In this document: in pieces, positions 1 through 64,000 of the stretch
Numbering within the stretch: position 1 is the stretch's first letter
Layout of the letters: every line of letters begins with the position of its first letter
NCBI GenBank assembly: GCA_903822495.1
Contig: CAIJPD010000045.1
Location: 121,580 to 185,579, forward strand
Length of the DNA: 64,000 bases
Direction: 5' to 3'
DNA from: an uncultured Chloroflexota bacterium
Lineage (GTDB): Bacteria; Chloroflexota; Limnocylindria; Limnocylindrales; CSP1-4
Notes under the pieces: generated by a model
Seen by the model: the letters and a program-made list of their open reading frames with translations, nothing else
What the model was told of the DNA's origin: nothing
Databases searched by the model: none
Program-made: the position numbers and the translations under genes

Positions 1-291
1 CGCCCGCTCCAGCGCGCCGCGGGTGCCCAGGTTGTGCTGGTGGACGGCGTGGCGGTGCTCTACGCGGAGCGCGGCGGCCGCTCTCTCCAGACCCTGCCCG
101 CGGCCGACGATCCCGTCGCGGCGGGGCTCGCGTTCGGGTCGTTGCGCGCCCTGCTGGGACCCGGCCGTGAGCGCGAGGTGATCATCGCCCGGGTGGACGG
201 CGCGCCGGTGGCCGATTCACCGTTCCGGGACACCCTGATTGATGCCGGGTTCGTCCCTGGCTACCGCGGCCTGGTGCTGCGCGACGCTTGA
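1..291 (+). CDS. Lhr-like DEAD/DEAH-box helicase, C-terminal fragment (5' truncated by window edge)
   Basis: Frame 1 open from base 1; ...GAQVVLVDGVAVLYAERGGRSLQTLP...ARVDGAPVADSPFRDTLIDAGFVPGYRGLVLR resembles the C-terminus of Lhr family helicases. Confidence 0.7.
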   Translation, partial: RPLQRAAGAQVVLVDGVAVLYAERGGRSLQTLPAADDPVAAGLAFGSLRALLGPGREREVIIARVDGAPVADSPFRDTLIDAGFVPGYRGLVLRDA

Positions 292-497
292 GCGCGGCTC
301 GGGGGGCCGGGCAAGGCCCGCGGGAGCGCGTGAGCAGCGCCAGCCGGGCGCGAGGCGACGGTCGGCACTCCCCGGCGGGACTTGCGGTGCGGCGTACGAT
401 TCGACCATGGCCGCGGAGTGATGGAGTGGCCCTCTCCGCGAACATGCTGTGGCGCCGGCAAGCTGGCGGCCGGCGCGTGCGGAAAGGGGATGCTCGC

Positions 498-1826
498 GTG
501 ATCAACACCGAGGCACTGCCCTCCAACTCGGATCGCCCCACCGCGGCGATGCCCACCACCCAGCTCGTCCGCCTTTCGCTGTACTGGCTCGGCCTGTCGA
601 CGATCTTCATCGGGCTCACCCAGATCCTCAGCGGGCGGATCCAGTTCGACAAGGAGAGCGGGCTCTATTCGCCCGGCTCCGAGGGCTCCACCCTGTTCGT
701 GCTGAACGCCGCGGGCGCCCTCATCGCCGCCCTCGTCCAGCCCACGATCGGCACCATCTCGGACTACACCGTCAGCCGCTGGGGGCGGCGCAAGCCGTAC
801 ATCTTCATCGGCTCGATCCTCGACCTGGTCTTCCTGCTGGGGATCGCCTCGTCGAACACCATCGTCGCCGTCGCGGCCTTCATGGTCCTGCTCCAGGTGA
901 GCGCCAACTTCGCCCAGGGCCCGTTCCAGGGCTACGTGCCGGATCTCGTCCCCGAACGCCAGGTCGGGCTGGCGTCCGCGCTCGTGGGGCTCTTCCAGAC
1001 GCTTGGCAACGCTGTTGGGTTCGGCATCGGCGCGGCAGCCGTCGCGATGGACAGCTTCTTCCTGGGCACCATGGCGCTGGGCGTGCTCGAGGTGGTCACG
1101 ATGGTGTCGGTGGTCTGGCGCGTGCAGGAAGGGCGCGCCCCCCGCTCCCGGGAAGGCCGGTCCTGGCCGGCGATCGCCCGCGAGGCGTGGGGGACCGACA
1201 TCCTCCGCGAGCGCTCCTTCATCTGGCTGGTCGGCTCTCGCTGGTTCTTCCTGATGGGCCCGAACATGCTGATCAACTTCTCCGTCTTCTTCTTTGCCCA
1301 GACCTTCGGCCTGTCGCAGAAGGAGACCGGTGAGGCCAGCCTCCCGGTACTCGCCGCGGTCGTCGTCGGGAACCTGCTCACGGTTCTACCCGCCGGCCGG
1401 ATCTCGGACCGGGTCGGTCGGAAGCCCGTGATCTACGCCGCCTGCGCGGTGGCGGGGGCGGGCATGCTGATCGTGGCCACCGCGCCCGTCATCCCCGTCG
1501 TCGTTGCCGGCTCGGTCCTCCTGGGCGCAGGGTCGGGCATGTTCCTGGCCGTCGACTGGGCGCTGATGACCGACATCATCCCCAAGGCTTCGTCGGGCCG
1601 CTACATGGGCATCAGCAACGTGGCCACGGCCACCTCCGGGATCGTCGCGCTCCTGGGCGGAGGTTGGCTGATGGACGCGGTCAACGCCGCCGCGGGCTAC
1701 GGGGCGGGTCCACGGGCCGCCTTCGTGCTGGCGGTCGTGTTCTTCGCTCTCGGCGCGCTCCTCCTCCGACCGGTCGTGGAGCCCAGGCGAGCCGCGGCCG
1801 TCGCTCCGGCGCGGGCGGTACCGTGA
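498..1826 (+). CDS. MFS transporter
   Basis: ORF 288..1826, likely GTG start at 498 (VINTEALPSN...); multiple TM segments, SRWGRRKPYIFIGS and GRISDRVGRKPVIY MFS loops. Confidence 0.85.
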   Translation: MINTEALPSNSDRPTAAMPTTQLVRLSLYWLGLSTIFIGLTQILSGRIQFDKESGLYSPGSEGSTLFVLNAAGALIAALVQPTIGTISDYTVSRWGRRKPYIFIGSILDLVFLLGIASSNTIVAVAAFMVLLQVSANFAQGPFQGYVPDLVPERQVGLASALVGLFQTLGNAVGFGIGAAAVAMDSFFLGTMALGVLEVVTMVSVVWRVQEGRAPRSREGRSWPAIAREAWGTDILRERSFIWLVGSRWFFLMGPNMLINFSVFFFAQTFGLSQKETGEASLPVLAAVVVGNLLTVLPAGRISDRVGRKPVIYAACAVAGAGMLIVATAPVIPVVVAGSVLLGAGSGMFLAVDWALMTDIIPKASSGRYMGISNVATATSGIVALLGGGWLMDAVNAAAGYGAGPRAAFVLAVVFFALGALLLRPVVEPRRAAAVAPARAVP

Positions 1827-1970
1827 CCCTGGAGGTGCGGCTCGACGCTCGTCCCTCGACGCTCGTCCGGCGCGTCGATCCCGGCAGCGCTGCCTTGGCC
1901 AACGCGGACCCCCGGGCCAGCGATCGAACCGGGTTGAGAGCGGAGCCAAGCCGGATCATGGGGGCGACGG

Positions 1971-3008
1971 ATGGCTGATGGAGCCCTTGGCAGACCGGTG
2001 ACGAGAGCCGTCGTGCTGACCCTGGTGCGGCAAGGGATCCTCGGACCTCGGGCAGCCGAGCGGGGGCTGGCCCTGGGAGCGATCACCCCGAATCGGCTTG
2101 CCTGGGCGCAGTTCCTGGATCGAGCCTTGCTCATCCTCGGTGTTGCGCTGGCAATCAGCGGGGTCTTCTTCTTCTTTGCCTACAACTGGCAGGGATTGAA
2201 CCACGTCGTGAAGCTGGGCCTGACGCAGGTGCTCGTGCTGGCGGCGGTGGTCTTCGTGCACCTGCGCGGGCTGGACGGCCTGCCCGGCAAGATCGGACTG
2301 ACCGTCGCCTCCCTGCTGGTCGGGGTCATGCTGGGTGTCTACGGGCAGGTCTACCAGACGGGCGCTGACAGCTACGAGCTGTTCATGACCTGGCTCCTGC
2401 TCATCCTCGGATGGATGGCGGTGTCGCAGTTCATGCCGGTCTGGTTCCTGGCCTACGTGCTGGCGCACCTGGCGATCGCCACGTACTGGAGCTCCTCGTA
2501 CTTCGGAGCCGTCACCGCCGGTCCTGTCAGCCTGGCGCTGATCCTGTTCATCTTCAACACCTTGGCCCTGACGGCCTGGGAGGTCGCGCGGCGCCGCCAC
2601 GTCACCTGGCTCGAAAGCCGGGCAACTCCCCGCGTCGTTGCCTTCGTCGCCTACCTCGTGATGGTGGCTCCCGTCCTCGCGCTGCTGTTCGGCCTGCTCC
2701 CTGTCTACATGGGCGACATCTGGGGCAGCGTGCTCCAGTTGAGCCCCATGGTCTATCTGCTCGGCACCGGGATCACGATCTACCTCTACGGCAGGAAGCT
2801 GCCCGATCTGTTCATGCTGGCGCTGGCCGCCTTCGGACTGGTTGCGGTGCTCTTCGGGGTAGCCGTCAAGTACCTGGTTGTCGACTCGCGAAGTGGTGGG
2901 GCAGAGAGCCTGCTACTGACGGCCCTCATCCTGATCGGCTTGACCGGGGCCGCGGTTCTCTGGCTGCGGCGCACATCCGAGGCCTGGGAGGCGGCAGATG
3001 GCGGCTGA
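1971..3008 (+). CDS. DUF2157 domain-containing membrane protein
   Basis: N-terminal cytosolic segment plus many TM helices; neighbours DUF4401 and GDYXXLXY proteins as in the known triad. Confidence 0.75.
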   Translation: MADGALGRPVTRAVVLTLVRQGILGPRAAERGLALGAITPNRLAWAQFLDRALLILGVALAISGVFFFFAYNWQGLNHVVKLGLTQVLVLAAVVFVHLRGLDGLPGKIGLTVASLLVGVMLGVYGQVYQTGADSYELFMTWLLLILGWMAVSQFMPVWFLAYVLAHLAIATYWSSSYFGAVTAGPVSLALILFIFNTLALTAWEVARRRHVTWLESRATPRVVAFVAYLVMVAPVLALLFGLLPVYMGDIWGSVLQLSPMVYLLGTGITIYLYGRKLPDLFMLALAAFGLVAVLFGVAVKYLVVDSRSGGAESLLLTALILIGLTGAAVLWLRRTSEAWEAADGG

Positions 3009-4083
3009 CAGGCCCACCGTCGAGCAGATGCTGGCCGGCCTGGCGGGCGAAGGTCTGTTCGACCTCGAGGGGCAGCCAGCGGTTGAGGCAGCCCTCGCCG
3101 CCGCGCCCCGCAAGGAGCGACCCTGGTATATCCGCGGGTGCATGGCCGTCAGCGCCTGGATCGCAGCGATCCTGATCGTCGCGGCGCTGACCCTCCTCAT
3201 GCCCCACCCGGAAGACAGGCTTCTCGTTGTCGGCGCCGTCCTCCTGATCGTCGCCATCGTTGTCCACAACGCGCTTGCCGCATCGGATTTCGCATCGCAG
3301 CTTGCGCTGGCGGTCAGCATTGCCGGTCAGCTATCGCTGGTCGCCGGCTTGTTGCTGACGCTCCATCTCGGTGTGGAGCCGATCCTGCTGATCACCATCC
3401 TGCTGCAGGTGGCGCTGGTTCTTGTCTACCGGGACTGGCTGCACCGCTTCCTGTCCACGCTGGTGATCATCGGTTGCCTCGCCGGGTATCTGTTCCTGAT
3501 CGAGCCCCGCCTCCAACTGGGCCTTGGGGTGCTCCTGGGGCTGCTCACCGCCCTGATCTGGGAGAAGGAGCTGGACTGGGCCGGGTCACGCCATCTCCTC
3601 GACATCCTGCCGCCGGCTGCGATGGGGATCACGCTGGGTGGGCTGGGCCTGGTCGCACCGCTGGTTGGGCGGACCCTCGAGGCTCTGGGTGGGGACTTCT
3701 GGTGGTTGCTCTCCGTTGGCCTGTGCGCGGTCCTGCTCTACCAGGAACACCGGATCATCGTGCGCCATGGATCCGCCGTCTCGACGACGGGTGCCCGGTT
3801 CGCTGCGGGGGTCACGGTCACGGTCGCGGCGCTGACGGTGTCGACACCGGGCCTGCTGCTGGCCGTGCTGGTGCTCGTGGTGGGCTTCCAGCACGGCAAC
3901 CGGGCGGTCTTCTGGGCGGCGGCTGCGTTCCTTGGCTGGTTCCTCGTCTTCTACTACTACAACCTGGCCCTGACCCTGCTCGTGAAGTCGATCGTGCTGT
4001 TCGGGAGTGGGCTCATGCTGCTCGCTGTCCGCTGGCTGGTGCAGCGCCAGCCCGGCGCGGAACGGCGGGTCGGATCCAGATGA
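2998..4083 (+). CDS. DUF4401 domain-containing membrane protein
   Basis: Multi-TM protein overlapping the DUF2157 gene; typical triad order. Confidence 0.75.
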   Translation: MAADRPTVEQMLAGLAGEGLFDLEGQPAVEAALAAAPRKERPWYIRGCMAVSAWIAAILIVAALTLLMPHPEDRLLVVGAVLLIVAIVVHNALAASDFASQLALAVSIAGQLSLVAGLLLTLHLGVEPILLITILLQVALVLVYRDWLHRFLSTLVIIGCLAGYLFLIEPRLQLGLGVLLGLLTALIWEKELDWAGSRHLLDILPPAAMGITLGGLGLVAPLVGRTLEALGGDFWWLLSVGLCAVLLYQEHRIIVRHGSAVSTTGARFAAGVTVTVAALTVSTPGLLLAVLVLVVGFQHGNRAVFWAAAAFLGWFLVFYYYNLALTLLVKSIVLFGSGLMLLAVRWLVQRQPGAERRVGSR

Positions 4084-4574
4084 ACGGCCGCCGCAAGCTG
4101 TTCGTGTGGATCTTCGCCGGGCTCATCCTGCTCACCGGCAATGTGCTGATCTACGGCAAGGAGCAGGTGATCGCCAACGGACGGACCGTCTACCTCCGCC
4201 TGGCGCCCGTCGACCCTCGCTCCCTGGTCCAGGGCGACTACATGGCCCTGCGCTATGCGCACCCGTTCTCGTTCGAGATTCCGGACAGCGGGTCCCTGGT
4301 GGTCCGCCTCGATGAGCGCGACATCGGGAGCATCGTGCGCATTCATGACCCTGGCGTCGCACTGGGTTCGGATGAGCACCTGATGAGGTTCCGACGGGGC
4401 CAGGGCTTTCGGGCGGTCGACATCGGGGCGCAATCCTTCTTCTTCGAGGAAGGCACGGGAAGTCGCTACGCGGCCGCGGCCTATGGCGAGCTGCGCCTGG
4501 CGTCAGACGGCGCTGTCGTGCTCGTCGCGCTGCGTGATAGCCAGCTCAATCTCCTCGGCGACGTCTACCGGTAG
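4080..4574 (+). CDS. GDYXXLXY domain-containing protein
   Basis: MNGRRKLFVWIFAGLILLTGNVLIYGKE...VQGDYMALRY motif; ATGA overlap with upstream gene. Confidence 0.9.
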   Translation: MNGRRKLFVWIFAGLILLTGNVLIYGKEQVIANGRTVYLRLAPVDPRSLVQGDYMALRYAHPFSFEIPDSGSLVVRLDERDIGSIVRIHDPGVALGSDEHLMRFRRGQGFRAVDIGAQSFFFEEGTGSRYAAAAYGELRLASDGAVVLVALRDSQLNLLGDVYR

Positions 4575-4787
4575 CCTCGCGAATCGCGGGTCGGCCGAGT
4601 TCTTCGCGGGCCGGGATGCCAGCCTGTGACGGCCTCCGCGCGCCCCGTCCGCCCTATAATCTCGCGAGCCGGCACCGGAGCAGCCAGCATCGGATCACGA
4701 TGGTCATCGCCGGTTCGGTGGCCGACGGGCGGCCGGTCGTGGCCGGTCGGGCGTGGACGGCGTCTTCGGCGGGGACCGGGAGGCACG

Positions 4788-6692
4788 ATGGACCAGGTGA
4801 CCTGGCGGGACCGGGCCCGCTACGCCTTCGACAACGTCATGGCGCGCGGGACACGTGCGCTCATCGTGGGCCTGTTCTCGCTGACCCTCGTGGCGATCCT
4901 CCTGTTGGCGGTCCTGATCACGATCACGGGCGTCGCCGACGACCAGGGCCTGGACTTCGCCACGATCGTGTGGCGCAACCTGCTCCGGACCCTCGACGCC
5001 GGCACGATGGGCGGCGACGAGGGCAGCAGCGGGTTCCTCGGCGCGATGCTCGTGATCACGCTCCTCGGCATCTTCGTGACCAGCACCCTGATCGGCATCA
5101 TCAACGCCGGGATCCAGGATCGACTCACGGACCTGCGCAAGGGACGCAGCCGCGTGATCGAGCGCGACCATACCCTGATCCTGGGCTGGTCCCAGCAGGT
5201 CCACACCGTGATCGCCGAGCTGATCGTCGCCAACGGCAATCACCGCGGGCGGGCCATTGTCATCCTCGCCGAGCGGGACCCGATCGAGATGGAGGAGGAA
5301 GTCCGGGCTCGCCTGGGCCCTGCTGGCACCAGCGGCACGCGGCTCGTCTTCCGATCCGGGAGCCCGATGGAGGTCGCCGACCTGGCGATCGCCAGCGTCC
5401 AGACGTCGCGCTCGATCGTGGTCCTGGCGCCCGAGACGGACGACCCCGACCCCGACGTCATCAAGGCCATCCTGGCAATCACCAGCCACGCCGTCCGGCG
5501 CCGCGTCGCGCCGTACCACATCGTCGCCGAGCTCCAGGATCGGGCGAACCTGCGGGTTGCGCAGATGGTGGGCCGGGACGAGGTGGAGCTGATCCTCGCC
5601 GGGGACGTGATCGCCCGTATCGCGGCCCAGACCTGTCGCCAGTCGGGCCTCTCCATCGTCTACCAGGAGCTGCTGGACTTCAGCGGTGACGAGATCTACA
5701 TGACGAGCGCCGACGACTTCCAGGGCCGGAGCTATGGCGACGTGCTCACGGCCTTCGTGGATGCATCGCCCATCGGGCTCCTGGTGCCGGGAGGTGGCCC
5801 CCGGCTCAATCCGCCCGCCGACACCGTCATCGGGCCCGGCGACCGGCTGGTCGTCATCGCAGCGGACGACGACCGCATCACCCGGGGGTCGTCCACGGTG
5901 AATGCCGTGGACGAGGCACTCCTGGCGATGCCCGTGCCGCGCGCCGAACGGCCGGAGCGAACGCTGATCCTGGGCTGGAACCGCCGGGCGCCGGCCCTGG
6001 TGCGGGAGCTCGATCGCTACGCGCCTGCCGGCAGCACCGTGACCGTGGTTGCGCCTGCCGCGGCCGATGACGCGGGGCTGGCCGGGCTCGGCGCGCTGCT
6101 GGTGCGCCAGGGTCTGGAGGTCCGGACCGCCGATTCGGCCGATCGGTCCGTCCTGGATGCACTGGGCGTCGAGGTCTTCGATCACATCGTGGTCCTGTGC
6201 GAGTCGGACCACCTCGACGTGTCGCGCGCCGACGCCCGCACGCTGATCACGCTCCTCCACCTGCGCGACATCGCATCGCGCCTGGGGCGGGACTTCTCGA
6301 TCGTCAGCGAGATGCTCGACCTTCGTGATCGGGCGCTGGCCGAGGTCGCCCGCGCCGACGACTTCATCGTCAGCGATCGCCTCATCAGCCTGATGATCGC
6401 CCAGGTCTCGGAGAACAAGCATCTCAACGCCGTCTTCGCGGACATCCTCGACCCGGAGGGCTCGGAGATCTACCTGAAGCCCGCGGCAGACTACGTCGTC
6501 ACGGATCGGCCTGTCCCGTACGCGGCGGTCGTGGAGGCGGCGAGACGGCGCGGCGAGACCGCCATCGGCTATCGGGTGGCGGCCGACCAGGGCAAGGCCG
6601 ACGCGGGTTATGGAGTTCGGCTCAACCCCCGCAAGGACGCGGACGTGGCCTTCGCCGCCGGGGACCGGGTGATCGTCCTGGCGGAGGACTGA
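4788..6692 (+). CDS. CASTOR/POLLUX-related ion channel with RCK/TrkA-N-like domains
   Basis: N-terminal TM pair and pore-like segment, then HTLILGWSQQVHTVIAELIVAN and RTLILGWNRRAPALVRELD Rossmann repeats; ATG at 4788 inside ORF 4626..6692. Confidence 0.8.
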   Translation: MDQVTWRDRARYAFDNVMARGTRALIVGLFSLTLVAILLLAVLITITGVADDQGLDFATIVWRNLLRTLDAGTMGGDEGSSGFLGAMLVITLLGIFVTSTLIGIINAGIQDRLTDLRKGRSRVIERDHTLILGWSQQVHTVIAELIVANGNHRGRAIVILAERDPIEMEEEVRARLGPAGTSGTRLVFRSGSPMEVADLAIASVQTSRSIVVLAPETDDPDPDVIKAILAITSHAVRRRVAPYHIVAELQDRANLRVAQMVGRDEVELILAGDVIARIAAQTCRQSGLSIVYQELLDFSGDEIYMTSADDFQGRSYGDVLTAFVDASPIGLLVPGGGPRLNPPADTVIGPGDRLVVIAADDDRITRGSSTVNAVDEALLAMPVPRAERPERTLILGWNRRAPALVRELDRYAPAGSTVTVVAPAAADDAGLAGLGALLVRQGLEVRTADSADRSVLDALGVEVFDHIVVLCESDHLDVSRADARTLITLLHLRDIASRLGRDFSIVSEMLDLRDRALAEVARADDFIVSDRLISLMIAQVSENKHLNAVFADILDPEGSEIYLKPAADYVVTDRPVPYAAVVEAARRRGETAIGYRVAADQGKADAGYGVRLNPRKDADVAFAAGDRVIVLAED

Positions 6693-6755
6693 CCGACAGG
6701 TTGCGCCGGGGGCGCCGGCGGGGCCAACGGCCATCGGGGCCGGCGGCCGCGAGCG

Positions 6756-9593
6756 TCAGGCCTGCTCGCGCTCCCGCATCGCGCGCCAGACCGTCCAGGC
6801 GTTGAGCGGCAGGTCGCGGAACGAGGCGCCGGTGGCCGCCGCCACGGCGTTGGCGATCGCCGGGGCGACCGTGATGATCGAGCTCTCGCCCAGCCCCTTG
6901 GCGCCAAACGGCCCCGGCCCGTCGCCGCGCTCCAGCGCGAGCACGGTGAAGTCCGACGGCACGTCCGTGGTCCGCGGCACACGGTAGTCCACCAGCGACG
7001 GGTTCAGGAAGGAACCATCCTCGAACTGGCTGTCCTCGAACAGCGCGTGGCCAAAGGCCATGACAGCCCCGCCCTCTTCCTGGCCGTGGGCCGTGAGCGG
7101 GTTGATGATCCGGCCCACGTCCGAGACGGTCACGTAGCGCAGGACCTCCACCTCGCCGGTCTCGGCGTCAACGGCGACCAGCGCCGCCCCCACCGAACCC
7201 TCCCAGTAGCCGGCGCGCATCCCGAAGTTGGTGGGCGCCTCCGGGTTCTCGGGGACAAAGTCGCCGACGCCGATGACCTCGCCGCCGAAGCCGGCGCCGG
7301 GCGCCTTGAGCAGGGCGCCGATCGACATCGGCTTGGGGCCGCCGGTGATGGCCCCGCCCGCCAGGCGGAGGGTTGCGGGGTCCACGCCCAGCAGCCGCGC
7401 GGCCGCTGCGATGGCCCGCGAGGCCGCGTCCTGGGCCGCCCGCTGGGCCGCCACGCCCAGGTGGACGGTGGAGCGGCTCGATGACGTCCGCTGGTCAAAC
7501 GGCGTGACGGCCGTGTCGGGCGTGGTCACGCGGACTCGCTCGGCCGCGATCCCGAGGGTCTCGGCGACCACCATCGCGAGCATCGTCAGCGTGCCCTGGC
7601 CGATCTCCACGGAGCTGGCGAGGACCGTCGCAGAGCCGTCGGCATGGAGGCGAACGATGGCCGCGGAGGGCAGGTTGCCGCTCGCGGTGTTCTTGAGGCC
7701 GATCGCATAGCCGGCCCCGCGCAGCCGGGTGTCGCCCGGCGCCACGGGGTGTGGCCGCGCCATCTCCTCCTGCGCGATCCGGAGCTGCTCCGGCAGGTCG
7801 CAGTCCAGGGGCAGGTCGCCCACCACGAAGTCGTCGCCCAGGCCCAGGAGGTTCCGCTTTCGAAACTCGACCGGGTCCATGCCCAGGCCCGCGGCGATCT
7901 CGTCCATGTGCCGCTCGCACGCGAAGATCGGCTGGCTGGCCCCGAAGCCGCGGTACGCGCCCGCGGGGACCTTGTTGGTGTACACCGCCAGCGCATCGAC
8001 GCGGAGGTTGGGGATCCGGTACGGCCCTGGGGCGCGGTAGCCCGCCTGGCGGACCACCCGCGGGCCCTGGTCCGCGTAGGCGCCCGTGTCGAACACGATC
8101 TCGATCTTCCTGGCGAGGATCTGGCCGCCGTGCGTGACGCCGGTGGTGAAGCGCATGGTGGCCGCATGGCGGACGACGGTCCGGAATGACTCCTCGTGGC
8201 CGTATTCCAGCCGAACCGGGCGGCCGATGATCCAGGCAACTCCCGCACTGAGCGGCAGGACGCTGGCGTACTCCTTGCCGCCAAACGAGCCGCCCACGTA
8301 TGGGATCACCACGCGCACGGCCGATTCCGGGAGGCCCAGCAGGTCGCCGACCAGCTTGGACATCAGGTACGGGTACTGGTTGGACCCGTGGATGGTGATG
8401 CCCCCGGGGGTGGGGATTGCGGTGGCAACCTGGTTTTCGATCGCCGCGTGGGTGATGGTCGGGACCGTGTAGGTGCCTTCGAAGACGCGATCGGCCACGG
8501 CCAGTGCCGCGTCCACATCGCCACGGGCGTCGTGGTATTGCCCGGCGATGTTGCGGGTGGGCTGCCAGCCATCGGCCCATGCGCCACCAAACTCGCCCTT
8601 GGCGGCGGTCGCGTGCAGGCGCGGGGCCTCGTCGCCCATGGCGGCCACCACGTCGACGATCCGGGGCAGGTCCTCGATCTCCACGCGGACCAGGCGCGCG
8701 GCGCGCCGGGCGGTGCCGGCGTCGCGGGCGACCACGACGGCGATGGGCTCCCCCTCGTAGCGGACCACGCCGTCGGCGAGGAGCGGGCAGTCGCGGACGA
8801 CGGGTCCGTAGTGGGTGCCCTTGAGGCCGGCCCTGAGATCGGCGAAGGTGAGCACCCGCAGCACGCCGGGGACGGCCAGCGCCTCGGCGGCGTGGATGGC
8901 CTCGATCCGCCCGTGGGGGACGTCCGAACGGACCACGGCCCCATGGAGCAGCCCCGCCACGGCGAGGTCGCCGACGAAGGCGGCGGCCCCGGTGACCTTG
9001 ACCCGGGCATCCACCCGGGGGACGGGGGAGCCGATGACGGTGAAGCCCGGCGTGGGCCCGGCGTGTTCATCCGGGGCATGCTGGGCATTCGCGGCGCCTC
9101 CGGCCGGCCCGCCGGCCGCGGTGGCCCTGGCCGCGTCGAGCACCGCCGCGACGATCGGCCGGTAGCCGGTGCAGCGGCAGATGTTGCCTTCCAGCGCGGA
9201 CTTGACCTGCGACTCGTTGGGCGAGGGGTTCCGCGCCAGCAGCTCGGTGGCCGCCGCCAGGAAGCCCGGCGTGCAGTACCCGCACTGGAGCGCCCCGTGT
9301 CGGACGAAGGAGTCCTGCAGCGCGGATAGTCTCCCGTCCGGCCCCGCCAGGCCTTCCACCGTCGTGATCGCCGCCCCGTCGGCATCGGCCGCCAGGGTGG
9401 TGCAGGAGGAGGCCGAGCGGCCGTCGACCAGGACCGTGCACGCCCCGCAGATCCCCATCGCGCAGGAGACCTTGGTGCCGGTCAGCCCCAGGTCCTCGCG
9501 CACCAGCTCGGCCAGGGTCCGGCCCGCCGGGATCTCCAGGCTCACCGGGAGGCCGTTGACCATGGCACTGAAGCCGATGTCGTGCCCGCTCAT
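6756..9593 (-). CDS. Xanthine dehydrogenase family protein: [2Fe-2S] subunit fused to molybdopterin-binding subunit
   Basis: N-term CAMGICGACTVLVDG and CGYCTPGF...GNICRCTGYRPI ferredoxin motifs; C-term molybdopterin domain with GAKGLGESS. Confidence 0.9.
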   Translation of the reverse strand: MSGHDIGFSAMVNGLPVSLEIPAGRTLAELVREDLGLTGTKVSCAMGICGACTVLVDGRSASSCTTLAADADGAAITTVEGLAGPDGRLSALQDSFVRHGALQCGYCTPGFLAAATELLARNPSPNESQVKSALEGNICRCTGYRPIVAAVLDAARATAAGGPAGGAANAQHAPDEHAGPTPGFTVIGSPVPRVDARVKVTGAAAFVGDLAVAGLLHGAVVRSDVPHGRIEAIHAAEALAVPGVLRVLTFADLRAGLKGTHYGPVVRDCPLLADGVVRYEGEPIAVVVARDAGTARRAARLVRVEIEDLPRIVDVVAAMGDEAPRLHATAAKGEFGGAWADGWQPTRNIAGQYHDARGDVDAALAVADRVFEGTYTVPTITHAAIENQVATAIPTPGGITIHGSNQYPYLMSKLVGDLLGLPESAVRVVIPYVGGSFGGKEYASVLPLSAGVAWIIGRPVRLEYGHEESFRTVVRHAATMRFTTGVTHGGQILARKIEIVFDTGAYADQGPRVVRQAGYRAPGPYRIPNLRVDALAVYTNKVPAGAYRGFGASQPIFACERHMDEIAAGLGMDPVEFRKRNLLGLGDDFVVGDLPLDCDLPEQLRIAQEEMARPHPVAPGDTRLRGAGYAIGLKNTASGNLPSAAIVRLHADGSATVLASSVEIGQGTLTMLAMVVAETLGIAAERVRVTTPDTAVTPFDQRTSSSRSTVHLGVAAQRAAQDAASRAIAAAARLLGVDPATLRLAGGAITGGPKPMSIGALLKAPGAGFGGEVIGVGDFVPENPEAPTNFGMRAGYWEGSVGAALVAVDAETGEVEVLRYVTVSDVGRIINPLTAHGQEEGGAVMAFGHALFEDSQFEDGSFLNPSLVDYRVPRTTDVPSDFTVLALERGDGPGPFGAKGLGESSIITVAPAIANAVAAATGASFRDLPLNAWTVWRAMREREQA

Positions 9594-10477
9594 GCTTGGG
9601 CTCCCGGCTGGACGAGCTGCGCCGCCGCATCCCGGAGCGCCCGCACCGCCAGCACGCCGGCCATGTGGCGCTTGTAGTCCTGGGGCCCGTGCGGATCCGT
9701 CACGGTGTCCGCCTCGGCGGCCACGGCGGCCGCGACGACGTCCGCCACGCTGTCCAGGGCGTCCAGGGCCAGCCCGGCCAGGAGGTCATCAGTGCCCCGG
9801 ATCACCTGCGGCGCCCCGCCCAGGCAGCCCAGCACGATCCGCGCGGACTCGATCCGGCCGTCCTCACCCGAGATGAGCCGGACGGCCGCGGTCGCGGATG
9901 GCCGCTCCAACGCCTTGAACCGGCGGTAGCCAAAGGCCGTCCGCGGCCGCGGCAGCTCGACATAGATGCCAAAGAGGATCTCGCCCACCCGGATGTCGAC
10001 GTCGAAGGCGCCCGCCAGCCAGCCCTCGACCTTGGCATAGCGCGTACCCTCCGGGCCCTCCAGGCGCACCCCGGCCTCGGCCGCCACCAGGAACGCAGGC
10101 GGGTCGGCGTGCGGCTCGGCGAAGGCCAGGTTGCCGCCGATGGTGCCGGCGTTGCGCACCCGCTGGTTGGCAAGCTGCGCCTCCAGGTCCGCCAGCACGG
10201 GGAGATGGCGGCGGACGAGGGGATCGCGAGCGAGCTCGTCGTGGCGGGCGGTCGCGCCAAGCCGGAGCAGCCCCGGGCGCTCGTCCAACGAGATGCCGCC
10301 CAACTCGGGGATGCCCTTGATGTCGATCAGGTCCGACGCGCCGATGAACCCTTCGCGCAGCATCAGGACCAGCTCCGTCCCGCCGGCGTGGATGCGCGCC
10401 TCGTCGCCCAGCTCGGCCAGCAGGCCCACGGCCTCGGGCAGCGCGCGCGGGCGGTGGAGGCGGAGCGGCGGGATCAT
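9590..10477 (-). CDS. FAD-binding subunit of xanthine dehydrogenase family
   Basis: AGGTELVLMLREGF, IGGNLAFAEPHADPPAFL motifs; overlaps the downstream gene by 4 bp. Confidence 0.88.
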   Translation of the reverse strand: MIPPLRLHRPRALPEAVGLLAELGDEARIHAGGTELVLMLREGFIGASDLIDIKGIPELGGISLDERPGLLRLGATARHDELARDPLVRRHLPVLADLEAQLANQRVRNAGTIGGNLAFAEPHADPPAFLVAAEAGVRLEGPEGTRYAKVEGWLAGAFDVDIRVGEILFGIYVELPRPRTAFGYRRFKALERPSATAAVRLISGEDGRIESARIVLGCLGGAPQVIRGTDDLLAGLALDALDSVADVVAAAVAAEADTVTDPHGPQDYKRHMAGVLAVRALRDAAAQLVQPGAQA

Positions 10478-10565
10478 GTGGCGGAGACCCTGGACACGAC
10501 GACCTCGACCTCGGTTGAGCGGCTGGGAGCGTGGCCCGCAGGCCCCTGAATCCTACCGCGCGACG

Positions 10566-10919
10566 TCACGCTCCAATCGCCCGACCGCCCGCCGCGATCA
10601 GCACCGCGACGACCAGCCCGGCGAAGAGGTTGCGCCGCCACGCGACCAGCGCCACGCACGCGGCCAGGGAGAGCCATTCCACCCCCACGTGCAGGCTCCG
10701 CGCGCCACCGGCGTCCACCGCGACCGCGATGTTGGCTGCCGCGAGCGCGGCCAGCGTCGCCGGCGCCACCAGGCGCAGGTAGGCCTGTGCGAGCGGCGAC
10801 AGGCGCTCCATGCCGGGCGCCAGGAGCGGGAGCGCCCGCCACGGGTAGGTGACCAGGCCCATGAGGATCGCGAGGCCCACCAGTTGGGTGCTCACTGCTG
10901 CGTGCTCACGGCTGCGCAC
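10566..10919 (-). CDS. AzlD domain-containing branched-chain amino acid transport protein
   Basis: Small four-TM protein (VTYPWRALPLLAP) next to AzlC. Confidence 0.8.
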   Translation of the reverse strand: MRSREHAAVSTQLVGLAILMGLVTYPWRALPLLAPGMERLSPLAQAYLRLVAPATLAALAAANIAVAVDAGGARSLHVGVEWLSLAACVALVAWRRNLFAGLVVAVLIAAGGRAIGA

Positions 10920-11589
10920 CGGCCGGCCGTGCCGGTCCGCTCGGCACGACCATGCCTACCAGCGGCCCAAGGATGCCGCCCGCCATGATCCCGGCAGGGA
11001 TGCCCCAGGCGAGCCCCGCCGCGATGCCGATCCCCGCGCCCGCCACCGCGGCGACCACTTCCTGGCGGCCCGCCAGCAGGCCAACCGCCAGCCCGGCCAT
11101 GGTCACGGGGAAGACGACGTCAAGTCCCAGCCGCGCGGGATCCGGGATTCCGCTGCCGATGAGGAAGCCGGCGGCGGTTGCCAGGTTCCAGGGGATGAAC
11201 ACGGTGAGCAGCGCAGCGCCGAAGTAGCCGGGCATGTCGCCGCGGCCCAGTCGCCGGAAGTGGGCGATCGAAAGCGCGAATGCCTCGTCGGTCAGCACGT
11301 GGGCGGCCAGGGCGCGCTCGATCCGCGGGCGGTCGCTCATCCAGGGTGCCAGGACGGCGGAGTAGAGGAGGTGCCGGGCATTGAGCAGCAGGGTCAGGAG
11401 CACGATCGCCGGCCAGCCCGCCCCGCTGGCCACGGCACCGACGGCGGCGAACTGGGATGCGCCCGCGAACAGGATGCTGCTCATGGCCGATGCCTCGATG
11501 AGCGAGTAGCCGGCCAGCCGGGCGGAAAGCCCAAAGACCAGCCCGAAGCCGATGATCGAGGCCACGATGCCGACGCCGTCGGCCGCCAT
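10906..11589 (-). CDS. AzlC family ABC-type/branched-chain amino acid permease
   Basis: GFGLVFGLSARLAGYSLIEASAMSSILFAGASQFAAV and LLNARHLLYSA...DEAFALS motifs; start chosen inside ORF 10906..12195. Confidence 0.85.
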   Translation of the reverse strand: MAADGVGIVASIIGFGLVFGLSARLAGYSLIEASAMSSILFAGASQFAAVGAVASGAGWPAIVLLTLLLNARHLLYSAVLAPWMSDRPRIERALAAHVLTDEAFALSIAHFRRLGRGDMPGYFGAALLTVFIPWNLATAAGFLIGSGIPDPARLGLDVVFPVTMAGLAVGLLAGRQEVVAAVAGAGIGIAAGLAWGIPAGIMAGGILGPLVGMVVPSGPARPAGAQP

Positions 11590-11657
11590 CCGCCGGCGGG
11601 ACGCGGCCAGCGCCGCCCGGTCTGCGCCAGTGCTCCCGGACGCGCCCGCGGGCGCGC

Positions 11658-11930
11658 TCAGCGGAGGAACGTCTTCGCGCACGTCCCGTCGCAGATGACG
11701 AAGAGGGCGTGCTTCTCGCGTGCGTAGCCGGCCACGTGGAGGAGTCCCGCGCAGCCCTTCGTGGGGCACTTCCAGGTCCACGACCGGTCCGCGTGGTCCA
11801 GCGGGCTGGTCTCGGCCGCCAGGGTAGCGTCCAGGCCCGGTCGCGCCGCGATGAGATCGGCGACACGGGCGGCGCGCCCGGCCTCGGTCTCGCTGCTGTA
11901 GGGGTAGCTCTGGGAGACGTTCGACGACAC
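11658..11930 (-). CDS. Small hypothetical protein with CxxxxC...CxxxC zinc-ribbon-like pattern
   Basis: 90 aa; WKCPTKGCAGLLHVAGYAREKHALFVICDGTCAKTFLR. Confidence 0.55.
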   Translation of the reverse strand: MSSNVSQSYPYSSETEAGRAARVADLIAARPGLDATLAAETSPLDHADRSWTWKCPTKGCAGLLHVAGYAREKHALFVICDGTCAKTFLR

Positions 11931-12049
11931 GGCTGGGCTCCGGGATGCTGGTCACATGGTGGGCGCTGGTGGCGCTGCGCGCGGCGTCACGAGTATGCCA
12001 TGCCGATTCGGGCGGCCGCCCCATCCAGGCGGCCGAGTGGCGTTGTCCG

Positions 12050-13354
12050 CTACGACGCCGTCGAGGCGTCTCCGTCGTCCAGGCCGATGTGGGCCGGCGC
12101 CTCGGGCCCGCCGACGTACTGCTCCTGCCCGCGTAGCCGGAAGAGCGGGACCAGGGCCACCGCGAGGAGCAGCAGCGTTCCGCTGAACAGGCCATCGATG
12201 CCAGCCCACTGCGCGAAGTAGCCGCCCAGGAGGCTGCCGCCGATCTGGCCGATTGCCAGGAAGACCGAGTACAGCCCCATGATCGCGCCGCGATCCGCCG
12301 GGAACCGTTCCGAGACGTCGGCCAGCAGGCCGACCGCGGCGGGTGTCGCGCCGGCCAGGACGAACAGGCCCCCCGCGATCACCACCCCGGCGAGCCATGG
12401 AACCACGGCCGGCAGGGCCTCGCCGTGGTTGACGAAGAGGCCTGCCGCCACGGCCGCGCCGCCACCCAGGATCCCGTACAGGATGATGGTGGTCCGGCGG
12501 AACCGCTTGAACCGGCCGCCCCAGTAGAAGAGGCCGGCCGCGAACACGATCGCGATGACGACCAGCGCCCCCGTGATCTCGAACGTCGAGAAGCCCCGCA
12601 TCAGGACCTGCTCCGGGAAGTCGGGGTTCCGCTTCGCAAAGGCGAACAGGGACTGGCTGAACCACAGCCCGATGGAGGCGTTGATCGCGATCCAGGTGGG
12701 CGCGAGGAGCCAGATGTGCGACGACCGCAGCAACTCCGCGTAGCGGGCCAGGGTGACGTGCGGTCGAGCCCGCTCGAGCGCCTCCTCCGGCGGCTCCTTG
12801 ACGCCCAGCCGGTAGATGGCGAAGGAGGCGCCGTAGATCAGCGCGTTCATGAAGAAGGCCGCCGGTCCCACGATCGCGAACAGGCTGGGCGCCACGATGA
12901 ACCCGGCGCCGAGGCCGGCCAGCGTCGCGCCCTCGAACCGGGCCGCGGCCCGGCCCCGCAGGGCCTCGTTGCCGGCCGTGGCCATCGCGATGTAGCCCAG
13001 GATCGCCGGCACGCTCGCCGCGGTCGAGGCGCCCTCCAGCAGCCGCGTGGCGCCGAGGATCACGGTGTTGGTGGAGAGCCCGGTCAGCACCACCGCCACC
13101 CCGCCGAAGATCGGGCCCCAGAGCATCAGGCGATGGTGCCCGAACCGGTCGCCCAGGATGCCGAAGAAGGGCGACAGCCCCAGCTCCGCCAGGTAGAACA
13201 GCGCGGCGTAGATCCCGATGAGGACGGAATCGACCGTCGGACCCCCCAGCTCGTCGAGGCGGCGCAGGTAGAAGACGAGCATCGCGCCGGTCAGTCCGGT
13301 GCTGAACCGGAGGGTGAACGTGCCGAGCATGACGGCCCGGAGGGATCGGTCCAT
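12050..13354 (-). CDS. MFS transporter
   Basis: MDRSLRAVMLGTFTLRFSTGLTGAMLVFYLRRLDELGG..., 12-TM-like hydropathy. Confidence 0.82.
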   Translation of the reverse strand: MDRSLRAVMLGTFTLRFSTGLTGAMLVFYLRRLDELGGPTVDSVLIGIYAALFYLAELGLSPFFGILGDRFGHHRLMLWGPIFGGVAVVLTGLSTNTVILGATRLLEGASTAASVPAILGYIAMATAGNEALRGRAAARFEGATLAGLGAGFIVAPSLFAIVGPAAFFMNALIYGASFAIYRLGVKEPPEEALERARPHVTLARYAELLRSSHIWLLAPTWIAINASIGLWFSQSLFAFAKRNPDFPEQVLMRGFSTFEITGALVVIAIVFAAGLFYWGGRFKRFRRTTIILYGILGGGAAVAAGLFVNHGEALPAVVPWLAGVVIAGGLFVLAGATPAAVGLLADVSERFPADRGAIMGLYSVFLAIGQIGGSLLGGYFAQWAGIDGLFSGTLLLLAVALVPLFRLRGQEQYVGGPEAPAHIGLDDGDASTAS

Positions 13355-13481
13355 GACGTCGAAGGGTATCGGGTCCCGGGCCCGCTGGCCCGTGAATCTG
13401 AAAACACGAGCACCGGGGCGGCGGCGCTCCGTATCATCTGGCCATCCGGAGCCCACCCCGGACACTGGAGGGTTCGAAGTC

Positions 13482-14336
13482 GTGAGCCGCATCGCGATCA
13501 TCACCGACTCCGCGTCGGACCTGTCCGTCGAGCGGGCCGCCGCCGCGGGCATCGTCGTCGTCCCCCTGATCGTCAGCTTCGGCCCGCTGAGCTTCAAGGC
13601 CGGGACCGAGCTGCCCACGCCCGCGTTCTGGGACCGGATGCTGGCATCCGACGCGCCGTTCCCCACCACGGCCGCGTGCAGCCCCGGTGACTTCAAGGCG
13701 GCCTACGAGCGCTGCTTCGCCGAGGGCGCCGACGCCGTCATCTCCATCCACGTCGCCCACACGCTGTCCGGCACCATCAAGAGCGCCTCGGTCGCCCGCG
13801 GGCTGCTCCCGGAGCGGGAGATCCACATCGTGGACTCGATGTCCGTCTCCATGGCCGAGGGCATCCTGTGCGAGCTGGCGGCCCGCCTCGCGGCCGAGGG
13901 TACATCGGCCCCCGAGATCGTCGCGACCCTCAGGGACCGGATCGAGGACATCAAGGTGATGGTCGTCCTCGACACGCTCGAGTACCTCAAGAAGGGCGGC
14001 CGGATCAGCGGCACCCAGGCGGCCATCGGGACACTCCTCTCCGTCAAGCCGATCATCGAGATCCGCGACGGCCTGGTCGAGACGGTGGAGAAGGTGCGCA
14101 CCAAGGGGAAGGCCCGCGAGCGCGTGATGGAACTGCTCTGTGACCGCCCGATGGAGCAGGTGACCTTCCTGCACACCGTCTCCCCCGAGATCGAGGCGTT
14201 CCGCGACGAGTTCGTCAAGCGGATCCCGGGCGGGATCGCGCCCGAGAAGGTCTCGATCGAGCTCGTGGGGCCATCGGTCGGGCCGCACCTGGGCCCGGGC
14301 GCGGTGGGTGCCGTCATCCTGTACGCCCGGAGCTGA
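13482..14336 (+). CDS. DegV family (fatty-acid binding) protein
   Basis: IAIITDSASDL, TTAACSPGDFKAAYE, LSGTIKSA, VLDTLEYLKKGGRIS, GPHLGPGAVG motifs; GTG start at 13482. Confidence 0.93.
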   Translation: MSRIAIITDSASDLSVERAAAAGIVVVPLIVSFGPLSFKAGTELPTPAFWDRMLASDAPFPTTAACSPGDFKAAYERCFAEGADAVISIHVAHTLSGTIKSASVARGLLPEREIHIVDSMSVSMAEGILCELAARLAAEGTSAPEIVATLRDRIEDIKVMVVLDTLEYLKKGGRISGTQAAIGTLLSVKPIIEIRDGLVETVEKVRTKGKARERVMELLCDRPMEQVTFLHTVSPEIEAFRDEFVKRIPGGIAPEKVSIELVGPSVGPHLGPGAVGAVILYARS

Positions 14337-14562
14337 CCCCTCCGCCCGGCCGCGCGCCGGGTTGCGCCCCGGTTGCGGCAAGGTTGTCATTCGGTACCGA
14401 TGGCCCATTGGCAGTGCGGGCTCCGGGGATATACTCGGCGCCAATGAACGCGGTCCACGTCCCTGCAGACGGCCGCGGCCACCCCACGGCCGCGCGGGTC
14501 GCGGCCCCCTGCCGCGGCCGCCCACGCGCCGCGGTCCAGCCGACACGGAGGTCGTCCGTTCC

Positions 14563-15828
14563 ATGACAACCGAGCACGCCGCGCGCCGCGTCGATTCCTG
14601 GCAGGTCGCCCAGCACCAGTTCGATATCGCGGCGGAGCGGCTCCACCTCGATCAGGCCCTGCGCGTGATCCTGCGCCAGACGCAGCGCGAGCTGACCGTC
14701 CACTTCCCGGTGAAGATGGACGATGGCACGGTCCGGATGTTCACGGGCTACCGGATCCAGCACAACCTGGGCCGCGGTCCCTCCAAGGGCGGCATCCGCT
14801 ACCACCAGGACGTGTCCCTCAACGAGGTCCGCGCCCTGGCCATGTGGATGACCTGGAAGTGCGCCGTGGTGGGCATCCCGTTCGGCGGCGGCAAGGGCGG
14901 CGTGATCGTCGATCCCAAGCGCCTCTCAAAGCGGGAACTGGAGGGCCTGACCCGCCGGTTCACCTCGGAGATCTCGGTCCTCATCGGGCCGGAGCGCGAC
15001 ATCCCCGCGCCGGACGTCAACACCAATCCCCAGATCATGGCCTGGATGATGGACACCTACTCCATGCACGCGGGCTACACCGTCCCGGGCGTGGTGACCG
15101 GCAAGCCGCTCTCGCTGGGCGGTTCCGAGGGTCGCAACGAGGCCACCGGCCGGGGCGTGGTGTTCTGCATCGTCGAGGCGGCGAAGAAGATCGGGCTGGA
15201 CCTGCCGGGCGCGCGCGTCGCCATCCAGGGCTTTGGCAACGTGGGCGGTACCGCGGCGAAGTTTGTCGTCGAGCAGGGCGCGCGCCTGATCGCCGTCTCC
15301 GACGCGCGCGGCGGCGTCCACAACGACGAGGGGCTCGACGTCAGCCGACTCCAGAGCTGGTACCAGGAGCACGGGACCGTCGCCGGCTTCCCGGCCGGGA
15401 CCTCCATCGACAACGCCCAGCTGCTCGCGATGGAGTGCGAGATCCTCATCCCCGCCGCCATGGAGAGCCAGATCACCGCCGAGAACGTCGGGAACGTCAA
15501 GGCCAGGATCGTGGCCGAGGGCGCCAACGGCCCATGCACGCCGGACGCCGACGCGGAGTTCGCGCGGCGAGGGATCTTCGTCATCCCCGACATCCTGTGC
15601 AACGCCGGCGGCGTGACGGTCTCCTACTTCGAGTGGGTCCAGGACCTCAACCGCGACCACTGGACCGAGGCGAACGTCAACGCCAAGCTCCGCGAGATCA
15701 TGGTCCGCTCGTTCAACGAAGTCATGACGATCGCCGACCACGAGCAATGCGACAACCGGATGGCCGCCTACCTCCTGGCGGTCGAACGGGTCGCCGACGC
15801 CACCGCGATTCGCGGCCTCTACCCGTAG
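14563..15828 (+). CDS. gdhA: Glu/Leu/Phe/Val dehydrogenase (glutamate dehydrogenase)
   Basis: PSKGGIRYHQDVSLNEVRALAMWMTWKCAVVGIPFGGGKGGVIVDPK; IQGFGNVGGTAAKF. Confidence 0.93.
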   Translation: MTTEHAARRVDSWQVAQHQFDIAAERLHLDQALRVILRQTQRELTVHFPVKMDDGTVRMFTGYRIQHNLGRGPSKGGIRYHQDVSLNEVRALAMWMTWKCAVVGIPFGGGKGGVIVDPKRLSKRELEGLTRRFTSEISVLIGPERDIPAPDVNTNPQIMAWMMDTYSMHAGYTVPGVVTGKPLSLGGSEGRNEATGRGVVFCIVEAAKKIGLDLPGARVAIQGFGNVGGTAAKFVVEQGARLIAVSDARGGVHNDEGLDVSRLQSWYQEHGTVAGFPAGTSIDNAQLLAMECEILIPAAMESQITAENVGNVKARIVAEGANGPCTPDADAEFARRGIFVIPDILCNAGGVTVSYFEWVQDLNRDHWTEANVNAKLREIMVRSFNEVMTIADHEQCDNRMAAYLLAVERVADATAIRGLYP

Positions 15829-15917
15829 CCCGCCCGCGTGGCGTAGCCGGCCCCCGGGCGCCGATCCCGGCGCCCCGCGGTGCCGTTGGGGGCTGGGCGG
15901 GTGCTACCATCGCCAAC

Positions 15918-16523
15918 ATGCTTGATCACGAAGAGAAGTTCCTGTTCAAGGAGGAGATCCTCCACCTCGCCAATGCCGTGGCCGAGGCGGGCGTGCTGGA
16001 CAACGTCGAGGACCTCCTCACCGACGTGATCACCAGCCCCCGGTTCGATTCGGAGGTCTTCACGCTGGAGCGCAGCCTGCAGGTCATGCTGGGCCCGCGC
16101 GCCGGGACCACGCTGGTCGGCCTGCTCACGGTGGCCCCCGAGGTCTTCGATGAGGTCGCCGAGGTCCGAATCCCGTCCGAGCTGCACGAGCGCCTGGTCG
16201 CCTGGCGGGCCCGGTTCGGCCTTGCCATCGACAACGCCCTGAACTTCCTCAACAACCCCGACGGCATCCAGGGCCACAACTTCGCGACCCAGATCGCGCA
16301 CGTCGAGGATCGCCGCGTCCTCCAGGGCAGGCTGACCCTGGTTCGCTACAACAACGAGCCGCAGTTCTTCGTCGCGGACGCCAGCGTCTTCATGGGGCTG
16401 GTCACCGACGTCATGGAGCGCCTCGGTCCCTACCTGGAGCCGGACTCCATCGACCCCGAGACCATCACGCGGCTCCGCGATGGCGTGAACCTGATCGAGC
16501 GCAAGACCACCTCACGCGGCTGA
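15918..16523 (+). CDS. Hypothetical protein
   Basis: ATG at 15918 (MLDHEEKFLFKEEIL...), coding-like composition, upstream of the DRTGG-type ATPase gene. Confidence 0.65.
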   Translation: MLDHEEKFLFKEEILHLANAVAEAGVLDNVEDLLTDVITSPRFDSEVFTLERSLQVMLGPRAGTTLVGLLTVAPEVFDEVAEVRIPSELHERLVAWRARFGLAIDNALNFLNNPDGIQGHNFATQIAHVEDRRVLQGRLTLVRYNNEPQFFVADASVFMGLVTDVMERLGPYLEPDSIDPETITRLRDGVNLIERKTTSRG

Positions 16524-16616
16524 TCCGCGCGAGGCGGCGCCCGGCCATGCGCCGGCCCACCACTCCGCGCCGCGTTCCCGGCGCGGGCAGGCCCCCATCC
16601 CGAGGCTGAACCCTCC

Positions 16617-17732
16617 ATGCGCCAGATCTACCTCGCCGCCACCGGCCAGAACCGCGGCAAGACCACGGCTTCCCTCGGTCTCCTGGACGGGTTCATCAAG
16701 CGCGGCCTGCGCACCGGCTTCACCAAGCCGGTCGGCCAGCGGACCGTCATCGACGATGGGCAGCCGGCGGATGAGGATGCCGTCCTCATGCGCGAGGCGT
16801 TCAATCTGCCCGAGCCGTACACCCTGATGAGCCCCGTCCACATCCCGCGCGGCTTCACGCGGTCCTTCATCAACGGCGGCGTCGTCGAGGACCTCCCGGC
16901 CCGGATCACCGCCGCGCACCGCGGCTACGCCGAGCACGATCTCCTGCTCGTCGAGGGGACCGGCCATGCCGGCGTGGGGTCGGTGATCAACCTGTCGAAC
17001 GCCGCCGTCGCGAAGCTGCTGGGGACACCGGCCATCATCATCAGCGAGGGCGGCATCGGTCGGCCCATCGACGAGATCGTGCTCAACGCCGCGCTGTTCG
17101 CCGCCCACGGCGTCCCGGTGGCCGGTGCGATCGTGAACAAGGTCGACGCCGCCGCGGAGCCCGCCCTCACGCGGACGATCGAGCGCGGCCTGGCGATCCA
17201 CGGGATCCGGCTGCTGGGGACGCTGCCGCGCCGGCCGATCCTCTCCAACCCCACCCTCGAGATGATCCTCGAGGGGGTGCACGGCAACCTCATCCACCCC
17301 GGCCCAAACCTCGACCTGGTGATCGGCGGGGTCTCCATCGGCGCGATGGAGCCGCAGCACATGCTCCAGCACATCGGCGCCGGGAGCCTCGTGATCGTGC
17401 CGGGCGACCGGGAGGACGTGATCAGCACGATCGCGCTGGCGCACGGCGCCGCCGGTGGTGCCGAGGCGGCGGGGGAGCGCAAGGCCGTGGGCCTGGTCCT
17501 GACCGGCGGCTACATCCCCCGCCAGGCGGTCCTCGACCAGGTCCGGCGGGCGGACCTGTTCGCGGCGCTGGTCGCCGACGACACCTACTCCGTCGCCTCG
17601 CAGGTCCACGACCTGCTGGTCAAGACGCACGCCGGCGACAAGGAGAAGATCGAGATGATCAAGGCCCTCGTCGCCGACCACCTGGACATCGACAGGGTGC
17701 TCGAGGTTGCGACCGAGGCCCGGTTCGACTAG
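16617..17732 (+). CDS. BioD-like AAA/P-loop ATPase with DRTGG-like C-terminal domain
   Basis: MRQIYLAATGQNRGKTTASLGL P-loop; VEGTGHAGVGSVINLSNA; AGSLVIVPGDREDVI. Confidence 0.8.
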   Translation: MRQIYLAATGQNRGKTTASLGLLDGFIKRGLRTGFTKPVGQRTVIDDGQPADEDAVLMREAFNLPEPYTLMSPVHIPRGFTRSFINGGVVEDLPARITAAHRGYAEHDLLLVEGTGHAGVGSVINLSNAAVAKLLGTPAIIISEGGIGRPIDEIVLNAALFAAHGVPVAGAIVNKVDAAAEPALTRTIERGLAIHGIRLLGTLPRRPILSNPTLEMILEGVHGNLIHPGPNLDLVIGGVSIGAMEPQHMLQHIGAGSLVIVPGDREDVISTIALAHGAAGGAEAAGERKAVGLVLTGGYIPRQAVLDQVRRADLFAALVADDTYSVASQVHDLLVKTHAGDKEKIEMIKALVADHLDIDRVLEVATEARFD

Positions 17733-18655
17733 CCCAGCGGCAGGTTGTCGATCAGCCGGATGGCCCCGAATCGGACCGCCATCGAGAGGAGCACCGGCCC
17801 ACCGACCTGCGTCAGCTCGTCGAACGTGACCGGGTCCGCCGCCGACACGTACTCCGGCTCCGCCAGGGGCTCCGATCGCAGGACCGTCAGCATGGCTTCG
17901 CGCAGGGCATCGCCTGACCGCTCGCCAGCCAGCCAGGCCGCCTCACCGGCCCTGAGCGCCCGGCTGAGCACCGGGGCCGCCGCTCGCTCATCGGGCGTCA
18001 GTCGGACGTTGCGCGACGAGATGGCCAGTCCGTCCGGGTCGCGCACGGTGGGGCAGGCCACGACCTCCGTGCCGATCCCCAGGTCCTGCGCCATGCGGCG
18101 GACCACCTGGAGCTGCTGCGCGTCCTTCTGGCCGAAGTAGGCGCGCTCGGCGCCGGCCAAGCTGAAGAGGATCGCCACGACCGTCGCGACGCCGTCGAAG
18201 TGGCCCGGGCGGTGCTCGCCCTCCAGCTTCGTCGCAAGACGGCCCACCCGCACCACCGTGTCGAAGTCGGGTGGGTAGACCTCATCGCCGGGCGGCATGA
18301 AGACCAGGTCGACGCCGGCCTCGGCGCACATCGCCAGGTCACGCTCCTCCGTCCGGGGGTAGGCCACCAGGTCCGCGGCGTTGTTGAACTGCTTGGGGTT
18401 GACGAAGATGGTGGCCACGACCGTGGCGCTGTCGCGGCGCGCCCGTTCCAGCAGGGCGCGATGACCATCGTGCAGGGCACCCATCGTCGGCACGAGGCCG
18501 ACGGGACGGGGAGCCGCCGCGAGGGCGGTGCGCAACTCCGCACGCGTGCGCACGATGCGCGGCCGGAGACCACGGGGTGGCCGCGAGAGACCATGGGATG
18601 GCTGCGAGCCCGGGTGGGATGGCCCGAACCCGGGCACGGAGTTGTCGCCGGGCAC
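17729..18655 (-). CDS. panC: Pantoate--beta-alanine ligase
   Basis: VGLVPTMGALHDGHRALLERAR, VNPKQFN, FGQKDAQQLQVVRRM, SSRNVRLTPDER. Confidence 0.95.
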   Translation of the reverse strand: MPGDNSVPGFGPSHPGSQPSHGLSRPPRGLRPRIVRTRAELRTALAAAPRPVGLVPTMGALHDGHRALLERARRDSATVVATIFVNPKQFNNAADLVAYPRTEERDLAMCAEAGVDLVFMPPGDEVYPPDFDTVVRVGRLATKLEGEHRPGHFDGVATVVAILFSLAGAERAYFGQKDAQQLQVVRRMAQDLGIGTEVVACPTVRDPDGLAISSRNVRLTPDERAAAPVLSRALRAGEAAWLAGERSGDALREAMLTVLRSEPLAEPEYVSAADPVTFDELTQVGGPVLLSMAVRFGAIRLIDNLPLG

Positions 18656-18661
18656 GGGCGG

Positions 18662-19582
18662 CTAGAGGTCGCGGTCCAGCGGGATGGGGCCGCTGGACAT
18701 GCCGGCCTCCGCGCGGTCCTCGCGGCTGCGGCCCAACACCGCGTCGAGGACACCGTCCTCCATTCGCGACGACTGCTCCGGGCCGGGGAATGTGCCCGCG
18801 GCGACGTCCGCCGCGTAGGCCATGGCCGCGTCCCGGATCGTGCCCCGGAGCCGCGCATACGGTCGTGCGTGCCGCGGGATGAAATCGCCCATCCCCAACA
18901 GATCGGTGATCACCTGGACCTGGCCGCTGCAGCCCGTCCCGGCGCCGATCCCGATGGTGGGGATGGGCAGCCGCGCGGTGATCGCGGCGGCAAGCTGCTC
19001 CGGCATGAGCTCCAGGACGATCGCGAAGGCACCCGCCTGGGCGATGGCGTGTGCATCGGCCAGCAGGCTGCGCGCCTGGTCCCGGGTCCGCCCCTGCACC
19101 TTGACCTTGCCGCCCAGGCTGCCCTCTGACTGCGGCGTCCAGCCGATGTGGCCCATCACGGGGATCCCGGCCGAGGTCATCGCCTCCACCACCCGCGCGG
19201 TTCGGACCCCTCCCTCCACCTTGACCGCGCCCGCGCCGGCATCGCGCAGGAATCGACCGGCGTTCTCGATCGCCGCGGCCGACGTGGAGTACGACAGGAA
19301 CGGCAGGTCGCCAATCACCAGCGCGCGACGGGCGCCCCGGGCCACCGCCCTGGTGTGGTGGAGCATCTCCTCCATGGTCACCCGGACCGTGGAGTCGTAG
19401 CCCAGGGCCACCTGGCCGAGCGAGTCGCCGACCAGGATCAGGGGGACCCCGGCCTCATCGATGATCTGTGCGGTCGGGAAGTCGTACGCGGTGAGCATCG
19501 CGATTCGGCGGCCCTCGGCGTGCATCATGGCGACGTCCGAGATGGTCAGGCGGCGGATGGCATCGGATCCGGTGGCGCTCAC
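18662..19582 (-). CDS. panB: 3-methyl-2-oxobutanoate hydroxymethyltransferase
   Basis: AMLTAYDFPTAQIIDEAGVPLILVGDSLGQVALGYDSTVRVTMEEMLHHTRAV; GHIGWTPQS; GIGAGTGCSGQVQVITDLLG. Confidence 0.95.
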   Translation of the reverse strand: MSATGSDAIRRLTISDVAMMHAEGRRIAMLTAYDFPTAQIIDEAGVPLILVGDSLGQVALGYDSTVRVTMEEMLHHTRAVARGARRALVIGDLPFLSYSTSAAAIENAGRFLRDAGAGAVKVEGGVRTARVVEAMTSAGIPVMGHIGWTPQSEGSLGGKVKVQGRTRDQARSLLADAHAIAQAGAFAIVLELMPEQLAAAITARLPIPTIGIGAGTGCSGQVQVITDLLGMGDFIPRHARPYARLRGTIRDAAMAYAADVAAGTFPGPEQSSRMEDGVLDAVLGRSREDRAEAGMSSGPIPLDRDL

Positions 19583-20991
19583 GGCTGGCCCTCGTGCGTG
19601 GGGCCCACAGTCTGCCTCGTCGCGGCGTCCCCGTCCACGTCTGTTGCGTCGCGCTCGCCCAGCAGGCGCGCCACCCGGTCCAGGATCCGGTCGGCGACCT
19701 CGCGCTTCGCGAGGAGCGGCAGGGCCTCCTGGCCACCGGAGGCGTCGAAGATGACCACCCGGTTGGTGTCCGTCCCAAAGCCGGAGCCGGGCGCGGTGAT
19801 GTCGTTGCCCACGATCAGGTCGACCTGCTTTCGGACCAGCTTGCCGGGCGCCCGGTCGAGCGATCCTGCCTCCGCGGCGAAGCCAACCAGCACGGGCACG
19901 GGCCGGAGTGCCTGCCGCGTGGGCTCCCCGGCCGCATCGAGACCGCGGGCGATTCGCGCCGCCTCGGCCAGGATGTCCGGGGTGGGGGAGAGCTCCAGGA
20001 TCACCCGCTCGCCGCGGGTCAGCTTCCCGGCCGACGGACGTGTCGGCGTGAAGTCGGCGACCGCGGCCGCCATGATCAGGGCATCCGGGCCCGCCTCGTC
20101 GCCCGGCCCGGTCAGCGCCTCCAGGACCGCGGCACGGAGCTGGCCCGTGGTCTCCACCTGGCGAATGGTGGCCCCGTCGGGGAGGGACACCGTGGTGTTG
20201 GCCGCCACAAGCGTGACCGCGGCCCCCCGGTCGAGCGCGGCCTCGGCCAGCGCCACCGCCATCTTGCCCGAGGACCGATTGCCGATGAAGCGGACCGTAT
20301 CGATCGGCTCGCGGGTCCCGCCACCGGTGATGACGATCCGGCGCCCGGCAAGGTCGGGGTCGCGCACCGGCGCCACGGTTGGTGGGCGCCGCTCCGAGCG
20401 GGGCTCGCGGATGGGCCGTCCCGCCAGCGCAGCGACCACCGCGTCCACGATGCGTCCGCTCTCGGCCAGTCGGCCGATGCCCTGCTGGCCCGAGGCGAGC
20501 GGCCCGGACTCGGGTTCCACCAGGGCGTAGCCGAAGTCATCCCGGAGGCGACGGACATTGGCCTGCGTCGCCGGGTGGGCATACATGTCGCCGTCCATGG
20601 CGGGCGCCACCACAACGGGTGCCGTCGTCGCCAGGCAGGCGGCGGTCACGCTGTCGCCCGAGAGGCCGTTGGCCATCGCGCCCAGCCAGTGCGCCGTGGC
20701 CGGTGCCACGACCAGCGCGTCCACGCTGTCCGCGATCACGATGTGCCCGATCCGGCCGTCCGGCAGCAGGGCCAGGACGTCTCCCTCGACGGGGTGGCGT
20801 GAGATGGCGGCGAACGTGAGCGGCCCAACGAACCGCGCCGCCGACGGGGTGAGCAGGACCACGACATCGGCGCCCTGGTCCTGGAGGCGGCGGACGAGGT
20901 CGACGGCCTTGTAGGCGGCGATGGAGCCGGTGACGCCCAGGCCGATCAGTCGACCAGCGAGGCGGCCGCGCGGATGCCCGTCGTCCGCCAT
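19579..20991 (-). CDS. coaBC: Bifunctional phosphopantothenoylcysteine decarboxylase/phosphopantothenate--cysteine ligase
   Basis: LGVTGSIAAYKAVDLVRRLQDQGADV, APAMDGDMYAHPATQANV, VITGGGTREPIDTVRFIGNRSSGKM; ATG at 20991. Confidence 0.94.
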   Translation of the reverse strand: MADDGHPRGRLAGRLIGLGVTGSIAAYKAVDLVRRLQDQGADVVVLLTPSAARFVGPLTFAAISRHPVEGDVLALLPDGRIGHIVIADSVDALVVAPATAHWLGAMANGLSGDSVTAACLATTAPVVVAPAMDGDMYAHPATQANVRRLRDDFGYALVEPESGPLASGQQGIGRLAESGRIVDAVVAALAGRPIREPRSERRPPTVAPVRDPDLAGRRIVITGGGTREPIDTVRFIGNRSSGKMAVALAEAALDRGAAVTLVAANTTVSLPDGATIRQVETTGQLRAAVLEALTGPGDEAGPDALIMAAAVADFTPTRPSAGKLTRGERVILELSPTPDILAEAARIARGLDAAGEPTRQALRPVPVLVGFAAEAGSLDRAPGKLVRKQVDLIVGNDITAPGSGFGTDTNRVVIFDASGGQEALPLLAKREVADRILDRVARLLGERDATDVDGDAATRQTVGPTHEGQP

Positions 20992-21803
20992 CAGCGCAGG
21001 CCCAGGTCGAGCGGCACGCCACCGGCGACCTCGGCGTGGAGGATGGCGAGGCCCTTGAGGGTGAGGTCTGGATCGTTGATGGAGATGGCCTCCAGGTCGG
21101 CCGCCCAGGGCGCCGCGGCGAGACCACCGGTCAGGATCGTCGTGATGCCGGCGGGGTCCAGGCCGGACGGCTCGGCCAGCTCGCGCCTGATCCGGGCGAG
21201 GAGGCCGTTGACCAGCGCCTGGTACCCAAACACCGTCCCCGCCTGGATCGCCGCGACGGTGTTCCGCCCGATCGCGCGATCGGGGGTTCGCAGCTCGATT
21301 CTGGGCAGCTGGGCGGTTCGTGCGGCGAGTGCCTCGATCCCGAGCTCCAGGCCGGCGGCGATCGCCCCGCCCACGAACGATCCGTCCGGCGCGACGCAAT
21401 CGAAGGTGGTGGCCGTCCCCAGGTCCACGACGATCGCGGGTGCGCCGTGGAGCCGGATGGCCGCCAGTGCGTTGACCAGGCGATCGGCGCCGACCTCGCC
21501 CGGCCGGTCCACGCGGACGGGGAGGGGCACGGTGGCGGCCGAGGCCACCACCAGGGGCAGTCCGCGACGGGCCGCGACGGCCTCGATCGCGTGCGTGATG
21601 GTCGGCACCACCGAGGCGCACGCGACCCCGCCGATGTCCGTGATGGTCACACCGTCGAGTGACAGGATCCCGGCGAGCAGCAGCTCCAGCTCGTCCGCCG
21701 TTGCCCGCGGACTGGTTGCCGCGCGGCGCGTGGCAACCAGTGCCCCGCCCCGGAAGAGCCCGATCGTGACGTTCGTGTTCCCGGCGTCGATGGCGAGCAG
21801 CAT
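20991..21803 (-). CDS. coaX: Type III pantothenate kinase
   Basis: MLLAIDAGNTNVTIGLFRG, DLGTATTFD, GGAIAAGLELGIEAL. Confidence 0.94.
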   Translation of the reverse strand: MLLAIDAGNTNVTIGLFRGGALVATRRAATSPRATADELELLLAGILSLDGVTITDIGGVACASVVPTITHAIEAVAARRGLPLVVASAATVPLPVRVDRPGEVGADRLVNALAAIRLHGAPAIVVDLGTATTFDCVAPDGSFVGGAIAAGLELGIEALAARTAQLPRIELRTPDRAIGRNTVAAIQAGTVFGYQALVNGLLARIRRELAEPSGLDPAGITTILTGGLAAAPWAADLEAISINDPDLTLKGLAILHAEVAGGVPLDLGLR

Positions 21804-21970
21804 GGCCGGATCATACGCGGCGCCTGCTACGGCGGAACGCCCGGCCCCTGCCGCGGCGCGAGGCCCCACCACCCGCTCCGCCAGGCTCAATTCACGCCTT
21901 CCCTGGGCGGTGGCGTGCGGTACCATCCGCCTCGGCCCCACGCCCGCGAGTAGCGCCAGGAGAGGCACCG

Positions 21971-22483
21971 GTGTCCAGCCCCCAGCGCGCCAAGTTCTTC
22001 GTCAACCAGGGCATCGTGTCCAGCCGCGAGGACATGCTCAACGTCCTGCGGCCGCTGCTCAAGCAGACGGTCAGCTACCGCTACGAGCGGGGCCGCCAGG
22101 TGGTGGCGCGCGGCACCGGCTGGGTGGAGCGGATCGTCGTCGACCGGCCCGACGTCTCCACCTACTTCACCCCCATCGCGATCACCCTCAACATCGACTC
22201 GTTCGAGCATCTCGAGTTCGAGACCCGCCCCGACCAGCTCCTCGTGTACAGCCTCGTCCAGGGCGACGAGCGCGTCGTCGTGGAGTTTGCCCCCGGGGCC
22301 GCGGAGGATATCGAGCCGCCGCTGCTGGCCCAGGTCCGGCCCATGCCCCCGGAGGCGGGGGGCTATGTGCAGATGGAGCTCCTGGGGCAGGACGCGTCAT
22401 GGCGCGATGCCGTGGGGTCGGATGCCCCGCCCGACAGCGGGGGCAGCGGCCCGCCGGGGATCGACGTTCAGGGGGAGGAGTAG
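21971..22483 (+). CDS. Conserved hypothetical protein
   Basis: GTG start, 170 aa, MSSPQRAKFFVNQGIVSSREDMLNVLRPLLKQTVSYRYERG... Confidence 0.6.
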   Translation: MSSPQRAKFFVNQGIVSSREDMLNVLRPLLKQTVSYRYERGRQVVARGTGWVERIVVDRPDVSTYFTPIAITLNIDSFEHLEFETRPDQLLVYSLVQGDERVVVEFAPGAAEDIEPPLLAQVRPMPPEAGGYVQMELLGQDASWRDAVGSDAPPDSGGSGPPGIDVQGEE

Positions 22484-22619
22484 CGCAAGGGCCGAGGGCC
22501 CGGCGCGGAGGAGGAGGGCATCGCCCGCGGGTGGCGCGGGTGCCGGTCGGATGCCGGCAGCTTGACAGGAGGGGAGTCAGCGCGGACCGTGCCCGCTCGC
22601 TGGTGGCACGGCGTGCTCG

Positions 22620-24011
22620 TTGGGCTGGAGGAGGAACCGCTTGGACGCAATCGCGCGGTACTTCAAATTCGCGGAACGGGGCACCAACCTCGCCACTGAG
22701 GCGCGCGCGGGCCTGACCACGTTCCTGGTCATGGCCTACATCATCTTCCTCAACGGGAACATCATCGCCAAGCCGCTCGGCCTGGATCCTGTCGCGGTTG
22801 CCGCCGGCACGGCGCTGATCGGCGGGATCATGACCATCGCCATGGGTGTGGTCGGCAACTACCCGTTCGCGCTGGCCGCGGGCCTCGGCATCAACGCGCT
22901 GGTGGCCTTCACGCTGACGGCCAAGGGCCTCGACGCGAAGGGCGCCATGGGCGTCATCGTCATCGAGGGCGTGATCATCACCCTGCTGGTGGCGGTGGGC
23001 CTCCGCGAGGCGATCATGAACGCCGTGCCGCTCGCCCTCAAGCGCTCCATCGGCGTCGGCATCGGCCTGTTCATCCTGTTCATCGGCTTCGCCAACGGCG
23101 GCCTCATCCAGTCGGGCTGCTCGCCATTCTCGAAGGTGCCCCTGCCCGCCTGTGATGGCACCCTCGTCACGATGTCGTTCCCGGACACCGCCGGCCAGGC
23201 CGTCTTCATCATCGGCTTGTTCCTGACCTTCGCCCTGTACGTGATGAAGGTCCGTGCCGCCCTGGTCATCAGCATCCTCGTGACCACGGTGATCGCCCTC
23301 CTGGCCGGGGTCACATCGATCCCGAAGGACATGGTCGTCTCTGCCAACTTCAGCACGCTGGGCCTCGGACTCCAGGATCCCTTCCAGGTGTTCGGCAAGC
23401 TGGGGCTGATCGGTGCGGTCCTGACCATCTTCGCGATCATGCTCAGCGACTTCTTCGACACCATGGGCACCGTCACCGGCATCGCGGCCGAGGCGGGCCT
23501 CTCCCGGCCGGACGGCAGCGTCCCGGGCGTGGGGCGGGTCCTGGTCGTCGACTCCCTGGCCGCCGTCGCCGGTGGCCTTGGCGGCGTGAGCTCCAACACC
23601 ACCTACATCGAGAGCGCGGCGGGCGTCGCCGAGGGTGGCCGGACCGGCTTCACCTCCGTCGTCACCGGTGTCCTCTTCCTCCTCGCGATCGTGCTCTCGC
23701 CGATCGCCCTCATCGTTCCCGCGCAGGCCACGGCCCCGGCCCTGGTCCTCGTGGGCTACCTGATGTTCATGCAGGTCAAGGACATCCCGGTCGGGGATGT
23801 CGAGGATGGCCTGCCGGCCCTCCTCACGATGATCCTGATGCCCCTGACCTATGACATCACCGTCGGCATTGGCGCCGGCTTCATTTCCTGGGTCTTCCTC
23901 AAGGTCGTGCGCGGCAAGGCCGCTGCCGTCCACCCCCTGATGTGGGTCGTCTCGATCGGCTTCGTGATCTTCTTTGCCAAGGACTGGATCGAGGCGATCC
24001 TCCCCAAGTAG
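22620..24011 (+). CDS. NCS2 (AzgA-like) nucleobase permease
   Basis: TTFLVMAYIIFLNGNIIA, GLGINALVAFTL, LSDFFDTMGTVTGIAAEAG, SSNTTYIESAAGVAEGGRTG. Confidence 0.92.
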   Translation: MGWRRNRLDAIARYFKFAERGTNLATEARAGLTTFLVMAYIIFLNGNIIAKPLGLDPVAVAAGTALIGGIMTIAMGVVGNYPFALAAGLGINALVAFTLTAKGLDAKGAMGVIVIEGVIITLLVAVGLREAIMNAVPLALKRSIGVGIGLFILFIGFANGGLIQSGCSPFSKVPLPACDGTLVTMSFPDTAGQAVFIIGLFLTFALYVMKVRAALVISILVTTVIALLAGVTSIPKDMVVSANFSTLGLGLQDPFQVFGKLGLIGAVLTIFAIMLSDFFDTMGTVTGIAAEAGLSRPDGSVPGVGRVLVVDSLAAVAGGLGGVSSNTTYIESAAGVAEGGRTGFTSVVTGVLFLLAIVLSPIALIVPAQATAPALVLVGYLMFMQVKDIPVGDVEDGLPALLTMILMPLTYDITVGIGAGFISWVFLKVVRGKAAAVHPLMWVVSIGFVIFFAKDWIEAILPK

Positions 24012-24109
24012 CCCTGGGACGACCGTTCCGCGGTCGACCCAGTCACGTCGCAACGCGGGCGCCCGCCCGGCCAATCTGGCCGGGCGGGCGTTCCTGTACC
24101 ATCGCACCA

Positions 24110-25381
24110 ATGTTCGAACGGACGGCGCTGGCTCAGGGGCCGCGCGTCATCAGCGCCACCATCCCCGGGGCGCGATCTGTCTCCATCGCGGTGTACGTCC
24201 TGGCTGGCTCGCGCCTCGAGGCGCCGGAGCAGGCGGGCGCTGCCCATTTCCTGGAGCACCTGACCTTCAAGGGCACCGCGGCGTACCGCGACACGCGCGC
24301 CATCAGCGAGGCGATCGAAGGGGTCGGCGGGTCGTTCAACGCGGCCACGGACCGGGAGACCACGATCTACTGGGTCCGCGTCCCGTTCCGCGAGGCGGCG
24401 CGCGGGATGGCGGTGCTGGGCGAGCTCGTCTCGCGGCCCACGCTCGACCCGGGCGAGATCGACCATGAGCGGCAGATCATCGTGGAGGAGATCCGCTCGT
24501 ACCTCGACGACCCGACCGAGTACGGCCAGATGCTCTTCCAGCAGGCGATGTTCGGCGAGGGACCGCTGGGCCGAGAGGTGTGCGGCGACGAGGCGGGCAT
24601 CCGCGCCCTCCCCGCCGAGTCGATCCAGGGCTTCTGGCGGATGGGCTATCGGCCGTCCAACCTGGTCGTCGCCGTGGCCGGTGGCTTGACCCACCAGCAG
24701 GCGGTTGAGCTGGCCGACGCCGCATTCGGGCGGGGCGACGGGCCGGCGCTCCCCGCGGTGGAGCCCGCCCCGGCGCTCCCGGCCGGCGCGCGGGTCATGC
24801 TCGGCCGCCGCGGCACCAGCCAGGCCCAACTGGTCGTGGGGGTGCCGGCGCTGCGGCGCGACCATCTCGACACGTGGACGCTCTCGGTCATGAACGCCGT
24901 GCTGGGCGACGGGATGAGCAGCCGTCTCTTCCTGACGGTTCGCGAGGAGCGCGGCCTCGCCTACGACGTTGGCTCCGGCGTCGCGGAATACGCGGACGCG
25001 GGTGCGCTCGAGGTGTCCGCCGGCGTCGACCCCGACCGGATTGCGCCCGCGCTGGATGCGATCCTCGCGGAGCTGGCGCGGCTCCGCGACGAGCCGGTGA
25101 CGCAGCACGAACTCGCGCGAGCCAAGGCCTACCTTTCCGGCGGCCTGGAGCTGCGGATGGACGAGACACGCCATCTCACCTCCTGGCTGGGCGGCCAGGA
25201 GGCGCTCCACGCCCGGGTCATGACGCTCGAGGACGCCCTGGCGTCGATCGATGCGGTCGACACGGCCGGGATGCAGGTGCTGGCCGGGCAGCTGTTCACC
25301 AACGACGCCCTGCGTCTCGCGGTGGTCGCGCCGGCACGCCACGTCCGGGGGATCGAGCGCCACCTGCGGCTGCCCGGATGA
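24110..25381 (+). CDS. M16 family (pitrilysin/processing-peptidase-like) metallopeptidase
   Basis: AAHFLEHLTFKGT (inverted HxxEH zinc motif), E in ERQIIVEEI; ATG at 24110. Confidence 0.92.
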   Translation: MFERTALAQGPRVISATIPGARSVSIAVYVLAGSRLEAPEQAGAAHFLEHLTFKGTAAYRDTRAISEAIEGVGGSFNAATDRETTIYWVRVPFREAARGMAVLGELVSRPTLDPGEIDHERQIIVEEIRSYLDDPTEYGQMLFQQAMFGEGPLGREVCGDEAGIRALPAESIQGFWRMGYRPSNLVVAVAGGLTHQQAVELADAAFGRGDGPALPAVEPAPALPAGARVMLGRRGTSQAQLVVGVPALRRDHLDTWTLSVMNAVLGDGMSSRLFLTVREERGLAYDVGSGVAEYADAGALEVSAGVDPDRIAPALDAILAELARLRDEPVTQHELARAKAYLSGGLELRMDETRHLTSWLGGQEALHARVMTLEDALASIDAVDTAGMQVLAGQLFTNDALRLAVVAPARHVRGIERHLRLPG

Positions 25382-26325
25382 CCCTCGGCGACGATAGCCC
25401 GGGGGATCCGCTCCAGGGCGGCTCGCCGCCCGGCGATGGGCCGGGACTCCCTCCGGCACCCGCCGGGGACGACGAGGACCGGGCCGCCGACCTCCGGCTG
25501 GCCCGACTGCACCTGCGGCTGGGCTCCACCGGACTGGCCCGGGCGGAGCTGGAGGTCGCGGCCGCGGCCCAGCCCCTGCAGGGTGCCGCGCTCCTGGATC
25601 TCGCCGAGGTGCGCTGGCGGACCGGCGATCTGGCCGCTGCCGGGCTCGCTGCCGAGATGTGGCTCACGGCCGGCGGCGCGGGGCTGCTGGGCAGCCTGAT
25701 CGCCGTGGAGGCCGCGATGGCCGACGGGCGACCCTCCGACGCGCGGCGCCATCTCGAGTCGCTGCCGCAACCCACGCCGGAGGCCCTCGATGCCGCCTTC
25801 AACGGCATGCCACGGAGCGCCGTCTGGCCCCAGGAGGAAGGTCCCGGGCCCGCCAGGCTGAGCGCCACCATTGACGACGAAGGCTTCACCCCCACCGGGG
25901 CCGGCCACGCGACGGGGCGGCCGCCGGCATCGGCCATGGACCCGGTGGCGACGCTGGACGCGGCCCGCGCCATCCTCGAGGCCGGCGATGTGCAGGGCGC
26001 CGCGGTTCGGCTCTCGGTCGTCCTGCGCCTGGCCCCGCATCTCGCCCCGGCGGTCCTCGACCTCCTCGCCGGGGTCCCTGGCCCGATGCCCGAGCTGGTT
26101 CGTGGCGACGCCTACCGGCTGGTCGGCCGGGAGACCGAGGCGGAGCGGGCCTGGCTGAGCGCCGCCGCGGACGTGTCGGCCCCCGTACCGCCGCGTAGTC
26201 GCCGGTCAGGCGAGCCCGCGGGCCACCCATCATCTGTGGCATTTCCGACGGACACCCGTGCCGTGTCCGTCGACCCAGCACGCGAACCCGGTGCAGCCGC
26301 ACCCGACAATGAGGAGATCCCGTGA
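25378..26325 (+). CDS. Hypothetical Ala/Pro-rich repeat protein (TPR-like segments)
   Basis: ATG at 25378 overlapping M16 stop; helical repeat-like LARLHLRLGSTGLARAELEVAAAAQ. Confidence 0.6.
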   Translation: MTLGDDSPGDPLQGGSPPGDGPGLPPAPAGDDEDRAADLRLARLHLRLGSTGLARAELEVAAAAQPLQGAALLDLAEVRWRTGDLAAAGLAAEMWLTAGGAGLLGSLIAVEAAMADGRPSDARRHLESLPQPTPEALDAAFNGMPRSAVWPQEEGPGPARLSATIDDEGFTPTGAGHATGRPPASAMDPVATLDAARAILEAGDVQGAAVRLSVVLRLAPHLAPAVLDLLAGVPGPMPELVRGDAYRLVGRETEAERAWLSAAADVSAPVPPRSRRSGEPAGHPSSVAFPTDTRAVSVDPAREPGAAAPDNEEIP

Positions 26326-26783
26326 ACGAACAGACCCTCGTCCTCGTCAAGCCTGATGGCGTCCAGCGGCTTCTCGTGGGCCGGATCATCACCCGGTTCG
26401 AGGAGCGCGGACTCAAGATCGTCGGCCTGAAGCTGGTACAGGCGGATCGCGCCCTCGCTGAGCGCCATTACGACGCACACAAGGCCCGGCCCTTCTTCAA
26501 GGGTCTCGTCGACTTCATGACATCCAGCCCGCTCGTCGCGCTGGCGTTCGAGGGTCCCAACGCGATCGCCGTGGTGCGTGCCATGGTTGGCGCCACGCGG
26601 CCCAACGAGGCGGCTCCGGGCACTATTCGCGGCGACTACGCACTCGAGACCGCGCAGAACCTGGTCCATGCCTCTGATGGCCTGGAGACGGCCACCGCCG
26701 AGCTGGCGCTCTGGTTCCAGCCCGAGGAGCTCGTGGCCTATGCGCGCGAGATCGATCGCTGGGCGCTCAGCCCGGAGGAGTAG
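26322..26783 (+). CDS. ndk: Nucleoside diphosphate kinase
   Basis: NEQTLVLVKPDGVQRLLVGRIITRFEERGLKI; RGDYALETAQNLVHASDG active-site His. Confidence 0.95.
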   Translation: MNEQTLVLVKPDGVQRLLVGRIITRFEERGLKIVGLKLVQADRALAERHYDAHKARPFFKGLVDFMTSSPLVALAFEGPNAIAVVRAMVGATRPNEAAPGTIRGDYALETAQNLVHASDGLETATAELALWFQPEELVAYAREIDRWALSPEE

Positions 26784-26838
26784 GCCAACGGCCCGATCAC
26801 GTCCGGCCGGCTGGCAGGCGCTTCGCCCGCCCAGCCGG

Positions 26839-28512
26839 CTACGGCTTCGTCGAGGCAGGCGCCGCTGGCGAGGCGGCCGGCAGGGCTGACGAGGCCGCGG
26901 GCGTTGCTCGTGGCGTGATCGGCGCCGACGTCCCCGCCGTCGGCAGCGCCGATGCTCCCGCGCCGCCGCCCGGCACGACGGTCGCTCGCGGCACCGTGGG
27001 GATGGGCATCGCGCTGGGCGACGCCGTTGGGGAGACTTCCTCGAACGTGCCCGCCCCGGGTTGCGGGGCGCCGGCCGCGGTGGTCGTGTGGAGTGCCCCG
27101 GCTGCCACGGAGAGGCCCAGCAGCCCGAGCACCAGGACGCTGGCGGCCGCGGCAGGCGCACGGTTCAGGCGCAGCGCGTCGGGCAGCTGTCGGACCAGGT
27201 CGAACGACAGCCGGGCTGGCCGCCCACCGGGCCATGCCGGCTGGAGGTTCGCGGCAGTCCCCACGTCGCCGGTCGCCGGGGCGAACCCGATGATCAGGAG
27301 CCGCAGGTAGGCGCCCGAGGAGGCGAGGATGCCGATCCATGCCACGACGTTGAACGGCGCCGGCAAGGCCAGCGAGATCAGCTGGGCTCGCGCATCGAAT
27401 GCCGCGAGCCCCGGCAGCCCGATCGACGTGATCGCGATGAGGATCAGTCCGGCGGCGAGGAGCGGAGAGCGGCGGGCCCAGCCGCCCAGCCGCGGCACGC
27501 TGGTGGTGCCGAACGAGGTCCGGACCGCGGCCGCCCAGCCCGCGAATGCGCTCTTGGCCACGATGTAGGCCAGGATCCAGATGCGGGCCGGCCCCCACGC
27601 CTCGGGGCTGGCCGCGGCCACCGCGAGCAGCACCACGCCGCTATCCGTGGTCAGCGTGTAGGCGACGACTCGCTCCACGTCATCGTGCAGATAGGCCGCC
27701 AGCGCCCCGAAGATGATGCTGGCGACCGCGATCGATGCGATCACGCCCCGTTCGACCAGGAGGGGCTGGCCCAGCGCGATGACGCCCTGGTCGGCCCAGC
27801 CCAGCACGACGATGGCGAGTGCGGCGGGACCCCACGCGAAGGTGACGGGCAACGCCAGGATCGGCAGGCGCTCGCCCAGGCGCGACGCCCAGACATGGAC
27901 GGGGATGGCGCCGGCGCGCAGGGCCACGGCGAGGGCCGCGGCGAGGAACGCCAGCCCGAGGGCGCCGCCATCGGGCGGGGAGGCCCCGTCGCCCAGCCCC
28001 AGCCGGAGGTTGGTGCCGGCGACCTCGGCCCACAGGATGGCGATGGCGGCGAGGATGCCGGCGACGACGATGGCCCGCAGGCCGCGCGCCACGATCAGGG
28101 CGCGTTCCGCGCCCTCCTCATCGACCGCCATGAGGATCGCGGCGACCGAGCCGGTTGTCAGGAGCAGGATGGCGGGGATGGGGCTGACCAGCGAGAGCGC
28201 GGTCGCCGTGGCGCCGAACCACAGGAGCGCCAGGGCCGGGACGCCCCGATTGCCACCGGTGGCTGCCCCCACGAACGTCAGGGTGCCGCCCGATGCCGCG
28301 GCGAGCATCAGCACCAGCCGGAGGTAGCCGGTCGACACGAGGACCTCGTCGCCGAGGATGGCTCGCTGCCCGAGCGGAAGCGACCACGACCCCACCAGGA
28401 GCACCGTGAAGCCCGCCAGCCCGGCGATCCAGGGGCCCGCCCGCCAGCGCCGCGCCGCGATCACGATGCCGGCGAACACGAGGCCCAGCGCGGCGAGGCC
28501 CGCCGGCGTCAC
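26839..28512 (-). CDS. NuoL/N-like (proton-conducting transporter-like) membrane protein with Ala/Pro-rich C-terminal tail
   Basis: 14-TM-like pattern; FLAAALAVALRAGAIPVHVWASRLGE, LHDDVERVVAYTLTTDSGVVLLA resemble NuoN/L core. Confidence 0.6.
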   Translation of the reverse strand: MTPAGLAALGLVFAGIVIAARRWRAGPWIAGLAGFTVLLVGSWSLPLGQRAILGDEVLVSTGYLRLVLMLAAASGGTLTFVGAATGGNRGVPALALLWFGATATALSLVSPIPAILLLTTGSVAAILMAVDEEGAERALIVARGLRAIVVAGILAAIAILWAEVAGTNLRLGLGDGASPPDGGALGLAFLAAALAVALRAGAIPVHVWASRLGERLPILALPVTFAWGPAALAIVVLGWADQGVIALGQPLLVERGVIASIAVASIIFGALAAYLHDDVERVVAYTLTTDSGVVLLAVAAASPEAWGPARIWILAYIVAKSAFAGWAAAVRTSFGTTSVPRLGGWARRSPLLAAGLILIAITSIGLPGLAAFDARAQLISLALPAPFNVVAWIGILASSGAYLRLLIIGFAPATGDVGTAANLQPAWPGGRPARLSFDLVRQLPDALRLNRAPAAAASVLVLGLLGLSVAAGALHTTTAAGAPQPGAGTFEEVSPTASPSAMPIPTVPRATVVPGGGAGASALPTAGTSAPITPRATPAASSALPAASPAAPASTKP

Positions 28513-29432
28513 GCGTCCGCTCCCACACCCCTGGTCGGCTCGACCTGGGTGGTGCCGAACAGGGGATCGCTCCCGGTGGGCAGGTCCACGGGGAGCGGGT
28601 CCGCTGAGGGGGGTTCAGTCGCGGGCGCGCTCGGCGCTTCGGGCCGCGTGGCCAGGCCGCCCGGCACCCGACGACCGTCGGGGAGGACCGGACCTCGGCG
28701 CCCGCGCTCGCCGCGTGTCGGCAGGTGGAGTGGCGGGAGCGCCCGGAGGACGGGGTTGACCGACGACTTGGGCAGCGGCCGGGCCGAGCGACGCGATGCG
28801 AGGATCACGACGCCGCCGCCCGCAGAGACGGCCGCCAGCGCCAGCGCCACGCACAGGTTGGTGAACGGGGTCGGCGGCCCGGCGAGGCCGGCCTCCACGA
28901 GCGTCACGCCCAGCATCGCCAGGGTCAGCCCCAGCGTGAGTCGAAGCGGCTCACGCGCGAACGCGACCGGCGAGACCGCCAGGACCAGCAGTGCCCCGCC
29001 TGCCCCGATCGCGGGCAGGAACGGCGGCTCCAGGCCGGTCCCGATCTTGCCGAGCTGCGTGATCAGCCCACCCAGGCCGCTGGCATTGAGCTGACCGGCG
29101 ACGTCCCAGCCGACCGCCGCTGACGCCGCTGCCAGCGCGGCGACGACGGCCACCATCCCGTCGATCACGGCGCCGCCGCGTGACCCGGTGGTGGGCTCCT
29201 CGCGGCCTCGATAGATCATCCAGAGCGGGTAGGTGCCCAGCACCGCTCCGGCAAGCCGGGCGCCGATGCCGCGCAGGTCCGGGACGGGCTCAGCCACGAA
29301 CGGTGCGGCCAGCAGCGCGACGAGGAGACCGATGACGGCGATCCGGGCGTCGCGAGTGGACACCGCCAGTGCCGCCGCGGCGATCACGACGATCGTGAAG
29401 ACCGTCCCGACCAGCACCGGGAGCGCGCTCAT
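28509..29432 (-). CDS. Hypothetical multi-TM membrane protein
   Basis: Overlaps the NuoL/N-like gene by 4 bp; hydrophobic segments. Confidence 0.6.
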   Translation of the reverse strand: MSALPVLVGTVFTIVVIAAAALAVSTRDARIAVIGLLVALLAAPFVAEPVPDLRGIGARLAGAVLGTYPLWMIYRGREEPTTGSRGGAVIDGMVAVVAALAAASAAVGWDVAGQLNASGLGGLITQLGKIGTGLEPPFLPAIGAGGALLVLAVSPVAFAREPLRLTLGLTLAMLGVTLVEAGLAGPPTPFTNLCVALALAAVSAGGGVVILASRRSARPLPKSSVNPVLRALPPLHLPTRGERGRRGPVLPDGRRVPGGLATRPEAPSAPATEPPSADPLPVDLPTGSDPLFGTTQVEPTRGVGADA

Positions 29433-30022
29433 GGAGCGGTGGGCTGCAGCTCCGGGTAGCTGGGCGTCCCGACGATGCCGAAGGCGTCGAGTGGCCAGTA
29501 GCGGAGCCAGGCGCGGCCGATGACGCTGGCACGATCGATCAGGCCGAAGCTCCGTGAGTCGGCCGAGTTCATCCGGTGATCGCCAAGCACGAACAACTGG
29601 TCCGCGCCGACCACCCAGCGTGCCTGGGTCGGCGGCGCGATGGTGGGCTGGGCCACGTCGTTGACGGCGTACAGGTACGGCTCATGGAGCGCGACCCCGT
29701 TGGCGTAGACCTTCCCGTCGTCCTTGACGTCGATCGTGTCGCCCGGGAGCCCGATCACGCGCTTGATGAACGGGGTGTCGTTGTCCGTCCAGCCAGGGGG
29801 CGGCGTGAAGACGACGATGTCGCCCCGCCGATAGGGGCCGAAGCGGGGGGTGAGCTTGTCGACGAGCACGTACTGTCCCGGCTCCAGCGTGCGCTCCATC
29901 GACTGCTGCTTCACCTGGTACGGCTGCGCGACGAAGTTCTGGATGACGAGGAAGATCACGAGGGTCAAGACCAGGGTCTCGACCACTTCGAAGAGACAGC
30001 CGAGCGCTGGTCGTTGACTCAC
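29429..30022 (-). CDS. lepB: Signal peptidase I
   Basis: QSMERTLEPGQYVLVDKL, PFIKRVIGLPGDTIDVKDD, VLGDHRMNSADSRSFG catalytic Ser/Lys boxes. Confidence 0.95.
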   Translation of the reverse strand: MSQRPALGCLFEVVETLVLTLVIFLVIQNFVAQPYQVKQQSMERTLEPGQYVLVDKLTPRFGPYRRGDIVVFTPPPGWTDNDTPFIKRVIGLPGDTIDVKDDGKVYANGVALHEPYLYAVNDVAQPTIAPPTQARWVVGADQLFVLGDHRMNSADSRSFGLIDRASVIGRAWLRYWPLDAFGIVGTPSYPELQPTAP

Positions 30023-30138
30023 AAGACCGGCAGTATAGGGGCTGTGCTACTGTCCCGCCCCATGACCGGCCTCGCAGCAACTGCCCTCGGGCCGGGCCTC
30101 GTCCCGCCCGCCGACGCTGCTTTCATGCCCGTTGCCCG

Positions 30139-32181
30139 ATGACGGCGCGGCGGATCATCTCGCTCGTGAGCCTGCTGGGCGCCTTCGTGCTCCTGGCGGT
30201 GATCCTGTATACGGCCACGCTCATCGACCGGCGGCCACCGTTCGTCGAGCGGGTCTCGCTGAGCGCCACGGCCGGTGGCGACCGGATCGCCCAGACGCTG
30301 AGCGCCATCGACATCCAGTTCAGCGAGGCCGTCGACCACGGATCGGTGGAGCGCCGTTTCCGCATCGAGCCGTACGTGGCGGGCGCGATCTCGTGGGATG
30401 GTTCAACCGCCATCTTCACGCCGTCGAGCCGACTGCCCGCGGCCACAAGGTTCAGCGTGACGATCGATCCCGGCTTTGCCGACCTCGCGACCAACACGGC
30501 GCCCGTCGGGCTCGAGCCGTGGGCGTTCGCCACCGTGGGCCAGCCAACGATCGTGGAGGCCACTCCGGTCGACGGAGCCGCCGGCCTGCCCGTCGACGGC
30601 ACGGTCGTCGTTCGCTTCGATCGGCTGATGGATACCCAGGCGGTCGAAGCCGCCGTCCGGGTCGAGCCGGCCGTGGGCCTCCGGTTCAGCTGGAGCGGCG
30701 ATCGGTTGACCATCGGCTTCGACGGGTCGCTCCGGTTCGGGACGGCGTACGCGCTGACCATCGGCAACCGGGCGGCTGACACGGCCGGGAACCCGATCAC
30801 GGGCCCCTTCGCGCTTCGCTTCACGACCGTGAGCGCGGGCCTGGGAGTCGTCATGAACGTGCCCTCGAGCGGGGTCTCGGGCATCTCCGTCAGGTCCCCG
30901 ATCGCCGTCGTGTTCGACGCGGCGATCGACCCCCGTACCGTGGCGGCCGCTCTGCGCATCACGCCCGCGGTCGCGGGGGAATCGCGGGTCGTGGCGATGC
31001 CGGACGACACGGCCGGACCGGCAGGGCCCACGCGGGTCCTCCTCTTCACGCCCTCGGCGCCACTGGCCGCACACACCACCTACAGCGTGACACTGGCCCC
31101 GATCGTCGCCCGCGCGGACGACGCCAGCCGCGTCGCCGCCGGGCGGTCCTGGACATTCACGACGGGTGCGCCCAGCACCAACGGCCAGAACCAGGTCGCG
31201 TTCCTGTCCACGCGCGCCGGGGTCCGCAACCTGTGGCTCATGAACCCGGATGGCTCCAACCCTCGCCAGCTGACGACCGAGCTGGCCCCGGTGACGGCGT
31301 TCGACGTGACCGGTGACGGAGCCACCCTGGTCTACTCGGCGGCCGGGGCGGTGTATGTGATGCGGATCGATGGCACGGACCGCCGCCGCCTGACGGCCTC
31401 GGACGAGGTCGAATACGCGTCGCAGGTGAGCCCGGACGGCCGCTGGGTGCTGGTCGGTCGCCGGAGTGCGGCAGGCGCCGACCTCGGCTACTGGCTCCAG
31501 CCGCTGAACCAGCTCGTCGGCTCCGAGCGCCTGGTCCTGGCGGCCGGGGCGCCGCCGCTCGGGTCGGTGAGCCTCGGTGGCGATGGTGCGGTCGGCGGCG
31601 ATGGTCTTTCGACGTGGTCCGGCCGGGCGGCCTTCGACCCCAGCGGCCGGTGGCTGCTCGTCGTGACCGGCGGCGGCGATGTTGTGCTGGTGGACCTGCA
31701 GGAGCCCGTGCGGCGGACGCCTCCGACGGGGTCGCCTACCGGCCTGGCCGCCGAGTCGAGGCCCGTCTGGCTGGCGGGCCAGGGCCGCTTCGGGATCGTC
31801 GCCCGCGAGGTCGGCCGCCAGGGCACGTCGATCTGGGCGCTGGACCAGGGCGGCCGCCGGGATCTCGGCGTCGTGGCGACAGGGACCCTGGACACGGCCC
31901 TGGACGGCGTGCTCGTGACCCTCGCGCGAACGGAGCCGGGCGGCACGGCCCGGCTGGCGGTCGTTCGACTGGGCACGGGCGCGGCGACGCCCCTGCTGGC
32001 TGACAACGCGTCGATCGACGACCGCTGGCCCGCGTTCTCGCCGGACGGCGCCACCATCCTGTTCAGCCGCGTCGCCGCCGGCACGTCGTCGCTGTCGACG
32101 GGCATCTGGTCGGTGGCGCGAAGCGGTGGCGGGCTGACCCAGCTGACGACGGACGGCGCGGAGCCGCGCTGGCTGCCCTGA
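30139..32181 (+). CDS. Ig-like domain protein with TolB-type beta-propeller (PD40) repeats
   Basis: Signal-anchor N-term; repeated IDIQFSEAVD/VVVRFDRLMD Big_5-like modules; LWLMNPDGSNPRQLT, VMRIDGTDRRRLT, PAFSPDGATILFSR. Confidence 0.8.
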   Translation: MTARRIISLVSLLGAFVLLAVILYTATLIDRRPPFVERVSLSATAGGDRIAQTLSAIDIQFSEAVDHGSVERRFRIEPYVAGAISWDGSTAIFTPSSRLPAATRFSVTIDPGFADLATNTAPVGLEPWAFATVGQPTIVEATPVDGAAGLPVDGTVVVRFDRLMDTQAVEAAVRVEPAVGLRFSWSGDRLTIGFDGSLRFGTAYALTIGNRAADTAGNPITGPFALRFTTVSAGLGVVMNVPSSGVSGISVRSPIAVVFDAAIDPRTVAAALRITPAVAGESRVVAMPDDTAGPAGPTRVLLFTPSAPLAAHTTYSVTLAPIVARADDASRVAAGRSWTFTTGAPSTNGQNQVAFLSTRAGVRNLWLMNPDGSNPRQLTTELAPVTAFDVTGDGATLVYSAAGAVYVMRIDGTDRRRLTASDEVEYASQVSPDGRWVLVGRRSAAGADLGYWLQPLNQLVGSERLVLAAGAPPLGSVSLGGDGAVGGDGLSTWSGRAAFDPSGRWLLVVTGGGDVVLVDLQEPVRRTPPTGSPTGLAAESRPVWLAGQGRFGIVAREVGRQGTSIWALDQGGRRDLGVVATGTLDTALDGVLVTLARTEPGGTARLAVVRLGTGAATPLLADNASIDDRWPAFSPDGATILFSRVAAGTSSLSTGIWSVARSGGGLTQLTTDGAEPRWLP

Positions 32182-32201
32182 GGTGACTGCCACCCATCAC
32201 G

Positions 32202-32225
32202 CCCGCGCGTAACCCCGCGCGTAAC
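32202..32225. repeat. Perfect tandem 12-mer direct repeat CCCGCGCGTAAC x2
   Basis: cccgcgcgtaac|cccgcgcgtaac directly upstream of the putative hppA -35. Confidence 0.9.
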
Positions 32226-32226
32226 G

Positions 32227-32256
32227 TTGACCGCGCAAGAGACGCGTTGCTACACT
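32227..32256 (+). promoter_or_regulatory. Putative sigma70-type promoter of hppA
   Basis: TTGACC (32227-32232), 18-nt spacer, TACACT (32251-32256). Confidence 0.6.
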
Positions 32257-32404
32257 CCGCGCTTGTGCGGGGTTCGGTCGGTGCATGCAACGGAGGCTGC
32301 CGGCCAGATCCTCGCCTGGACCAACTCCCCGGCGTCCGCCCCAGGGCGGCGCGCGTATCGCGCCCGGGCCAGCTGACTGCACCGCTGAGGAGTCGCGTAC
32401 CCCG

Positions 32405-34630
32405 ATGACCGCCGACCAGCTCCAGTTGATCATCCTGCCGGCCGGGGTGCTCGCCGTCCTGTTCGCCCTGTGGCTGGCCCGCGACGTGCTTGCGCGCGAC
32501 ACGGGCACCAAGGAGATGCAGGACGTCGCCGGCACCATCTTCGAGGGTGCGGTCGCGTTCATCCGTCGCCAGTACTCCACGATCGGGCTGCTCGCCCTCG
32601 TCGGCGCCGTCGTCATCGGCGCCGTCATCACCGTCTTCGAGACGGAGTCCGTGGCCGACACCAAGACCTTCGGGATCGACCTCGGGTGGCGGACGGCCAT
32701 CGCCTTCCTCGTCGGCGCGGCCTGTTCGATGGCCTCCGGGATCATCGGCATGTACATCAGCGTCAAGTCGAACGTCCGCACGGCCGCCGCGGCGCGCCGC
32801 AGCCTCGTCGAGGCCGTTCAGGTGGCCATGCGCGGCGGCGCCGTCTCGGGCTTCCTCGTGGTGGCGCTCTCGCTCCTCGGCGTGTACGGGATCTTCACCC
32901 TGTTCGGCGGGCTCGGCGGTGGCCAGGCCACCCACGACGCCCCCTTCCTGATCGTCGGCTTCGGCTTCGGCGCCTCCTTCGTCGCGCTCTTCGCCCAGCT
33001 GGGCGGCGGGATCTTCACCAAGGCCGCCGACGTGGGATCCGACCTGGTCGGCAAGGTCGAGGCGGGCATCCCGGAGGACGACCCCCGCAACGCGGGCGTC
33101 ATCGCGGATCTCGTCGGCGACAACGTCGGCGACTGCGCCGGCCGAGGCGCGGACCTCTTCGAGTCCACGGCTGCCGAGAACATCGGCGCCATGATCCTGG
33201 GCGTCGGCGTCTACAGCATCGCCCTGGCGGCCGGCTGGCCCAGCCCGGCGGCCTGGATCTTCTTCCCGCTCGTCGTCCGGGCCTTCGGCCTGCTGTCCAC
33301 CATCGTGGCCATCTTCTTCGTCCGCGGTCGCGAGGACGAAGACCCCATGAACATGCTCAACCGCGGCTACTGGGTCACCACGATCCTGTCGGTCGCGGCG
33401 CTGCTGCTCACCACCAACGTGATGATGCAGACCAACGGCAACGCGCCCAGCGGCATGCCGGTGTGGGTCTACTTCTTCGCCGCCGGCGTGGTCGGCCTGG
33501 CGACCAGCGTCGCCTTCGTGTACATCACGCAGTTCTATACGGCCGGCAGCTTCCGGCCCGTTCGCGAGATCGCCGAGGCTTCCAAGACCGGCCCCGCCAC
33601 CAACATCATCTCGGGCATGGCGGTCGGCTTCGAGACCACCCTCGTCACCGCGATCACCATCGGCATCGCCCTCTTCGCCAGCCACTGGCTCGGCTCGCAG
33701 GCCGGGATCACCAATGCCGAGGGCAAGGACGTCGGCGGCATCTTCGGCACCGCCGTCGCCACCATGGGCATGCTCATGACCACGGCCTACATCCTCGCGA
33801 TGGATACCTTCGGGCCCATCACCGACAACGCGGGCGGGATTGCCGAGTTCAGCCGCGCCGAGGCCGGCGCGCGCGAGATCACGGATCGGCTGGATGCGGT
33901 CGGCAACACGACCAAGGCCCTGACCAAGGGCTACGCGATCGCGTCGGCGTCGCTGGCGGCCTTCCTGCTGTTCAGCGCCTACATCGACAAGGTCAACCTG
34001 ATCCTCGGCCGCCAGATTGCCGCCGGCGCCAAGAACGTCCACCTGCTGGACTCCATCAACCTCGCCAACGTCAACGTCTTCATCGCCGCCCTGATGGGCG
34101 CGATGCTGGTCTACTTCTTCAGCTCGCTGGCCATCCGCGCCGTCGGCACGACTGCCCAGGCGATCATCGTCGAGGTCCGCCGCCAGTTCCGCGAGATGCC
34201 GGGGATCATGGACTACACCACTCGCCCCGACTACGCTCGCGTCGTCGACATCACCACCAAGGCTGCGCTGCGCGAGATGATCGCGCCCGGCGTCGTCGCG
34301 GTCGCCACCCCGATCATCGTCGGGCTCCTCCTCGGCGCGGAGGCCGTTGCCGGGATGCTGATGGTCGGCACCATCTCCGGCGTCCTGCTCGCCACCGTGC
34401 TCAACAACGGCGGCGGCGCCTGGGACAATGCCAAGAAGTACATCGAGTCGGGCAACCTCAAGGACGACAACGGCAACGTGCTCGGCAAGAAGTCCCCTGC
34501 GCATGCCGCGGCCGTCGTCGGCGACACCGTGGGCGATCCGTTCAAGGACACCGCCGGCCCGTCGCTCCACGTGCTCGTCAAGCTGCTCGCCACCATCACC
34601 CTCGTGCTGGCCCCGCTCTTCATTCGCTGA
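32405..34630 (+). CDS. hppA: Membrane-bound pyrophosphatase (K+-independent, probably H+-translocating)
   Basis: DVGSDLVGKVEAGIPEDDPRNAGVIADLVGDNVGDCAGRGADLFES; GNTTKALTKG (K/T signature of K+-independent enzymes). Confidence 0.96.
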   Translation: MTADQLQLIILPAGVLAVLFALWLARDVLARDTGTKEMQDVAGTIFEGAVAFIRRQYSTIGLLALVGAVVIGAVITVFETESVADTKTFGIDLGWRTAIAFLVGAACSMASGIIGMYISVKSNVRTAAAARRSLVEAVQVAMRGGAVSGFLVVALSLLGVYGIFTLFGGLGGGQATHDAPFLIVGFGFGASFVALFAQLGGGIFTKAADVGSDLVGKVEAGIPEDDPRNAGVIADLVGDNVGDCAGRGADLFESTAAENIGAMILGVGVYSIALAAGWPSPAAWIFFPLVVRAFGLLSTIVAIFFVRGREDEDPMNMLNRGYWVTTILSVAALLLTTNVMMQTNGNAPSGMPVWVYFFAAGVVGLATSVAFVYITQFYTAGSFRPVREIAEASKTGPATNIISGMAVGFETTLVTAITIGIALFASHWLGSQAGITNAEGKDVGGIFGTAVATMGMLMTTAYILAMDTFGPITDNAGGIAEFSRAEAGAREITDRLDAVGNTTKALTKGYAIASASLAAFLLFSAYIDKVNLILGRQIAAGAKNVHLLDSINLANVNVFIAALMGAMLVYFFSSLAIRAVGTTAQAIIVEVRRQFREMPGIMDYTTRPDYARVVDITTKAALREMIAPGVVAVATPIIVGLLLGAEAVAGMLMVGTISGVLLATVLNNGGGAWDNAKKYIESGNLKDDNGNVLGKKSPAHAAAVVGDTVGDPFKDTAGPSLHVLVKLLATITLVLAPLFIR

Positions 34631-34730
34631 GCACGCGGCCGGACGATCGGCCATCTGACCACCATCGCATGACGCGCGGCGCTCGCCGGAGCCCGCGCGT
34701 CGTCACATCCGGGAGGCATCGACGGGCGCC

Positions 34731-35564
34731 ATGGATACGCTGATACAGGCACTGATCCTGGGGCTGATCCAGGGCCTCACCGAGTTCCTCCCCATCTCCA
34801 GCTCGGGTCACCTGATCGTGGTCCCGCAGCTCCTGGGATGGACGGATCCGTTCATCGACTCGCTCGCCTTCAGCGTCATGCTCCACCTGGGCACGCTGGT
34901 GGCGTTGCTCGTCTACTTCCGCTGGGACTGGATCCGGCTGGTCCCGGCGGGCCTGGCCGCCGTTCGGGACCGCTCCTTCGCGGGTGATCCGGACCGTCGT
35001 CTCGCGTGGCTGATCCTGGCCACCACGTTCCCGGCGGTCATCGCGGGCCTCCTGCTCAACGATCCCATCGAGACGGTCTTCCGCGAGGCCAGGCTGGTCG
35101 CCGTCATGCTCGTGATCGGCGCCGCCATCCTGTGGCTGGCGGACCGCTGGGGGAGTCGCCGGCTGGGCATCGGCGAGATCTCGTTCCCGATCGCCATCGG
35201 CATCGGCGTGGCCCAGGCGCTCGCCCTGGTTCCGGGCATCAGTCGCTCCGGGATCTCCATCTCGGCGGGGCTGCTGGCCGGCCTGCGCCGGGAGCCTGCG
35301 GCCCGTTTCAGCTTCCTCATGGCCACGCCGATCACGGCGATGGCGGGGGCCTACGAGACGCTCAAGCTCCTGCGTGGCGAGTCCGGCGTCGAGATCCAGC
35401 TGGCGCCCCTGGCCGTGGGGATGGTGGCTGCTTGCGTCTCGGGGATGATCGCGATCGCCGCGCTCCTCCGCTTCCTGCGCAGCAACCCAACGACCGTGTT
35501 TGCGGCCTATCGGATCGTCCTCGCCGCCGTGGTGGTGACGTGGTGGCTGGCGGTTGGACGCTGA
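34731..35564 (+). CDS. uppP: Undecaprenyl-diphosphatase
   Basis: LGLIQGLTEFLPISSSGHL; LVPGISRSGISISAGLLAGLRREPAARFSFLMATP. Confidence 0.95.
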   Translation: MDTLIQALILGLIQGLTEFLPISSSGHLIVVPQLLGWTDPFIDSLAFSVMLHLGTLVALLVYFRWDWIRLVPAGLAAVRDRSFAGDPDRRLAWLILATTFPAVIAGLLLNDPIETVFREARLVAVMLVIGAAILWLADRWGSRRLGIGEISFPIAIGIGVAQALALVPGISRSGISISAGLLAGLRREPAARFSFLMATPITAMAGAYETLKLLRGESGVEIQLAPLAVGMVAACVSGMIAIAALLRFLRSNPTTVFAAYRIVLAAVVVTWWLAVGR

Positions 35565-35615
35565 CGGCATCGCGCGGTGCGGCTCGGCCGGTACGCCCGG
35601 CCAGTCGAGCGCTTT

Positions 35616-35644
35616 TTGACACTCCGGCTGGCCCGCGTTACCCT
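35616..35644 (+). promoter_or_regulatory. Putative promoter of greA
   Basis: TTGACA (35616-35621), 17-nt spacer, TACCCT (35639-35644). Confidence 0.5.
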
Positions 35645-35763
35645 ACCGCCGGTCCGAACTTCAGGTGCGCGCTCTCCGCGGACACCTGGAGTTCTTTCCT
35701 TTCCTTGATCGCTCGCATGGCGCCGCAGAGCGGCCAGCGCCCCCTGGTGAGGTCACAACTCCC

Positions 35764-36231
35764 GTGAACAACAAGCCCAGCTACCTGTCCAGGGAAGGTC
35801 TCGAGCGGCTGCGTGCGGAACTGGACGAGATGGTCGGCACCCGTCGTGTCGAGGTCGCCCAGCGGATTCACGACGCCAAGGAGCACGGGGACCTGACCGA
35901 GAATGCCGAGTACGAGGACGCCAAGAACGAGCAGGCGTTCGTCGAGGGGCGGATCCAGGCGCTCGATGCACTGATCAAGAACGCGATCCTCATCTCCGAC
36001 CACCACGCCACGGACCATGTCTCCATCGGCACCACGGTTGCCGTGGAGAGCGCGGCTGCTGGCCTGGAGGAGTTCCACATCGTTGGCTCCGCGGAGGCCA
36101 AGCCCACCGAAGGCCGGATCAGCAACGAGAGCCCCGTCGGGCGCGCGCTGCTCGGCAAGAAGCGGGGCGACAAGGTCGTCGTGCACGTCCCGGCCGGTGA
36201 CTTCACGTACACCGTCAAAGAGATTCGCTAG
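35764..36231 (+). CDS. greA: Transcription elongation factor GreA
   Basis: LSREGLERLRAELDEMV, AKEHGDLTENAEYEDAKNEQAFVEGRI; GTG start. Confidence 0.95.
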   Translation: MNNKPSYLSREGLERLRAELDEMVGTRRVEVAQRIHDAKEHGDLTENAEYEDAKNEQAFVEGRIQALDALIKNAILISDHHATDHVSIGTTVAVESAAAGLEEFHIVGSAEAKPTEGRISNESPVGRALLGKKRGDKVVVHVPAGDFTYTVKEIR

Positions 36232-36270
36232 CCGCTCGTCCGGGCGCTCGCACAGACAGAGGCACTCCCC

Positions 36271-37881
36271 ATGGATTGGGCGGACGAGCTGGCGGCTCGC
36301 GTATCCGGGCCCCAGGTCGTCAACGACAGCAAGACGCCGTCGGGGACGGTGCACGTTGGCAGCCTGCGCGGCCCCGTGATCCTGGACGTCGTCGCCCGGG
36401 CGCTGCGGGCCGCCGGGATTCCCACGACGCTCCTGTACGGGATCGACGACATGGATCCCATGGATGCGCAGTCGCTCCTGACGCCGGATGCGGTCGACCG
36501 GTACATGGGTGCGCCCCTGGCCAGCATCCCGGACCAGGCCGGCGACGGCCACGCCTCGTACGCGCGCCACCACGCCCAGACCTTCGTGGAGACGTTCGCG
36601 GGCCTGGGGATCCGGCCGGATCGCTACTACTGGATGAGCGAGATCTACCCCACCGGGAACCTCGACCCGTTCATCCGGCTGGCGCTGGATCGCGCCCACG
36701 TCGTTCGCGACATCTACCGCCGCGTCGCCAACGTCCGCCATCCGGACGCGTGGCACCCCATCTCGGTGATCTGCGAGCGCTGCGGGAAGGTGGGAACCAC
36801 CATCGTGACGCACTGGGACGGCGATCGGGTCTACTACGAGTGCCGGCCGGACCTGGTCAAGTGGGCCGCCGGTTGCGGCAGTGCCGGCTGGGTCAGCCCG
36901 TTCGGCGGCCGGGCCAAGCTCCCCTGGAACCTGGAGTGGGCGGCCCAGTGGAGCCTGTTCGGGGTCACGATCGAGCCGTGCGGCAAGGACCTCGCCACCG
37001 CCGGAGGCTCGCGAGACCGGTCTGATGCCATTGCGCGGGAGGTGTTCGAGCGCGAGCCCCCCATCAACGTGCCGTACGAGTTCCTCAACGTCGGCGGCAA
37101 GAAGATGAGCACGTCAAAGGGGAAGGGCGCCGCGGCCCACGCGATCGCCGACACCATCCCGCCGGAGCAGCTTCGCTTCCTCTTCGTCCGGTCGCGGCCC
37201 AACCAGGTCGTGGAGTTCGAGCCCGAGGGGACAGACGCCATCCCTCGTCTCTTCGACGAATTCGACCGCTACGCGGACGCGACCGCCGGCCGCCCGTTCC
37301 GCGGCGAGCTGGCGGCCGGCTTCGATGCCACGCTCCGCTACTCGCTCCTGGATCCGGACGCGGACTTGGCGGCGGAGGCCGGCGCCTACCGCGCCGCGTT
37401 CTCGCACCTGGCGCTGCTCGTCCAGATCCCGGGCGTTGACGTGGTTGCGCGGATCGAGGCGGAGAAGGGGAGTCCCCTGACCGCGCGGGAGCGTGCCGCC
37501 CTCGACGAGCGGATCATCTCGGTCGGCCGCTGGCTGGAGGCCTATGCGCCGGACCGGGCGCGCCTCGCTGTCCGGCGGGATGGCCTGCCCGAGGAGGCGG
37601 CCGCCCTCGACGACCAGCAGCGAGCCTTCCTGGCGCGGTTGGCCCAGGCCGTGACGACCCCCGGCGCCCCCGTCACTGGCGAGGCGTGGCAGGGGGCCAT
37701 CTTCACGGCAGCCCAGGCGGACGAGCTCCCCTCTGGCCGGGCGTTCACCGCGATCTACCTCGCGTTCCTGGGCCGGTCCAACGGCCCGCGTGCCGGCTGG
37801 CTGCTGTCCAGCCTCGAGCCGGCCTTCGTGATCGGGCGCCTCCATGAGGCGGTGGCCAACGTCCCGGGAGGATTGGCATGA
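36271..37881 (+). CDS. lysS: Class I lysyl-tRNA synthetase
   Basis: GTVHVGSLRGPV (HIGH-like), KKMSTSKGKG (KMSKS), CERCGKVG zinc segment. Confidence 0.93.
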   Translation: MDWADELAARVSGPQVVNDSKTPSGTVHVGSLRGPVILDVVARALRAAGIPTTLLYGIDDMDPMDAQSLLTPDAVDRYMGAPLASIPDQAGDGHASYARHHAQTFVETFAGLGIRPDRYYWMSEIYPTGNLDPFIRLALDRAHVVRDIYRRVANVRHPDAWHPISVICERCGKVGTTIVTHWDGDRVYYECRPDLVKWAAGCGSAGWVSPFGGRAKLPWNLEWAAQWSLFGVTIEPCGKDLATAGGSRDRSDAIAREVFEREPPINVPYEFLNVGGKKMSTSKGKGAAAHAIADTIPPEQLRFLFVRSRPNQVVEFEPEGTDAIPRLFDEFDRYADATAGRPFRGELAAGFDATLRYSLLDPDADLAAEAGAYRAAFSHLALLVQIPGVDVVARIEAEKGSPLTARERAALDERIISVGRWLEAYAPDRARLAVRRDGLPEEAAALDDQQRAFLARLAQAVTTPGAPVTGEAWQGAIFTAAQADELPSGRAFTAIYLAFLGRSNGPRAGWLLSSLEPAFVIGRLHEAVANVPGGLA

Positions 37882-39227
37882 GCGTCGGACTGCAGCGGCT
37901 GCGCGAGGAGCCGGACCTGATCCGGCGCGGCGCCCTGGACAAGGGTGAGGACCCGGCCCTGGTCGACCGTGCCGTCGAGCTGGACACGGAGCGCCGCCGC
38001 CTCCTCGCCGAGCGTGACGCCCTCAAGGCCGCCCGCAACCAGCTCTCGGGCGAGATCGGCCGGCTGATCAAGGGCGGTGCCAACCCGGCGTCTGACCCCG
38101 AGGTGGTTCGGCTGAAGGCCGAGTCCACCGCCGTGGGGGAACGGGCGGCCGCCGCCGACGCGCGCGTGAACGAGGTGGAGTCCGAGGTCGACGACCTGCT
38201 CCTGCGCATCCCCAACCCCGCCGAGCCCGATGTCCCGGTCGGCGGTGAGGAAGCCAACGTCACCATCCGGACCTGGGGCCAGCAGCTGCCCCGCGTCCAG
38301 CCGTTCGAGGGCGAGGTGGGCGCGGACGCCCCACCCGACGCCCTGGCCTGGGAGCGCAAGGCCCACTGGGATGTTGGCAACGCGCTGCGACTCTTCGAGC
38401 TGGAGCGTGGCGCCAAGATCGCCGGCTCCGGCTTCCCCGTCTATCGCGGCCTGGGGTCCGCGCTGCAGCGGGCTCTGATCAGCTTCTTCCTGGACGTGCA
38501 CACCCGCGAGAACGGCTTCACCGAGATCTGGCCACCCGCGGTGGTCAACGCCGCGTCGGCGCGCGGCACTGGCCAGATCCCGGACAAGGAAGACCAGATG
38601 TACGTCGCCACCCGGGACGACCTGTACCTGGTGCCCACGGCCGAGGTTCCGGTCACCAACCTCCATCGAGACGAGATCTTCGAGGCGTCGGAGCTGCCGG
38701 TTCGCTATGCCGCCTACTCGCCCTGCTTCCGGCGGGAGGCCGGGGCCGCCGGCAAGGACACCCGCGGCATCCTCCGCGTCCACCAGTTCGACAAGGTGGA
38801 GATGGTGCTCTTCGAGCGCCCGGAGCACTCCGTCGAGGCGCTCGAATGGATGACCGGGCGCGCGGAGGACCTCCTCCAGCGGCTGGGCCTGGCCTACCGC
38901 GTCCTCCTGATGTCCACCGGCGAGATGGGGTTCACGCAGGCCCGCAAGTACGACCTGGAGGTCTGGGCGCCCGGCGTGGAGAAGTGGCTCGAGGTCAGCT
39001 CGTGCTCCAACTTCAAGGACTTCCAGGCGCGCCGGATGGCCGTTCGCTACCGGCCTGAGCCCGGCGCCCGACCCGAGCTGGTCCACACCCTCAATGGCTC
39101 GGGCCTGGCCCTGCCGCGGGTGGTGGCGGCGATCCTGGAGACCTACCAGGACGCGGACGGCACCGTGCGGGTGCCGGACGTCCTGCGCCCGTACCTGGGC
39201 GTCGATCGAATCGTCCCGCCGAAATAG
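37878..39227 (+). CDS. serS: Seryl-tRNA synthetase
   Basis: N-terminal coiled coil; LVPTAEVPVTNLHRDEI, SPCFRREAGAAGKDTRGILRVHQFDKVE, ALPRVVAAILETYQ. Confidence 0.96.
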   Translation: MSVGLQRLREEPDLIRRGALDKGEDPALVDRAVELDTERRRLLAERDALKAARNQLSGEIGRLIKGGANPASDPEVVRLKAESTAVGERAAAADARVNEVESEVDDLLLRIPNPAEPDVPVGGEEANVTIRTWGQQLPRVQPFEGEVGADAPPDALAWERKAHWDVGNALRLFELERGAKIAGSGFPVYRGLGSALQRALISFFLDVHTRENGFTEIWPPAVVNAASARGTGQIPDKEDQMYVATRDDLYLVPTAEVPVTNLHRDEIFEASELPVRYAAYSPCFRREAGAAGKDTRGILRVHQFDKVEMVLFERPEHSVEALEWMTGRAEDLLQRLGLAYRVLLMSTGEMGFTQARKYDLEVWAPGVEKWLEVSSCSNFKDFQARRMAVRYRPEPGARPELVHTLNGSGLALPRVVAAILETYQDADGTVRVPDVLRPYLGVDRIVPPK

Positions 39228-39278
39228 GCGACGCCACCCCGGCCAACCCGCCGGCGTTCGGGGCCGAAGGAAGCGGGC

Positions 39279-39979
<701 letters not shown>

Positions 39980-39983
<4 letters not shown>

Positions 39984-40009
39984 CGCCCGCCGCGCCCAGC
40001 CCGTAGACT
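39980..40009 (+). promoter_or_regulatory. Putative promoter of T-box/trp operon
   Basis: TTGACG (39980-39985), 18-nt spacer, TAGACT (40004-40009). Confidence 0.55.
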
Positions 40010-40016
40010 CCGCCCA

Positions 40017-40320
40017 CATCACGAAGATTGGCTGTGAACGGGACGAGTACCCGTCGCGCGTCGGCACAGAGACCCGGTGGCTGGTGGAAACCGGGCGGCA
40101 GCGGCAGGGAATGGACCCGGGAGCCTCCGGACCAAACGCGGGGCAGGGCGGATCAACCGCACTACCGCCGCCAGTAGGCTCCGGCGCAGAGCGCCAGCGA
40201 TAGAGGGCAGCGCCGATCGGCAGGGGTGACCCAGCCCGTCGGTCACGCAAGTGCGGCATTGCCGAATGAGGGTGGCACCGCGGAAGGCCCGGCCTTTCGT
40301 CCCTGGGGACGAAGGCCGTT
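40017..40320 (+). promoter_or_regulatory. T-box riboswitch (Trp specifier) upstream of trpE
   Basis: Stem I-like GAGACCCGGTGGCTGGTGGAAACCGGGC; specifier region GGAA-TGG-A (TGG at 40112-40114); T-box AGGGTGGCACCGCGG (40269-40283); terminator downstream. Confidence 0.88.
40291..40320 (+). terminator. T-box attenuator terminator hairpin
   Basis: ggcctttcgtccc-tgg-ggacgaaggcc followed by gtttctgatt. Confidence 0.7.
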
Positions 40321-40400
40321 TCTGATTCATGGGCCCGCCCGCTGGGCGCCAGCCCACAGGGGCACACCCGCAGGCGCATGCCCGAGGGCGCACGGAGGCG

Positions 40401-42047
40401 ATGATCGTGAGCATCACGGACCCACTCAGCCTGGGAGAGGCCAAGCGCCTCGCGCCCAACGCCGACACCGTGCTGCTGCATGCCACTCGCCCGGCGGACC
40501 TGGAGACCCCGATCGGCGCGTTCATGCGCCTCGACGACGGGGGCCCGGCCTTCTTGCTCGAATCGGTGGAGGGCGGGGAGCGCCTGGGCCGTTACTCGTT
40601 CTTCGGCGTCAGCCCGCGGCGCGTCCTCGAAGTGCGCGACGGGGTGGCCCGGATCCAGGAGCGGCCGCTGAGCGTGGACCAGTGGGCCCCGGACCTGCCT
40701 GTGCGGACCGTGCCGGCAGCGGACCCCATGGCGGCCATCCGCGACTTCGTCCCGCGCCGGCGCGTCCTCCCAACGGAGGGGATGCCGCGCTTCACCGGGG
40801 GTGCCGTCGGGACCCTCGCCTACGACGCGATCTCCGCCTTCGAGCCCACGGTTCCCCTCCCGGTTCGGGATCCCGTCGGCGTCCCGGGCGCGGCGTGGCT
40901 GGAGTCGGACCTCGTCCTGGTCTTCGATCACCTGACCCATACCCTCTCGGCGATCGCGTCGCTCCACACCGAGACGCCCAACCTGGAGGGCCGCTACCGG
41001 ATCGCCGAGGAGGCCATCTTCGCCGCCCTCGAGCGCACGGGTCGCCCGTCTGCGGCCGAGATCGCGGGCGCCAACGTCCGCGCGCGCCCGGCCGCGCCCG
41101 CACCGGCGTCGCTTGTCGAACCGGCGTCGCTCGAGACCAGCCTGAGTCGCGGCGAGTACATCGACGCCGTGGCACGCGCCAAGGAGGCGATCGCCGCCGG
41201 GGAGGCCATCCAGGTGGTGCTGGCGCGGCGCCAGTCGTTCGACCTACCGGTGGACCCCGGCACGGGCCGCCAGCTGGAGGGCGTCGCCATCTACCGCGCC
41301 CTCCGCCGCGTCAACCCCAGCCCGTACCTGTTCTTCGTCCGGGCGCCATCGTTCGAAGTCGTGGGCGCCAGCCCGGAGCTCCTCCTCCAGGCCCAGGGCG
41401 GCCGCCTCGTCAACCATCCCATCGCCGGCACGCGGCCGCGGGGTGCGTCCGAGGCGGAGGACCGCCAGATCGCGGACCAGCTGCGGAACGATCCCAAGGA
41501 GCGCGCCGAGCACGTGATGCTCGTCGACCTGGGCCGCAACGACCTGGGCCGGGTCGCGCGCCCCGGTTCCGTCGCGGTGACCAAGTACATGGAGGTCGAG
41601 ACCTACAGCCACGTCCTGCACCTCGTCTCCCACGTGGAGGCGCGGCTCCGGCCGGAACTGGACGCGCTGGACGCCCTGCGGTCCGTCTTCCCGGCCGGCA
41701 CCCTGTCCGGGGCGCCCAAGGTGCGGGCCATGCAGCTGATCTCGGCCGCGGAGGGTGAGCGGCGTGGGCTGTACGGCGGCGCCGTCGGCTACCTGGGCTA
41801 CGACGGCAACCTCGACACGGCAATCACCATCCGTAGCGCCGTCCTGCGCGAGGGTCGGGCCCATGTCCATACCGGGGCGGGGATCGTGGCGGGCAGCGTC
41901 CCCGAGAAGGAATTCGAGGAGACCGAGCACAAGGCCGCGGCCCTCCGTCGGGCCATCGAGCTGGCGACCGGGGCTCCCGAGGGCGCCAGGCCTGCGGGGA
42001 CGACCGCCCCGACCGGGACCGCCGAGGGCGAGGAGGCCTCCCGATGA
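40401..42047 (+). CDS. trpE: Anthranilate synthase component I
   Basis: ESVEGGERLGRYSFFG, NPSPYLFFV, ASPELLL, PIAGTRPRG, LVDLGRNDLGRV, GTLSGAPKVRAM, GAGIVAGSVPEKEFEETEHKA. Confidence 0.95.
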   Translation: MIVSITDPLSLGEAKRLAPNADTVLLHATRPADLETPIGAFMRLDDGGPAFLLESVEGGERLGRYSFFGVSPRRVLEVRDGVARIQERPLSVDQWAPDLPVRTVPAADPMAAIRDFVPRRRVLPTEGMPRFTGGAVGTLAYDAISAFEPTVPLPVRDPVGVPGAAWLESDLVLVFDHLTHTLSAIASLHTETPNLEGRYRIAEEAIFAALERTGRPSAAEIAGANVRARPAAPAPASLVEPASLETSLSRGEYIDAVARAKEAIAAGEAIQVVLARRQSFDLPVDPGTGRQLEGVAIYRALRRVNPSPYLFFVRAPSFEVVGASPELLLQAQGGRLVNHPIAGTRPRGASEAEDRQIADQLRNDPKERAEHVMLVDLGRNDLGRVARPGSVAVTKYMEVETYSHVLHLVSHVEARLRPELDALDALRSVFPAGTLSGAPKVRAMQLISAAEGERRGLYGGAVGYLGYDGNLDTAITIRSAVLREGRAHVHTGAGIVAGSVPEKEFEETEHKAAALRRAIELATGAPEGARPAGTTAPTGTAEGEEASR

Positions 42048-42766
42048 TCCTCGTGATCGACAACTACGACAGCTTCACGTTCAACCTGGTCCAGGCGCTC
42101 CAGGCCGCCGGGGCAGACGTGACCGTCCTCCGCAACGACGCCGTGGATCGGGCCGGCATCGAGGCGCTCGCCGCCGACCCTGGCGTCGCCCTCCGTGGGA
42201 TCGTGGTCTCGCCCGGCCCGGGCGACCCGGACTCCGCCGGCGTCTCGATGGATGCGATCCGGGTGGCCGCCGCGCGGCAGATTCCGCTCCTGGGCGTCTG
42301 CCTGGGCATGCAGTCGCTGGCCCAGGCCTTCGGTGCCAGCATCGTTCGTGCGCCAACCCTGGTGCACGGCGAGGCGAGCGAGATCACGCACGACGGCGCC
42401 GGTCTCCTGGCAGGCATGCCGCCCGGCTTCCCGGCGGCCCGCTACCACTCGCTCGCGGTGGATGCGGCCACCCTCCCCAGGGAACTCGTGGTGACGGCGA
42501 TGAGCGAGGTGGACCGGGTGGTCATGGGGATCCGCCACACGACGCTGCCCATGGAGGGCGTCCAGTTTCATCCCGAGTCCGTCCTGACGCCGGACGGTCC
42601 GCATCTCCTGGCCAACTTCCTGCGCCAGGCGGGCGAGGGCGACGGTGGCGTCCTCGACGACGCCGCCGGCTCGTTCGCGACGCGGGGCCTGGCCCAGGCG
42701 GATGATGATGGTCCGACAGCCAACGGTTCGAAGTCGGCCGCCGGTGCGGCCCGGGGGCATGGATGA
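42044..42766 (+). CDS. trpG: Anthranilate synthase component II (glutamine amidotransferase)
   Basis: LVIDNYDSFTFNLVQ, SPGPGDPDSAG, LLGVCLGMQSLA, GVQFHPESVLTP. Confidence 0.95.
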   Translation: MILVIDNYDSFTFNLVQALQAAGADVTVLRNDAVDRAGIEALAADPGVALRGIVVSPGPGDPDSAGVSMDAIRVAAARQIPLLGVCLGMQSLAQAFGASIVRAPTLVHGEASEITHDGAGLLAGMPPGFPAARYHSLAVDAATLPRELVVTAMSEVDRVVMGIRHTTLPMEGVQFHPESVLTPDGPHLLANFLRQAGEGDGGVLDDAAGSFATRGLAQADDDGPTANGSKSAAGAARGHG

Positions 42767-43811
42767 GCAACGTGGTCAAGGCGGCGGTCGCCACGGTGGT
42801 CGATGGCGGCCACCTGTCGCTGGATGCGGCCCGCGGGGCGATGGGCGCGGTGATGGACGGCGAGGCCACGTCGGCCCAGCTTGCCGCGCTCCTCGTCGCG
42901 CTGCGGATGCGGGGCGAGACGGTCGACGAGCTGGCCGGCTTCGCGACGGCGATGCGGGACCGGGTGGTCCGCGTTGACGCCCCGGTGGGCACGATCGACG
43001 TCGTCGGGACCGGCGGGGACGGCTCCGGCACGTTCAACATCTCCACGACGGCCGCGCTGATCGTCGCCGCGCTCGGGGTCCCGGTGGCCAAGCACGGCAA
43101 CCGGGCCATCACGTCGAAATCGGGCTCGGCCGATGTCCTCGAGACCCTTGGGGTCCGGATCGACCACGACCCCGAATCGGCCGGCCAGGCGATCCGCGAG
43201 CTTGGCTTCGCCTTCCTGTTCGCGGTCACCTACCACCCCGCGATGCGGCACGCCGGCCCCACCCGACGGGAGATCGGCGTCCGCACGGCGTTCAACCTCC
43301 TGGGCCCCCTGACCAACCCGGCAGGCGCCACCCGTGCGCTCATCGGGGTCGGGGTGGCCTCGGCGGCGCCGCGGATCGCCGAGGTCGTCGCCCGCCTGGG
43401 CACGGAGCGCACGTTCGTGATCCACGGCGACGGCGTGGATGAGCTGCCACTGGATGACACTGGGGTCCTCTACGACGTGAGCCCCGAGGGGATCGTCCGG
43501 CACGAGGTCCTCGCCACGCGGCTGGGCTTCAAGCGCACGCCAACGTCCCGCCTCGCGGGCGGCACGGCGCAGGAGAACGCGCGCCTGATCGAGGCGGTCC
43601 TCAACGGCGAGTCAGGGGCACGCCGTGACGTGGTGCTGCTCAACGCGGCGGCGGCGCTGCTGGTCGCCGGCGAGGTTGACCGGCTGGAGGATGGCATCGA
43701 CAAGGCCGCGCTCGGGATCGACTCTGGCCTGGCGGCCGAACTGCTCCAACGGCTTCGGGCCGAGCACCGCGCCGCCCAGGCGGCCAGGGCAACCGCGACG
43801 GCGGGCAACGC

Positions 43812-43815
<4 letters not shown>
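42763..43815 (+). CDS. trpD: Anthranilate phosphoribosyltransferase
   Basis: DVVGTGGDGSGTFNISTTAA, VAKHGNRAITSKSGSADVLE, RTAFNLLGPLTNPAG. Confidence 0.96.
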
Positions 43816-46690
<2,875 letters not shown>

Positions 46691-46694
<4 letters not shown>

Positions 46695-47563
46695 GCTCGG
46701 CTGGCAGCCCCGCCGCCACCCCCGGCGCCGGCCCGGCCGGCGTCACCAACGCCACGCCGGGGGCACGCCGGATCGCGAGCGCGTTCGAGGCGGCCCGAAC
46801 CGCGGGACGAGCCGCGCTCGTGCCGTACGTCGTCGCCGGCTACCCGGACGCGGACCGCTCGCTCGAGATCGCCTGCGCCGCGATCGACGCGGGGGCGGAC
46901 ATCCTCGAGGTGGGGCTCCCGTACTCCGATCCACTCGCGGACGGTGCCACGCTGCAGCGCGCGTCGCAGGTCGCCCTCCGGGCGGGCGCCACCTTCGATG
47001 GCTCGCTGGCGCTCGTGGGTCGCATCGCGGCCGCCCGGCCCGGGACACCCCTCGTGGTGATGGGCTACGCCAACCAGCTGATGGGCGGGGGCGACGGCCG
47101 TGACCGCGCCCGCGCGCTCGCCACGGCCGGGGCATCCGGCGTCATCGTGGCGGATCTCACGCCGGACGAAGGCGCGCCGTTCGAGGCCGCCGCTGCCGCG
47201 GAGGGGCTCGCGGTCATCTACCTCGTGGCTCCCACGACCGCCCCGGCGCGCCGGGCGATGATCGCGGCACGTTCGGGGGGCTTCCTGTACTGCGTCTCGC
47301 TGGTCGGTGTCACCGGCGCCCGGACCAGCCTCCCGCGGACGGTGGGTCGACTGGTGGCCGAGGTCAAGGCTGTCTCGCCAATCCCGGTGGCGGTGGGCTT
47401 CGGCGTCAGCCGACCCGCGCACGTCCGGGCGCTGGTCAAGGGCGGGGCCGATGGGGTGATCGTCGCATCCGCCCTGGTCGACGTGCTGGGCCCCGATGGG
47501 CGCGACGTCGCCGCGCTCGGGCGGCTGATCGGCGAGCTGCGGGCGGCGACCAGCCGGGGCTGA
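46691..47563 (+). CDS. trpA: Tryptophan synthase alpha chain
   Basis: LVPYVVAGYPD, DILEVGLPYSDPLADGATLQ, GVIVADLTPDE, LVGVTGART. Confidence 0.95.
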
Positions 47564-47581
47564 GCACGGCAGGGCTCGCGG

Positions 47582-48001
47582 CTAGACCTCGGGACGGGGC
47601 GTCTCGTCGGCGGTCGTGGCCGTCTCGGCGTTGGCCGCGTCTCCGCCAGCCGCGTGGGCGGCGGTCCGGTCGCGGTCCTCCAGGCCGCGCGTCGCGGCGA
47701 TCAGCCGCCTGTAGATTCCCAGGAGGTCGGCCTGCGGGAGTGGGCCACCGTTGGTCATCGTCACGCGGAGCAGGACCTCGCGCTCCCGGCGCGGATCGCG
47801 CACGCCGCTCCAGCCGGCCGCCTGCTTGGCGTGTCCCACGGCCAGGCCCAGCTTCGCCCGCTCGTTCAGGAGCCCCACGATCAGGACGTCAAGCGCATCG
47901 ATCTCGCTGCGGAGGCCGGACAGCTCAGATGCCGCCTCGGCGCGCGTGTCCGGGTCAGGGGGCGGCGTGGTTCCACCGGGTCGCTTCCGCCGGTCAGTCA
48001 T
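47582..48001 (-). CDS. Chorismate mutase
   Basis: LRSEIDALDVLIVGLLNERAKLGLAVGHAKQ...RDPRREREVLLRV...IYRRLIAATRGLE (AroQ-fold). Confidence 0.88.
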   Translation of the reverse strand: MTDRRKRPGGTTPPPDPDTRAEAASELSGLRSEIDALDVLIVGLLNERAKLGLAVGHAKQAAGWSGVRDPRREREVLLRVTMTNGGPLPQADLLGIYRRLIAATRGLEDRDRTAAHAAGGDAANAETATTADETPRPEV

Positions 48002-48446
48002 CCTGGCCCGCCGGCTGGCCCAGCCGCTCCGCGACGACGTCCAGCGCCAGCAGGTAGCCCTGGACCCCCTGGCCCTTGATCGTCTCGAAGGCCACGTCGT
48101 GGAGGAAGTTCACGCGCCGGAACGCGTCGCGCTGCCATGGGTCGGAGATGTGGACCTCGATGAACGGACGGCTGATGCCGGTCAGGGCGTCGCGGAGGGA
48201 GACCGAGGTATGCGTCAGGCCACCGGCGTTGATGATCGTGACGTCGAAGTCCCGCCGCTGGAGGCGGTCGATGATCGCCCCCTCGTGGTTCGACTGGAAG
48301 CAGTCAACCACCTCCAGCCCAAGCTCCGCGGCGTGGGCTCGGACCAGGTCGTCGACCTGTTGGAGCGTGGTGTGGCCGTAGATCTCGGGCTCGCGCGTGC
48401 CGAGCAGGTTCAGGTTGGGTCCGTTGACCACCAGCACACGAGTCAC
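47994..48446 (-). CDS. aroQ: Type II 3-dehydroquinate dehydratase
   Basis: VLVVNGPNLNLLGTREPEIYG, QSNHEGAIIDRLQ, IINAGGLTHTSVSLRDAL, FIEVHISD. Confidence 0.95.
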   Translation of the reverse strand: MTRVLVVNGPNLNLLGTREPEIYGHTTLQQVDDLVRAHAAELGLEVVDCFQSNHEGAIIDRLQRRDFDVTIINAGGLTHTSVSLRDALTGISRPFIEVHISDPWQRDAFRRVNFLHDVAFETIKGQGVQGYLLALDVVAERLGQPAGQDD

Positions 48447-50107
48447 GACCGCAGTTCCTCCTCTAGCAGTCCGGCGCCAACGTGCGCCACCAGCTCCGCC
48501 GGGACGTCGTTGCGGACCTCGGTTCCGTCCGCCGTCGGCAACACCCAGCGGAGCCGACCGCCGCTGTGCTTCTTGTCCGCCCCCAGCAGCGCGAGGACCG
48601 TGTCGATGGAGTAGGGCAGGGGCCGCAGCGCGAGGCTCAGCTTGTCGAGGAGCCGCTCCACGCGACTCGCCCGGTCGGTGGGCGTGATGCCCATCGCCTC
48701 GCCGATCCGGCAGGCCGCCCGGAGGCCGTAGGCCACGGCCTCGCCGTGGAGGAGGTTGGCGAAGCCCGCGGCCGCTTCGTAGGCGTGGCCCAGCGAGTGG
48801 CCCAGGTTGAGCCGGATCCGGTCGCCCGCCTCGCGCTCGTCGGCGCTCACGATCTGCACCTTCGCCCACGCCGCCCGCTCCACCAGCTCGGCGACGAGGC
48901 CGGAGTCGAACGTCGCGGCGGCTCCCTCCGCGATCGCGTCGCCGTCCGACTCCAGGAGGTCGAACAGGCGCTCGTCGCCCAGCGCGGCCATCTTGACGGC
49001 CTCGCCCAGCGCGGCGCGACGTTCCCGTTCTGCGAGCGTCCGCAGGAACGTGATGTCGATGACCACCGCGGCCGGCTGGTGGAACGATCCGACGAGGTTC
49101 TTGCCCTCCGGGAGGTCAACCGCCGTCTTCCCGCCGATCGAGCTGTCGATCTGCGCCACCAGCGTGGTCGGCACGTGGATGACCGGGATCCCGCGCAGGT
49201 AGGTTGCGGCGAGGAAGCCCGCCGTGTCACCCAGCGCGCCGCCGCCGATGGCCACGATCGGCTCACCGCGCTCGACGCGGAGGCGAGCGAGGGAGCTTGC
49301 CCCGTCGCCGATGACCGCCAGCTGCTTGGCCGCCTCGCCCTGGGGCAGGAGCACGAGCTCCACCGGCCAGCCGCGAGCCTCCAGCCCGGCCGCGAGCTCC
49401 TCCCCTGCGGCCGACCACGCGCCGGGCTCGGAGACGAGGATCGCGCGGCGGGCCTCCAGGCGCCGGAGGGCCGAGGCGACACCCGCCCCCGCATTGCCCT
49501 CGCCGATCGTCACGACGCCGAGTGGGGTCTCAGCGAGGAGGAGCCGCGTCCCGGGTCCGTGCAGGCGGCCGTCGAAGACCATCCCATGGCGGCCATGCTC
49601 CTCGATGATCCGCGACACCGAGTCCACCACCGTCCGGAGCTCGGCGACACCCGTGACGCGGTGGGCAGCGGCATAGAAGCGCCGCCGCTCCGCGGAGAGG
49701 GCCCGCACGGCTCCTACCGGGTCCCGACCGGCGACCAGGGGGCGCACCGTGACACTTCGGCGCAGGCGCTGGGCCAGCACCTCCGGACGGCCGTCGATCC
49801 AGACCGGGAGGCGGCCTCGATAGAGTCGCCAGCGATTCCGGGGATCCACCACCGTGCCGCCGCCCGTCGCAATGACGCGGACCACGCTTGCCGCCGCGTC
49901 CGGCCCCCCGAGGGTCCCCACGGCCGCGCGCTCGCGGGCACGGAAGCCCGCCTCACCCTCGGCTTCGAAGATCTCCGCGACGGAGCGGCCGGCGGCGCGC
50001 TCGATGACCTCGTCGAGGTCGATGAACACCGCGCGGTAGCGGGCGGCAAGACGCCGACCGACGACGCTCTTGCCGCTCCCCGGCAGCCCGACAAGGACGA
50101 CGTCCAC
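48443..50107 (-). CDS. aroKB: Bifunctional shikimate kinase / 3-dehydroquinate synthase fusion
   Basis: N-term VVLVGLPGSGKSVVGRRLAARYRAVFIDLDEVIE; C-term IGGGALGDTAGFLAATYLRGIPVIHVPTTLVAQIDSSIGGKTAVDLPEGKNLVGSFHQP. Confidence 0.94.
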   Translation of the reverse strand: MDVVLVGLPGSGKSVVGRRLAARYRAVFIDLDEVIERAAGRSVAEIFEAEGEAGFRARERAAVGTLGGPDAAASVVRVIATGGGTVVDPRNRWRLYRGRLPVWIDGRPEVLAQRLRRSVTVRPLVAGRDPVGAVRALSAERRRFYAAAHRVTGVAELRTVVDSVSRIIEEHGRHGMVFDGRLHGPGTRLLLAETPLGVVTIGEGNAGAGVASALRRLEARRAILVSEPGAWSAAGEELAAGLEARGWPVELVLLPQGEAAKQLAVIGDGASSLARLRVERGEPIVAIGGGALGDTAGFLAATYLRGIPVIHVPTTLVAQIDSSIGGKTAVDLPEGKNLVGSFHQPAAVVIDITFLRTLAERERRAALGEAVKMAALGDERLFDLLESDGDAIAEGAAATFDSGLVAELVERAAWAKVQIVSADEREAGDRIRLNLGHSLGHAYEAAAGFANLLHGEAVAYGLRAACRIGEAMGITPTDRASRVERLLDKLSLALRPLPYSIDTVLALLGADKKHSGGRLRWVLPTADGTEVRNDVPAELVAHVGAGLLEEELRS

Positions 50108-50114
50108 GGGCGGG

Positions 50115-51413
50115 TCAGTCGTCCCCGCCGGAACCGGCCTCGTCGGTACCGGTCAGGCCGTGTGCGCGTGATCGGCGACGCGGGCCGCCGGCGATGGGTC
50201 CCGCCGGCGGGATCGCGAGGCGCGCCTGGTAGCGGGCAAACGAGTCCTGGATCTCGTCCATCGAGTCGCCGCCAACCTTGTCGATGATCGCGCGGGCCAG
50301 GGTCAGCATCACCATCGCCTCGGCCACCACGCCCGCGGCCGGCACCACGCAGATGTCACTCCGCTCGTAGTGGGCCTTCTCGACGTGCTCGCCGGTGATC
50401 AGGTCGGCGGACGGGAGGGGTCGCGCCAGGGTGGAGATGGGCTTGACCGCCCCGCGGATCACCAGCGGCATCCCGTTGGTGATCCCGCCCGTCAGCCCGC
50501 CCGCGTTGTTTGACCGATGGGCCCAGTGGCCCGTCGCATCGCGGCCGTCGATGATGTCGTGGACGGCCGACCCGAACAGGCGGGTCTGGTCGAAGCCCAG
50601 GCCAAACTCGACACCCTTGACGATGTTGATGCTCATCACCGCCGCGGCGAGGGCGCCGTCGAGCTTCCGGTCCCAGTGGACGTGGCTGCCCAGCCCGATC
50701 GGGAGCCCCGTGACCGCGACCTCGAAGATCCCGCCCACGGTGTCGCCCTTCGAGCGGGCCTCGTCCACCCTGGCCATCATGGCCGCCTCGGCGACGGGAT
50801 CGGGGCAGCGCAGCGGGGAGGCGTCCGTCTCCTCGCGCGACCGGGTGGCGTTCGCGCGATCAAGGCCGACGCCGCCCACTTCGGCGCTGATCGACCAGCA
50901 CTCGATGCCGAGCTGGCGAAGGAAGGCCCGGGCTACCCCACCGGCCGCGACGCGGGCGGCGGTTTCGCGCGCCGAGGCCCGCTCCAGCACGTTGCGGACA
51001 TCGTTGAAGCCGTACTTGAGGGAGCCCGCGAGGTCGGCGTGGCCGGGCCGAACGCGCGTCACCGGGGTGGCCCGCTTGTTGCCGGCTTCGACGGCGGCCA
51101 GCAGCGCCGCTGCCTCGTCGTCGGTCAGGGGCTCGGCCTGCATGACCGTGGTCCAGTTCTCCCAGTCCTTGTTCGCGACGAGGACCAGGATGGGGGAGCC
51201 CAGGGTCAGGCCATGGCGCACGCCAGAGACGATGTCGGCTTCGTCGTGCTCGATGGTCTGGCGCGCCCCGCGGCCGTAGCCCTTCTGACGTCGGGCCAGG
51301 TCGATGTTGACGTCCTGCGCGGCCAGCGGCAGGCCCGCCGGAACGCCATCAACGGTCACGCCGAGGGTCCGCCCGTGTGACTCCCCGGCGGTCAGGAACC
51401 GAAAGCTCTCCAT
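50115..51413 (-). CDS. aroC: Chorismate synthase
   Basis: MESFRFLTAGESHGRTLGVTVDGVPAGLPL, RRQKGYGRGARQTIEHDEADIVSGV, RPGHADL, GGLTGGITNGMPLVIRGAVKPIST. Confidence 0.96.
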   Translation of the reverse strand: MESFRFLTAGESHGRTLGVTVDGVPAGLPLAAQDVNIDLARRQKGYGRGARQTIEHDEADIVSGVRHGLTLGSPILVLVANKDWENWTTVMQAEPLTDDEAAALLAAVEAGNKRATPVTRVRPGHADLAGSLKYGFNDVRNVLERASARETAARVAAGGVARAFLRQLGIECWSISAEVGGVGLDRANATRSREETDASPLRCPDPVAEAAMMARVDEARSKGDTVGGIFEVAVTGLPIGLGSHVHWDRKLDGALAAAVMSINIVKGVEFGLGFDQTRLFGSAVHDIIDGRDATGHWAHRSNNAGGLTGGITNGMPLVIRGAVKPISTLARPLPSADLITGEHVEKAHYERSDICVVPAAGVVAEAMVMLTLARAIIDKVGGDSMDEIQDSFARYQARLAIPPAGPIAGGPRRRSRAHGLTGTDEAGSGGDD

Positions 51414-51435
51414 CTCATCCCGTTCCCGGCCGGCC

Positions 51436-52386
51436 CTAGCGGTCCGCCGTCGGCGCCGTGCCCGGTGCCGTCGTGTCTGTTGATCCCACCGTCGAGGCGT
51501 CCGAGGCCGGATCGCCACCGGCGACAGGCTCACCCTCCGCGGAGCGCACACCGTGGGCGCGCGCGTCCGCAAGCTTCTCCTGCATGAGGGCCAGTGGCGC
51601 GGGCTGGCCGGTCCACAGGGTGTAGGCGGCGGCGCCCTGGTGGAGGAGCATCAGCTCGCCGTCCATCACGGAGCAGCCGGCGGCCTCGGCGTCACGGAGC
51701 AGCCGGGTCCGCTTGTAGATCAGGTCCAGGACGAGCAGCTCGGGCGGCAGGATCTCCGCCGGGATGGGGCTGACGTCGTCCAGCAGCCCGATCGACGTGG
51801 CATTGATCAGCACCTTGGTCTTGGCCAGTTCGGCCTCGATGATCGATTCGTGCCACGGCATCGCCCGCAGGTCCATGTGCGCCGCGCCCTTCGAGAAGTG
51901 CTTCACGAGCGCTTCGGCGCGATGCAGGTGCCGGTTGAAGACCACGATCCGGAGGAAGCCCTCGGTGATCAGGCTGTGGACGACAGCGCGAGCGCCGCCA
52001 CCGGCACCCAGGACCACGGCCTGGCGCGGCATCTTGCGCTTGCCGACCAGCTTGTCCAGCGCCACCTTGAAGCCCGGGACGTCGGTGTTGTGGCCGATCA
52101 GGCGCTTGCCTTCACGGGTGATCGTGTTGACCGCTCCGGTCGCCTGTGCATCCTCGGTCAGGCGATCCACCAGCGGGACCACCTTCTCCTTGTGCGGGAT
52201 GGTCACGTTGGCGCCCAGGAACTCGTCGCTTCGGAGCTGGGTCACGGCCTCGGCGAGCTCGGTCGGGACCCGGTCCCAGAGCTCATACGCAGCGTCGATC
52301 CCCTGCGCATCAAAGGCCGCCTGGTGCATCGCTCCCGAGAGCGAATGGGCGACCGGGTGTCCAATGAGGACGACGCGCTTGGTCAT
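51436..52386 (-). CDS. aroE: Shikimate dehydrogenase
   Basis: VVLIGHPVAHSLSGAMHQAAFDAQG, GANVTIPHKEKVV, GAVNTI, GAGGGARAV, LINATSIGL. Confidence 0.95.
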   Translation of the reverse strand: MTKRVVLIGHPVAHSLSGAMHQAAFDAQGIDAAYELWDRVPTELAEAVTQLRSDEFLGANVTIPHKEKVVPLVDRLTEDAQATGAVNTITREGKRLIGHNTDVPGFKVALDKLVGKRKMPRQAVVLGAGGGARAVVHSLITEGFLRIVVFNRHLHRAEALVKHFSKGAAHMDLRAMPWHESIIEAELAKTKVLINATSIGLLDDVSPIPAEILPPELLVLDLIYKRTRLLRDAEAAGCSVMDGELMLLHQGAAAYTLWTGQPAPLALMQEKLADARAHGVRSAEGEPVAGGDPASDASTVGSTDTTAPGTAPTADR

Positions 52387-53723
52387 GCTCGCAGCCTTTC
52401 AATCTCGGTGAAGAAGCCGGGGTAGGAGATCGAGGCGCTGCCCGGCCGGGCGACACGGGTCGAGCCGCCGGCCACGAGGCCCGCGATCGCGAAGGTCATC
52501 GCGAGGCGATGGTCGTCGAGGCTGTCGGTTGGTCCGCCTGTGAGCGGGGTGGGGCCAGTGATCGTGATGTCATCTCCGTCGACGCGGATGTCCGCACCCA
52601 GGGCGGAGAGACCCGCCTGGATGCCGGCCAGTCGGTCGGACTCCTTGTGGCGGAGCTCGCCGGCGCCGCGGATATGCGTGGTGCCGGTCGCTTGCGTGGC
52701 GGCCAGGCAGAGGATGGGGATCTCGTCGATGGCCGATGCAACGTCCACCGGGGACAGGTCGATCGCCGTGAGTCGGCTCGACCGGATCGTGAGCGTGGCG
52801 GTGGGCTCGCCCACGCCGTCGTCGGCCGCGGGGCTGGTGATGCGCTCGTCGATCTTCGCGCCCATCGCCCGGAGGATGTCGATGATCGCCCGGCGCGTAG
52901 GGTTCACCCCGACGTCGAAGATGCGCAGGGCGGCATCGGGGTGGATGGCCCCGGCGACCAGCCAGAAGGCCGCTCCGGATGCATCGCCCGGGACGCGCTC
53001 GTCGACGGGCAGGACACGACCGCCACCATCCAGCGAGATCGTGACGGACCCGTCGGCCTCGACGATCCGCTCCACGGCGATGCCCCGCGCCCGCAGCATC
53101 CGCTCCGTGTGGTCGCGCGTGGCCACGGCCTCGCGCACCGTGGTCCGTCCGTCCGCCCGCAGGGCGGCGAACAGGATTGCCGACTTGACCTGCGCGCTGG
53201 GGACCGCCGTCCGGTAATCGATCGGGCGCAGCGGGCTCCGGCCGGTCACGCTGACGGGCGGGAGCGCGTCGCCGTCGCGGCCGGCCACGGTCGCCCCCAT
53301 CAGCCTGAGCGGCTCGACGATCCGGGCGACGGGACGGCTCCGCAGCGACGCGTCCCCGTCCAGGGTCGCGCTGATGGGCAGCCCGGCGAGGATCCCGGAG
53401 AACAATCGCAGGCTGGTCCCGGAGTTGCCGCAGTCCAGGGCGCCGTCGGGCTGGCGCAGGTGATCGACCCCGGGTGAGATCACGCGGTAGTCCACGGTTC
53501 GGCCGTCCTCGCGGACGCGCTCCACGGTAGCTCCCAGCCGGGCGACGATCCCCGCGGTCGAGCGGATGTCCGCGCCGTCGCCGGCAGCCGTGATGTGGCT
53601 CTCGCCCTCGGCCAGCAGCGCCAGCATCAGCGCCCGGTGGCTGATCGACTTGTCGCCGGGCACGCGCAACTCACCGCGCAGGCGCGCGGCGGGCGTGATC
53701 GTCCGTGCCTCCTCGGCAGTCAT
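52383..53723 (-). CDS. aroA: 3-phosphoshikimate 1-carboxyvinyltransferase (EPSP synthase)
   Basis: LRVPGDKSISHRALML, DCGNSGTSLRLFSG, SAQVKSAILFAAL, GAGELRHKESDRLAGI, DDHRLAMTFAIAGL. Confidence 0.96.
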   Translation of the reverse strand: MTAEEARTITPAARLRGELRVPGDKSISHRALMLALLAEGESHITAAGDGADIRSTAGIVARLGATVERVREDGRTVDYRVISPGVDHLRQPDGALDCGNSGTSLRLFSGILAGLPISATLDGDASLRSRPVARIVEPLRLMGATVAGRDGDALPPVSVTGRSPLRPIDYRTAVPSAQVKSAILFAALRADGRTTVREAVATRDHTERMLRARGIAVERIVEADGSVTISLDGGGRVLPVDERVPGDASGAAFWLVAGAIHPDAALRIFDVGVNPTRRAIIDILRAMGAKIDERITSPAADDGVGEPTATLTIRSSRLTAIDLSPVDVASAIDEIPILCLAATQATGTTHIRGAGELRHKESDRLAGIQAGLSALGADIRVDGDDITITGPTPLTGGPTDSLDDHRLAMTFAIAGLVAGGSTRVARPGSASISYPGFFTEIERLRA

Positions 53724-53748
53724 CGGCCGGCCCCCTGTGCGCTGCGGC

Positions 53749-54831
53749 TCAGTGCTTGGACAGGCCGCCGCCGCCCGCGGCGGGGACGGAGCCCCAGGCC
53801 CGGAGGTCGCCGTGCATGTCCTTGACGTGCTCGTGGATCGGCACGATGGCGGCCATCAGGTCGGCGAACATCGGCAGCGTCAGCTGCTGCTCGGCGTCCG
53901 AGAGCGCCTTGTCCGGGTCGGGGTGGACCTCCACCATCACGCCGTCGGCCCCCACGGCGACGCCACCCACGGAGAGCGGCTTGACCAGCCAGCGCTTGCC
54001 CGTGGCGTGCGACGGATCGACGAGGACCGGCAGGTGGGTCAGGCTGTGGAGCACCGGCACCGCCGACAGGTCCATGGTGTTGCGCGTGTACGTCTCAAAC
54101 GTCCGGATGCCGCGCTCGCAGAGCATCACGTTGGGGTTGCCCGACGCGAGGATGTACTCCGCGGCCATGAGCAGCTCCTCGATGGTCGCGCCGAAGCCGC
54201 GCTTGAGCATGACGGGCTTGGACATGCGGCCCACCGCGTTGAGGAGCGAGTAGTTCTGCATGTTCCGGGCGCCGATCTGGAGGATGTCGGCGTACTCGGC
54301 CACGATGTCGAGCTGGTTGGCCTCCATGACCTCGGTGATGATCGGGAGGCCGGTGCGCTCGCGCGCCTCGGACAGGTAGCGGAGCGCCTCGACGCCCAGG
54401 CCCTGGAAGGAGTACGGGCTGGTCCGGGGCTTGAACGCTCCGCCGCGCAGGACCGTGGCACCCGAGGCCTTGACCGAGTCCGCGGTCTCAAACAGCTGGT
54501 CGCGGCTCTCCACGGAACACGGGCCGGCCATCACGGTCAGCGAGCCATCGCCGATCATCGCGTCCATGACCCGGATCACCGTGTCCTCGGCGTGGAACTC
54601 GCGGGAGGCCAGCTTGAAGGGCCGGCTGATCGGCGTGACCCGCTCGACCCCGGACAACTGCCCGAGGGCGCCCATCAGGGAGGACTTCCGGCTGCCGATC
54701 TCACCCACGACCGCGACCACGACCCGCTGGGCGCCCGCGTGGCCGAACGGCGTCAGGCCTTCATCGAGGATGTGGCTCTTGACGCCGAGGATCTCGGCCT
54801 CGGTTGCGGTGCTGGCCATGACCACGAACAT
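53749..54831 (-). CDS. aroF: 3-deoxy-7-phosphoheptulonate synthase (AroAbeta type with N-terminal ferredoxin-like domain)
   Basis: [47 protein letters not shown]-like [29 protein letters not shown]. Confidence 0.95.
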
Positions 54832-54876
54832 CCCAGTGCGTCCTCTCTGTCGCTTCGCGAGCCTGGCCGAGGCAAG

Positions 54877-54903
54877 AAAAAAAGCAGAGGCCTTGCCCCT
54901 GCT
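54877..54903 (-). terminator. Intrinsic terminator in the aroF leader
   Basis: - strand AGCAGGGGC-AAG-GCCTCTGCT (one G-U) then TTTTTTT. Confidence 0.85.
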
Positions 54904-54951
54904 TCTTGCCCGGCATGACCCGTGCCCCCGGGTCTCAGGATCCGGGAGCGG

Positions 54952-54987
54952 TTATGCCGGGCTTCGAAAGTAGAAGAAGTGCGCCAT
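54952..54987 (-). CDS. Candidate aromatic leader peptide MAHFFYFRSPA*
   Basis: ATG GCG CAC TTC TTC TAC TTT CGA AGC CCG GCA TAA on - strand upstream of aroF and its leader terminator. Confidence 0.7.
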   Translation of the reverse strand: MAHFFYFRSPA

Positions 54988-54997
54988 CAGTCCCCGG

Positions 54998-55027
54998 ACG
55001 GTAGCCCACTCCGGCGCCTCGTGTCAA
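54998..55027 (-). promoter_or_regulatory. Putative promoter of the aro operon leader
   Basis: - strand TTGACA (55027-55022), 18-nt spacer, TACCGT (55003-54998). Confidence 0.5.
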
Positions 55028-55101
55028 TTGAGGGGGGTGCCGGACGGACCCCCGGGATCGGCTCCCTCGCCCGATGGTAGAATGCCGCCCGCTGCCCTCG
55101 C

Positions 55102-55193
55102 GGAGAGGTCGCATAGTGGCCTAGTGCAGCGGTTTGCTAAACCGCCATGTGGGGTAACCTGCATCGAGGGTTCGAATCCCTCCCTCTCCGCCA
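55102..55193 (+). tRNA. tRNA-Ser(GCT), CCA encoded
   Basis: GGAGAGG...GCGGT-TTGCTAA-ACCGC...long variable arm...GGTTCGAATCC...CCTCTCCGCCA. Confidence 0.95.
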
Positions 55194-55239
55194 TACCATT
55201 CCGCCCGCCCGCAACCGGGCACCGCAGCGGAGGATCGCC

Positions 55240-55809
55240 GTGCCGGACGACCACCGGGCCAGCGTCCCCGGGCCCGCCGATGCCATTCGCCCTCTGCTTC
55301 GGACGCGCCAGTTCCGTGAGTTCACGGCCGTGCCCCCAACGGCGGAGGAGCTCGACGCGATCGTGGACGCCGCGCGCTGGTCGGGAAGCAGCCAGAACAC
55401 GCAACCCTGGCGTTTCGTCGTCATCCACGACGAGGCCTCGATCCGCCGGATCGCCGCCGCCGGCATGCCGCTCACCCGCTCCCTCCAGACCGCCACGGCC
55501 GCGGTCGCGATCGTGCTGCCCGTCAGCCCGGAGCGGGCGGTCTCCCTGGCCTACGACGACGGCCGCGCCGCGGAGCGGATGCTGATCGCCGCCTCGATGC
55601 TCGGCCTCGGCGCGGGCATCGCCTGGATCAAGGCAGACACGCGCCCCGTTGTCGCGGACCTCCTGGCCATGCCCGCCGACCGGATGGTGCGGACCATCGT
55701 CGCCATCGGCCGCCCCACCGCGTCGGCTCGTGCCCCCAAGTCGGAGCCGGGGAGTGCCCGCCTGCCGCGGTCGGAGGTGGTGTTCGAGGATCGCTGGCCC
55801 GGCGGCTGA
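55240..55809 (+). CDS. Nitroreductase family protein
   Basis: RQFREFTAVPPTAEELDAIVDAARWSGSSQNTQPWRFVVIHDEA; GLGAGIAW. Confidence 0.82.
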   Translation: MPDDHRASVPGPADAIRPLLRTRQFREFTAVPPTAEELDAIVDAARWSGSSQNTQPWRFVVIHDEASIRRIAAAGMPLTRSLQTATAAVAIVLPVSPERAVSLAYDDGRAAERMLIAASMLGLGAGIAWIKADTRPVVADLLAMPADRMVRTIVAIGRPTASARAPKSEPGSARLPRSEVVFEDRWPGG

Positions 55810-55937
55810 CCCCGCCGGGCGCTGCCACAGCGCGCCATGCCCGACCACGCGGAGCCCGGCCGTGCGACGGCCCACGGGGAAGCGGCCGTCGCGCCCATGC
55901 GTTCGGGCCCCGGGTTCGCTAGACTCTCCCCTGCATT

Positions 55938-56013
55938 GCGCCCGTAGCTCAGCGGATAGAGCGTCAGGTTGCGGACCTGAAGGTCGTGGGTTCGAGTCCC
56001 GCCGGGCGCGCCA
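55938..56013 (+). tRNA. tRNA-Arg(GCG), CCA encoded
   Basis: GCGCCCG/CGGGCGC acceptor; TCAGG-TTGCGGA-CCTGA anticodon arm; GTGGG-TTCGAGT-CCCGC T arm; AGCGGATAGAGC D arm, G73. Confidence 0.93.
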
Positions 56014-56189
56014 TTCTCCATCGCCATCGTGACGACCCCGGAGCATCCTCCGGGGTCGTGTGATTCCCGGACCATCGCCGCGGACGCGGCCGCCGAATCG
56101 CCGCCGAATCGCCCTTGACCGGCGGCCCCCGGCGCGGATCATGGTCTCCGTTCGACCCTTCGCGTCCCGAGCTGAAGGAGACCGGTTCG

Positions 56190-57203
56190 ATGACGCCTGA
56201 GCCGACCGCCGTTGCCGCCGACGCGGATGCGATCACCTGGGAGGCCGACATCTCCCTGCTCCGCGGGTCCGAAGTCCTCGGCGACCTCGTCAAGGTGTTC
56301 GGGATCTCCGCGGGCCTGGTCGCCCTCCTCCTGTCGCTCCTGCTCGCGACCAGCGGCGAGGCGGAGCAGATCCCGATGGTGATCGCCGGGTCCGTCGTTC
56401 TCGCCGGGGTCCTGCTCCTGGTCGGGCTCCTGGCCAGCGGGCTGCTGTTCGGCGGGCACATGCGGTTCCGCTACCGGGTCGATGGCCGCGGCGTGCGCGT
56501 CACGCTGGTGGATCGCCGCGCCCGGGCCGTCAACCGGATCACGGCCGTCGCCGGGCTGCTCGCGGGCAAGCCGGGCGCCGCCGGGACGGGGCTCATGGCC
56601 ATGAGCCAGGAGGAGACGGCCCTCGAGTGGGACGGGGCCTTCCGGGCGGTCGTGGACGAGCGCCGCCGGACGATCACCTTCCGCAACGCCTGGCGCCGCA
56701 TGGTGGTGGTCCATGTCACGCCGGACCTCTGGCCGGCCGTGGTCGAGCGCGTCCGGGCAGAGATGGCGGCGGCCGGCACCGACGCCCGGTCATCGGGGCG
56801 GACCTCGCCCCTGCCGCGTGTCCTCGGCCTGAGCGTGGCGGCGGTTGTCGCCTCGCTGGCCTGCTTCCCGCTCGCGGACGCCTTCGACGCGGACCTCTTC
56901 CTGCTGATCCTCGTGCTGTGCTTCGCCGTCGCGATGATCTGGCTGGTCAGCCTGTTCGCGTGGGTGGTCTTCGGGGGTCTGGCGCTCATCGACCTCTCGG
57001 TGGTCCTGTCGCTCCTGGAGGTCCGGACCTCGATGTTCTTCCCCGGCGAGACGTACCGCGGCTTCGACGTCCTCGACGACAACGACCTCGCCGCGCTGGT
57101 GCTGGCCGTCCTGGGCCAGGCGGCGCTCGTGGCGCTGGGCGTCTCCGCGCTCCGGGGCCGGCTCCCGTCGATGCTGGAGCGCGACATGGATGACCAGGGG
57201 TAG
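56190..57203 (+). CDS. Hypothetical membrane protein
   Basis: ATG at 56190 preceded by GAAGGAG; N- and C-terminal TM segments. Confidence 0.65.
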   Translation: MTPEPTAVAADADAITWEADISLLRGSEVLGDLVKVFGISAGLVALLLSLLLATSGEAEQIPMVIAGSVVLAGVLLLVGLLASGLLFGGHMRFRYRVDGRGVRVTLVDRRARAVNRITAVAGLLAGKPGAAGTGLMAMSQEETALEWDGAFRAVVDERRRTITFRNAWRRMVVVHVTPDLWPAVVERVRAEMAAAGTDARSSGRTSPLPRVLGLSVAAVVASLACFPLADAFDADLFLLILVLCFAVAMIWLVSLFAWVVFGGLALIDLSVVLSLLEVRTSMFFPGETYRGFDVLDDNDLAALVLAVLGQAALVALGVSALRGRLPSMLERDMDDQG

Positions 57204-57241
57204 CGGCGGGTCACCGCGCGACCGTCGCTCGCCGGCCTGCT

Positions 57242-57323
57242 CGGCGGGCCGGACATGAAGCGGCCCGCCGGGCCGGGGCCGGGCGGGCCGTCGATCGATC
57301 TTGGGGCGGCGCGCCGCCCCAAG
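57242..57323. terminator. Pair of perfect hairpins between convergent genes, including a 24-bp perfect palindrome
   Basis: CGGCGGGCCG-gacatgaag-CGGCCCGCCG (57242-57270) and CTTGGGGCGGCGCGCCGCCCCAAG (57300-57323). Confidence 0.6.
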
Positions 57324-57337
57324 GTTCCTGGTCGTGT

Positions 57338-57754
57338 CTAGGCCTTGATCCGCATGATCGCCGTCCAGGCCATCAGGCCGGCGACGGCGTGAAGGGCCCA
57401 GCCGGCCCACACGAGGATGTCGGTGTTGAAGTGGCTGACGAGGCCGCGGGCGTCTTCGACCAGGTAGAGCCCCGCGCCAAGGACGATCACCAGCCCAAGC
57501 AGGTACTGGCCCGTGGCGTTGTTCAGGGCGCTGGCGGGCGATCCGGGCCAGAAGCGCCAGGCCAGGATGATCCCCGCCGCCACAAGGGAGACGTAGGGGA
57601 GTCCGATCGAGTCCGTCAGCACGCCTAGGACTGCCCAGTCCGCGACCAGGACCAGCGCAGCCGTCGAGAGGACCGAGGCGGGCGGAGCGGGCGGCGTCGG
57701 CACGGCGCTTGCGGCACCGGCCGGCGCGGCGTTGGGAGCGGGCTGATCGGGCAT
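57338..57754 (-). CDS. Hypothetical membrane protein (four TM)
   Basis: MPDQPAPNAAPAG... preceded by GGAGGT; hydrophobic segments. Confidence 0.6.
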   Translation of the reverse strand: MPDQPAPNAAPAGAASAVPTPPAPPASVLSTAALVLVADWAVLGVLTDSIGLPYVSLVAAGIILAWRFWPGSPASALNNATGQYLLGLVIVLGAGLYLVEDARGLVSHFNTDILVWAGWALHAVAGLMAWTAIMRIKA

Positions 57755-57854
57755 CGCGACCTCCATCCGGTCATGTGGCATTGGGCCGGCAGAGCCGCCC
57801 CATCGGGCCAGCGCGAGCATACGCACCTCGTGCGCTTCCGAGAAGACCCTCCCG

Positions 57855-59036
57855 TCAGCCGAGGCCCACCAGCAGGAGGGGATCGCCCAGCTTGCCGTCA
57901 TAGCGGGGTCGGAAGCGGTCCGGGTTGTACATCTTCGCCACGTCCACGGTCCGCGGGCCCGCCCCGATCGGCGGCAGCTCGGTGTGTGCGTAATTGCCGT
58001 CGCGGATCGCCGTCATCCGCCCCGTGACGCCATCCGCGATGAGGTCCATCGCGACATTCGCAAAGGTGATGGCGACCATCTGGTCCAGGGAGTCGGCTTC
58101 GCCGCTGCGCAGGTCGTAGGTCAGCTCGGAGTGCACCGTGTCGAAGCCCGTCAGGCGCAGGAGGTCGGCGGCCAGCGCCTCCCCGACATTCGCCTTGCGC
58201 CGGTGCCCGAAGGCATCGGCCGCGCCGACTTCCGCGATCTGCCCGTCGATGGGGACCGCGCCCTCGGCAGCAATGACGAACGCATAGCGGCTGGGGTTTG
58301 CCGCGTGGTCGGCGGTGAGGATGGCCGCCAGGTGCTCCAGGTCGTATGGCGCCTCGGGGATCACGCACCGGCCCGACGTGACGTAGGCCGCGTAGAGGGC
58401 GGAGAACCCGGCATCGCGACCAAAGATCCGGAAGACCCCGATCCGCTCATGGCTGCCCAGCGTGGTCCGCTGCCGGGTGATCAGCTCCTTCGCGCGGGTG
58501 ATCGCGGACGAGAACCCGATGCAGTACTCGGTCCCCTGGACGTCGTTGTCCATCGTCTTCGGGATGCCGATCACGGGCACGCCCGCCGCGTTGAGGATGG
58601 TCGCGAAGCTGAGCGTGTCGTCGCCACCGATGGTGACCAGGACGTCCAGGCCCAGTGCCTCGACCTGGTCCACCACGACCGAGGTCAGGTCGTACACGCC
58701 CTCGACGCCGGTGCGCAGGGGCGCCCGGGACGCCGCATCCAGCCAGGCGGGCAACCCGGCCGCCTTCATCCTGGCGGGGTTGGTCCGGGAGGTGTGGAGG
58801 ATGGTCCCGCCGGTTCGGTCGATCGTCCGGGTGTTGATCCGGTCCAGGGTGCGCAGATAGGTTGGGTCCCGTTCCGCGCCGGGCCGGGGGTGGGTGAGGC
58901 CCTGCCAGCCGCGGCGGATGCCGATCACCTCATAGCCCAGGTCGGTGGAGCGATAGACCACGCTCTTGATGACGGAGTTCAGGCCGGGAACGTCGCCGCC
59001 CCCGGTGAGGATGCCGATCCGGCGCGGTCGCTGCAT
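57855..59036 (-). CDS. 6-phosphofructokinase, PPi-dependent-type active site
   Basis: GILTGGGDVPGLNSVI; TIGGDDTLSFA and IPKTMDND (Asp/Lys at the phospho-donor selectivity positions). Confidence 0.92.
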   Translation of the reverse strand: MQRPRRIGILTGGGDVPGLNSVIKSVVYRSTDLGYEVIGIRRGWQGLTHPRPGAERDPTYLRTLDRINTRTIDRTGGTILHTSRTNPARMKAAGLPAWLDAASRAPLRTGVEGVYDLTSVVVDQVEALGLDVLVTIGGDDTLSFATILNAAGVPVIGIPKTMDNDVQGTEYCIGFSSAITRAKELITRQRTTLGSHERIGVFRIFGRDAGFSALYAAYVTSGRCVIPEAPYDLEHLAAILTADHAANPSRYAFVIAAEGAVPIDGQIAEVGAADAFGHRRKANVGEALAADLLRLTGFDTVHSELTYDLRSGEADSLDQMVAITFANVAMDLIADGVTGRMTAIRDGNYAHTELPPIGAGPRTVDVAKMYNPDRFRPRYDGKLGDPLLLVGLG

Positions 59037-59167
59037 GACGCAATCCTAGCGCGCGTCCCGGGTGCCCCACCATCGGCCAACCGGCCCATCCTGGTCCGGG
59101 TCTGACGAGCGCGATCCATGTCTCGTGGCCTCGTCGAGGACACTGCTGGCGCCGGTATGATCGAGGC

Positions 59168-59593
59168 ATGAACTACGAGTTGTTCATGGGTGAGGCCATC
59201 GCGGAGGCCCGCGCCGCCCTGGCGCACGGCCAGCGTCCGCATGCCGCGGTCGCCGTCGTCGATGACGCGATGGTCGCGCGGGGCCACGACCGGGTCGCCG
59301 AACTGGACGATCCCACGGCCCATGCCGTGATCGTGGCGCTCCGCGAGGCGGCCCGGAAGCTGGGCCGGGAGCGGCTCGGCGACGCAACCATCTTCGCCAC
59401 GGTCGAGCCGTGCGTGATGTGCATCGGGGCGCTGCTCGAGAGCGATGTCGCCGCGCTCGTCTTCGCGGCCCCCAATCGGACCGACGGCGCCGCCGGCTCC
59501 GTCATCCAGCTGGCCGAGCACCCGGACCTCCGCCGCCACCTCAAGGTCGTCAGCGGCATCCGCCGCGACGAGGTCGAGGACCTCCTGGGCTGA
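59168..59593 (+). CDS. TadA-like nucleoside/tRNA deaminase family protein with Glu-to-Val in the HAE motif
   Basis: DPTAHAVIVALREAARKLG...ATVEPCVMCIGALLES; zinc ligands kept, catalytic Glu codon is GTG. Confidence 0.88.
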   Translation: MNYELFMGEAIAEARAALAHGQRPHAAVAVVDDAMVARGHDRVAELDDPTAHAVIVALREAARKLGRERLGDATIFATVEPCVMCIGALLESDVAALVFAAPNRTDGAAGSVIQLAEHPDLRRHLKVVSGIRRDEVEDLLG

Positions 59594-59679
59594 GTCCCGG
59601 GCACGTTCCGGGCCGGTCCGCGGCAGGCCGCGTCGCCGCGGCGGGGGGTGGGGGTCGCCAGTTTGGTATCCTCCGCGAC

Positions 59680-59765
59680 GGAGAGGTGTCCGAGTGGTCG
59701 ATGGTGCCGCTCTCGAAAAGCGGTCTGCGCAAGCAGCGTGGGTTCGAATCCCACCCTCTCCGCCA
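59680..59765 (+). tRNA. tRNA-Ser(CGA), CCA encoded
   Basis: GGAGAGG...CCGCT-CTCGAAA-AGCGG...GGTTCGAATC...CCTCTCCGCCA. Confidence 0.96.
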
Positions 59766-59872
59766 GGTGCTCGCGTCACGGATCGCGCCGGGCGATGTCC
59801 GGCCACGCTCATTGCCTGATCCTGTTGACTCGCGCTGACGCGCCTCTTCCGCGGGGCCGTCGACACCATCGC

Positions 59873-59960
59873 GGAGAGGTCGCCTAGTGGACTATGGCGC
59901 CGCACTGGAAATGCGGTTCGGGGCAACCCGTCGAGGGTTCGAATCCCTCCCTCTCCGCCA
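59873..59960 (+). tRNA. tRNA-Ser(GGA), CCA encoded
   Basis: GGAGAGG...CCGCA-CTGGAAA-TGCGG...GGTTCGAATCC...CCTCTCCGCCA. Confidence 0.96.
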
Positions 59961-60052
59961 CACCGCCCCAGCGGCGGACGCCCCTCCGTTCGGCGTGGAG
60001 CCGTCCGGCTCGCCTCGTCCGACCCGGCGGCCCATTCGGGTACACTGCCACA

Positions 60053-60318
60053 GCCGTGCTAGGCGGGGAACTAGCGGTGCCCTGTACCTGCAATCCGCTC
60101 CAGCAGGGCTGAATTCCCTCCCGAGGTCTCCGCTCTCGAACGCTGCCGTCGTGGGTGACGTTGAGGGCCGGGTCCCGCGCAGCGGCGAACCGCGATCCGT
60201 GTCAGGTCCGGAAGGAAGCAGCACTAAGCGACCATCGCCGGGTGCCGCGGAACGGCCTGGCCCGAGCCACGCACGAACGTGGGCACGAGAGTCCCCAGAT
60301 CGACGGAGGGTGCACGGC
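60053..60318 (+). ncRNA. ffs: Signal recognition particle RNA, large (Alu-domain-containing) type
   Basis: GCCGTGCTAGGCGGGGAACTAGCGGTGCCCTGTACCTGCAATCCGCT 5' domain; GTCAGGTCCGGAAGGAAGCAGCAC S-domain apical core; ends pair GCCGTGC/GCACGGC; -10 TACACT at 60041. Confidence 0.95.
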
Positions 60319-60353
60319 ACCTTCCTCCCGCTCGCCGCGCGCGCAGGAGCCAC

Positions 60354-62117
60354 GTGACCTCGACGATTCCGCACCAGGCCATCTACCGTCGCTGGCGGGC
60401 CCAGACCTTCAGCCAGATCGTGGGCCAGGAGGCGGTCGTCGCCACGCTTCGCAACGCCGTCCGGAGCGGCCGCGTCTCCCACGCGATCCTGTTCGTCGGA
60501 CCGCGCGGCACCGGCAAGACCTCCCTCGCCCGGATCCTCGCCAAGGCCCTCAACTGCACCAACCTGCAGGACGGCGATCCGTGCGATGCCTGCCCGGCCT
60601 GCGTCGCGATCCGGGAGGGAACCACCCTCGACGTGATCGAGATTGACGCCGCATCCAACCGCGGCATCAACGAGGTCCGCGAGCTGCGTGACCGGCTGCA
60701 GTACGCGCCGTCGTCGCTCCGTCGCAAGGTGTACATCCTCGACGAGGCGCACCAGATCACGAAGGATGCCTGGAACGCGCTCCTCAAGTCGCTCGAGGAG
60801 CCACCGGACTTCGTCGTGTTCATGTTCGCGTCAACCCACCCACAGGACTTCCCGCCCGCGATCCTGTCGCGGCTGCAGCGCTACGACGTCCGGCGGCTGA
60901 CGACCACGGAGATCGAAGGCAAGCTCGAACGAATCCTGGCCGCCGATGGGCACGCCGCGGAGCCGGGCGCCCTGCGCCTCATCGCCCGCCTGGCCGCCGG
61001 CGGCATGCGCGACGCGGAGTCGATGCTGGACCAGCTGCTCTCATCCACCGCGGGGCGCCTCGACGAGTCGTCGGTTCGTGACCTGCTGGGGCTGGCCGAG
61101 GCCGATGCCATCGAGCGGTTCATCGGCGCGCTGGTGGCCCGGGATCCCGTGTCGGGCATCGCTGTCCTCGACGAGCTCGAGGATCGTGGTCGAGACCTCC
61201 GGACCTTCGTCGACCAGGTGGCCGAAGGGATTCGGTCCGCCCTCGTCGGTGGGCTTGCTGCCGGGGCAGCGCCCGGGCGTCAGGCCGGGCTCATCGCCGC
61301 CGCGCGCGGGCTGTCCGGGATCGATCCATCGAGGGCCGGGATCGGAGGACTCCGCCTCCAGCTCGAGCTGGCCCTCTTCGGTCAGGGCGTCGCCGCCGAC
61401 CCAGGCGCAGACCCGCTGGAGACGCGCCCGGTCATCGAGCGTTCCGGACCCGGCTCGCAGATGGCGGCCCGTCCGGCGGCCCTTGCGGGTCCCGTGTCGG
61501 ACCCGGTGCCGGCGCGCGCGTCCGGTCCGTCGTCCCCGCCGCCCGCACCGGCCACGGACCAGCCCGCGTGGCAATCCCATGCGTCGGCAGCCCCCCCTGG
61601 CGACCTTCCGGGCCGGCCCGCCGCCATGCCCCGCGTCAGTCCGCTCCGCGACGATGCACGGCCATCGCCCGCCGTCGCGTCAACCCACGGTCTGGCCGCG
61701 TTCCCGTCGCCATCGGGCCAGGATGCCCCCCCGGCTCCGACACAGGCCGGCGCACCACGGACCTCGGACCTGGCCCGCCTTCGGGAGCTCTGGCCGCAGA
61801 TCGTCGCCCACATCAGCGCGCATCCCCCGACCCGTCCGCTGATCATCGCGTGCAGGCCCATCTCGGTCGAAGGCAACATCGTGACGCTCGGCTTCCCCGA
61901 GGATCAGGCGTTCCTGAAGGACGTCGCGTTCCGGCGCCGGCCCAACCTGGAGTCCGGCATCGGCCAGTTCCTCGGGCACGAGGTCAACGTCCGGTGTGTC
62001 GCGACCAACCTCGACGCCGTCGCGGTCCAGACAGCCAACTCCGACGCGGCCTTCCTCCTGGAGGAGGCGCGCCGGATCTTCGCCGACGACATCGTGGAGC
62101 CCGGCGAGGTGCGCTGA
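60354..62117 (+). CDS. dnaX: DNA polymerase III subunit gamma/tau
   Basis: YRRWRAQTFSQIVGQEAVVATLRNAV, FVGPRGTGKTSLARILAKALNC, CDACPACVAI, IDEAH-like LDEAHQITKDAWNALLKSLEEPP; GTG start with AGGAG RBS. Confidence 0.95.
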   Translation: MTSTIPHQAIYRRWRAQTFSQIVGQEAVVATLRNAVRSGRVSHAILFVGPRGTGKTSLARILAKALNCTNLQDGDPCDACPACVAIREGTTLDVIEIDAASNRGINEVRELRDRLQYAPSSLRRKVYILDEAHQITKDAWNALLKSLEEPPDFVVFMFASTHPQDFPPAILSRLQRYDVRRLTTTEIEGKLERILAADGHAAEPGALRLIARLAAGGMRDAESMLDQLLSSTAGRLDESSVRDLLGLAEADAIERFIGALVARDPVSGIAVLDELEDRGRDLRTFVDQVAEGIRSALVGGLAAGAAPGRQAGLIAAARGLSGIDPSRAGIGGLRLQLELALFGQGVAADPGADPLETRPVIERSGPGSQMAARPAALAGPVSDPVPARASGPSSPPPAPATDQPAWQSHASAAPPGDLPGRPAAMPRVSPLRDDARPSPAVASTHGLAAFPSPSGQDAPPAPTQAGAPRTSDLARLRELWPQIVAHISAHPPTRPLIIACRPISVEGNIVTLGFPEDQAFLKDVAFRRRPNLESGIGQFLGHEVNVRCVATNLDAVAVQTANSDAAFLLEEARRIFADDIVEPGEVR

Positions 62118-62138
62118 CCGAGTTCTGCACGACGCGGC

Positions 62139-62278
62139 GCCATCCTGCAGACTGGCCGAATGGCCGCGCCATCCCGCAGACTGGCCGAATGGCGGCGCCA
62201 TCCCGCAGACTGGCCGAATGGCGGCGCCATCCCGCAGACTGGCCGAATGGCGGCGCCATCCCGCAGACTGGCGGCGCC
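62139..62278. repeat. 29-bp tandem repeat, 4 full units plus a partial fifth
   Basis: Unit GCCATCCCGCAGACTGGCCGAATGGCGGC at 62139, 62168, 62197, 62226 and partial at 62255. Confidence 0.95.
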
Positions 62279-62306
62279 CGAGATGAATCAGGAGGACTGA
62301 CAGACC

Positions 62307-62612
62307 ATGGGCATGGCGAATCTGCAGCGAATGGCTCAGCAGATGCAGCAGGAGATGGCCCGGGTCCAGGCGGAGCTGGACACGGCGACCGTCGACGGCT
62401 CGGCTGGTGGTGGCGTCGTCCGCGCAACCGTGACCGGCAAGCAGGAGCTCGTCAGCGTCACGATCGATCCGTCGGCGGTCGATCCCGCGGACGTCGAGAT
62501 GCTCCAGGACCTGGTTGTCGCGGCCGTCAACGACGCGCTGTCGGGCTCGCGCCGGCTGGCCGAGCAGAAGATGGCCGCCGTGACGGGCGGTCTGCGCATT
62601 CCGGGCCTCTAG
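62307..62612 (+). CDS. YbaB/EbfC family nucleoid-associated protein
   Basis: NLQRMAQQMQQEMARVQAELDTATVDGSAGGGVVRATVTGKQELVSVTIDPSAVDP; between dnaX and recR. Confidence 0.95.
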   Translation: MGMANLQRMAQQMQQEMARVQAELDTATVDGSAGGGVVRATVTGKQELVSVTIDPSAVDPADVEMLQDLVVAAVNDALSGSRRLAEQKMAAVTGGLRIPGL

Positions 62613-62624
62613 TCGGCCGTCGGC

Positions 62625-63257
62625 GTGGCGACCCCGCTGATCGAGCCGGTCGCCCGGCTCATCGAGGCATTCAGCCGTCTGCCCGGCATCGGGCCGAAGA
62701 CGGCGCAGCGCCTGACGTTCCATATCCTGCGAGCGCCGGACGCCGACGCCAGAGTCCTGGCGGCAGCCCTGATCGCCGTCCGCGACCAGGTCGTCTTCTG
62801 CGCACGCTGCTTCAATATCAGCGACGCACCCCTGTGCGCGATCTGTCGTGACACCGCCCGTGACGAGACACGCCTCTGCGTGGTCGAGGAACCGCTCGAT
62901 GTCCTGGCCCTCGAGCGCACGGGCGAGTTCCGCGGCGCCTATCACGTCCTGCACGGGGCAATCTCGCCCATCGACGGAATCGGACCGGACCGGCTGCGCA
63001 TACGTGAACTGATCGACCGCGCAGACCAGGCGCAGCGGGAAGGGCACCCCCTGGTCGAGGTCGTGATCGCCACCAACCCAACCCTGGAGGGCGAGGCAAC
63101 GGCCATGTACCTGGCGGAGCGGCTCGATCACCTCGTCGGCGCTGTGACACGGATCGCACGAGGCCTGCCTGTCGGCGGCGACCTGGAGTACGCCGATGAG
63201 GTCACCTTGATCCGGGCGCTCCAGGGACGGCGTCCGGTCGAAGGTCACGGTCGGTGA
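62625..63257 (+). CDS. recR: Recombination protein RecR
   Basis: LIEAFSRLPGIGPKTAQRLTFHIL, CARCFNISDAPLCAICRD zinc finger, Toprim CVVEEPLDVLALE. Confidence 0.96.
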   Translation: MATPLIEPVARLIEAFSRLPGIGPKTAQRLTFHILRAPDADARVLAAALIAVRDQVVFCARCFNISDAPLCAICRDTARDETRLCVVEEPLDVLALERTGEFRGAYHVLHGAISPIDGIGPDRLRIRELIDRADQAQREGHPLVEVVIATNPTLEGEATAMYLAERLDHLVGAVTRIARGLPVGGDLEYADEVTLIRALQGRRPVEGHGR

Positions 63258-63439
63258 GCCAGCTGCTGGCCGAGATCGGCCTTCGCCTCGCCAAGATCGC
63301 GGTGGCAGCCGTTCTCGGCCTCATCGTCTACCTGGTGCTGACAGGCCTGATGGGCGCAACGGGGTCACCGGAGCTGGCCTTGCTGGCGTGGCTCAGCGCC
63401 GCCGCCGCGCTCCTCCTGGTGGAATCCAGCCCGATCTGA
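63254..63439 (+). CDS. Small hypothetical membrane protein (two TM)
   Basis: 61 aa, GTGA overlap with recR stop, hydrophobic. Confidence 0.5.
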   Translation: MSQLLAEIGLRLAKIAVAAVLGLIVYLVLTGLMGATGSPELALLAWLSAAAALLLVESSPI

Positions 63440-63479
63440 GCACAAACAGTGCCACTTGCGGGGGCCCTGCAGGATCGGT

Positions 63480-63508
63480 TTGACAGGCGCCGGCAAGTAG
63501 CATAGTGT
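63480..63508 (+). promoter_or_regulatory. rRNA operon promoter P1
   Basis: TTGACA (63480-63485), 17-nt spacer, TAGTGT (63503-63508). Confidence 0.65.
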
Positions 63509-63578
63509 TCCACATCCCACCGCCTCCCCACGGAGGTGGCGAGGATCGGCAACGCCGGCCCCGTTCCGGGTCGCACGT

Positions 63579-63607
63579 TTGACACCCGGAACAGAACCCC
63601 CTAACAT
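63579..63607 (+). promoter_or_regulatory. rRNA operon promoter P2
   Basis: TTGACA (63579-63584), 17-nt spacer, TAACAT (63602-63607). Confidence 0.7.
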
Positions 63608-63742
63608 GGTGGGTCCGCGCCGGTGGCAGTCGTGCCCCGAACGTTGCACCTTAACAATTGAAGAGTGGCAGGAAATCCGGGTAATGGATGTGCGAGTGGT
63701 CAGACCCTCGGACGAAGTCGCATTCGCAAGAATGCGCAGTTT

Positions 63743-64000
63743 CATTCGGAGAGTTTGATCCTGGCTCAGGATAAACGCTGGCGGCGTGCATGAGACATGC
63801 AAGTCGAACGGACGATCGAGGCTTGCTTCGGTCGTTAGTGGCGGACGGCTGAGTAACGCGTAGGTGACCTGCCCCGAAGTGGGGAATAACTGCCCGAAAG
63901 GGTGGCTAATACCGCATGTAGTGGTGCGTTCATTCGCACCAGTAAAGCCGCAAGGCGCTTCGGGAGGGGCCTGCGTCCGATTAGCTCGTTGGTGGGGTAA
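63743..64000 (+). rRNA. rrs: 16S ribosomal RNA, 5' part (truncated by window edge)
   Basis: AGAGTTTGATCCTGGCTCAGGATAAACGCTGGCGGCGTGC...GCAAGTCGAACGG...GGCGGACGGCTGAGTAACGCG. Confidence 0.98.

Follow-up and report, generated by a model that had tools for sequence, protein, structure and literature searches.

A TadA ortholog without its catalytic glutamate in Chloroflexota families that carry tRNA-Arg(GCG)

Two Chloroflexota families carry, together with a tRNA-Arg of anticodon GCG, an ortholog of the tRNA deaminase TadA in which the catalytic glutamate has been replaced (Glu-less TadA, or pseudo-TadA). We consider it very probable that a switch to a G34 tRNA-Arg freed TadA, that most Chloroflexota lost tadA, and that these two families (f1 and f4) kept it as a zinc-binding pseudoenzyme. 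That TadA, its tRNA substrate gone, has taken on a new function in this clade as a conserved, non-catalytic zinc-binding protein, a parallel to eukaryotic ADAT3 that lacks an active partner, is the reading we lean towards, with clearly less confidence. By itself, tRNA-Arg(GCG) is of an already-known type; the new part is the retained pseudo-TadA, and our literature search found no description of a Glu-less bacterial TadA. The window referred to below is the whole stretch of 64,000 nucleotides that was analysed, and f1 is its own family.

Decoding of CGN codons

As a sequence-only reading of the window had claimed, a tRNA-Arg gene with anticodon GCG and an encoded CCA end is present at 55938..56013 on the + strand, exactly where ARAGORN places it; the Rfam tRNA model matches the same interval with 69.9 bits (E 4e-14), and the anticodon arm is TCAGG-TTGCGGA-CCTGA. 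Its conserved neighbour is a tRNA-Ser(GCT) called by ARAGORN at 55102..55193 (+ strand), and related genomes also carry tRNA-Arg(GCG) adjoining tRNA-Ser(GCT).

The arginine anticodons of the genome are GCG, UCG, CCG, UCU and CCU, with the UCG (L012, TCG) and CCG (L008) tRNAs covering CGA and CGG. None of the 43 tRNAs found with Rfam in the source assembly (3.61 Mb, 68 contigs, 89.7% complete), each one typed by anticodon, has an A34 anticodon, and tRNA-Arg(ACG) is not among them. A PF14437 profile search of the genome returned one protein, that at 59168..59593, which reads HAV where TadA has HAE; neither a tRNA-Arg(ACG) nor an intact tadA thus turned up elsewhere among the typed tRNAs and PF14437 matches. 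Nor did the 122 genomes sampled from families f1, f2 and f4 yield a complete tRNA-Arg(ACG) gene. Because there is no A34 anticodon among the typed tRNAs and the only TadA-family protein reads HAV, the earlier proposal that CGN codons are read without inosine in this bacterium is well supported at the level of sequence, and the same state is seen in relatives; inosine may be expected to be absent from its cellular tRNA altogether. In such a system, tRNA-Arg(GCG) would decode CGC (G:C) and CGU (G:U), tRNA-Arg(UCG) would decode CGA and also take CGG by wobble, and tRNA-Arg(CCG) would decode CGG. With no A34 tRNA left, TadA would be without a tRNA substrate. A shift in CGA usage once inosine was lost was considered and not seen, CGA making up 13-16% of arginine codons in all groups by rough ORF calls.

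The tadA locus and its phylogeny

The claim of a TadA homolog with a lost catalytic Glu about 3 kb away also stands. At 59168..59593 (+ strand), 3.2 kb downstream of tRNA-Arg(GCG), lies a putative pseudo-deaminase of 141 aa (PF14437, 82 bits; PF00383, 74 bits), whose motif reads DPTAHAVIVALR...EPCVMC against DPTAHAEIMALR...EPCVMC in E. coli TadA, HAV standing for HAE and PCVMC being kept. Its score against the NCBIfam TadA equivalog, 112.9 bits, is below the cut-off of 150, but the same is true of several intact Chloroflexota TadA. It is followed on the same strand by tRNA-Ser(CGA) (59680..59765, a conserved neighbour downstream of tadA) and tRNA-Ser(GGA) (59873..59960), both called by ARAGORN, by the bacterial large SRP RNA (RF01854, 60054..60317, 174 bits in Rfam) and by a listed dnaX open reading frame (60279..62117), within which the true dnaX start probably lies 3' of the SRP RNA. 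This order of tadA, two tRNA-Ser, SRP RNA and dnaX matches the yaaJ-scr-dnaX order of B. subtilis (PMC10454642). Immediately 3' of the dnaX stop codon, at 62134-62272, a 29 bp unit is repeated in tandem in 4.8 copies with 97% matches.

In a TadA tree built without column 59, the Glu-less proteins group as a single clade (support 100/100) within the Chloroflexota TadA; its stem is long (1.01). Since the gene occupies the ancestral tadA-SRP RNA-dnaX locus and its clade nests in this way, we identify 59168..59593, on locus and tree, as the tadA ortholog and not a stray paralog. The TadA of f3 and f5 (L111-L129) groups with non-Chloroflexota TadA and not with f1/f4 of the same class, for which transfer, a long-branch effect and tree error are possible reasons.

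Residues and fold of pseudo-TadA

The anticodon-loop contact positions are known from S. aureus TadA (PMC3711424), and their E. coli equivalents, assigned by alignment, were read in a set of 58 sequences of Glu-less TadA. All 58 keep the zinc ligands H57, C87 and C90, and none has Glu59, its place being taken by V (54), I (3) or T (1). R98 is replaced by D in 47 sequences and N46 by D in 46; at D108, 44 sequences have N and 13 keep D. Most sequences have V, I or T at K110, and N127, F148 and F149 are mostly replaced, with R74 retained in 42. The 49 intact Chloroflexota TadA retain nearly all of the contact positions lost in the Glu-less set. An invariant N-terminal MNYEL is among the clade's own features. 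The AlphaFold2 model of the window protein shows a confident TadA fold (pLDDT 92.3), to which the A. aeolicus TadA is the closest structure (1wwr, TM 0.90). The protein consists of the deaminase domain only, with no N-terminal extension, and no active ADAT2-like partner was found among the PF14437 proteins of the genome, of which it is the single one.

In ADAT3, the change of Glu to Val is described as abolishing deamination (PMC7713142), and by this precedent the f1/f4 protein is probably no longer able to deaminate; we infer that deaminase activity of any kind is absent. The retained zinc site and pocket fold would also suit a protein that is still an enzyme, acting on another substrate as a deaminase or as another zinc hydrolase with a different general base. 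Yet small hydrophobic residues occupy the site of the catalytic Glu throughout the alignment, the ADAT3 precedent speaks for inactivity, and no replacement acidic residue was identified in pseudo-TadA, so that we regard continued catalysis as quite unlikely and keep to a non-catalytic protein.

Distribution of the anticodon and of TadA

We surveyed 151 genomes of the class and 399 Chloroflexota genomes for the phylum. Exact DNA patterns miss divergent genes and the survey counts are therefore lower bounds; many of the genomes are incomplete MAGs. In the class, a GCG T-arm pattern matches 94 genomes, a few of them by chance, and genuine tRNA-Arg(GCG) occurs in f1, f2, f4 and one f3 genome, with complete tRNA-Arg(ACG) genes in f3 only. 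The f3 exception (G001, 97% complete; L191/L204) has tRNA-Arg(GCG) and no TadA match in a family where ACG and intact TadA are otherwise the rule; it appears to have switched to GCG independently within an inosine-using family. Five ACG pattern matches in f1/f4 were rejected as chance (L131, L132 and L138) or as 3' fragments of a tRNA that lack a proper 5' half (L139 and L140). These two fragments, from two f4 genomes (each around 1501, that of L140 on the - strand), are 3' halves of tRNA-Arg-like sequence with ACG at the anticodon place; their sequence is similar to the 3' portion of tRNA-Arg(UCG), and integrated elements may have left them behind as attachment-site remnants.

In the phylum survey, a D-arm pattern that reads both ACG and GCG had no match in 189/399 genomes, and its results refer to the matches listed, hence no percentage is given. 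Among these matches, GCG is found in most families and ACG in f9, f19 and f44; the phylum survey also has ACG in f3, f52 and f75. Three GCG examples from other Chloroflexota families (L197-L199) were confirmed as tRNA-Arg by ARAGORN. Among the matches listed, GCG, usually without TadA, is the commonest Chloroflexota state. Published cases include CPR (PMC8629427), Thermotogae and Spirochaetes (PMC8007984) and some Mollicutes (PMC3711424). The sequence-only reading implied an unusual anticodon; in its phylum GCG is not unusual, and the phylum survey rules out that GCG is unique to the lineage.

The Glu-less pattern (HA/HP[V,I,L]...EPCxMC) matches 94/151 class genomes (77/84 of f1 and 17/22 of f4), and two genomes outside the exact pattern, G070 with HAT and G018 with HAV, bring the number to about 96/106 f1/f4 genomes with Glu-less tadA. 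Its 37 genomes in the phylum survey are all f1/f4, with no match outside these families in the 399-genome sample. The HAE pattern matches 27 class genomes, 19 of them with true TadA, all in f3/f5. Eight HAE matches in f1/f4 (L104-L110 and L130), considered as a second, intact TadA, align with other deaminases and show no TadA features. In a MAG labelled Gemmatimonadota (L082), a 2.2 kb contig bears a Glu-less tadA of Chloroflexota; misbinning of the contig is the most likely explanation.

The TadA model NF008113 has strong matches only in f3, f5, f9, f19, f44, f49, f52, f54, f66, f74 and f75 of the 399-genome sample, with HAE in 30/30 of the strong matches read. Matches in f1/f4 are weaker than those of the strong families, the remaining weak matches include other deaminases, and at 1e-12 the model has no match in 234/399 genomes. 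The f46 genomes (L188, L189 and L190), which carry tRNA-Arg(GCG) where examined, encode short, TadA-like putative deaminases that have HAE but lack the C-terminal FF region, and whose zinc motif is PC.MCCG. In f2, no PF14437 protein was found in nine genomes (about 1.1 Mb, streamlined); the locus in three of its genomes runs tRNA-Ser(GCT), tRNA-Arg(GCG), then tRNA-Ser(CGA) and tRNA-Ser(GGA), with tadA missing, and the two f2 loci with ORFs listed have other genes between the tRNAs and no tadA.

The idea that the TadA state is simply tied to GCG does not hold. Glu-less TadA is found only in families that have GCG, but most GCG lineages show no TadA at all; across the phylum GCG usually comes without TadA, but f1 and f4 keep a Glu-less one under apparent purifying selection. 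It could be argued that nothing here is out of the ordinary: GCG would simply be what Chloroflexota normally have, and the TadA-like protein would be a deaminase paralog of unrelated origin, in a state independent of the tRNA. GCG is indeed commonest in Chloroflexota among the matches listed and is known in other phyla (PMC8007984 and PMC8629427), and for the tRNA alone the argument stands. For TadA it is largely refuted by synteny and tree, as far as these go: the gene lies with SRP RNA and dnaX at the locus ancestral for tadA, the PF14437 search returned no second family member from the genome, the protein groups within the Chloroflexota TadA, and Glu-less TadA is confined to GCG families. 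As a whole we consider this explanation very improbable, and we continue with a retained tadA ortholog.

Selection and proposed history

In the closest pairs of Glu-less tadA, dN/dS is 0.045-0.115, and the median over 390 Glu-less pairs is 0.18, dS being less reliable at distance. These values point to purifying selection on Glu-less tadA. The protein could nevertheless be a decaying relic that has drifted since the loss of ACG and seems conserved because decay is slow, as the deletion of tadA in f2, its absence from most GCG Chloroflexota and a very diverged Glu-less copy in the TadA tree (G065, f1) might suggest. But the frame is open in about 96 genomes from two families that belong to different orders, the zinc ligands and MNYEL do not vary, and dN/dS is low in close pairs; none of this is expected of a relic over such depth, which makes simple decay unlikely.

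A retained pseudoenzyme would fit the following history. A tRNA-Arg(GCG) gene, adjoining tRNA-Ser(GCT), would first have coexisted with tRNA-Arg(ACG). One genome (G320, f66; L194, G320:C134:12500-13200) has tRNA-Arg(ACG) and tRNA-Arg(GCG) side by side, adjoining tRNA-Ser(GCT), and an intact TadA; its GCG tRNA is 85% and its ACG tRNA 77% identical to tRNA-Arg(GCG) of the window. According to a review (PMC8007984), A34 and G34 isoacceptors are mutually exclusive in every organism. G320 is a plausible intermediate on the path to ACG loss, and GCG would have arisen as a separate gene, not through a point mutation in ACG. With ACG gone, deamination of tRNA would no longer have been needed, and tadA would have disappeared from most Chloroflexota. 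B. subtilis can do without TadA although it has ACG (PMC10454642), which makes the loss of TadA plausible in a lineage that has G34 to fall back on. In the ancestor of f1/f4, the ortholog would have lost Glu59 and most of the anticodon-contact surface, keeping fold and zinc site, and would have been held by purifying selection afterwards. Its new, non-catalytic role is probably that of a zinc-stabilised binding or scaffold protein, which is our best guess; f2 genomes live without tadA, and the role is thus not essential in the order.

Taken together, these lineages suggest a graded series of tRNA-modification loss, from ACG with TadA (f3) and ACG plus GCG with TadA (G320) to GCG with pseudo-TadA (f1/f4) and GCG without TadA (f2 and most of the phylum). 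They show that a tRNA-modifying enzyme can lose both its substrate and its catalytic residue and still keep its fold. Annotation pipelines would label these Glu-less proteins tRNA deaminases, which calls for caution, and the present role of pseudo-TadA is open to direct testing.

Comparison with known systems

The tRNA side of the system has close counterparts. CPR bacteria have, in excerpts of PMC8629427 and PMC8007984, the same G34 tRNA-Arg without ACG and the same UCG and CCG tRNAs for CGA and CGG, with GCG also in Thermotogae and Spirochaetes; a Glu-less TadA ortholog is kept here, whereas those excerpts describe none for these groups. Mollicutes such as Mycoplasma genitalium and M. pneumoniae likewise have GCG and UCG tRNAs and inosine-free reading (PMC3711424, Table 1), but they have lost tadA and the CCG tRNA, whereas the genome studied here has CCG and retains tadA in its Glu-less form.

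On the protein side, pseudo-TadA shares with bacterial TadA the orthologous locus, the fold and the zinc ligands H57, C87 and C90, and differs from it in having no Glu59, in the replacement of most anticodon-contact residues and the C-terminal FF, and in a genome that offers no ACG substrate. With eukaryotic ADAT3, the inactive partner of ADAT2, it shares Val in place of the catalytic Glu and a kept zinc site (PMC7713142), and its predicted model resembles mouse ADAT3 (7nz8_B, TM 0.85). Unlike ADAT3, it has neither an active partner in the genome nor an N-terminal extension, and it appears to have originated independently, inside bacterial TadA.

Follow-up and report, generated by a model that had tools for sequence, protein, structure and literature searches.

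Bacteria in which the essentiality of TadA has been tested cannot do without it. In Mollicutes, either a weakened catalytic TadA is kept or its gene is deleted, and both outcomes are linked to a changed tRNA-Arg set (Yokobori 2013, PMC3711424). According to a review, the bacterial ACG anticodon correlates with tadA, and Thermotogae and Spirochaetes have GCG (PMC8007984); its passages on this mention neither Chloroflexota for the GCG trait nor a retained TadA without its catalytic Glu, and a partial survey of the literature yielded no report of Chloroflexota with GCG for ACG in tRNA-Arg or of a retained Glu-less bacterial TadA. In ADAT3, the zinc is capped by the penultimate Asp, and ADAT2 E73A is hardly active (PMC8216470).

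The gene considered here lies at 59168-59593 of the window, i.e., the whole stretch of 64,000 nucleotides analysed, and carries HAV where TadA has HAE. It resembles bacterial TadA in its fold (TM 0.90), its full-length profile match, its H-C-C zinc triad and its position beside tRNA-Ser and dnaX, but the protein lacks the catalytic Glu, N46, W73, N127-H128 and the FFxxxR helix, and its genome lacks tRNA-Arg(ACG). With ADAT3/Tad3 it shares the Glu to Val change, the kept zinc ligands and a shortened C-terminal helix, whereas ADAT3 needs the catalytic ADAT2 and bears a tRNA-binding domain at its N-terminus; in the present case no partner was found and there is no A34 substrate. As in Mollicutes (PMC3711424), the changes of TadA follow the tRNA-Arg set, and a rearranged Arg decoding makes the gene dispensable; unlike in Mollicutes, a Glu-less version is kept clade-wide under purifying selection, in genomes where the tRNA has G34. 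The GCG anticodon in place of ACG is shared with Thermotogae and Spirochaetes (PMC8007984).

The HAV gene, its locus and its protein

The relevant features of the window are the following.

55938-56013, plus strand: tRNA-Arg with anticodon GCG (55971-55973), replacing ACG, the usual TadA substrate (ARAGORN; Rfam tRNA, 69.9 bits)
59168-59593, plus strand: HAV-type TadA homolog, ATG start, 141 amino acids (Pfam, AlphaFold2, fold comparison)
59321-59323, plus strand: His52, zinc ligand, kept in 80 of 80 orthologs
59327-59329, plus strand: GTG, Val54, at the site of the TadA catalytic Glu (E. coli E59; alignment)
59411-59422, plus strand: CVMC, including the zinc ligands Cys82 and Cys85, kept in 80 of 80 orthologs
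59680-59765, plus strand: tRNA-Ser(CGA), conserved tadA neighbour (ARAGORN, synteny)
59873-59960, plus strand: tRNA-Ser(GGA), conserved tadA neighbour (ARAGORN, synteny)
60279-62117, plus strand: dnaX (DNA polymerase III gamma/tau), conserved tadA neighbour (Pfam, synteny)

The codons cat gcc gtg (59321-59329) encode HAV within the motif DPTAHAVIVALR (residues 48-59 of the protein), and the zinc ligands, H52 and the cysteines of PCVMC (C82, C85), are intact, just as an earlier note on this DNA had read them; the PHAAV and RGHD variants and the absence of a basic C-terminus, also listed there, were all seen on alignment with HAE TadAs. That note's view of the gene as a TadA homolog whose active site has become a pseudo-site is likewise borne out by profile, fold and locus and by a Glu site that is never E. 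The protein matches PF14437 (5e-23) and PF00383 (9.5e-21), scores 112.9 bits with the NCBIfam TadA model, below the 150-bit cut-off of that model, and consists of the deaminase domain only, its 141 residues holding no ADAT3-type N-terminal tRNA-binding domain. Its AlphaFold2 model has the CDA/TadA fold (mean pLDDT 91.4, pTM 0.88); the top PDB matches are TadA (8e2q, 1wwr and 7cph among them, TM 0.90), ADAT3 chains match it with TM 0.83-0.85, and TadA is also ranked first, over the full length, by profile search.

In the protein tree, all HAV sequences group as a single clade (93/92), placed on a long branch whose attachment point to TadA is left unfixed. A group of TadA plus HAV is not rejected in topology tests (p-AU 0.48), and neither is a grouping of HAV with two long-branched non-TadA deaminases (support 62/0), which themselves carry HAE. 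Therefore, orthology to TadA rests on synteny, the full-length profile and the fold. Downstream of the HAV gene follow the two tRNA-Ser genes, CGA before GGA, then dnaX and ybaB; 86 of 90 loci have a tRNA-Ser at most 700 bases from the HAV gene, 35 of 37 have dnaX at most 3.5 kb away, and the HAE TadAs of several other Chloroflexota occupy the same tRNA-Ser/dnaX position. The gene at 59168-59593 is thus a positional ortholog of tadA.

None of its neighbours hints at a role. A tandem array (62134-62272; 29-bp unit, 4.8 copies, 97% matches) is located between dnaX and ybaB. A viral origin was discarded, as viral contigs contained no relatives of the protein, the sole PHROG match being a weak one to dCMP deaminase, and so was a defence role, PADLOC returning no match. 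In the closest relative, a genome of the same genus (G001; L008/L242, contig G001:C6), one junction links window positions 57326 and 59270, deleting pfkA, an ORF on the minus strand (57338-57901) and codons 1-34 of the HAV gene; the junction reflects a true deletion or an assembly error.

Conservation, selection and residue changes

Of the 24 genera sampled in the family, 22 have clear HAV orthologs, the two others being represented by genomes of 54% and 66% completeness; such orthologs also occur in another family of this class (L158-L164). Position 54 is V in 74 and I in 6 of 80 GTDB loci, all 80 of which have H52, E80, P81, C82, M84 and C85. Among 95 distinct HAV-type ORFs, from which a guanine-deaminase-like HAE sequence (L188) was left out, the motif is DPTAHAV in 80, DPTAHAI in seven, DPTAHPV in six, and DPTAHAT and DPTTHAV in one each, so that every ORF has V, I or T at the Glu position and none has E. 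The HAV change is therefore real and clade-wide, extending over two families of the class; the sequencing error that the earlier note had allowed for, with GAG at this codon in related genomes, is excluded by these many independent genomes.

By simple Nei-Gojobori counting on close pairs (distant ones were left out because dS saturates at high G+C, as was the misaligned L008), the median dN/dS of the HAV gene is 0.10 (16 pairs), compared with 0.10 for dnaX (6 pairs), 0.13 for pfkA (9 pairs) and 0.08-0.16 for HAE TadAs (6 pairs). These ratios indicate that the gene is under purifying selection as strong as that on its working neighbours dnaX and pfkA. The truncation in G001, the loss throughout family f2 (see below) and a genome of the gene's own family in which no HAV copy was seen (G164) show, on the other hand, that the function of the protein is dispensable.

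In comparison with 38 HAE TadAs of the phylum (E. coli numbering), the HAV proteins retain H57, A58, E85, P86, C87, M89, C90, G112 and A113. Gone are E59, N46, W73, N127, H128, F148, F149 and R153, all (nearly) invariant in the HAE set, as well as R98 and D108; the FFxxxR helix has disappeared and the C-terminus is shortened. A different set is newly conserved at at least 85%, comprising MNYEL at the N-terminus, AMVAR, GAAG...QLA and VSG. N46, N127-H128 and the FFxxxR helix are residues that we take, from TadA structures, to belong to the recognition of the wobble base and the anticodon loop; along with the catalytic Glu, the tRNA-recognition apparatus has thus been lost. Position 41, which corresponds to N46, is Asp or Glu in about 80% of the HAV sequences and otherwise N, G, H, Q or S; a replacement base is thus not conserved here, and Asp41 was rejected as a substitute.

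Anticodon of tRNA-Arg and type of TadA

The tRNA-Arg(GCG), which has U32, sits in the same window, 3.2 kb upstream of the HAV gene; it was missed by the earlier note, and we regard its anticodon as the key to the HAV change. The source assembly (3.6 Mb, 68 contigs, 89.7% complete) has 43 tRNA matches, among which the Arg anticodons are GCG, CCG, TCG, TCT and CCT, with no ACG tRNA-Arg among all 43. In 41 relatives, every tRNA-Arg pattern match is GCG.

Among 151 genomes belonging to the class, HAV occurs with GCG in 89 and HAE with ACG in nine, and the combinations of HAV with ACG and of HAE with GCG were each found in none. This tally was entered by hand from strict DNA patterns on incomplete MAGs, so that "none" in it is no proof of absence. 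A separate TTCG pattern, meant for tRNA-Arg(UCG), also picks up tRNA-Ala(CGC). By family, f1 has 75 genomes with HAV and GCG, eight with HAV and an untyped anticodon, two with GCG and no gene, and four with neither. The gene is absent in all of f2, whose genomes are about 1.1 Mb (11 GCG, five untyped). In f3, HAV is found with GCG in 14 genomes and untyped in three, and two have GCG but no gene. Family f4 has nine genomes with HAE and ACG and five with HAE untyped; no gene was seen in 12 others, five with ACG, five untyped and two with GCG. The single genome of f5 has HAE and an untyped anticodon. One genome with GCG (G108, 97% complete) has no TadA by DNA pattern or by protein search and represents an independent TadA loss. 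An exception is found in f4, where one genome (G201, 89% complete) has tRNA-Arg(ACG) and no TadA match, protein search included; the missing TadA is probably due to incompleteness.

Among 251 Chloroflexota genomes, 166 have no match to the HAV protein in a protein search, and tRNA-Arg is mostly GCG among the matches listed. Outside the class, all 17 genomes with an HAE TadA read in sequence and a readable anticodon have ACG, and the matches read in G045, G051 and G274 (all GCG), as in G074, G091 and G122, are other deaminases. Chloroflexota with GCG outside the class are mostly devoid of TadA. The deaminases of G051 (L216) and G045 (L217) belong to a family with the motifs (A/R)HAELNAL and PCxMCLGA, in hosts with tRNA-Arg(GCG). 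Since the HAV substitution arose once on the tree, the split between HAV and HAE within the class amounts to little more than a single contrast, and independent support comes from the TadA losses elsewhere.

Proposed origin of the HAV protein and alternatives

We consider it quite probable that the HAV protein is a TadA pseudoenzyme that was released by a switch of the tRNA-Arg anticodon, disarmed, kept under selection and repurposed. In this lineage (order Limnocylindrales), tRNA-Arg(ACG) is replaced by tRNA-Arg(GCG). A tRNA with G34 covers CGC and CGU, leaving CGA to a separate tRNA-Arg(UCG), so that A34-to-I editing is not needed. Apparently freed of its essential task, TadA lost its proton-shuttling Glu together with its wobble-base and anticodon-loop residues; the switch likely preceded the loss of Glu, because TadA is needed as long as A34 is in use. 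Judging from these lost residues, the protein would no longer deaminate A34 of tRNA, whose fold, zinc triad and lineage-specific residues are retained under purifying selection. Today it is most likely a zinc-bound, non-deaminating protein, probably dimeric as is TadA, which may bind a small ligand or a partner. Its recruitment in Limnocylindria to a new conserved function other than deamination, for example the binding of a purine, a nucleotide, RNA or a protein through the old active-site pocket and its zinc, seems rather likely.

The earlier note had left open whether the gene encodes a decaying enzyme, a repurposed protein or a non-catalytic partner, and the second of these fits best. A non-catalytic subunit of ADAT3 type, pairing with a catalytic TadA encoded elsewhere, would explain a Glu to Val change with kept zinc ligands, as in ADAT3 (PMC8216470), and the structural matches to ADAT3 chains, but the genome, at 89.7% completeness, has a single PF00383 match, the HAV gene itself, instead of a second tadA with HAE. 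Moreover, no sampled HAV genome has an HAE TadA, the HAE matches there being guanine-deaminase-like or RibD-like, the N-terminal tRNA-binding domain is missing, and with G34 in tRNA-Arg there is no target for an ADAT-type complex; this reading is largely refuted and highly improbable. That the gene is a relic, decaying since its substrate tRNA vanished, would agree with the truncation in G001, the loss in f2, the apparent loss in G164 and the shortened C-terminus; the persistence of H, PCxMC and DPT-H in 95 distinct ORFs, a dN/dS equal to those of dnaX and pfkA, the newly conserved positions and the occurrence in two families make decay unlikely.

An active enzyme with another proton shuttle, or with a zinc that activates a different reaction, is similarly doubtful. 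The invariant zinc triad and E80-P81 and the frequent acidic residue at position 41 speak for it, but that residue varies, and Glu is required for deamination in the deaminase superfamily. The near inactivity of ADAT2 E73A points in the same direction (PMC8216470). There is, finally, very little probability that the sequence is erroneous or that the gene is no TadA at all and descends from another deaminase family normally without the Glu, a placement which the earlier note had named as one that would speak against TadA. The score below the NCBIfam cut-off and the possible junction with two non-TadA deaminases in the tree would suit such an origin, but these candidate neighbours carry HAE, the tadA-tRNA-Ser-dnaX locus is kept and, among solved structures, the best full-length matches are to TadA.

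Under the explanation that we prefer, a TadA disarmed after the anticodon switch, one bacterial class would display the full path from an enzyme with an A34 tRNA, through a disarmed protein with a G34 tRNA, to loss. The class would thus allow tests of how bacteria dismantle an essential tRNA modification and of the fate of the orphaned enzyme, and would provide a bacterial counterpart, lacking a partner, to the substitution seen in ADAT3. Annotation pipelines likely label this gene as tRNA adenosine deaminase, although its hosts should have no inosine 34.
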